Origin: a virus | Direction: 5' to 3' (one strand) | IMG/VR virus record: IMGVR_UViG_3300019890_000016 | Span: 1 to 25,159 of that record | DNA: 25,159 bases | In this document: one piece after another, positions 1-25,159 of the stretch | Layout: the number at the start of each line of letters is the position of its first letter | Numbering within the stretch: position 1 is the stretch's first letter | Program-made: the position numbers and the translations under genes | The notes under the pieces: generated by a model | Told to the model about the DNA's origin: nothing | Databases searched by the model: none | What the model saw: only the letters and a program-made list of their open reading frames with translations

Positions 1-659
1 CCACGAATGCCACCGCCGTCTCTTCGTCAGCCAGCACAACAAATGCCACCTATTATCCGTTCTTATTCCCAACAAACACCACGGCGTATCAAGCTGGCGT
101 AACCAGCGCGGGTCTAACTTACAATCCAAGCACTAATTTATTGACACTCAGTGGACAGCAACAAATAGCCAATTTAAATTCTGTGAACTTTTATAGTGGA
201 GCGTTTAGTACTCGCGTGGGACAAGTAGGCCCAACGGCAACTTCCGGCAGAACGGATATGGGCATGTACTCAACAGGCAATGCGAATTGGTTAAGACTGG
301 GTGCTAATAATGCTAATATCGCATTTTTTGTCAAAAATCAAGTTGCAGTAAGCGATAGTTATGATGTGATAATTGATCCGTCCGGTAATTTACAATTAGC
401 AGATGCGGGAACATCTATTTATGTAAAATCTGGAACAAATGCCTGTATTGGTACAGTCACATTATCAGGGGCAACTTCCACAATTAACACGTCTTGTGCC
501 AAAACAGGAGATTTAATTTTTCTTACAAGAACTGTTGCTGGTGGAACTGTTGGAACTTATTCGTACACAATAAGCAACGGTATTTCTTTCACTATAACAT
601 CATCTTCAGGGACTCTTGATACATCAACGCTAGGTTATTGGATAGTTCATCCAATTTAA
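1..659 (+). CDS. Phage tail fibre-like protein, C-terminal part (5' truncated)
   Basis: An open frame enters from the left edge (first full codon at base 3) and ends at 657-659, so the true start lies outside the window. The visible part is about 218 residues. Near the edge it is rich in Thr, Ser, Ala, Tyr and Asn, with a segment reading YYPFLFPTNTTAYQAG followed by AGLTYNPSTN. That pattern is typical of the region before the receptor-binding or chaperone end of phage tail fibres. The rest is beta-rich and Gly/Ser/Thr-rich with few charges, and ends in hydrophobic GYWIVHPI. An internal TTG at 141 is not a credible start because the frame is open upstream. It probably ends the late virion operon. 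The tail-fibre call is inferred from composition and this segment; the receptor is unknown. Confidence 0.6.
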   Translation, partial: TNATAVSSSASTTNATYYPFLFPTNTTAYQAGVTSAGLTYNPSTNLLTLSGQQQIANLNSVNFYSGAFSTRVGQVGPTATSGRTDMGMYSTGNANWLRLGANNANIAFFVKNQVAVSDSYDVIIDPSGNLQLADAGTSIYVKSGTNACIGTVTLSGATSTINTSCAKTGDLIFLTRTVAGGTVGTYSYTISNGISFTITSSSGTLDTSTLGYWIVHPI

Positions 660-681
660 CTATTTAAAATAGGAGAAGAAA

Positions 682-1023
682 ATGGAAAAGTATATATTGT
701 CAACATTATTAATAGTTTCGTTGTCATTTGGAGCATATTGCGCAGTCAATAAACCCAGCAGTGGATCTATATCAATACAAAAGATTGCAAAAATTAATGA
801 TGATCCCAATTATGTAACTGGGGCAATGAATTATTATACAGCGGATAGAGATCCATTATCTCTAGAGCCTACTATTAATCCAGGATATTATGATCCCAAT
901 CAAATATTATGGTTTAGAAATAGGGTAACAGGTGATTTATTTTACTTGAAAACTGCCGTTAATAATGGTGATGGTACTTATAGTTTGACGTGGGTACTGA
1001 CTTCAGTTATGGGTTCATTTTAA
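682..1023 (+). CDS. Small exported protein of unknown function
   Basis: A 113-residue protein starting 22 bp after the tail-fibre stop with a good ribosome site (aggagaag). Residues 1-21 look like a signal peptide: MEK, a hydrophobic core (YILSTLLIVSLSFGAYC), then A-V-N. The Cys near residue 20 lacks a clear lipobox, so lipoprotein processing is only possible. The mature part is Asn/Tyr/Asp-rich (NYYTADRDPLSLEP, NPGYYDPNQILWF) and reads like a small beta-rich protein. Its place directly after the fibre gene suggests a late, virion-associated or envelope-targeted product. No family was recognised. Confidence 0.6.
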   Translation: MEKYILSTLLIVSLSFGAYCAVNKPSSGSISIQKIAKINDDPNYVTGAMNYYTADRDPLSLEPTINPGYYDPNQILWFRNRVTGDLFYLKTAVNNGDGTYSLTWVLTSVMGSF

Positions 1024-1044
1024 ATTAATTTTTAGGAGATAAAT

Positions 1045-1251
1045 ATGAGTTTTTTAGCAATGGCAGAATTGTACAAAACAGCCTCTAAAATAATTTCACA
1101 GGCGATACATCCGAAAATATCGCATGATGATATTAAATCGTTCATTAATCAATTAGACTTGGTAGCTGAACAATTAGTGAAAGCACCATTACCACCGACA
1201 CCTGTTCCCTCTAATGATGAAGAGGAAGAGCCGCAGAAGAAGGCAGCATAA
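1045..1251 (+). CDS. Small hypothetical protein with acidic/basic tail
   Basis: A 68-residue protein with a strong ribosome site (taggagat) 21 bp after the preceding stop. The first two thirds look helical (FLAMAELYKTASKIISQAI, then IKSFINQLDLVAEQLVKA). The tail is Pro-rich (PLPPTPVPS), then Asp/Glu-rich, then QKKAA. Only 2 bp separate it from the next gene, so the two are probably translated together. No family was recognised. Candidates such as a small lysis or virion accessory protein cannot be distinguished from sequence alone. Confidence 0.55.
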   Translation: MSFLAMAELYKTASKIISQAIHPKISHDDIKSFINQLDLVAEQLVKAPLPPTPVPSNDEEEEPQKKAA

Positions 1252-1253
1252 AA

Positions 1254-1619
1254 ATGATCAAACAAAATCCAATGGTAGCCGCGTCTTTAGATAATATTTA
1301 TAATGAAATTATTTTGCTTTCAGCTTCTGTAGGAGAATGTCGTAGCTCAATCGATCATAATGAAGAATCATTGGCGCGGTTGCATTTGGATTTAAAAAAG
1401 GAATTAAAAGGAATTTCGAGCAAACTGCTCTATTTGGAAACTAGAGAGCATTTCCGTGAGCATCGATTTAATTTTATATGGGGACTTCTTCAGATGTCCC
1501 CCTTTAATTTGTTGCGCTGGGCGGCGGCTATTGTGATGATAAGCGTTCTTTTTACAGCAAAAATGAATTTTGATATTAAACATGTGATAGAACATTTTTA
1601 TGAATCGATTATAAATTAA
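1254..1619 (+). CDS. Coiled-coil protein with one C-terminal membrane helix
   Basis: A 121-residue protein. Residues about 10-75 are helical and charged with heptad-like hydrophobics (LDNIYNEIILLSASVGEC, LARLHLDLKKELKGISSKLL). Residues about 82-103 form one hydrophobic segment (FNLLRWAAAIVMISVLF), followed by a short polar tail. This architecture is common in small phage membrane proteins, including some encoded beside tail fibres and lysis genes. A lysis role is possible but unsupported by any specific motif. Its 3' end overlaps the end of the convergent gene by 11 bp, so the two operons meet without a spacer terminator. Confidence 0.55.
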   Translation: MIKQNPMVAASLDNIYNEIILLSASVGECRSSIDHNEESLARLHLDLKKELKGISSKLLYLETREHFREHRFNFIWGLLQMSPFNLLRWAAAIVMISVLFTAKMNFDIKHVIEHFYESIIN

Positions 1620-1866
1620 TTGTTTCTATTGTCCTTAGACTATTATCAGGTGATTTTGCTATTGAAATAATATAGATTTTCATACACGGATAACATAAAA
1701 ATTTATATTCTATTTCTGCTTGTTCACGAACCATTCTTTTTTTTGAACTTACCCACATTTTTTTAGAACATTCTGGACATTCTTCAGCTTCGCATCCAGG
1801 TTGATCTTTTAGTGGTTTTTTATGATATTTTAAATCTGGACATGGAATTAGTAATAATTTTTTCAT
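1609..1866 (-). CDS. Small Cys-rich (zinc-ribbon-like) protein
   Basis: An 85-residue basic protein with Cys pairs: CPDLKYHKKP..GCEAEECPECSKK near the N-terminus and a later FLCYPCMKI. The CPEC and CYPC pairs about 30 residues apart could bind one zinc. The start at 1866 has a good ribosome site (aaggataac). It lies directly after the broken gene at 1872-2307 and last in this leftward group, downstream of the HTH regulator. Function unknown; nucleic-acid binding is the usual guess for such ribbons but is not shown here. Confidence 0.55.
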   Translation of the reverse strand: MKKLLLIPCPDLKYHKKPLKDQPGCEAEECPECSKKMWVSSKKRMVREQAEIEYKFLCYPCMKIYIISIAKSPDNSLRTIETINL

Positions 1867-1871
1867 TTTTG

Positions 1872-2307
1872 TTATCCTTTTCTATGATTTATTTCATAAA
1901 TTTTGTCAATAAGGTGATGACATCCTGATTCTACGAATGTTAAATCACGAACGGTTCCTTTCATGGGATGATCTAATATTCCTGAGAATAAATCTGATTG
2001 TAATCATTGATTAGCAGCGCGAGCTTTAGGATTATTTAAATAATATTTTCTTCTGCTATCAATGTCCATTAAATCAAATAGATGCGCGGTATCAAATCCT
2101 AATAAATATTCATTTTGGCAAATCTGATCATAAAAAGTAATTACCAGGAGGAATAGAAATATACGCACATCGAAAACCAATGGGATTAAAAATGATAAGA
2201 TAATGATAATTTTTATAAATATCGATTTTTTCAAGAATTCTTTCATTATCAATGATGATCCACTCTTTAGTTCCTTTTTGTTCTATCAGTGATTGAGTAT
2301 AATTCAT
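1872..2307 (-). pseudogene. Conserved phage protein broken by a frameshift and an in-frame TGA
   Basis: Translation from ATG 2307 gives 59 sensible residues ending NPIGFRCAYISIPPGNYFL, then TGA (2128-2130). In the next frame the protein-like sequence resumes across this point as YDQICQNEYLLGFDTAHLFDLMD, stops at a TGA (2004-2006), and continues in the same frame as LQSDLFSGILDHP...RDLTFVESGCHHLIDKIYEIN to TAA at 1872-1874. The order 'R-C-[AG]-Y-[IV].-[IV]-P-x-G', then 'GFD-x-AH', then a terminal 'RDL..V..E..' block is that of a widespread small phage protein of unknown role. The frameshift lies near a run of five A (2132-2136). The start overlaps the HTH stop as ATGA, so it was a coupled gene. 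Decay is the simplest reading; sequencing error or recoding are alternatives. Confidence 0.65.
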
Positions 2308-2579
2308 AAGCCCTCTTGATCTTGGTCATCTTCGTAAAATTCTTCTAATTTTATTTCAATTTTATGATCATGTGCAAATTTAACAATCTTTTTTGCTAGG
2401 TATATAGGCAATTCTCTACGCATAACTTCATAATTTGCCCAAGCGCTTTGACTTATTTTAATATTTTCACTTATTTCAATTTTTTCGCATATAACAAATT
2501 GTGTAAAATTAAGAACATCACGTATTTTTTTTAAAATTCTTCCCTGTTTAGTTTTTTTTGAAAATTTTCGTTGATTCAT
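2304..2579 (-). CDS. XRE/Cro-CI-type helix-turn-helix regulator
   Basis: A 91-residue protein with a basic N-terminus (MNQRKFSKKTKQGRILKKIRD). Residues about 24-58 contain a helix-turn-helix: FTQFVICEKIEI, then KISQSAWANYEVMRRELP, matching the 'TQ..va..l.is.s..s.yE.g.r..p' pattern of XRE repressors. The C-terminus is acidic. There is no CI-like cleavage/dimerisation domain, so it is Cro-sized. It is divergent from the early operon at 2752 and separated by a region with two face-to-face promoters and repeated ATTTCA half-sites, so it is the likely repressor of that region and of itself. The start at 2579 has a moderate ribosome site (aaaggtag). Confidence 0.7.
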   Translation of the reverse strand: MNQRKFSKKTKQGRILKKIRDVLNFTQFVICEKIEISENIKISQSAWANYEVMRRELPIYLAKKIVKFAHDHKIEIKLEEFYEDDQDQEGL

Positions 2580-2610
2580 TCTCTACCTTTAATAATTATT
2601 TCACATACGA

Positions 2611-2639
2611 ATAGTATGCCATTTTGAAATAAAAATCAA
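2611..2639 (-). promoter_or_regulatory. Leftward sigma70-type promoter for the HTH gene
   Basis: On the minus strand TTGATT (2639-2634) is followed by a 17-bp spacer and TACTAT (2616-2611), about 30 bp before the HTH start. The arm 2620-2630 of the inverted repeat lies inside the spacer, which fits autoregulation. Confidence 0.55.
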
Positions 2640-2667
2640 ATATCTTTAAATATTTCAAAATGACATA

Positions 2668-2696
2668 TTGACACGTTCTGATTTTACATTTATGAT
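2668..2696 (+). promoter_or_regulatory. Rightward sigma70-type promoter for the early operon
   Basis: TTGACA (2668-2673), a 17-bp spacer and TATGAT (2691-2696) make a near-consensus promoter about 55 bp before the 2752 start. Half-site 2652-2662 ends 5 bp upstream of the -35 and half-site 2695-2709 overlaps the -10, so repressor binding would block polymerase. Confidence 0.7.
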
Positions 2697-2751
2697 TATT
2701 TCATATCGACATAAAAGACGATATAAAACAAGATAAACAAAAGGAGATAAA

Positions 2752-3222
2752 ATGAAAAATCAAAATAATTTACAACTTCTTTACAATTCGGTTACACTTG
2801 CAGAACATCGCAAGTTACACGGAGTTAATTTGGAACAAAAATATCAGGTATCAGCTTTAGATTGGTGCACTAAAAAATCAAAAGAAATTGCTAAACTTTT
2901 AGATGTCATTGAGGATTTAGTAGGGATCTACAAATATTCAAATTTTCATGACATGAGCGATTGTGACAAGAAATGTATCATAGGTCATCTTTTAGCCGCG
3001 ATGGATGATCCCGATGAAACCCTTCCCGAGTTCAAAAATTATAAAACGCTTATTGGGAAAGATTTAAGTTCTTATATGATCACTCTTTATTCTGAACAAC
3101 GTGATGAGTTTTTATCTAATTTATTGCAAGATGCAATCTCGTATTTCGGAAATGCTTTAAATGTTTTAGTTGAGAGTAAATGTGCTCAATATGAAGAAAC
3201 TTATACTCGGAGGTATGCTTAA
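2752..3222 (+). CDS. First early gene, hypothetical
   Basis: A 156-residue, mostly helical, mildly acidic protein with a strong ribosome site (aaaggagataaa). It is the first gene after the near-consensus early promoter, so it should be made very early. Four Cys (in DWCTK, DCDKKC, SKCAQ) do not form an obvious zinc motif. There is no signal peptide or membrane segment. No family was recognised. Its 3' end carries a ggagg site and a TAATG overlap for the 25-residue gene that follows. Confidence 0.6.
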   Translation: MKNQNNLQLLYNSVTLAEHRKLHGVNLEQKYQVSALDWCTKKSKEIAKLLDVIEDLVGIYKYSNFHDMSDCDKKCIIGHLLAAMDDPDETLPEFKNYKTLIGKDLSSYMITLYSEQRDEFLSNLLQDAISYFGNALNVLVESKCAQYEETYTRRYA

Positions 3223-3299
3223 TGACATATCAACACTTTGTTGTAGTTGTACTGTTAATGAGCATTGTTTACTATTGTTTAATTTTAATTACAAATTAG
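3222..3299 (+). CDS. 25-residue single-pass membrane micropeptide
   Basis: ATG at 3222 overlaps the previous stop as TAATG and has a ggagg site at 3209-3213. The product, MTYQHFVVVVLLMSIVYYCL then ILITN, is almost entirely one hydrophobic helix. Tight coupling, a good ribosome site and membrane-like composition argue for a real small gene, but length alone makes it uncertain. Its role is unknown. Confidence 0.45.
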   Translation: MTYQHFVVVVLLMSIVYYCLILITN

Positions 3300-3309
3300 G
3301 GGAAATATT

Positions 3310-3999
3310 ATGAGTAATACCACGTTAATTATCGGTGAATCGGGAAGTGGTAAAAGCACATCTTTGAGAAATCTGAGCCCTTCTGAAACATTTATCATTA
3401 ATGTATTGGATAAGCCACTTCCGTTCAGAGGATTTAAGAAAAATTATATTAGAGCCACACAACAAAATCCTATGGGAAATTATGCTTCTACGGATAATCA
3501 TGATGATATTATTAAAAAAATACTTTATATCAATGCTCGACGATTTGATATTAAGATACTGGTTATTGATGATTTTCAATACACGATGTGTAATGAATTT
3601 ATGTCTCGTGCTACTGAAAAAGGTTTTGAAAAATTTACACAGATAGGACAGCATGCTTGGAAATTAATCATGACATTGACGAAATTACGTGATGATCTTA
3701 ATTGCTATGTGCTGTCTCATTCCGATCTAGATGATAATGGAAAATTAAAATGCAAAACAATCGGTAAATTATTAGATGATAAAGTGACGTTGGAAGGGAT
3801 GTTTACAGTAGTTTTGCATACTATGATGATGGATGGTCGTTATTTATTTTTGACTCAAAATGACGGTACTCGTATTGCCAAATCGCCTATGGGAATGTTT
3901 GAAGATAAACATATTGATAATGATTTAGAGTACGTTAATAACTGCATTAATGCGTATGGAAACGAAAATGACTTATTTTTATTAGAGGAGGCTGCATAA
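3310..3999 (+). CDS. P-loop ATPase (phage AAA/Sak4-like)
   Basis: A 229-residue protein with Walker A GESGSGKST (residues 9-17) and Walker B IKILVIDDF (about 81-89). 'SHSD' near residue 135 resembles a sensor position. Size and order fit the phage AAA_24/Sak4-type RecA-like ATPases used in single-strand annealing or replication. Its neighbours support this: it overlaps the Gp157-like gene (TAATG at 3999) and is followed by an SSB-like DUF669 gene, a set that recurs in phage recombination modules. The ATPase call is firm; the exact role (recombinase versus other DNA-handling ATPase) is inference. Confidence 0.75.
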   Translation: MSNTTLIIGESGSGKSTSLRNLSPSETFIINVLDKPLPFRGFKKNYIRATQQNPMGNYASTDNHDDIIKKILYINARRFDIKILVIDDFQYTMCNEFMSRATEKGFEKFTQIGQHAWKLIMTLTKLRDDLNCYVLSHSDLDDNGKLKCKTIGKLLDDKVTLEGMFTVVLHTMMMDGRYLFLTQNDGTRIAKSPMGMFEDKHIDNDLEYVNNCINAYGNENDLFLLEEAA

Positions 4000-4502
4000 T
4001 GGCTAGTTTATATCAAATCAGTGAAAAATATTTAGAAATTTTTAATCGAATCAGTGTTAATGAAGAAGACGGCAGTATCGATCAGGCTGATATTGCCCTG
4101 TACAAAGAATTAGATCATTTAGAAGATGATTTCGAAAATAAGGCTATTAATGTTTCTTATTTTATTAAAAATCTTCAGGCCGAGCATGATCAGGTTAAAA
4201 AGGCACGACAACAAATGCAAGCGCGTGAACAGCGCTTGCAGAAGTTGATTAACTGGAAAATTACTTATCTGAAACGCGAATTACAGAAGCTTGGAATTAA
4301 TGAAATTTCAAGCTCTCCTCATTTTGTAATAAAACTAAGACAAAATCCAGCAAAACTTAATATTATTAATTCTAGTTTAATTCCAGATGAGTATAAAGTA
4401 ATCACTATCAGTATAGATAATGCAAAATTAAAGGCCGATCTAAAAAACAAAGTGATTTTGGGTGCAATTTTAGAACATGATGTTAGTGTTCAAATAAAAT
4501 GA
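3999..4502 (+). CDS. Siphovirus Gp157-like protein
   Basis: A 167-residue protein with the Gp157 layout: MASLYQISEKYLEI at the N-terminus, an acidic stretch (about 25-50), a long coiled coil (KNLQAEHDQVKKARQQMQAR, then EQRLQKLINWKITYLKREL), and a C-terminal beta region (FVIKLRQNPAKLNI..IPDEYKV). Gp157 (PF05565) was first noted for phage-resistance effects and commonly travels with Sak/SSB-type recombination genes, as here. The start overlaps the ATPase stop and uses a gaggagg site inside that gene. Molecular function is not established. Confidence 0.8.
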   Translation: MASLYQISEKYLEIFNRISVNEEDGSIDQADIALYKELDHLEDDFENKAINVSYFIKNLQAEHDQVKKARQQMQAREQRLQKLINWKITYLKRELQKLGINEISSSPHFVIKLRQNPAKLNIINSSLIPDEYKVITISIDNAKLKADLKNKVILGAILEHDVSVQIK

Positions 4503-4513
4503 GGTCTGATATT

Positions 4514-4795
4514 ATGAAAATTGAACAATTAACTATCGGTATTTATACTCGAGAAAACCATGATTATAAAAAATTAATAGAGGTGACTTACGATGGTGAT
4601 GTGCATTTAGACCAATCTATATTCACCATTGAGGATTTTGCAGCTGATGATTGGGTTGAATTTAATGCAAATCATAAAATTCAAAATTTAGCTCATGATC
4701 TGATTAGATTAAGTGGTTTTGATGCGAATAACGATGAGGAGTACAACATAGCCATAAAAATATTAGATATTTTACAAAAAGAATCGATTAATTAA
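4514..4795 (+). CDS. Small acidic hypothetical protein
   Basis: A 93-residue acidic protein (MKIEQLTIGIYTREN..., ending ILDILQKESIN). ATG 4514 is chosen over the in-frame ATG at 4499 because a GAGG site (4501-4504) lies nine bases before it; the 4499 start would overlap the Gp157 stop by 4 bp and has no ribosome site. It sits between the Gp157-like and SSB-like genes, so a supporting role in replication or recombination is plausible. No family was recognised. Confidence 0.6.
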   Translation: MKIEQLTIGIYTRENHDYKKLIEVTYDGDVHLDQSIFTIEDFAADDWVEFNANHKIQNLAHDLIRLSGFDANNDEEYNIAIKILDILQKESIN

Positions 4796-4812
4796 TAAAA
4801 AAGGAGAACATT

Positions 4813-5304
4813 ATGTCAATATCGTATGCCCCTATCAGTAAATTAGAAGCTGATAGCGTTAAATTATTAGCTAAAGGGGAATATAATTTTTTGGTAGTCG
4901 AATGTGTAGAGGGGATAGGCCCTCAATGCGCCTATTTTAATCTCAAACTAGAATTAGACTCAAATCATAAAAAATTTATTTGGTACGATCGTTTAATCGT
5001 ATCAGAAGGCTGGCAGTGGAAATTACGCCATGCTTGCGAAGAAATGAGAATTTTAGGGGCATATTCATCAGGAAAATTAGAAGACAGTGATTTTCTAAAA
5101 AAACGAGGTATTTTGTTGATTGACCATCAATTAGACAAAAAAGATAACATTTTAAAAGCTTACGTGAAAGATTATGGTGTACGGTTAGGTTCTACGATGC
5201 CAAAAATATCATCTATTGAAACTAAAGTTCATACTAAACAAAGCACTATGGCTAATATTGAATTACCTATTGATGAACAATTTAATGATGATATCCCTTT
5301 TTAA
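4813..5304 (+). CDS. DUF669-like single-stranded DNA-binding protein
   Basis: A 163-residue protein with a strong ribosome site (aaaaggaga). The body is beta-rich (GEYNFLVVECVEGIGPQCAYFNLKLEL) with aromatic residues (FIWYDRLI, EGWQWKLRH), consistent with an OB-type fold of the DUF669 family. The tail is disordered and ends in acidic DEQFNDDIPF, matching the DDIPF tail that lets bacterial SSBs recruit partners. Its place after the ATPase and Gp157 genes fits a recombination/replication SSB. It ends the first early gene block; a structured intergenic region follows. Confidence 0.75.
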   Translation: MSISYAPISKLEADSVKLLAKGEYNFLVVECVEGIGPQCAYFNLKLELDSNHKKFIWYDRLIVSEGWQWKLRHACEEMRILGAYSSGKLEDSDFLKKRGILLIDHQLDKKDNILKAYVKDYGVRLGSTMPKISSIETKVHTKQSTMANIELPIDEQFNDDIPF

Positions 5305-5379
5305 GAGTATAAAATGAAAGAAAATTTGAAATTTTGTCATTGACCTTTACGTAAAATAATGTAAATCTAAACGAAGTAA

Positions 5380-5453
5380 GAGGCTCTATTGTAGAGCCTC
5401 GACCAACAATCGAAACATAGATCCCCATCTATGGTTCACTAAGTTTAATTGTT
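5380..5453 (+). ncRNA. Structured intergenic RNA before the initiator gene
   Basis: The 262-bp gap 5305-5566 holds two hairpins in a row. GAGGCTCTA/TAGAGCCTC (5380-5388/5392-5400, loop TTG) is a perfect 9-bp stem. CATAGAT/ATCTATG (5416-5422/5427-5433, loop CCCC) extends to 11 bp with one mismatch (5412-5437). AACAAT/ATTGTT (5405-5410/5448-5453) can enclose the second hairpin. Neither is followed by a clean T run, so simple terminators are unlikely. A TTGACC (5340-5345) with a poor -10 could start it. It may be a small RNA, a processing site or an untranslated leader for the initiator. The rest of the gap shows only repeated GTAAAG (5520, 5540, 5551), the last being the ribosome site of the next gene. 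Confidence 0.45.
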
Positions 5454-5566
5454 AAGCAAAAAAACATAGGAACAAGGAAATTGTAACTCTGCTTGCTGCT
5501 TTAAACAATACTTATAACTGTAAAGGATGTGTTAAGATTGTAAAGAAGCCGTAAAGGAGATTTATA

Positions 5567-6508
5567 ATGACCGAAAAATTTGTAACTACTCGCTGCACTG
5601 TTCTCGATGTTGTTTTATTTATAAGAGGACAATCTGAAAAATTAAAACTTACTTATGCCATGCAAATGTTGCTCATTCATTTGGCATCACGTAACGGAAT
5701 TAATTCCGAATATAAAGTAAATCAAACACAACTAGCTAAAGATTTAGCTATGAACGTTCGCAACGTCCGCACGTTGATCACAAAATTAATAGAAAAAAAT
5801 ATAATCAAAATAGTTAAAAAATGGCGCGATAATTATTATTCACTGTGTCTATTAACTGAATCTATCACCGGATCTCAGGATCCGGCGACCAAAAATGTTA
5901 CCGGATCTCAGGATCCGCTTATTACCGGATCTCAAGATCCGCTCATGGATGATCATACTATATATATAAATAGAAATAATAATAGAAATATATTATCTAG
6001 ATCTGTACAAGATCCAGGTTTTGAGGAAAGCAAAAAAATTGAGCAAATGAAAAAAAATGAGGGATATCCTAATTTTGAAATTATTTCTGATATTGAACAA
6101 AAAAATCCCAATCAACGGTTGCGATTCTCTTCAGAGCATTTCGAAACTTTTTTAAAAGAACATCCGAATTTTCAACCCAGCACACGAACAAAATGTGAAC
6201 AAGCATGGCTTAATAATGATTGTGAAAAAATAGGACATAAAATAATTGATGATTTGAGAAAACGGAAAAAAACAGATGTTCAATGGATTGAAAATATTCG
6301 TAAGAATACTGTTTATTTTATTCCAAAAGCGCTCACACATTTACAAAATAAAATTTGGATCGACGAAATACGGGTAGGAACATCACATGAAAACAGTAAC
6401 AGACATCACACAACATCTCACAAAAGCGCAGTTATGCAGCGATATAGCGACATGTGTCAGCTCGATATCGAGTGTCTCACGCATGCAAGATCAGCTCAGC
6501 AAATTTAA
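5567..6508 (+). CDS. Replication initiator, lambda O-like, with internal iterons
   Basis: A 313-residue protein. Residues about 28-90 form a winged helix-turn-helix (MQMLLIHLASRNGI..NQTQLAKDLAMNVRNVRTLITKLIEKNIIKIV), as in phage O/DnaD-type initiators. A linker (about 100-145) contains three ITGSQDP-like copies written by three DNA iterons, then a low-complexity IYINRNNNRNIL stretch written by AT-rich DNA, the layout of the lambda origin inside gene O. The C-terminal part (FETFLKEHPNFQP, then TRTKCEQAWLNND) is charged and helical. The last ~40 residues (His/Ser/Thr-rich) overlap the next gene by 122 bp and look like an extension made by that overlap. Strong ribosome site aaaggag at 5553-5559. 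The next gene is lambda P-like, supporting the call. Confidence 0.7.
   Translation: MTEKFVTTRCTVLDVVLFIRGQSEKLKLTYAMQMLLIHLASRNGINSEYKVNQTQLAKDLAMNVRNVRTLITKLIEKNIIKIVKKWRDNYYSLCLLTESITGSQDPATKNVTGSQDPLITGSQDPLMDDHTIYINRNNNRNILSRSVQDPGFEESKKIEQMKKNEGYPNFEIISDIEQKNPNQRLRFSSEHFETFLKEHPNFQPSTRTKCEQAWLNNDCEKIGHKIIDDLRKRKKTDVQWIENIRKNTVYFIPKALTHLQNKIWIDEIRVGTSHENSNRHHTTSHKSAVMQRYSDMCQLDIECLTHARSAQQI
5867..6014. other. Candidate replication origin: three iterons, GATC cluster, AT-rich stretch
   Basis: The 18-mer ACCGGATCTCAGGATCCG is at 5867-5884 and 5900-5917, with a one-mismatch copy at 5924-5941. Each has 6-bp inverted arms CGGATC/GATCCG around four bases. Spacings of 33 and 24 bp keep them in frame. 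Immediately downstream, 5955-5999 is almost pure A/T (TATATATAAATAG...), a plausible unwinding element. Nine GATC sites lie between 5871 and 6014, far above chance. Location inside an O-like initiator gene parallels lambda ori; the assignment is inference. Confidence 0.6.
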
Positions 6509-7166
6509 AGAAAAACAAGAATTAGACGAGTTTGCTAAAGAACAGATTAAAAATTTGCCAAAATGGCTAAACGTTTTATTTTTTCGACTTAGTAAACGTT
6601 ATGATTTTATTTGGTCAATAAAAAGCGATTCTTATGCCGCGGATCTACTTCGTCGCTTAGAGTGGCTAGACACGCTACAAGGCGTTAGTTTGATGCGGAT
6701 AGGGGTAGGACTACAGAGACTCAAAGAAAATGGCAGCAACTACAGCGAATACGCGCCTAACGCTATGCAATTCAAATCACTTTGCGATTATACAGCGGAC
6801 GAATTGAATATCCCAAGTTTTGATTTGGTGTATCAATGTGTGGGATATCGTGATTTGAAACATGATTTTGTTGCTCAAGTATGTAAAAACATTGATATTT
6901 TTAATTTTATTAATCTTCCATCTAGGGACCGTGAACGAAAATTGCTTGGAATTTATGATCTGAATAAAAAACAGGCACTCAGAGAGGGCAAAGTTTATCA
7001 AAAATTAATCAGATTAGAGGGCTTACCCATTTTGAGTTCAAAATTATCTGAAAAAGATGAAAAATTAATCAGCGCTCATGCTGATAAAACCGCTAATGAC
7101 GCTTTGTCTAAAATGTACGCAGTATTAGGCGTAACAAGAAAAATTCCACAGACAACTCAGTCTTAA
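6387..7166 (+). CDS. Helicase loader, lambda P-like
   Basis: A 259-residue protein. The central part (about 53-135) shows the P-type pattern: LPKWLNVLFFRLSKRYDFIW, LLRRLEWLDTLQGVSLMRI, GVGLQRLKENG..YAPNAMQFKSLC, matching 'l..lF..L...yp.w...w...L.....s...i..gl........fpP....F...c'. The C-terminus is helical and charged. Lambda P proteins load host DnaB at the phage origin, and this gene directly follows an O-like initiator. ATG 6387 has a taggaa site but overlaps the initiator by 122 bp; an alternative ATG at 6483 would reduce the overlap but lacks a ribosome site. Confidence 0.65.
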   Translation: MKTVTDITQHLTKAQLCSDIATCVSSISSVSRMQDQLSKFKEKQELDEFAKEQIKNLPKWLNVLFFRLSKRYDFIWSIKSDSYAADLLRRLEWLDTLQGVSLMRIGVGLQRLKENGSNYSEYAPNAMQFKSLCDYTADELNIPSFDLVYQCVGYRDLKHDFVAQVCKNIDIFNFINLPSRDRERKLLGIYDLNKKQALREGKVYQKLIRLEGLPILSSKLSEKDEKLISAHADKTANDALSKMYAVLGVTRKIPQTTQS

Positions 7167-7167
7167 T

Positions 7168-7566
7168 ATGGGCATGAGGACTTGTGAGGCGTCTGAAGAC
7201 CAAATTCAAATTGCATTTGTGGAATGGCTCAGGTTAAATAAAATATTTCACTGGCACACGCCTAATGGCGGTAGAAGGCACATTCATGAGGCGGTTAAAT
7301 TTAAAAAAATGGGGGTACAATCTGGAATACCCGATATTTTTATTCCACAGGCTAATCGTTATCATCATGGGTTATTTATTGAGCTAAAAACGTCCACGGG
7401 TAAATTAACTGCGAATCAAAAACAATGGATTGAGATATTAATTGATGAGGGTTATTGTGCGGTAGTTTGTTATGGATTAGATCAGGCTATCGAATTAGTG
7501 AATAGATACAAAGCACAAAATTTTACAAAATTTCATTCAGTGTTAAATCAAATTTATAATGTTTAG
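7168..7566 (+). CDS. VRR-NUC domain nuclease
   Basis: A 132-residue protein with the full VRR-NUC signature: SEDQIQIAFVEWLR (about 9-22), HTPNGGRRH (about 30-38), FKKMGVQSGIPDIFIP (about 45-60) and GLFIELKTSTGKLTANQKQW (about 69-88). PD followed by E-x-K (PDI..IELK) gives the PD-(D/E)xK nuclease core. Phage VRR-NUC proteins are usually structure-specific DNA nucleases linked to replication or recombination, which fits its place as the last gene of the replication operon. It starts 1 bp after the loader stop. Its 3' end overlaps the convergent HTH gene by 44 bp. Confidence 0.85.
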   Translation: MGMRTCEASEDQIQIAFVEWLRLNKIFHWHTPNGGRRHIHEAVKFKKMGVQSGIPDIFIPQANRYHHGLFIELKTSTGKLTANQKQWIEILIDEGYCAVVCYGLDQAIELVNRYKAQNFTKFHSVLNQIYNV

Positions 7567-7732
7567 CAATGCTTAATATTATTTTTGCGTTAGTTGTGTT
7601 TGGTTTTTTATAATCGACGCTGTTGCAATCCGTACACCAGCGCCAGATCGTTTGCTTCGAAACAGGAAACAGTGATCCAAATTGTTTGTAACTTTTTCCT
7701 GTTTTTTCAACTAATTTTTTTATTTTATTCAT
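7523..7732 (-). CDS. Small HTH protein at the end of the leftward cluster
   Basis: A 69-residue basic protein: KLVEKTGKSYKQFGSLFPVS, then KQTIWRWC, then TTNAKIILSIAKHYKFDL. This reads as a Cro-like helix-turn-helix ('y.q.g..f.vs..ti.rW'). It overlaps the upstream gene by 8 bp without a visible ribosome site, so translation is probably coupled. Its 3' end overlaps the VRR-NUC gene by 44 bp. A short HTH gene at the distal end of an operon of tiny unknown genes is the arrangement seen for Aca regulators of anti-CRISPR operons; that is organisation only, not proof. Confidence 0.55.
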   Translation of the reverse strand: MNKIKKLVEKTGKSYKQFGSLFPVSKQTIWRWCTDCNSVDYKKPNTTNAKIILSIAKHYKFDLTLNEIL

Positions 7733-8261
7733 TTTTTAATATAAGTTGTTTTAAATTTTTATATGATCTTTTCATAAAAGGAAGACTATCTTTTAAACAT
7801 ATAGTGTAATATTCTCCACTCAAACCGTCTTGATTAATATGTTTTAACTTTGGCATATATTTACCAACGGACTTTTTAATATCGATATTATAATAATCAA
7901 TTAACGAACGACATGATATCATAATATTTTTCCCAGATTTTTTAGATATTTTTGAGGCTGTTGGATTATTCTTATTATCAATAAGAAAATCAAAAACAAG
8001 AAGCTCAAGTGATCGTGAATAGTAGAAATCAACAAAATGATGGTTCTTATATTCTTTTTCAACTAATAGGGTAAATGAAGTGTTTAAAGTTATGAATTTA
8101 TTTAGGGATAATGAAATAAAATAAGGGGTGAAATGCGGATTAATAAATTTTTCCAGATCCAAAAATTTTGTTTTTATTATCTCTGGTTGCATGTTTTTTT
8201 TTGATTTTGTTAAGATTGTTATTTTTTTAATTGGTTTGATTATTTTTTGATCCTTTTTCAT
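7725..8261 (-). CDS. Lysine-rich hypothetical protein, possibly DNA-binding
   Basis: A 178-residue very basic protein (KKDQKIIKPIKKITILTKSKKN at the start; KISKKSGKNIMISC inside). A segment LELLVFDFLIDNKNNPTASKISKKSG could be a helix-turn-helix but no family was recognised. Its promoter (TTGACA-16-TAATAT, minus strand) is overlapped by a perfect palindrome, suggesting a regulated and perhaps self-regulated gene. The start at 8261 has an agga ribosome site. It overlaps the small HTH gene downstream, so the pair may act together. Confidence 0.55.
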   Translation of the reverse strand: MKKDQKIIKPIKKITILTKSKKNMQPEIIKTKFLDLEKFINPHFTPYFISLSLNKFITLNTSFTLLVEKEYKNHHFVDFYYSRSLELLVFDFLIDNKNNPTASKISKKSGKNIMISCRSLIDYYNIDIKKSVGKYMPKLKHINQDGLSGEYYTICLKDSLPFMKRSYKNLKQLILKNE

Positions 8262-8293
8262 TTTTGTAATCCTAAGTAATTAATTCAGATGAT

Positions 8294-8328
8294 ATATTAT
8301 ATTTAATTATTTTATTGTCAATAAAATA
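8294..8328 (-). promoter_or_regulatory. Leftward promoter with palindromic operator
   Basis: On the minus strand TTGACA (8321-8316) is followed by 16 bp and TAATAT (8299-8294), 33 bp before the 8261 start. Perfect arms TATTTTATTG (8308-8317) and CAATAAAATA (8319-8328) meet at a single base inside the -35. A wider pair, CAGAT (8286-8290) and ATCTG (8333-8337), brackets it. A repressor site is the natural reading. Confidence 0.6.
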
Positions 8329-8350
8329 TTAATCTGATATTATTCATTTT

Positions 8351-8418
8351 GTTGCGCATGCACACTGGTTAAAAATATTTCTTTTATTATTTTCTGGGTT
8401 TGGTTTTGATGCGCAACA
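8351..8418. repeat. Widely spaced inverted repeat
   Basis: GTTGCGCAT (8351-8359) is perfectly inverted as ATGCGCAAC (8409-8417), with one more T-A pair outside. The 49-base interior is AT-rich. It lies between two leftward genes, 8 bp past the stop at 8426. No T run follows on the minus strand, so it is not a standard terminator; it could be an RNA stem or protein site. Being the only GC-rich words in a very AT-rich gap makes it stand out. Confidence 0.4.
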
Positions 8419-8425
8419 CTATATA

Positions 8426-8632
8426 TTATGTCCATTTTTTCCAGCCAAATTTATTATCTTTTTCCCAAAATTCTCGATGAGTGAATGGATATGATTCGCC
8501 CTCCCTGGTTATGCTGATTGATTTTAATTCATAATTTAGTAATTTGGAGCCATATTGTTTAGCTGCTCCATCATTTTTAGCGCAGAACGTTTGTTCATAC
8601 ACTGTCGGAGATTTTAAAATATAGTTGGGCAT
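8426..8632 (-). CDS. Small hypothetical protein
   Basis: A 68-residue protein (MPNYILKSPTVYEQTFCAKN...GESYPFTHREFWEKDNKFGW, then KKWT) with an aggat ribosome site. It is rich in aromatic residues and Lys. No family was recognised. It is part of the leftward run of tiny genes from 11375 to 7523, each with its own ribosome site. Confidence 0.5.
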   Translation of the reverse strand: MPNYILKSPTVYEQTFCAKNDGAAKQYGSKLLNYELKSISITREGESYPFTHREFWEKDNKFGWKKWT

Positions 8633-8646
8633 TTTTAATCCTTAAA

Positions 8647-8662
8647 TGTTCTACGTGAAACA
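8647..8662. promoter_or_regulatory. parS-like 16-mer
   Basis: TGTTCTACGTGAAACA matches the chromosomal ParB site TGTTNCACGTGAAACA at every specified position except the sixth. It sits in the 37-bp gap between two small leftward genes. A second, weaker match is at 15352-15367. No parA or parB gene was found in the window, so any ligand would be a host or off-window ParB, or an unrelated protein. Confidence 0.4.
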
Positions 8663-8669
8663 TGGTTTC

Positions 8670-8861
8670 TCATATCATGCTATTTTCAATATAAGTTGCA
8701 GCTTCTTTAAGGGTGATTTTTTCTACATGATTAATCACCATTTCCAGGGATCTTTTATGATCTGGATAATCAGTCATAAAATTCCTTATGAAAAATGAAA
8801 CTTCTTTTTTCTTTTTGAATAAATTGTATACATATAACAAATCATTATCGTTTTTTAGCAT
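8670..8861 (-). CDS. Small hypothetical protein, paralog of 10394-10612
   Basis: A 63-residue protein MLKNDNDLLYVYNLFKKKKE, then VSFFIRNFMTDYPDHKRSLE, then a charged helix ending ATYIENSMI. It matches the 72-residue protein at 10394-10612 along its length: MLK.D.D......, a hydrophobic F-I..F, YP..K..L, then A....YI. They appear to be diverged copies within the same operon. Ribosome site gaggt before 8861. Function unknown. Confidence 0.55.
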   Translation of the reverse strand: MLKNDNDLLYVYNLFKKKKEVSFFIRNFMTDYPDHKRSLEMVINHVEKITLKEAATYIENSMI

Positions 8862-8894
8862 TTTTCAACCTCATATTGAAAATGAAATCATTTT

Positions 8895-9515
8895 TTAATT
8901 TGATAATAGTTCTAAAAGTTTTTTTGATTGAGCGATGAAATTTTTTGCTTTAGCAAAAGCATAAGCAGCACCCACATAAGCAACATCAGGGGCGGCAGCA
9001 ACAGCAGCAGCAACGGCAGCAGCATCAACAGCAAAAGCACGAGCTTTGATACGTAAGGCTCTCCAAACTTCTTCCGATACTCCCTCAGTCAAAGATTTTT
9101 TATAAGTATCTGCTACTTCCTGACCAATAAGTTTTCTTTTTTCATCCACATATTGCAACACCCCAAATTCTGGATCAGTCAATAACCAGATTGCAAACCT
9201 AGGCCAAATTTGAGAAAGATCTTTTCCGACGGAAATCGCTTTTGCAAATTGTAATGGCCATTTTTTCGATAATTTATTCGGTAAACCTTCTAAAATTCGG
9301 TCGTCTAAATATGCGAGTTTTAACGGGATATCATACAGATCTAGAAACAATGAATGATCGTCAGAATACACCGTGCATCCCACGGCGCACCCTTTGCCGT
9401 TTTCCCAATAAACACCTTTTATGATTTCATCAGCATCATAATGCGCTTGCAACGGGGCTATCAATGCCTCTTTTAATTTTGGGTCGTTTTTGTAGGCTTG
9501 TAATTTTGTGGACAT
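8895..9515 (-). CDS. Hypothetical phage protein with alanine-rich repeat
   Basis: A 206-residue protein, by far the largest in the leftward cluster, with a strong ribosome site (aaggagaag). Residues 1-160 are globular (ADEIIKGVYWENGKGCAVGC, then DLYDIPLKLAYLDDRILEGL). Residues about 163-193 are an Ala/Val run (AVDAAAVAAAVAAAPDVAYV) encoded by GC-rich GCN codons, then AKAKNFIAQSKKLLELL. This 'globular domain, Ala repeat, K/A helix ending LLELL' layout occurs in other phage proteins of unknown role, where the repeat length varies. The GC-rich repeat contrasts sharply with the AT-rich surroundings. Confidence 0.65.
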   Translation of the reverse strand: MSTKLQAYKNDPKLKEALIAPLQAHYDADEIIKGVYWENGKGCAVGCTVYSDDHSLFLDLYDIPLKLAYLDDRILEGLPNKLSKKWPLQFAKAISVGKDLSQIWPRFAIWLLTDPEFGVLQYVDEKRKLIGQEVADTYKKSLTEGVSEEVWRALRIKARAFAVDAAAVAAAVAAAPDVAYVGAAYAFAKAKNFIAQSKKLLELLSN

Positions 9516-9598
9516 GAGACTTCTCCTTGTTATTGTTTATTTTTTTTTAATGTGTTTAATTTTATTGTTTTCATGTTAAGCCTTTTTTGTAGTTATTT

Positions 9599-9922
9599 TT
9601 ATTCAGCTATTTTTTCATTTTCTAAAAATTGATATGTCCTGACGCATTTTTTACAAATAAATTTATTGATATTATAATAACCTGTTGTTTCAATGCCTAT
9701 TCCTCCATATTCTCCACAACCTGTTGTGCACAAATATTTAGCATATTCTTTTGAGCCTAATTTTAATAAATTTGCCGTATTAAATGATAAGTAATTTTCA
9801 TATAAATATTTTAAAACGATTCTTTTTTGTCTTTTTGCTTCAATAGATTGCGCATAACCATGTGAGCGCATTTCTTCCCATTTTCCTAAAGCTTCTCTTG
9901 CGGATTTTTCAGTTGTTTTCAT
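9599..9922 (-). CDS. Small Cys-containing hypothetical protein
   Basis: A 107-residue protein with a basic helical N-terminus (KSAREALGKWEEMRSHGYAQ, then SIEAKRQKR) and a C-terminal part with CTTGCGEYGG and FICKKCVRTY, two Cys pairs about 25 residues apart that could bind zinc. Ribosome site agga lies 10 bp before the start, inside the end of the upstream gene. The gap 9516-9598 downstream shows only A/T runs. No family was recognised. Confidence 0.55.
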   Translation of the reverse strand: MKTTEKSAREALGKWEEMRSHGYAQSIEAKRQKRIVLKYLYENYLSFNTANLLKLGSKEYAKYLCTTGCGEYGGIGIETTGYYNINKFICKKCVRTYQFLENEKIAE

Positions 9923-9923
9923 A

Positions 9924-10070
9924 TTATTTATTCCTCTTAATTTTGTTTAGTTTCCAGATTGTATAGTCTCTATAAATACGTTCTAGTAAATATATAGCTT
10001 CTTCGATTGTTTCTCCTGCGGGTCCCGTTAAGTTTTCATGTTGATCATACCATTGGTATTTTTTCATCAT
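9924..10070 (-). CDS. 48-residue hypothetical protein
   Basis: Two adjacent ATGs (10070 or 10067) open a frame giving MMKKYQWYDQHENLTGPAGE, then TIEEAIYLLERIYRDYTIWK, then LNKIKRNK. Composition is protein-like, with a helical, charged C-terminus. The start overlaps the end of the 35-residue gene by 26 bp, and the stop is 2 bp before the next start. No good ribosome site is visible, so coupling to the upstream gene is likely. Function unknown. Confidence 0.45.
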   Translation of the reverse strand: MMKKYQWYDQHENLTGPAGETIEEAIYLLERIYRDYTIWKLNKIKRNK

Positions 10071-10152
10071 CGCGTTGTTTTAATTCGAGATATATTAGTT
10101 TTGAATATTGGTCTGTATCTCGTAATGTTATTGTAGTATATATTTTGGACAT
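10045..10152 (-). CDS. 35-residue hypothetical protein
   Basis: A frame with a good ribosome site (aaggaacaag) gives MSKIYTTITLRDTDQYSKLI then YLELKQRDDEKIPMV. The start resembles a small beta-strand protein. It lies in the correct strand and spacing for the leftward operon. Very short, so confidence is limited; no family was recognised. Confidence 0.4.
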   Translation of the reverse strand: MSKIYTTITLRDTDQYSKLIYLELKQRDDEKIPMV

Positions 10153-10186
10153 TTCTTGTTCCTTTTATTATTAATTTTTAAATTTT

Positions 10187-10381
10187 TTATGAAAAATATT
10201 TATCTACCAAAAATATTTTTTCTTGCTCAAATTTTTGTTGTACAAAATATGTATTTTCGTATTGGCCTTCGTCATTTGTAGATAATGTATTATTTAGTCT
10301 GTTTTTATAATAATTATCACTCCATTCGTCCTGATTAATTATTTTAAGATAATTTTCAATAATGTCTTTTTCTGCTATCAT
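10187..10381 (-). CDS. Small acidic hypothetical protein
   Basis: A 64-residue acidic protein (MIAEKDIIENYLKIINQDEW..., ending EQEKIFLVDKYFS) with an aaggat ribosome site. Asn/Asp/Glu/Tyr-rich, no Cys, no membrane segment. It starts 12 bp after the preceding stop. Function unknown; small acidic phage proteins made early are often inhibitors of host or defence proteins, but nothing here shows that. Confidence 0.5.
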   Translation of the reverse strand: MIAEKDIIENYLKIINQDEWSDNYYKNRLNNTLSTNDEGQYENTYFVQQKFEQEKIFLVDKYFS

Positions 10382-10393
10382 ATTTTATCCTTT

Positions 10394-10612
10394 TTATAGC
10401 TCTTCTTCTGCGTCACAACAGCTCATTATATATTCCTCAACGTCTTTATCGAGCGCTTCTTTTCCCATACAATATTTTTTTATGATAGATATCAAATCTT
10501 GTTTCTTTTCGGGATATTTCACTAAAAAGCAATGAATAAATGAGGCAATTAAATCGGGATCTTCGCTATAATTGACAAATTCAAACATAAAATCGATATC
10601 TTTTTTTAACAT
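10394..10612 (-). CDS. Small acidic hypothetical protein, paralog of 8670-8861
   Basis: A 72-residue protein (MLKKDIDFMFEFVNYSEDPD, LIASFIHCFLVKYPEKKQDL, then CMGKEALDKDVEEYIMSCCD and AEEEL) with a ggag ribosome site. It shares the MLK.D opening, the hydrophobic F/I stretch, YP.KK..L and a late A....EYI with the 63-residue product 1.6 kb downstream. Its tail adds CC and an acidic end. Function unknown. Confidence 0.55.
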   Translation of the reverse strand: MLKKDIDFMFEFVNYSEDPDLIASFIHCFLVKYPEKKQDLISIIKKYCMGKEALDKDVEEYIMSCCDAEEEL

Positions 10613-10643
10613 TTTGTTGTCTCCGTTTTTTGTTTACAATATT

Positions 10644-10931
10644 TTAACTGATTGAGTGATCTAAAATGATATTTTTTGGAGAAATCTTCCCCTCCTCATA
10701 ATGCTCTATGCGTGCTATTTTATCCCAGTCGCATGCGTCCTGCTCATCCTCAATACACAATATTTCGTTAATTATTTCTCCATTGATAATTTTCCAATAT
10801 ATTGTATAATTGCCTTCGTCTTCGAGATCTTTAATATTTTTAGCTTTAGCTTCATACTCATAGTCTGATGAGATAAATGGTTGTTGTGTTAATTTTAGCT
10901 TGATGATTGATTTCGTGTTATATTTACTCAT
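10644..10931 (-). CDS. Small acidic hypothetical protein
   Basis: A 95-residue protein with a strong ribosome site (aggagag). The first third is basic and strand-like (MSKYNTKSIIKLKLTQQPFI), the rest acidic (KDLEDEGNYTIYWKIINGEI, LCIEDEQDACDWDKIARIEH). Alternating hydrophobics suggest a small beta-sheet fold. The 140-bp gap upstream (10932-11072) shows only a 13-codon frame and one start-less protein-like frame. No family was recognised. Confidence 0.5.
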   Translation of the reverse strand: MSKYNTKSIIKLKLTQQPFISSDYEYEAKAKNIKDLEDEGNYTIYWKIINGEIINEILCIEDEQDACDWDKIARIEHYEEGKISPKNIILDHSIS

Positions 10932-11072
10932 AAATGCTCTCCTATTGTTAATCCATGTACTATATATTTTAATATTTCTGTTTTAGTTACATTTAATTTT
11001 TATTTATTTTGTCTTAATTTTCCCCTTCTGATTCTGCTTTGTAATAATTAATCATTTTGTTTTGTCCTTTTA

Positions 11073-11375
11073 TTAGTCAGTGGTATAGTCGTTCAAATTT
11101 AGAGAAATATTCATGTATTTTAATTTAACTATATGTGTTTTACTTTCATATGCCGCAGCTATTGCATAATAATCGTCTTTATCAAAACCATTATATTTAA
11201 CTTCTTTCCAAATAAAATTTAGGCTACTTGTAGAACCTCTTGCAGCTTTTTCAATCGCCTTAATTAAAATAGCTTTATGTTTAATCTCTGGATCTTTTGA
11301 ATATACCCCACGTTCTGCCAGTTGATCTCTAAAATCTTTAAGTGCGAAAAAGTCTGGGATTATTAATTCGGTCAT
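11073..11375 (-). CDS. First gene of the leftward cluster, hypothetical
   Basis: A 100-residue protein: MTELIIPDFFALKDFRDQLA, then a helical middle (HKAILIKAIEKAARGSTSSL) and a strand-rich end (THIVKLKYMNISLNLNDY). It is the promoter-proximal gene of the leftward operon and has only a weak ribosome site (agaag). No family was recognised. Confidence 0.5.
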   Translation of the reverse strand: MTELIIPDFFALKDFRDQLAERGVYSKDPEIKHKAILIKAIEKAARGSTSSLNFIWKEVKYNGFDKDDYYAIAAAYESKTHIVKLKYMNISLNLNDYTTD

Positions 11376-11428
11376 GTTAATTATCTTCTTGTTATTTTAA
11401 TCTCAAAAATTGTTGTCTTGATAGATTG

Positions 11429-11456
11429 AGTATACAGTAAATGTAGACGATAGCAA
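11429..11456 (-). promoter_or_regulatory. Candidate leftward promoter of the small-gene cluster
   Basis: Minus strand TTGCTA (11456-11451), 16-bp spacer, TATACT (11434-11429), about 54 bp before the 11375 start. Inverted words around it (CAATA...TATTG, GTAGA...TCTAC, 11443-11478) could be regulatory. Upstream, TATCCC-T-GGGATA at 11508-11520 is a perfect odd palindrome in the same divergent gap. Confidence 0.45.
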
Positions 11457-11664
11457 TAGATTATTATTGTAATTCTACTAATTAATTGTAAAGATATAGT
11501 AAGTTATTATCCCTGGGATATTTTGTGATATTTTTTATATGGAGGTGGAAATATTGATAATCTCCACTTTTGCTAAGTTTTAACCTATTTCCAGTCTAAA
11601 TTTCTCCACAACAACATAAAAACAACATCAAAAATGACATCTATTCACCACTTCATCCTACTAA

Positions 11665-11693
11665 TTGATCCAGAAAATAAATGTAATACAATT
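11665..11693 (+). promoter_or_regulatory. Candidate rightward promoter with shared palindrome
   Basis: TTGATC (11665-11670), 16-bp spacer, TACAAT (11687-11692). The -10 lies in AAATGTAATACAATT (11679-11693), a one-mismatch inverted copy of the 15-bp palindrome found at 12480 and 19234. The divergent gap 11376-11958 is otherwise AT-rich with no recognisable full gene; the AlpA gene starts 266 bp downstream. Confidence 0.45.
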
Positions 11694-11709
11694 ATTATCA
11701 GGGTGCAGA

Positions 11710-11805
11710 GTGTATGTAAATATATTAAAAAAGAGAAATCCTTGCTCTAAACCAGAAATACAAAAAATGGCTGAATTTGTCTCTAATCAAACGGTCTCCA
11801 GGTAA
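11710..11805 (+). CDS. Possible 31-residue peptide or gene remnant
   Basis: A GTG at 11710, with AGGG close upstream, opens a frame reading MYVNILKKRNPCSKPEIQKM then AEFVSNQTVSR. It follows the palindrome-covered promoter at 11665-11692. The composition is protein-like but there is no family match, and it may be the remains of a longer gene. Weak call. Confidence 0.25.
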   Translation: MYVNILKKRNPCSKPEIQKMAEFVSNQTVSR

Positions 11806-11958
11806 ATATTAAAACAAAATAACCTTAGTTATTTTTTATATTTCTTTATCTTTTTGATTATAAACTGAATTTTATAAAAAAATAACTGTTGATCACTTTT
11901 TTTTCACCTATAACCTTTTAGAGAGTCAATTCAACATAACTTTTTAAGAGGTATTAAT

Positions 11959-12168
11959 ATGCAACATGCTCAAACACAAATTATCCGTTTTCCTGCATTA
12001 AAAACAAAGCTGGGAGGCATCAGTCGTAGCACCGTCTTTCGCTGGGTACGAGATAAACAATTCCCTGCCCCTATCCACCTTGGCTCAAATTCAGTTGGTT
12101 GGTTGGAACATCAAGTTAATTCTTGGCTAGAATTTCGCTCACAGGGGGTAAGCCATGAGAAAATTTAA
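11959..12168 (+). CDS. AlpA-family DNA-binding regulator
   Basis: A 69-residue protein with the AlpA/MerR-like winged helix: IIRFPALKTKLGGISRSTVF, RWVRDKQFPAPIHLGSNSVG, then WLEHQVNSWLEFR. The 'S.ST.yRw....FP.P..lg...vgW...ev..Wl..r' pattern is diagnostic. AlpA proteins regulate or assist excision in prophages and satellites. Ribosome site aagagg. Its last 14 bp overlap a decayed HTH gene, an order (alpA then HTH gene) familiar from accessory prophage segments. Confidence 0.85.
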   Translation: MQHAQTQIIRFPALKTKLGGISRSTVFRWVRDKQFPAPIHLGSNSVGWLEHQVNSWLEFRSQGVSHEKI

Positions 12169-12445
12169 TCAATCCAAAAAAGCATAACGCCAACGTCTAT
12201 TAACTTGGCTACTCGAAAAACCGATATCAACAGGGGAAGCACGGCATATTTTAGATATCCTAGGGGTTGCCCCGCTGCGGGAAATCAGCGGGGAGCATAG
12301 GGGTCTAACTCGCCAAAATTACCATCAGTTAGACCCCTATGCTCAAAATTTGGATCGCAATTGGGAAACAATCTGTTTCCCAATTGCCAATTGGCATTGT
12401 CATTATCCTAGGGGTTATGCCAATTGCAAAGATGAATGGCGTTAG
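12155..12445 (+). pseudogene. Decayed HTH gene interrupted by a stop and a hairpin-rich insert
   Basis: ATG 12155 has a strong ribosome site (aggggg) and gives MRKFNQSKKA then TAA (12185-12187). The same frame continues as RQRLLTWLLEKPISTGEARH then ILDIL, matching the 'l..L....vst.eAr..LdI..pa.Ri.eLR' start of a common small phage HTH protein. After residue ~35 homology is lost: the DNA becomes four perfect hairpins flanked by two copies of TATCCTAGGGGTT (12256-12268, 12404-12416). The frame stays open to TAG 12443-12445, though the peptide no longer looks like a domain. The conserved R..eLR block is missing. Confidence 0.6.
12256..12426. repeat. Cluster of perfect hairpins between direct repeats
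   Basis: Within 171 bp: CCCCGCT/AGCGGGG (12270-12276/12287-12293); an 18-bp perfect stem 12293-12310/12327-12344 (core ATAGGGGTCTAACT); a 14-bp perfect stem GCAATTGGGAAACA/TGTTTCCCAATTGC (12357-12370/12374-12387, 3-base loop); and CAATTGGCA/TGCCAATTG (12388-12396/12418-12426). TATCCTAGGGGTT occurs at 12256-12268 and 12404-12416, 148 bp apart. GC content is higher than in the flanks. It resembles a miniature palindromic mobile element inserted in the HTH gene. CCTAGGGGT recurs in the foldback at 14351-14436. Confidence 0.6.
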
Positions 12446-12463
12446 TTTGCTATTAAATAAGTC

Positions 12464-12494
12464 TTTACAACGAGTTAATAATTGTATTACAATT
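12464..12494 (+). promoter_or_regulatory. Candidate promoter with the 15-bp palindrome over its -10
   Basis: TTTACA (12464-12469), 18-bp spacer, TACAAT (12488-12493). The palindrome AATTGTATTACAATT (12480-12494) covers the -10 and is identical to 19234-19248. It sits 28 bp before the 12522 gene. Confidence 0.5.
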
Positions 12495-12521
12495 AATTAT
12501 TATTAAAATAACGAGAAATTA

Positions 12522-12812
12522 ATGACTCTCACATCGGATGTATTAATCAAACATGACAATCTGCCCGACGATGTTAAAAAACAACTCAAACGAAGTGGTG
12601 CAATCACTCGCACGCATTATAGTTATGTTTTGACATTGTTTGATCATAAATCGGAATTGTCAATTGATGATATCATTCTCGGTCTGTACAATATCTATCA
12701 AGTCAAGCGTAGCCGGAGCTGGGTACGCTGTGCCATGTATTTTATGCGTGCTGCCTCGCGAGTCAGCCAAGCGCCTGGTAAACGAGGTTTATACATCAAA
12801 CTAGGGGATTAA
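12522..12812 (+). CDS. Small winged-helix-like hypothetical protein
   Basis: A 96-residue basic protein. The helical ITRTHYSYVLTLFDHKSELS, then IDDIILGLYNIYQVKRSRSW, then VRCAMYFMRAASRVSQAPGK and RGLYIKL read like a winged-helix domain with a C-terminal wing ('...g.Y.l'). It is rich in Arg codons CGC/CGT, unlike the Lys/AAA-rich neighbours, which hints at separate origin. The weak ribosome site (cgaga) and palindrome-covered promoter suggest regulation. No named family was recognised. Confidence 0.55.
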   Translation: MTLTSDVLIKHDNLPDDVKKQLKRSGAITRTHYSYVLTLFDHKSELSIDDIILGLYNIYQVKRSRSWVRCAMYFMRAASRVSQAPGKRGLYIKLGD

Positions 12813-12815
12813 ATC

Positions 12816-12989
12816 ATGATAGGGAAATTAATTTGCAAGTTTATTAAACATAATTATACTATTACTCCACGTTACAATTACAGCTGTGGCGAATATCGAA
12901 TCATTCACAAACGTATTTGTACTCGCTGTGGTTATCGTCATGATCGCATTGTTGAGCGCGAGATAATCAATGCTTATAATATTGTGTAA
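12816..12989 (+). CDS. DUF1660-like small zinc-ribbon protein
   Basis: A 57-residue basic protein with MIGKLICKFIKHNYTI at the start and YSCGEYRIIHKRICTRCGYR near the end, giving C....H and CxxC metal-ligand pairs. This matches the short prophage DUF1660 pattern (one Cys/His pair early, C-x-x-C-G late). It begins 3 bp after the preceding stop with a gggga ribosome site. Probably nucleic-acid or protein binding; role not known. Confidence 0.6.
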   Translation: MIGKLICKFIKHNYTITPRYNYSCGEYRIIHKRICTRCGYRHDRIVEREIINAYNIV

Positions 12990-13003
12990 AATTAGAAACA
13001 GAC

Positions 13004-13168
13004 ATGAAAATTATTAAATCTGATGAGCAGTTGGAAATTTATGAAAAAGCTCTGCGATTGTCGTATGTTAGTGATATCGTATATTCTCAAGGAAAAGAAA
13101 AAATAAATTTTGATACTGATTATAAAAAATGGCTAATAGATAACGGATACGTTGAAAAAATAACATAA
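13004..13168 (+). CDS. 54-residue hypothetical protein
   Basis: MKIIKSDEQLEIYEKALRLS, then YVSDIVYSQGKEKINFDTDY, then KKWLIDNGYVEKIT. Composition is protein-like with a helical N-terminus. The ribosome site is weak. It sits between the zinc-ribbon and the repeat protein on the same strand with short gaps. No family was recognised. Confidence 0.45.
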   Translation: MKIIKSDEQLEIYEKALRLSYVSDIVYSQGKEKINFDTDYKKWLIDNGYVEKIT

Positions 13169-13210
13169 TGTGAAATGAAAAGCCAAATATATACTACAAA
13201 AGGAAAAGAC

Positions 13211-14344
13211 ATGAGTGATAAACCTGCTGAAGAATTTAATTTTCCAAATACTGGGCGAGATGTTTTGATTAAATTAAGAACTACTGGTGATTATGTAGTG
13301 GCTCATTATGTCCGATTTTCTTTCAGAACTTCCTTCTGGATTTCCAATTCGAAATCTAAATATACCGATCAATTTTATTCGATCCCAAATAATGACGTGG
13401 AATCATGGCAAGAATTGCCACTTACTGATGAAAAAATTACAGGTGAGAAATTAGCTGAACAGACTTTTGATTTTCCAGATACGATACGAACAGTTTTGAT
13501 TAAACTAAAAAATAATCAACATGCTACTGGTTTTTTTGATCAGGATGGACAAAAATGGCACATTAATAGTGGCATATATGCTACTGCAATTGTAGGGTGC
13601 GCCGATGTTCAATCATGGCAAGAACTTCATACCGATGAATCAGGCAATGTAATTACTGCGCTAGCTGAATTGCATAAAGAAAAACCAAAAAATACACGCA
13701 TGGTATTAATAAAAATAAAACGTACAAAAGTGTTTCAGATAGATTTTGTCACTGGTTATTATAATGAGAATATTGATCAATGGTATGTTGCTGCTGATGG
13801 AGAGTTCGAAACTTTGACAGAAGTCGTTGAAGGTTATATGGAATTACCTAAGATTCCATCTGCTCAGCCAAAAGTTGACGTGCCACAATATAAGATACAG
13901 TTTGAAGATCAATTTAAGATTAAATCCGTTCCAATGATTGTGCCACCTGCAAATATTCTTTACGACATATGGTTGGATTGTCAGTTTTATATTCCAGTTT
14001 CGGATAAAAGTATAGAAATTAAATTTAAAGATGGTGAAATTTTTGAAGATTGTTATTATGATGGTGGATTTAAACGTAGAGGTCTATTTTATCGCTCACT
14101 AAGACAAGAAAATGTTGATGGTTGGAAATATCAATCAAGATCTGTTTATTTGTCTAATCACGAAATTATAGCAGGTAAAATCTATGATAATAAAAAATTC
14201 CCACTTGATCATGATACAAGATTTCTAGTATTTTTAAAAAATGATACTATGTGCATAGCGTCTTTTTGTGGAAAATATTGGCATGAAAATATATTAGATA
14301 CTCTAATTAATATAGAGGATATCCATTATTGGCGTACAATTTAA
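13211..14344 (+). CDS. Multi-repeat protein of DUF551-like modules
   Basis: A 377-residue protein. ATG 13211 is preferred over in-frame ATG 13175 because of the aaaggaaaag site just upstream. It contains about five diverged modules of 'T-x-R-x-VLIKL.....V.GyY...' , 'W.....' and 'V.sWqELP'. Visible copies begin at FPNTGRDVLIKLRTTGDYVV, FPDTIRTVLIKLKNNQHATG, NTRMVLIKIKRTKVFQIDFV, KSIEIKFKDGEIFEDCYYDG and DTRFLVFLKNDTMCIASFCG, with closing VESWQELP, VQSWQELH, VEGYMELP, VDGWKYQ and IHYWRTI. Single DUF551 modules are common in phages, so five in tandem is unusual. A foldback and a terminator follow. The function of the module is unknown. Confidence 0.6.
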   Translation: MSDKPAEEFNFPNTGRDVLIKLRTTGDYVVAHYVRFSFRTSFWISNSKSKYTDQFYSIPNNDVESWQELPLTDEKITGEKLAEQTFDFPDTIRTVLIKLKNNQHATGFFDQDGQKWHINSGIYATAIVGCADVQSWQELHTDESGNVITALAELHKEKPKNTRMVLIKIKRTKVFQIDFVTGYYNENIDQWYVAADGEFETLTEVVEGYMELPKIPSAQPKVDVPQYKIQFEDQFKIKSVPMIVPPANILYDIWLDCQFYIPVSDKSIEIKFKDGEIFEDCYYDGGFKRRGLFYRSLRQENVDGWKYQSRSVYLSNHEIIAGKIYDNKKFPLDHDTRFLVFLKNDTMCIASFCGKYWHENILDTLINIEDIHYWRTI

Positions 14345-14350
14345 AGATTA

Positions 14351-14436
14351 TGCGCCCCACTTCCATACTAATTAGGTTTTTTTTGCGAAAAAAGCTCGCG
14401 TTGTTTTCCTAGGGGTATGGTATTATTTGGGGCGCA
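14351..14436. repeat. Foldback element just after the repeat-protein gene
   Basis: TGCGCCCCA (14351-14359) pairs with TGGGGCGCA (14428-14436) and CCATAC (14363-14368) with GTATGG (14415-14420); AGG/CCT and GCGA/TCGC (14385-14388/14396-14399) extend the fold. It begins 7 bp after the stop codon. It contains CCTAGGGGT (14408-14416), also present twice in the hairpin cluster at 12256-12416. It may be a palindromic mobile element or an RNA 3' structure. Confidence 0.5.
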
Positions 14437-14471
14437 CCATTACCTCATCTGCCCATGGCAGAAAGAGTTGA

Positions 14472-14496
14472 GCAAACGTTATGCGTTGGCTTTTTT
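14472..14496 (+). terminator. Intrinsic terminator
   Basis: GCAAACG (14472-14478) and CGTTGGC (14484-14490) form a 7-bp stem with one A-G mismatch and loop TTATG, followed by six T. It ends the accessory segment 11959-14344. The stretch from here to 14623 holds only GGCGA/TCGCC words and A/T runs; a clear promoter for 14624 was not seen. Confidence 0.6.
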
Positions 14497-14623
14497 AAAT
14501 AAAAAGGATTATGGCGAGAACGAAAAAGTCGATTTGAATTAAATATATTTATTTTTAACCGTCGCCCAGTACATACCAAGTCCAACCTCCATTTTTATAA
14601 TAATTTAACGAATAGGTTAAAAA

Positions 14624-14920
14624 ATGACAATAGAAAAAACTGAAAATTTAATATTTGAAGATTTAATATTGGAAATTATTTCTGATTCGAAAGTTATTCA
14701 AGATCTTTTTGGAACAGTAAATAAAATAATTGAAGAAATAGGAATAAAATTTAATAAATATAGTAAAAAAGAATCCGACTTATCCGAAGAGCAGAAAAGT
14801 CTTATTTTCAGGTTTAATTTGATGTTAATGACTGTTGATATGGTTGCGATACTATTTCAGGATCTAATAAAAAGAATGATAGAAATGCAATTAATTGATC
14901 AGGGCCGCATTAATGAGTGA
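14624..14920 (+). CDS. Helical hypothetical protein
   Basis: A 98-residue acidic protein, all helical (LIFEDLILEIISDSKVIQDL; FRFNLMLMTVDMVAILFQDL), with an agg ribosome site. The hydrophobic C-terminal helix (LMLMTVDMVAILF) contains an Asp, so it is probably buried or dimeric rather than membrane-spanning. Its stop overlaps the next gene (ATGAGTGA). No family was recognised. Confidence 0.5.
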   Translation: MTIEKTENLIFEDLILEIISDSKVIQDLFGTVNKIIEEIGIKFNKYSKKESDLSEEQKSLIFRFNLMLMTVDMVAILFQDLIKRMIEMQLIDQGRINE

Positions 14921-15119
14921 AATTGAAATAGTTTCTGCTGTTAAAAAAAATTTAGATATTTTAATCTATGATATAGAGCATATTGTTTTGACTCATAAGA
15001 AATTAGTTGAAAGTCCTCACATGATGATGATCCAGTTAGAAGATAGGTTGCGATTTCAAGATATGATATTGGTTTCTATTTCAGATTTTTTGGAGAAAAC
15101 AACAAAGTTAATATTATAG
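14913..15119 (+). CDS. Helical hypothetical protein
   Basis: A 68-residue protein (MSEIEIVSAVKKNLDILIYD...). ATG 14913 overlaps the upstream stop by 8 bp and is preferred over the in-frame TTG at 14895. It is helical and similar in style and size to its upstream partner, so the two may form a complex. Function unknown. Confidence 0.5.
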   Translation: MSEIEIVSAVKKNLDILIYDIEHIVLTHKKLVESPHMMMIQLEDRLRFQDMILVSISDFLEKTTKLIL

Positions 15120-15131
15120 GGTAATCGAAAG

Positions 15132-15344
15132 ATGACTAAATTAGTTGAAAAAAATAGGACATCGATTAATGCTAAAAAAAGACTGTTTATATTTCCGATA
15201 GTATTATTAGTTATCAATATGCTATTATTATCGGTAATGTTTTTTTTAAATTTATTACATATTCCTAGAAATTACACTGGAATTATTCTAATGGTATGTA
15301 TTAATATGGATCTAATTATTTTAGCATTATACGCCACAGTTTAA
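15132..15344 (+). CDS. Small two-helix membrane protein (holin candidate)
   Basis: A 70-residue protein with a basic N-terminus (MTKLVEKNRTSINAKKRLFI) and two hydrophobic helices (about 19-42 and 48-69) separated by HIPRNYTG. Two short helices with a basic tail fit a class II holin, and an endolysin lies 1 kb downstream in the same direction. Holins have no diagnostic sequence, so this remains a candidate. The ribosome site is weak (aggg at a long spacing). Confidence 0.45.
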   Translation: MTKLVEKNRTSINAKKRLFIFPIVLLVINMLLLSVMFFLNLLHIPRNYTGIILMVCINMDLIILALYATV

Positions 15345-15351
15345 TATTTCA

Positions 15352-15367
15352 TGTTTCACGTGATATA
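15352..15367. promoter_or_regulatory. Second parS-like 16-mer
   Basis: TGTTTCACGTGATATA keeps the TGTTTCACGTGA part of the ParB site and differs at two of the specified positions. It lies 8 bp after the stop of the membrane-protein gene and before the small gene at 15393. With the site at 8647-8662 this is the second match in a 25-kb window. Confidence 0.35.
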
Positions 15368-15392
15368 ATGATGTAAATTAAAAGGACGCTTT

Positions 15393-15606
15393 ATGATCAT
15401 AGAAGAAATAATAAATAATAAGGAATATGGTCACAGAATATTACACTTAGAAGGAAAAAAAACACCTTGTTGTGAGTGTGAAGAAAAAATATTAGCTATA
15501 ATGTGAAAATTCTCATTTGACTATAGAAATGGTTGGTAATTACATGATTTATGATTCCAATGAAATAGTGTTAAGGGCACAGGATGGATGTGAAAATGTC
15601 CATTAA
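15393..15606 (+). pseudogene. Possible frame-split small Cys-rich gene
   Basis: ATG 15393 with a strong ribosome site (aaaaggacg) gives 37 residues, MIIEEIINNKEYGHRILHLE then GKKTPCCECEEKILAIM, to TGA 15504-15506. In the next frame, right at this point, a protein-like run begins (CENSHLTIEMVGNYMIYDSN, EIVLRAQDGCENVH) and ends at 15606. Together they read like one protein of about 70 residues with Cys-Cys-x-Cys and later Cys residues. Either a one-base indel split the gene, or there are two tiny genes (15393-15506; 15529-15606). No family was recognised. Confidence 0.4.
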
Positions 15607-15934
15607 AGAGGTTCTGTTAATATTTTTATGGCCTGGGATTGTTTTTTTTATTTTATTGTTTGATATATTTGTAGTATGGCGGTGTTGGTTTGATCCTACA
15701 TTATCTTTTATTAATTTATCTTGTTGTTTAGTAGCGTCTATTTCTTTTGTGATGTCAATACATACATCCTATAACTGCTATAAATCTGAATTACTATATC
15801 AATCAGAAAGCTCCGAATATGTATTTTATAAAATATGGGACGACAAGGGTACATTTTTGACGCCACCGAATATGAAAACTCATGGTCAGGTAATACAGGA
15901 CTTAAAAAATGGAAATCCTCCAAGCAGATATTAA
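15584..15934 (+). CDS. Small membrane protein
   Basis: A 116-residue protein with two membrane helices (about 9-32, LLIFLWPGIVFFILLFDIF; about 40-60, FINLSCCLVASISFVMSI), then a soluble tail (SELLYQSESSEYVFYKIWDD). ATG 15584 has an agggcacagg site upstream. The N-terminal helices plus an outside/inside tail could suit a lysis-accessory protein, but the sequence is not specific. It overlaps the next gene by 26 bp. Confidence 0.5.
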   Translation: MDVKMSIKEVLLIFLWPGIVFFILLFDIFVVWRCWFDPTLSFINLSCCLVASISFVMSIHTSYNCYKSELLYQSESSEYVFYKIWDDKGTFLTPPNMKTHGQVIQDLKNGNPPSRY

Positions 15935-16091
15935 AATAGTTTATGGTCTTTTCAATATGTATGAGAATTATTATCACGGTTTTTGTGATAGCTTTGAAAA
16001 AGCATTAATAGGTCAAAAAGAAATCCAAGATAGCTGTGAAGTGTGGATCCATATAACAGTGCATGAATTAAATATCTGGGAGATCGAATAA
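15909..16091 (+). CDS. Small hypothetical protein
   Basis: A 60-residue protein MEILQADIKIVYGLFNMYEN, YYHGFCDSFEKALIGQKEIQ, DSCEVWIHITVHELNIWEIE. ATG 15909 has an agga site seven bases upstream, inside the previous gene. An internal ATG at 15957 is an alternative. Its stop lies 2 bp before the next start. Function unknown. Confidence 0.5.
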   Translation: MEILQADIKIVYGLFNMYENYYHGFCDSFEKALIGQKEIQDSCEVWIHITVHELNIWEIE

Positions 16092-16093
16092 AT

Positions 16094-16384
16094 ATGCAAT
16101 CTGATATATCCAACAAAATTGATATCATTCTCGAAGAGCGAGGCCATCGTTATGGTAAATTTACAAGTCATGCTGAAGTTACTCAACGTATAAAGCGTAT
16201 CATTAATCAAGAACTGTGCGAAAGAAGTAAGATATTACAAGATGATCAACTAGAAGCCTTAGACATGATAGCCCACAAAATAGGCAGAATCATAAATGGC
16301 GATGCTGATTATAGCGATAGCTGGATTGATATTGCTGGCTATGCTAAGTTGGTTGCTGATAGATTGGATGGGATTATTAAATGA
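16094..16384 (+). CDS. DUF6378-like phage protein
   Basis: A 96-residue helical protein with ILEERGHRYGKFTSHAEVTQ (about 11-30) and LEALDMIAHKIGRIINGDAD, then YSDSWIDIAGYAKLVADRL. This 'RG..YG.f..ha......', 'eAl.miahKigRilnGd..y.DsW.DiaGYa.Lv...' pattern belongs to DUF6378, a frequent phage family. The arrangement of conserved Glu, His, Asp and Asp in helices resembles all-alpha nucleotide pyrophosphatases, which is only a suggestion. Its stop overlaps the endolysin start (ATGA). Confidence 0.7.
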   Translation: MQSDISNKIDIILEERGHRYGKFTSHAEVTQRIKRIINQELCERSKILQDDQLEALDMIAHKIGRIINGDADYSDSWIDIAGYAKLVADRLDGIIK

Positions 16385-17001
16385 CAATTAAATTCGACAT
16401 CGCAGTAAATTATGTACTAGAAAATGAAAAAGGTTTATCAACAGATAAAACCGATTTGGGCGGCATTACCAATTTTGGGATATCTGAAAAGTTTTTGTTT
16501 AATTTGAAGCCAAAAGATGAGCTTCCAATACGTACTAATGATGAAAGAAAAATAGCTTATCTTCCAGTTCGTGTGTTATTTGATCAGCCCTCATTTTTAA
16601 AAGATTATATTTTATATTTATCTATAGAGCGAGCTAAATTAATTTATAAAAATTATTTCTGGTTACCAATATATGAAGAAATAGACAGACAAGTTATTTG
16701 TAATTACATTTTCGATATGCACGTTCAGCATGGGCCGTACAAAGCTGCTGAATTAGTTCAGAGAAGTTTATGCGCATCAAACGAACAAATCAATTATATA
16801 AAAATTGATGGTCAATTCGGTGAAAATACATTATCAGAAATAAATGGATATCATTTCAGACAACTTTGCGATCTGGAATCTTTTGTAAGATGCTTAATTT
16901 CTTCTAGAGAATCTTTGTTTCGGTGCATAGCGGCTCATGATAAAACTCAAGAGAGCAAACTAGAAGGATGGCTGAAGAGATGTTACAAATTAAATTATTA
17001 A
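16381..17001 (+). CDS. Endolysin, glycoside hydrolase family 108
   Basis: A 206-residue protein without a signal peptide. Residues 11-34, starting YVLENEKG and ending TDLGGITNFGIS, align with the GH108 signature 'hEGGyvn.p.D.GG.TnyGIs': E16 is the expected catalytic Glu and D25-L-G-G follows at the right distance. The middle Gly of EGG is Lys here. The central part (ERAKLIYKNYFWLPIYEEID, then YIFDMHVQHGPYKAAELVQR) and the C-terminal IDGQFGENTLSEIN match the GH108 plus PG_binding_3 layout. It cleaves peptidoglycan to release progeny. With no export signal, it needs a holin, for which 15132-15344 is a candidate. Confidence 0.8.
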   Translation: MTIKFDIAVNYVLENEKGLSTDKTDLGGITNFGISEKFLFNLKPKDELPIRTNDERKIAYLPVRVLFDQPSFLKDYILYLSIERAKLIYKNYFWLPIYEEIDRQVICNYIFDMHVQHGPYKAAELVQRSLCASNEQINYIKIDGQFGENTLSEINGYHFRQLCDLESFVRCLISSRESLFRCIAAHDKTQESKLEGWLKRCYKLNY

Positions 17002-17040
17002 TGAGTCTTTTTATTCGTACCAAATTGGTTATTGGGTATA

Positions 17041-17148
17041 ATGTTCTTCTTAATGATGTTTTTTGACGGCTCAACTGTTTGTTATATGTCTATAATAGAG
17101 TTTAAATATGTACATAGGAGATATCTTGAAACTGTTATGCGTAAATAA
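17041..17148 (+). CDS. Possible short membrane peptide overlapping the next gene
   Basis: ATG 17041 opens 35 residues (MFFLMMFFDGSTVCYMSIIE, then FKYVHRRYLETVMRK), and the frame is open upstream with hydrophobic codons to 17002-17004. Coding looks plausible (hydrophobic then basic), and it would overlap the next gene by 41 bp. No ribosome site. Listed as weak. Confidence 0.2.
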   Translation: MFFLMMFFDGSTVCYMSIIEFKYVHRRYLETVMRK

Positions 17149-17386
17149 AGATTTTATTGATACAAAAAAATTGATTAAAATTACTCGAAGAAAAATATTT
17201 CAACTATATGGCGATCAAGTGAAATTTGAACTTATTTGTTATGCAAAGTATGCTGACATTTATATAAGAATGTCTTGTGATGAAGCCAGATTATTAGGAA
17301 TAAATTATATACTAGATGCCATTAGTTTAAAACATATTACTCATTTTAGAATTATTGAAGAGGATTCTCCCTATGTTCACCACTGA
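17108..17386 (+). CDS. Small hypothetical protein
   Basis: A 92-residue basic protein (MYIGDILKLLCVNKDFIDTK, KLIKITRRKIFQLYGDQVKF...). A TTG at 17126 has a much better ribosome site (taggag) and could be the true start, giving 86 residues. TATAAT at 17091-17096 lies just before the ATG but lacks a good -35. No family was recognised. Confidence 0.5.
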   Translation: MYIGDILKLLCVNKDFIDTKKLIKITRRKIFQLYGDQVKFELICYAKYADIYIRMSCDEARLLGINYILDAISLKHITHFRIIEEDSPYVHH

Positions 17387-17427
17387 TAATGAAAAGTATC
17401 TTGTTTGATTTTTAAGCGAACCATTTT

Positions 17428-17610
17428 ATGAATAAATTAATGACTGCACTATTGATAGATATTTCAAATATAGACGAAGTGCACAATTTTTATGAGTTTA
17501 TCGTGATGAGTATAGTTGATCATGAGCATATTAAAAAATATTATAAACAACTATGTCACCAAATATGTGAGGATTTAATAATCGATGGAAACAAACAAAT
17601 TGATAGATAA
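17428..17610 (+). CDS. Small hypothetical protein
   Basis: A 60-residue helical, acidic protein with His residues (MNKLMTALLIDISNIDEVHN; DHEHIKKYYKQLCHQICEDL). It overlaps the following gene by 26 bp. The ribosome site is weak. Function unknown. Confidence 0.45.
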   Translation: MNKLMTALLIDISNIDEVHNFYEFIVMSIVDHEHIKKYYKQLCHQICEDLIIDGNKQIDR

Positions 17611-17848
17611 TCGCTCTATTTCAGGACTCATTTCTGATCATCCAGTAGAAATTCAAGAAGCAATGAAAAGAGGAATAGAGGTTATTATTAATAACAAAAA
17701 ATCGAAATGGATTATTATTAATCAATCTAATGGTATGACCAATCTTGATAGCGGTGCTCTAACTATGATTGAAGGTGTACAACTTATTGTTTATGCTAAT
17801 ACTCTATGTTTAGATATAATTTCTGGTAAAGATAAATGCAATGGCTGA
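17585..17848 (+). CDS. Tandem paralog A, hypothetical
   Basis: An 87-residue protein. The core ISGLISDHPVEIQEAMKRGI, then NNKKSKWIIINQSNGMTNLD and SGALTMIEGVQLIVYA, aligns throughout with the next gene's product. Both have a 'EI.E...RGI', a 'K.KWII' strand, a '..LT..E.i.LI..A' helix. Gaggat lies about 12 bases upstream. The tandem arrangement and 8-bp overlap indicate a local duplication. Function unknown. Confidence 0.6.
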   Translation: METNKLIDNRSISGLISDHPVEIQEAMKRGIEVIINNKKSKWIIINQSNGMTNLDSGALTMIEGVQLIVYANTLCLDIISGKDKCNG

Positions 17849-18092
17849 TAAAAATCCTATTCTAAAATTAATTTGCGATGATTCAAAAGAAATCGAAGAA
17901 ACAACAAATCGAGGAATTAATACTTTATTAGCTAGTGAGAAAGCAAAATGGATTATTTTTCATGACACAGGTCATGAGATCCGAATTGATTATGGGTGTT
18001 TAACTAAAAGAGAAGCTATATCGCTCATTGAGGAAGCTAAATACATCATCTTAAGAAATGCTTTTGGAAACGAAAACCAAAATAAATACTAA
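17841..18092 (+). CDS. Tandem paralog B, hypothetical
   Basis: An 83-residue protein MADKNPILKLICDDSKEIEE, TTNRGINTLLASEKAKWIIF, then IDYGCLTKREAISLIEEAKY. It is the diverged copy of the 17585-17848 product, with the same order of conserved RGI, KWII, LT..E and LI..A words. The 8-bp overlap suggests coupled translation and perhaps a heterodimer. A strong promoter for the next unit begins 6 bp past its stop. Confidence 0.6.
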   Translation: MADKNPILKLICDDSKEIEETTNRGINTLLASEKAKWIIFHDTGHEIRIDYGCLTKREAISLIEEAKYIILRNAFGNENQNKY

Positions 18093-18098
18093 AATAAC

Positions 18099-18127
18099 TT
18101 GACATTTGCCGGTATAGTCAGTAATAC
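18099..18127 (+). promoter_or_regulatory. Near-consensus sigma70 promoter
   Basis: TTGACA (18099-18104), 17-bp spacer, TAATAC (18122-18127). Only about 30 bp separate the -10 from the stem of a strong terminator, so its main product should be a small RNA. Confidence 0.75.
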
Positions 18128-18133
18128 TTATAT

Positions 18134-18201
18134 CGAGTGTTACCCTAAGCAGCAACCAGCCTTGGCAATATTAAATCCACCCGATATTGCCATTTTTTTT
18201 T
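18134..18201 (+). ncRNA. Candidate small RNA
   Basis: Transcription from the promoter at 18099-18127 should start near 18134. The RNA would run ~65 bases, with an unstructured 5' part (about 18134-18162, including GTTACCCTAAGCAGCAACC) and a 3' terminator hairpin. There is no ribosome site or ATG inside it. A free 5' seed plus a U-rich terminator tail is the shape of an Hfq-type regulatory RNA. Alternatively, it is an attenuated leader for 18213. Confidence 0.6.
18163..18201 (+). terminator. Strong intrinsic terminator
   Basis: Perfect 9-bp stem TGGCAATAT/ATATTGCCA (18163-18171/18184-18192) with a 12-base loop, followed by nine T. It ends the small RNA and insulates the 18213 gene. Confidence 0.8.
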
Positions 18202-18212
18202 GAGCAACTTTA

Positions 18213-18407
18213 ATGATAACTCAGAAAATGATTAATGCCATGGTATTTCCAATCATCGCCATAGGATTGTTTTTTTTATTTGGAATTGATTTTTTATATA
18301 ATATTTATTTGACGGGTCATGCTAATGTGGAACAAGAAAAAGAAATTGGCGAGTTAATCATTGCGGCCGTTACTCATTGGATCAGTAAAGGAAGTGTTGA
18401 TAAATAA
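18213..18407 (+). CDS. Small membrane protein
   Basis: A 64-residue protein with one hydrophobic helix (about 9-32, AMVFPIIAIGLFFLFGIDFL) and a soluble C-terminal part (EQEKEIGELIIAAVTHWISK). It lies immediately after a strong terminator, with a weak ribosome site, so how it is expressed is unclear; read-through is one route. A holin-like or accessory membrane role is possible, but nothing specific is visible. Confidence 0.45.
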   Translation: MITQKMINAMVFPIIAIGLFFLFGIDFLYNIYLTGHANVEQEKEIGELIIAAVTHWISKGSVDK

Positions 18408-18444
18408 TTATTGAATATTTATTGTTTATGACCTAAAATAATCA

Positions 18445-18472
18445 TTGACAGAGCGATCATTCTCTTTAATCC
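18445..18472 (+). promoter_or_regulatory. Candidate promoter for the structured RNA/DUF6496 unit
   Basis: TTGACA (18445-18450), 16-bp spacer, TAATCC (18467-18472). The -35 is consensus and the -10 moderate. It precedes the long hairpin at 18517-18583. Confidence 0.5.
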
Positions 18473-18516
18473 TTAGAGACTTGCTAATGGTTGTTCTGTC
18501 ACTAAGATGGGTAGGC

Positions 18517-18597
18517 CCTACTACGTGCCTGCTGGAGTTCTTCCATCGGTTGGATGTAGAAGGCAGGAACGACACGTATTAGGCACCGTCTTTTTTT
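18517..18597 (+). ncRNA. Long structured RNA hairpin with T run
   Basis: Four stacked helices fit one hairpin: CCTACTACGTG/CACGTATTAGG (18517-18527/18573-18583, one mismatch), CCTGC/GCAGG (18528-18532/18563-18567), CTTC/GAAG (18540-18543/18559-18562) and CATC/GATG (18544-18547/18553-18556), with the tip loop GGTTG. A seven-base bulge (18533-18539) and AACGA (18568-18572) are the main gaps. T7 at 18591-18597 follows after a few bases. It could be a terminated small RNA or a leader for the DUF6496-like gene at 18615. Not recognised as a known Rfam family. Confidence 0.55.
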
Positions 18598-18614
18598 AAA
18601 TAACGGAGATTGAA

Positions 18615-18794
18615 ATGCCATTAAAAAAAGGGAAGTCTAAAAAAACGATCAGTAAAAATATTCAAACTGAAATTCATGCTGGAAAACCATCAAAACAGGC
18701 CGCTGCTATTGCTTACTCAGAAGCAGGAGAATATAAAAAACCTAAATCGAAAAAAACTCAGAAGCCTAAAAAAATGATGACTAAAATGTATTGA
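18615..18794 (+). CDS. DUF6496-like basic protein
   Basis: A 59-residue, very basic protein: [38 protein letters not shown], then a Lys-rich tail. The '[12 protein letters not shown]..li.aGkp.kQAvAiAys.A' pattern is the DUF6496 family, common in phage late regions near packaging genes. Good ribosome site (cggag). The high charge suggests nucleic-acid binding, perhaps in packaging; the role is not established. It is preceded by a long structured leader. Confidence 0.75.
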
Positions 18795-18796
18795 TT

Positions 18797-18994
18797 TTAT
18801 TCTCGATGGCTTTTGACCCAATCAAAAAATGCCTTTTCATCAATTAAAATTCTTCTGCCTATTTTAACAATTACTTTGTCAAATCCATTTATATTTTTAT
18901 TATGTATGAAATTTCTAAGACTACCTGCTGACGGATAATCATGATATTTATACCAATCCGACACAGTAATATATCTAGTTTCTATTTTATCCAT
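18797..18994 (-). CDS. Excisionase-like HTH protein
   Basis: A 65-residue protein. TVSDWYKYHDYPSAGSLRNF, then IHNKNINGFDKVIVKIGRRI and LIDEKAFFDWV follow the HTH_17/excisionase-like pattern: an aromatic-rich helix, 'S.gSLRn.I', then 'K.GrrilIde.aFf.Wv'. Such small proteins act as phage regulators or Xis factors. Its start overlaps the stop of the ribbon-helix-helix gene (TAATG), so both are made together. No integrase was seen in the window, so an excision role cannot be inferred. Confidence 0.65.
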   Translation of the reverse strand: MDKIETRYITVSDWYKYHDYPSAGSLRNFIHNKNINGFDKVIVKIGRRILIDEKAFFDWVKSHRE

Positions 18995-19197
18995 TATTGC
19001 CTCATGTCATTTTTTATTAAAATTTCCAACATTTCTGATCTAGAAATGTTCTGCCCTATATGTTCATTATAAATTTCAGTCAATTGCTCCAATGCCTCAA
19101 TAACAGATTGCTTCATCCTAAATGAAATCACCCTAGTAAATTCTTTGATTGAGTTTTTTTGGGGTCTTCCGCGCCTATATACTATTTTTTTAGCCAT
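18994..19197 (-). CDS. Ribbon-helix-helix (Arc/CopG-like) repressor candidate
   Basis: A 67-residue protein with a basic start (MAKKIVYRRGRPQKNSIKEF), a beta strand TRVISFRMKQ and two helices (SVIEALEQLTEIYNEHIG; SRSEMLEILIKND), the RHH architecture. It divides the late promoter at 19264 from the DUF6496 gene. In P22, Arc and Mnt sit in a comparable immI region. Its own promoter shows TATAAT (19220-19215, minus strand) with the 15-bp palindrome at 19234-19248 just upstream, so the protein may bind that site. Confidence 0.7.
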   Translation of the reverse strand: MAKKIVYRRGRPQKNSIKEFTRVISFRMKQSVIEALEQLTEIYNEHIGQNISRSEMLEILIKNDMRQ

Positions 19198-19214
19198 ATT
19201 TCACTTAAATCATG

Positions 19215-19248
19215 ATTATAGCACGCTAAAAATAATTGTATTACAATT
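19215..19248. promoter_or_regulatory. Leftward -10 and palindromic operator for the RHH gene
   Basis: Minus strand TATAAT (19220-19215) is consensus but has no clear -35 at 17 bp. The position is taken by palindrome AATTGTATTACAATT (19234-19248; arms AATTGTA/TACAATT), identical to 12480-12494. It fits an activator- or repressor-controlled start. Confidence 0.55.
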
Positions 19249-19263
19249 TTCAAATATTTTACA

Positions 19264-19313
19264 TTTACTATTTTTTTACTAAATCTTTACAATTTCTTTT
19301 CATTTGCTATACA
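19264..19313 (+). promoter_or_regulatory. Late promoter 1 with 11-bp-phased boxes (packaging genes)
   Basis: TTTACTA (19264-19270), TTTACTA (19275-19281) and TTTACAA (19286-19292) recur at an exact 11-bp period. The last supplies the -35 TTTACA, with -10 TATACA (19308-19313, 16-bp spacer) or TACAAT (19310-19315, 18 bp). The same array is found before the scaffold gene (23640-23690). Face-to-face box phasing suggests an activator bound in series next to polymerase. Confidence 0.65.
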
Positions 19314-19345
19314 ATAACTAAATATTACTTAAAAAATCTCATTAA

Positions 19346-19552
19346 ATGAACAAAAAATGTCATGTATGTCAAGGCAGACGGACTGTTGCTAGGGATTTTA
19401 ATCAAATCCTATGCTTGGAATGCAAAGCTTCCGGCTGGGATTTAAATCCTCATCGACCAATTGTAGCGCCTGAGCAATCTACTTACGCAATAACTAGCGC
19501 ATTGCCTAAATTATTAAATTCTAAACGGGGAAGGCCAAAAAAAGATGCCTAA
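19346..19552 (+). CDS. Small zinc-finger protein before the terminase genes
   Basis: A 68-residue protein with CHVCQGRRTVARDFNQILCL and the following EC giving C-x-x-C...C-x-x-C ligands, a short zinc ribbon. The middle is variable; the end, KRGRPKKDA, is basic and AT-hook-like (RGRP). It is the first gene of the late operon and overlaps the small terminase by 8 bp. A DNA-binding accessory to packaging is a reasonable inference. The ribosome site is weak. Confidence 0.65.
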   Translation: MNKKCHVCQGRRTVARDFNQILCLECKASGWDLNPHRPIVAPEQSTYAITSALPKLLNSKRGRPKKDA

Positions 19553-20006
19553 ACACACTCTTCAGGCTGAAATTTTTGAAGATGGACTCAATTGTCGCGA
19601 AAGAGAATTTTGCCATGCGTATTTAATGAATGGTCTGGATATGTCCAGAACCATGAAGGCTCTGGGTAAAAATGATAGAAGACAATCTTATATTTATTTG
19701 GGGCGAGAGGTCGTTAAAAATTATTTAAAGAAGAGAGTAGAAGCCATGGAAAAGAAGTTTGATGTCAGTTTTGAAGATAAATTGAAATATTTATGGCGAT
19801 TAGCTCATATTTCCACCCCTCCAGATGCTACTACGCATATAGGTAATAGACCGGATATCTCCAAAAATTGCATCAATGAAATGAACCGCATGCAAGGGCA
19901 TCATGCTCCTGAACAATATATTCATGGTCTAAAAAAAGATTCAGATATTGCAGAAGGAAACGCCATATTGGAATCGTTACTAGCAAAACATAAAAAAGAA
20001 TGCTGA
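19545..20006 (+). CDS. terS: Terminase small subunit
   Basis: A 153-residue protein with the small-terminase layout: an N-terminal helix-turn-helix region (LNCREREFCHAYLMNGLDMS, RTMKALGKNDRRQSYIYLGR, then NYLKKRVEAME) that recognises the pac or cos site, and a helical oligomerisation region (residues about 75-150). 'REREFCHAYL..G' followed by 'g.....Sy.yl...vv..YL.kR...' is the usual pattern. Position directly before the large subunit, with a 7-bp overlap, confirms it. The C-terminus (ILESLLAKHKKEC) should contact the large subunit. Confidence 0.75.
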   Translation: MPKHTLQAEIFEDGLNCREREFCHAYLMNGLDMSRTMKALGKNDRRQSYIYLGREVVKNYLKKRVEAMEKKFDVSFEDKLKYLWRLAHISTPPDATTHIGNRPDISKNCINEMNRMQGHHAPEQYIHGLKKDSDIAEGNAILESLLAKHKKEC

Positions 20007-21550
20007 TAACTCCAGAATCGCAAAATCATGGAATATTAGAAGCAAAAGCTCAATTATTAGGCTCTCTATTGCTTTTCATTCGTACTTTTTTTCAATTAAG
20101 AACAGGTCGTGAATTTGCATTACCTGAACCTGTGGGCCGTGAATGTCATATTGTGACCATTTGTAGAGAATTGACCAAGGTTTTTTATCTTGAAACCAAT
20201 AGATTACTCATTAATGTACCTCCAGGACATTATAAGAGCACGATCCTTTCTTATTTTGTAGCATGGTGTTTTGCCCATTATGGGGATTGCCAATTTCTTT
20301 ATATCAGTTATGCACATGATTTAGCTGCTAAACATACGGCCAATATTAAAGGCATTATGCAATTACCCTATTACAAAAAATTGTTTAATGTCGAAATTAG
20401 TCGTGATTCATCGGCTAAAGATGATTTTAAAACCACAGCGGGCGGCGCGGTAAAAGCATTTGGTAGTTCGGGAGGTATTACGGGACAAGATGCAGGATTG
20501 CCGAATCAAAACCGATTTACGGGTGCTGGGATCATGGATGATATGCACAAACCCGATGAAGTTCACAGTGATTCTGTTCGAAAAAAAGTCATAACGAATT
20601 ATGAAGAAACTATTTTACCTCGTCCGCGTGCTCCTAATGTACCGCTTTTGCTAATAGCTCAAGTATTGCATGAAGATGATTTGACTTATTATTTTAGAGA
20701 AAATAGGGATGGTGGGAATTGGAAAAAAGTTGTTTTAGCCGCGAGGGATGAAGTAGGTAATATTTTAAATCCTATGGCAACCAGTAAAGCCATGTTAGAT
20801 GGTTTTGAAAAATACCAGCCGTACATGTATGCCTCTCAATATCAACAAAATGCCATTCCGTCAGGTGGTGGTATCTTCAAAAAAGATGATTTTTACCTGA
20901 TGCACGAAGATCCAGACATCATCGCCACCTTTATTACCTGCGATACCGCCGAAACGGAGAAAACTTGCAACGATGCGTCTGTTTTTAGTTTCTGGGGTTT
21001 GTATAAATTGAATGATTTCCATAGAGAAATTAATCAATATGCTCTGCATTGGATCGATTGTGAAGAAATGAGAGTGCAGCCTTCTGAATTAGAGGCTGAG
21101 TTTCTGCAATTTTATTCTCGCTGTATGACTTATAAAGTAAAACCTTCATTTGCCGCTATAGAGAAAAAATCTACAGGAGTGACATTAATCTCGGTATTAG
21201 GAAAAATTAGAGGACTTAATATCCGCCCTATTGAACGTCCTGCACACAGTGGCAGTAAAATTGATCGCTTTCTAAATATCCAATATCACGTTCGAAAAGG
21301 ACTCATTTCTTTACCTAAATTTGCTCGGCACACTGAAATGTGCATTAAACATTGCAGCAAAATAACCGCTAACAATTCCCATGCTTTTGATGATATTGCC
21401 GACACTTTATATGACGGAGTGAAAATAGCGCTTATCGATCAGTCTGTGATTGCTGTGGATTATGACGATGATAGTGACCGAATTTTAGAAAAAATTACAT
21501 CACATTATAAAAAAGAAAACCGAATGAGAGGACGATTATATGAACACTGA
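20000..21550 (+). CDS. terL: Terminase large subunit
   Basis: A 516-residue packaging ATPase/nuclease. The Walker A-like motif is NVPPGHYKS (72-80), with the adenine-side sequence around 95-106 (GDCQFLYISYAHD). Walker B is GAGIMDDMHKPDEV (175-188, acidic DD). The C-terminal RNase H-like nuclease starts at FITCDTAETEK (311-321, D315), with later acids in the AIEKKSTGV and HAFDDIADTLYDGV segments. It drives DNA into the procapsid and cuts it. It is the usual length for the family, overlaps TerS by 7 bp and the portal by 11 bp, and shows no disruption. Confidence 0.9.
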   Translation: MLITPESQNHGILEAKAQLLGSLLLFIRTFFQLRTGREFALPEPVGRECHIVTICRELTKVFYLETNRLLINVPPGHYKSTILSYFVAWCFAHYGDCQFLYISYAHDLAAKHTANIKGIMQLPYYKKLFNVEISRDSSAKDDFKTTAGGAVKAFGSSGGITGQDAGLPNQNRFTGAGIMDDMHKPDEVHSDSVRKKVITNYEETILPRPRAPNVPLLLIAQVLHEDDLTYYFRENRDGGNWKKVVLAARDEVGNILNPMATSKAMLDGFEKYQPYMYASQYQQNAIPSGGGIFKKDDFYLMHEDPDIIATFITCDTAETEKTCNDASVFSFWGLYKLNDFHREINQYALHWIDCEEMRVQPSELEAEFLQFYSRCMTYKVKPSFAAIEKKSTGVTLISVLGKIRGLNIRPIERPAHSGSKIDRFLNIQYHVRKGLISLPKFARHTEMCIKHCSKITANNSHAFDDIADTLYDGVKIALIDQSVIAVDYDDDSDRILEKITSHYKKENRMRGRLYEH

Positions 21551-23639
21551 TGATTATTTAAAAAGTGTTAAAAAAAGGATTGAAGAAAGTTACATCACTA
21601 ATCGAGATAATTATGAAGATTATAATCGTTCTAGGCGTTTTTTATACAAAAGTACCTTAACCGAAGATCAGATCTCTTTATTAAAAGAGCTAGGGCGTCC
21701 CACATTAGAATTTAATATCTGTGAAGCCTACGTATCTCGATTGTGCGGTGAGTTTTCTAAACAAGAGCCATCCATTGAAGTCAGACAAGAAGATGGATTG
21801 CAGCAAATGGATCCTCGCATGCCTAAATTGGTTGAAGGTATTACTCGATCCATATTTGATGATGCAAAAACAGATTATTTAGAATATGAGACTTACAAAG
21901 AAACACTCAGTGGAGGGTTTAGCGTTTGGAAGGTCTATACCGATTACACTAATCCCATGTCATTTAATCAACAAATTAAAGTTAAAAAAGTGTTCGATCC
22001 AACGCTGTGTGGGTTTGATGTGTGTGCGCGTGAATCATCAAAATGTGATGGGAATTATTGTTTTGAACTTTATCCTAAGCGAATCAGCGATATTGAAAAG
22101 GAATTTGGCAGTAAAGCTATTAAAGATTTAAAAGTAACTAAAGAAATAGGGGGATTTAATTGGTGCTTCACAGGCGCTGAAGATGATATTGCATTAATTG
22201 GTGATTTTTTTGAAAAAAGACAAAAAAAAGCCACTATCGTTAGATTAGTAACGGGTGATGTTATGACCACGGATGATTACGATCAAATGGTGGAACAATT
22301 TAATGCTAAAGGAATGTTTATGCAAGCCCCTGGAATTGAGGGGAAACCACGAAAAACCATGTTAACGACTATTTATCATGCCCAAGTACTTCAGAATAAA
22401 ATTCTGATGGAAGAAGAAACGGATTATAACCATCTTCCATTAGTATATTTCAGTGGAAATGCGTCCATTATTAGAGATTCTGGGCAAGGTAATGCAAAAG
22501 AAATTACGCGCTCTTATGTTAAAAATGCTGAAGGCATTCAACGATTGATGAACTTTTCAGGTCAAAGTTTGGCGAATGAACTTGAAAATATTGTTCAACA
22601 TAAATGGGTTGTGGCTAAAAAAGCAATTCCTAAAAATTATCAAGATGCTTATCGAAATCCACAAGTCGCCAATGTTCTTGTATTTAATCATGTAGATGAA
22701 ACAGGTAAAGAAATTCCCCCTCCTCGTGAAGTGCAACGTACCCCAGCACCACCTGAAGTGACCAATACGTTTATGTCGGCAAGTAAAGTGATGCAAAGTA
22801 TTTTAGGAAGTTATGATGCTGCGTTAGGTATTAATAATAATCAATTGAGCGGGCTTGCAATACAAGAAGGGGCAACTCAATCTAATGCCGCAGCAATGCC
22901 GTACATTATTGGGTTTTTGAAAGGTCTTAATCAAACGGCACAAATTATCGTTGATTTAATCCCCAAATATTATAAAACACCACGGACAGTTCCCATAGTT
23001 GATTCGGCAGGTCGTAAAGAATATGTTTTGGTAAACCATGAACAGGGGATCCCTCTTAAATATAATACCAATGCGTTGCAAATCAAGATCAGTGCGGGTG
23101 TTAATTTCGCCATACAACAAGAAAAAGCGTTGAACGTTATTATACAACTTTCGAAAGAATCGCCTTTATTCCAACAATTCATCAATCAATATGGATTAGA
23201 TATATTTTTGGACAATATCGATATTCGTGGCATTGATCAACTGAAACAGTCAGCAACTCAATTCATGAAACAATTACAGGAACAACAGGCTGAACAAGCG
23301 CAAATGGCAAAAATGATGAATCCCGCCGCGCTTAAAGATCGAGAATTGAGTCAAAAAGATAAAAAAATTGAAATTGATGCTCAATTAGATTCCGCTCGAA
23401 TTTCTAATGAACAAGAAGGGTTGGCTACTGAACGGATGCTGGCATTAGCTCAAATTGGGAAAATGACTGACGACCAAACTTTAGAAGCTAATAAAATACA
23501 GGCTGAAAATGCACGAACGGCGTCTGAATCGATCTTAAAAATGAACCATCAACAGCATACTCATGCCATAGATTTATTGTCGATGCACCATAAGAATGAA
23601 CAAGCTAAAAAATCACAATCTGAAAAAACTTACAGATAA
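21540..23639 (+). CDS. Portal protein, P22-like
   Basis: A 699-residue protein, as long as P22 gp1 (about 725). Characteristic segments: a charged N-terminal helix (YLKSVKKRIEESYITNRDNY), ELGRPTLEFNICEAYVSRLC, a central domain with YFSGN and KEITRSYVKNAEGIQRLMNF (the portal wing/clip region), PEVTNTFMSASKVMQSILGS, NNNQLSGLAIQEGATQSNAA and a long Gln/Lys coiled coil at the end (about 575-699). The coiled coil fits the P22 barrel. It forms the dodecameric vertex for DNA entry and tail attachment. Overlaps TerL by 11 bp and is followed by the second late promoter. Confidence 0.85.
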   Translation: MNTDDYLKSVKKRIEESYITNRDNYEDYNRSRRFLYKSTLTEDQISLLKELGRPTLEFNICEAYVSRLCGEFSKQEPSIEVRQEDGLQQMDPRMPKLVEGITRSIFDDAKTDYLEYETYKETLSGGFSVWKVYTDYTNPMSFNQQIKVKKVFDPTLCGFDVCARESSKCDGNYCFELYPKRISDIEKEFGSKAIKDLKVTKEIGGFNWCFTGAEDDIALIGDFFEKRQKKATIVRLVTGDVMTTDDYDQMVEQFNAKGMFMQAPGIEGKPRKTMLTTIYHAQVLQNKILMEEETDYNHLPLVYFSGNASIIRDSGQGNAKEITRSYVKNAEGIQRLMNFSGQSLANELENIVQHKWVVAKKAIPKNYQDAYRNPQVANVLVFNHVDETGKEIPPPREVQRTPAPPEVTNTFMSASKVMQSILGSYDAALGINNNQLSGLAIQEGATQSNAAAMPYIIGFLKGLNQTAQIIVDLIPKYYKTPRTVPIVDSAGRKEYVLVNHEQGIPLKYNTNALQIKISAGVNFAIQQEKALNVIIQLSKESPLFQQFINQYGLDIFLDNIDIRGIDQLKQSATQFMKQLQEQQAEQAQMAKMMNPAALKDRELSQKDKKIEIDAQLDSARISNEQEGLATERMLALAQIGKMTDDQTLEANKIQAENARTASESILKMNHQQHTHAIDLLSMHHKNEQAKKSQSEKTYR

Positions 23640-23690
23640 TTTACTATTTTTTTACTATTTCTTTACAATAGTAAAAAACGGTGTTATAAA
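23640..23690 (+). promoter_or_regulatory. Late promoter 2 with 11-bp-phased boxes (scaffold/coat)
   Basis: TTTACTA (23640-23646), TTTACTA (23651-23657) and TTTACAA (23662-23668) at an exact 11-bp period; -35 TTTACA (23662-23667), 17-bp spacer, -10 TATAAA (23685-23690). The upstream ~29 bp are almost identical to those before the packaging genes. It starts at the portal stop, so scaffold and coat get an extra dose relative to portal. Confidence 0.7.
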
Positions 23691-23698
23691 TACAACAG

Positions 23699-23794
23699 CT
23701 ACGGAGCTATCCGAATTTAAAAATAGTCGAGACCTATGCGTTATGTAGGGCAGACCATAACGAGACCCATGCGTAGTGGGGATAACCGTGACGG
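23699..23794 (+). promoter_or_regulatory. Structured leader of the scaffold gene, pseudoknot-capable
   Basis: Three successive elements start at GAGACCTATGCG, GAGACCCATGCG and AACCGTGACGG: hairpins CCTA/TAGG (23733-23736/23746-23749), CCCA/TGGG (23766-23769/23777-23780) and CCG/CGG (23786-23788/23792-23794). The loop of the first contains CGTTATG (23739-23745), which is fully complementary to CATAACG (23756-23762), so an H-type pseudoknot can form. Loop word CGTAG (23772-23776) of the second can pair with CTACG (23699-23703). A ribosome site (gaggt) and ATG follow 20-26 bases later. Confidence 0.6.
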
Positions 23795-23819
23795 GGCAAT
23801 AGTCAACAAGAGGTGTTAA

Positions 23820-24560
23820 ATGACCCAAGAAAATGTGGGTGACGTAAGTCAAAATCAGAGTTCCGAATCTTCGTCTGGGATATCTTCTTCAACAGAAAGC
23901 TATACAGCTCCTGTCGAAAAAATGATATCGCAAAGTAAAGTCGATGAAATTGTTAAATCAGTGAAATATGAAGGTAATCGCAGACTTGATGAATTAAGAC
24001 AAAAATATGAGTCTGGTTCTTCAAATAATGCGGCACCTGTTCCAGCCCAACAAGCGAATGTGAGTAAAGATGACGTATCGAAAATGATACAAGGAGCTTT
24101 ACAAAATGAATTATCAACATTGGCGCGCCAAGCTGAAGAACAAGTGCAGCAAAAACAAGTAAATGAACTGGTTAATAATTTCACCTCTAAAATGGACGCA
24201 GGGAAAGAAAAATACAGTGATTTTGATGATGTAACGAAGAACATCAATTTTGGTGCGATTCCGCATACGGTTGCGAGATTGACCACTGAAATTGATAATG
24301 GCACAGATGTCATATATGAACTTGCTAAAAACAAGCCGATGCAACTGATGCAATTAGAATCGTTATTATCTACGCAACCACATTTAGCCCGTCAAGCATT
24401 AAGAGAACTTTCCGAGTCGATTAAAGTAAATGACAAAGGAAAGCAAGTTCAACATGCAAGAGAGCCCTTGAGTCAACTAGCACAATCAAATGTTGGTGTA
24501 GATGATGGCTCCGATCTTTCCATTGGTGATTTAAGAAAAAATCCACCCTGGAAACGATAA
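23820..24560 (+). CDS. Scaffolding protein
   Basis: A 246-residue, Ser/Gln/Glu-rich protein with no hydrophobic core. An N-terminal disordered acidic stretch (VSQNQSSESSSGISSSTESY), a helical middle (VDEIVKSVKYEGNRRLDELR; LARQAEEQVQQKQVNELVNN), and a basic C-terminal end (GDLRKNPPWKR). Phage scaffolds typically show this low-complexity acidic front and a basic C-terminal coat-binding hook. Position between portal and coat is diagnostic. Gaggt ribosome site. It should guide coat assembly, then leave the procapsid. Confidence 0.75.
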   Translation: MTQENVGDVSQNQSSESSSGISSSTESYTAPVEKMISQSKVDEIVKSVKYEGNRRLDELRQKYESGSSNNAAPVPAQQANVSKDDVSKMIQGALQNELSTLARQAEEQVQQKQVNELVNNFTSKMDAGKEKYSDFDDVTKNINFGAIPHTVARLTTEIDNGTDVIYELAKNKPMQLMQLESLLSTQPHLARQALRELSESIKVNDKGKQVQHAREPLSQLAQSNVGVDDGSDLSIGDLRKNPPWKR

Positions 24561-24575
24561 AATTTCGTTATGAGA

Positions 24576-24618
24576 GACAGCCATTATCTAAAAATCGAGG
24601 ATTTTTATCATGGCTGTC
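24576..24618 (+). promoter_or_regulatory. Translational-control hairpin over the coat start codon
   Basis: GACAGCCAT (24576-24584) pairs perfectly with ATGGCTGTC (24610-24618), whose first three bases are the coat ATG. Inside, AAAAATC/GATTTTT (24590-24596/24600-24606) pair around loop GAG; the ribosome site gagga (24597-24601) is in the loop and first stem base. Start codon and ribosome site are therefore both within one RNA fold. Confidence 0.7.
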
Positions 24619-25159
24619 CCACAAAATGGTTTGCAAAATGTACAGACGTATCAAAAAACAGAACTTGCTTATCTTTTAAATGAATTTGCGCTTATTGCAA
24701 ATACTAATAAACGCTTCAAAAATTTCAATGACTTGACCGCAAATTTAGGCGATACAGTAACCTATGATGCGCCAGCTCGTTATTTAGGTTACAACGGTTT
24801 AGTAGTAACAATGCAGCCTTCCGTTCAACAAGTCGTCTCATTGACTTGCAGTCAAGCTTACAATATCTCAAGTGCGTTTACAGACCAACAATTTATTTTC
24901 AATGCGCGTTCTTATATTGACCGGTTCGATGAAGCCGCCATTAAAGAATTGGGTACTGCAATTGAATATGATATTGGATTGAATGCCATTAGCGGTGTGG
25001 TCATTAATGACCCTCAAAATTCAAATTTTGGTGTTAAACAAACTCAATCTGGGCCCTATCGATTCTATTACGCAGGACTAAGCGGCACAACGTTAACTCC
25101 GATAAATAGCTATACATTGCTGGCTCAAGCAATTGCTAATTTTAAAGATTATGGTGCAG
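24610..25159 (+). CDS. Major coat protein, P22-like (3' truncated)
   Basis: Opens with MAVPQNGLQNVQTYQKTELA and continues open to the right edge (183 full codons seen). 'LANTNKRFKNFNDLTANLGDTV..d.P.Ry...', 'V..vVSLTCSQAYNISSAFTDQQFIFN', 'F.E..I..a...lg..iEydi' match the N-terminal part of P22-type coat proteins (PF11651), which are about 430 residues, so more than half is outside. It forms the T=7 shell with scaffold help. Starts 49 bp after the scaffold stop, with the ATG buried in a hairpin. Confidence 0.8.
   Translation, partial: MAVPQNGLQNVQTYQKTELAYLLNEFALIANTNKRFKNFNDLTANLGDTVTYDAPARYLGYNGLVVTMQPSVQQVVSLTCSQAYNISSAFTDQQFIFNARSYIDRFDEAAIKELGTAIEYDIGLNAISGVVINDPQNSNFGVKQTQSGPYRFYYAGLSGTTLTPINSYTLLAQAIANFKDYGA

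Follow-up and report, generated by a model that had tools for sequence, protein, structure and literature searches.

A conserved hairpin over the coat start codon of uncultivated P22-like phages and a second partner of its left arm within the scaffold gene

Why should the start codon of a phage coat gene lie within a perfect RNA hairpin, one arm of which is itself coding? The question is raised by a linear phage fragment of 25159 bases, a complete IMG/VR record that is called the window here. The genes around the hairpin encode terminase subunits, a portal of P22 type (Pfam P22_portal, E 3e-84), a scaffold-like protein and then the coat. The features that the argument needs at the outset are these.

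23820-24560, + strand: scaffold gene, 246 codons plus the stop at 24558-24560, with its SD GAGG at 23810-23813
24576-24596, + strand: segment B, the left arm of the hairpin, non-coding, with the outer arm at 24576-24584 and the inner arm at 24590-24596
24597-24618, + strand: segment C, with the SD GAGG at 24597-24600, the inner right arm at 24600-24606, and the start codon plus two codons at 24610-24618, which form the outer right arm
24610-25159, + strand: coat (major capsid) gene, truncated at the end of the record, with the first 183 residues present

The coat protein has no sequence match in Pfam, PHROGs or PDB. An AlphaFold2 model of a full-length relative, L003 (pLDDT 82), resembles the coats of Sf6, CUS-3 and P22 (TM about 0.6-0.7; 5l35, TM 0.69/0.71; 8i1v), and the gene downstream of the hairpin is therefore identified as the coat gene. 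Its position, after a P22-type portal and a scaffold-like ORF, also fits this identification. The scaffold ORF in turn matches PHROG 8865, head scaffolding protein (E 6e-6), and sits between the portal and the coat. Cultured relatives of coat or scaffold were absent from INPHARED, in which only the portal found a match, at about 22% identity; IMG/VR holds at least 363 related coat loci, which makes these uncultivated P22-like phages an abundant group. Elsewhere in the window, positions 16381-16998 encode an endolysin with GH108 and peptidoglycan-binding domains (Pfam). Five coat relatives (L082-L086) lie in metagenome bins labelled Legionella, Methylococcaceae, Nitrospirae, Flavobacterium and Sulfuricurvum, which is weak evidence of host.

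The outer stem of the hairpin has 9 bp: GACAGCCAT (24576-24584) pairs without a mismatch with ATGGCTGTC (24610-24618), its exact reverse complement, and the latter consists of the coat ATG and the codons GCT and GTC. Within it, AAAAATC (24590-24596) and GATTTTT (24600-24606) form a perfect 7-bp inner stem with the loop GAG, which U24589-A24607 lengthens to 8 bp, and the coat SD GAGG (24597-24600) is placed at its tip. UAUC of segment B (24585-24588) finds no partner within the hairpin. The original prediction, made from sequence alone, had claimed a 9-bp stem holding the coat ATG and two codons, perfect in both arms despite coding, and an inner 7-bp stem with the ribosome site in its tip; both claims held, the inner stem being one pair longer. 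The MFE of the hairpin is -21.4 kcal/mol, and its folding z is -3.02 over 85 nt (3 of 200 shuffles were equally good) and -4.55 over 75 nt. At the Rfam gathering score no match was found across the window and only tRNAs were found in ten relatives, while the E-value mode returned chance-level matches only.

Whether such a structure means anything depends on the relatives. Coat relatives gathered from IMG/VR and GTDB genomes gave 98 distinct scaffold-coat junctions, 97 of them with enough upstream sequence to test. Mean folding z at these 97 junctions was -3.68, with z<-2 in 89%, whereas 385 other gene starts of the same loci gave -0.61 and 17% (Mann-Whitney p 4e-37). The unpaired probability of the SD region was 0.25 at coat junctions versus 0.53 at other gene starts, and the cost of opening the coat RBS had a median of 15.1 kcal/mol, compared with 6.2 at other starts; four cultured P22-like phages, which lack the hairpin and have spacers of -1 to 20 nt, gave 6.0-7.3. 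In all loci the coat ATG follows the scaffold stop at a distance of 46-76 nt (median 58), and the foot of the hairpin comes a median of 7 nt after this stop, and no more than 12 nt after it in 82%.

Three hairpin shapes occur among the junctions, which were sorted into classes by eye. In shape 1, the type of the window, the ATG is within the outer stem; in shape 2 the outer stem lies just 3′ of the ATG; in shape 3 a long hairpin holds the SD and the ATG is just outside. For the outer stem of 21 shape-1 loci, 83% of cells were paired versus 21-38% when one arm was slid, and the covariation score was 0.293 versus 0.144 after shuffling. These 21 rows (alignment A2) were picked by eye, which biases them toward pairing. 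No by-eye choice enters the comparison of own with swapped arms, and here none of the 10000 and 20000 permutations of arms among loci paired as well as the left and right arms of the same locus. The result remained when arms were exchanged only among loci whose first four residues are identical (-11.04 for own arms; the permutations had a mean of -9.64, and the best of 20000 reached -10.60). Moreover, eleven new junctions, found later through the leader element described below, behaved in the same way, with a mean z of -3.5 over 12 (one already known). Register and bulges of the outer stem vary among classes (gapless fixed-register count, 37 loci), and support for classes 2 and 3 comes from single folds together with the swap and z tests, MAFFT having misregistered the left arms for RNAalifold. 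Loop and stem sequences are highly variable among relatives and the shape is retained. Comparative sequence evidence thus shows that the hairpin is real and conserved, and that its arms covary beyond chance.

The left arm has a second partner, which lies in the coding sequence of the scaffold gene.

24499-24533, + strand: segment A, scaffold codons able to pair with segment B, with its core at 24501-24509 (codons D-D-G)

In the window the core of A, GATGATGGC (24501-24509), pairs with the core of B, GCCATTATC (24580-24588). When the left arm, taken as -58 to -20 relative to the coat ATG, was paired with the scaffold gene of its own locus, the energy was -25.26 kcal/mol, versus -19.69 (sd 0.41) with the scaffold genes of other loci, and none of 5000 permutations was as good. 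No clear signal was obtained for the right arm with the scaffold gene, for the left arm with the coat body, or for both arms with the scaffold leader (right arm with leader, p=0.057). In nearly all loci the best A site falls within -150 to -75 of the coat ATG; segment A itself lies at about -130 to -75, 15-70 nt 5′ of the scaffold stop and within the last ~25 scaffold codons.

The codons of A encode a conserved D-N-G-x-M-S-V stretch, and conservation of A is partly driven by protein, since the conserved peptide D-N-G is encoded by part of it. Conservation of protein could mimic conservation of RNA in a coding segment, and the two segments were therefore anchored independently of pairing, A by aligning the proteins and B by its UUAUC-type motif. 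With these anchors, which are blind to pairing, covariation with B is still seen at third codon positions of A: position 3 gave 36 Watson-Crick pairs with 28.0 expected, and position 6 gave 34 with 20.0 expected (best of 1000 shuffles, 30). In eleven held-out loci, some with an entirely different sequence, A:B pairing was again stronger within loci (own -26.08, permuted -20.12, p<5e-5), all sites lying at -128 to -77. In addition, the motif of TTATC type (UUAUC) is present in B at 28 of 66 non-redundant junctions, with 4.1 expected; it is enriched despite being partly unpaired in the hairpin because it pairs with A. Comparison thus shows that B has two coevolving partners, C and A, and that both pairings are kept by compensatory change.

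The A:B and B:C helices use the same nucleotides of B and are mutually exclusive. In full-length RNA the median difference over the loci favoured the closed state by 2.8 kcal/mol (IQR -6.6 to +3.0; window -4.1), closure being preferred in 42 of the 64, and from this median difference the two states are judged to be close in energy. The cost of opening the coat RBS dropped from 15.3 to 11.1 kcal/mol when A was present, and was 15.5 with A covered and 14.0 with A from a foreign locus. In RNA ending before C, at least 8 A:B pairs formed in 92% of loci (median 20), compared with 27% (median 3.7) for windows 150 nt upstream. The model hence predicts that A:B forms in nascent RNA ahead of the synthesis of C, and that covering A brings back full closure; both predictions, like the near balance of the two states, rest on calculation only. 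With a ribosome terminating at the scaffold stop and covering up to 12 nt beyond it, the opening cost was still about 14 kcal/mol, and simple melting by the terminating ribosome is not predicted, because the cost hardly drops (14.0). All energies were computed at 37 C for naked RNA, without tertiary contacts, proteins or ribosome queues.

We suggest that the three segments form an A/B/C switch, a translational attenuator whose closed state is the hairpin, and give this reading a probability of about 0.6; the direction of control is inferred and rests on no experiment. According to this model, B:C pairing would hide the coat SD and start codon and keep coat closed, and A:B pairing would release C and leave the coat start free. 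Ribosomes translating the 3′ end of the scaffold gene are inferred to cover A and leave B free to lock coat; when scaffold translation falls, A:B would form and coat would be made. The conserved UUAUC of B, some of which is left unpaired by the hairpin, may serve as a toehold for strand exchange. The direction of control could be wrong, because in most loci the equilibrium lies on the closed side even when no ribosomes are present. Given this preference for closure, which in the window amounts to about 4 kcal/mol, opening would need folding order, toehold exchange or a factor.

A second structured element lies upstream of the scaffold gene, and its parts in the window are as follows.

23662-23690, + strand: sigma70-like promoter, TTTACA 23662-23667, 17 nt, TATAAA 23685-23690; a consensus match only
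23702-23727, + strand: leader pseudoknot PK1, stem CGGA 23702-23705 with UCCG 23710-23713, and loop GCUA 23706-23709 with UAGU 23724-23727
23733-23762, + strand: extra pseudoknot-like unit, CCUA 23733-23736 with UAGG 23746-23749, and CGUUAUG 23739-23745 with CAUAACG 23756-23762; found by eye
23766-23780, + strand: leader hairpin at the P3 place, CCCA 23766-23769 with UGGG 23777-23780
23786-23805, + strand: leader pseudoknot PK2, stem CCG with CGG, and loop UGA 23789-23791 with UCA 23803-23805; just 5′ of the scaffold SD

This leader occupies the 100-130 nt 5′ of the scaffold ATG and consists of two H-type pseudoknots that flank a hairpin; PK2 stops, with its 3′ strand, a few nt short of the scaffold SD. 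Across 52 sequences, 92.6% of the PK1 and PK2 cells were paired versus 17-35% when slid, both members had changed in 12 of 13 pairs, and the covariation score was 0.465 versus 0.167. The middle hairpin also covaries in relatives (0.703 versus 0.238 shuffled). PK1 of the window, whose S2 includes one G-U pair, is outside the window's row in this 52-sequence alignment (A5) and is covered by a model match at 23686-23822. The short DNA pattern of PK2 alone gave 120 raw matches, mostly chance, and only the 16 contigs that passed covariance model R2 were used along with the loci already collected. All 16 have the leader directly 5′ of a scaffold-type ORF; the coat follows the scaffold in 13 and three are cut, and the coat locus of one contig, L206, was already in the set. 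The leader pseudoknots and the fixed order of elements (leader, A, hairpin) are shown by this comparative sequence evidence.

Some features of single loci may be added. A unit similar to the extra pseudoknot-like one of the window, with its 4-bp stem 1 and 7-bp stem 2, was seen in L005 only. In L282, L281 and others, extra genes (about 1-2 kb) stand between portal and leader, and the leader stays with the scaffold; in L044, three tRNA genes (1765-1836, 2455-2526 and 2532-2602) lie 5′ of the scaffold leader.

The promoter element, located between the portal and scaffold genes and in relatives frequently TTGACA-N16-18-AATAAT, scored at least 10 in 47% of 76 relatives, whereas a control region within the scaffold gene reached this score in 0%. 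Because this enrichment lies just 5′ of the leader, scaffold and coat are likely to be carried on a transcript of their own that begins with the pseudoknots, although no transcription start has been mapped. The leader is inferred to control translation of the scaffold, perhaps by binding scaffold protein, for which there are no binding data, and leader and A/B/C switch would jointly set the ratio of scaffold to coat. A bolder reading, which we consider less likely than not, is that the leader senses the supply of scaffold and sets scaffold translation, and that the A/B/C segments read the ribosome traffic on the scaffold gene, so that coat is on when scaffold is off. Each transcript would then make mainly scaffold or mainly coat, and the ratio would be kept without a transcription factor.

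Other explanations of the hairpin must be weighed against the switch. In positive translational coupling, ribosomes terminating on the scaffold gene would open the hairpin or re-initiate on coat, and coat would be made only where scaffold is made. The stop-ATG spacing (46-76 nt) and the nearness of the hairpin foot to the stop fit this geometrically, and the scaffold and coat genes of P22 overlap. However, if the ribosome covers 10-12 nt past the stop, the cost is still about 14 kcal/mol, 16-20 nt being required, and the coevolution of B with A is left unexplained, so that we consider coupling unlikely. A protein operator would resemble the coat operators of RNA phages: scaffold or coat protein, bound to the hairpin or to one of its two forms, would repress or activate the translation of coat. 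This is likewise improbable and has no binding data behind it. In its favour, the P22 scaffold regulates its own gene, as stated in the title of Wyckoff and Casjens 1985 (reference list of PMC5744158), and the conserved UUAUC is partly unpaired. It is general background that this autoregulation in P22 acts after transcription. Against an operator, loop and stem sequences vary strongly with the shape kept, which differs from a sequence-specific operator; UUAUC is accounted for by its pairing with A; and the hairpin is closed already without a repressor.

A third possibility follows the T4 genes e and soc: read-through transcripts would be closed, and a promoter or an RNA cut in the left arm would give translated transcripts that lack this arm. 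There is precedent in T4 (PMC3014915), and the loops are A/U-rich (0.77 AU). No sigma70-like signal was detected 5′ of coat (mean score 8.17 versus 8.42 shuffled), which does not exclude a phage-specific promoter, and A is again left without explanation; we regard this possibility as very unlikely. A hairpin of chance origin, or a palindrome acting at the DNA level such as a protein site, can be almost entirely set aside. A single 9-bp inverted repeat can arise by chance and the region is A+T-rich, but compensatory changes over about 100 junctions, the keeping of G-U pairs, the asymmetric loops and the A:B partner all speak against it. Coupling, operator and internal promoter or RNA cut have in common that none of them accounts for A.

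The remaining claims of the original prediction can be judged on this basis. It proposed translational control of coat, which is supported by covariation of the arms, the effect on translation being inferred; free divergence of the arms in relatives, named there as a refutation, was not seen, as the arms covary and own arms beat swapped ones. Among the three agents that it offered, ribosome movement through the scaffold gene is favoured, because the second partner of B lies in scaffold codons, while control by scaffold protein or by coat protein is not excluded. Its alternative, a stem acting as a transcript-processing site, received no specific support. It missed both the second partner of the left arm and the pseudoknot leader.

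No earlier description of the switch or the leader was found in the open-access literature searched. New are the second partner of the left arm in scaffold codons, and two structured RNA elements absent from Rfam, one of them a leader of tandem pseudoknots. The proportion of scaffold to coat in phages is a long-standing question, and the A/B/C switch would offer an answer at the level of RNA, with exact segments. A coding segment of one structural gene that releases the start of the next gene may also be a possible controller of the ratio between two genes.

Comparison with known systems places these elements among several precedents. P22 has the same gene order, related portal and coat folds, and a regulated scaffold. 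It differs in that its scaffold and coat genes overlap by one base and the hairpin is absent (z +0.4), and in having only 13 nt between portal and scaffold, which leaves no room for a leader. In T4, genes e, soc, 49 and I-TevI have the SD and/or AUG hidden in a helix, which lowers 30S binding (PMC3014915), and concealment of SD and AUG in a hairpin is a criterion that our hairpin meets. Gene e of T4 owes its opening to late promoters that lie within the left arm, a criterion not fulfilled here, where no enrichment of sigma70 type was found; the left arm of our hairpin, unlike those of T4, has a second partner. In coat/replicase control of MS2 type, as is well known, a start site is hidden by upstream coding sequence or by a hairpin of SD and AUG. 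The start is likewise hidden here by pairing, or by a hairpin holding SD and AUG, whereas the phages have dsDNA, the target is coat itself, and the predicted effect of the upstream coding segment is to free the start and not to conceal it.

For the leader, the nearest likeness is that of T4 gene 32, which carries an H-type pseudoknot 5′ of its RBS (PMC3014915); the scaffold leader shares this feature, with covariation in both helices of its two pseudoknots. According to the same review, of 2010, the gene 32 pseudoknot is perhaps the sole viral pseudoknot in translational autoregulation. The scaffold leader differs in having two or more tandem pseudoknots and a hairpin over about 100 nt, ending beside the SD.

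For the switch, the ermC and cat attenuators are the closest in logic. It is generally known that in these systems the downstream gene is opened when a drug stalls a ribosome on a short leader peptide. Both kinds of system have mutually exclusive helices, one of which hides the RBS, and a ribosome on an upstream coding segment would decide between them. In place of the short leader peptide, the upstream frame here is an entire structural gene, about 240-280 codons long, without any known stall or ligand, and the prediction for a ribosome on A is that it closes the gene that follows and does not open it. Because the defining criterion of a stall on a leader peptide is not met, we do not class the A/B/C segments as an attenuator in the strict sense, though they would work like one: the other criteria are satisfied, with two exclusive, conserved helices and a competing segment A placed in the upstream translated frame.
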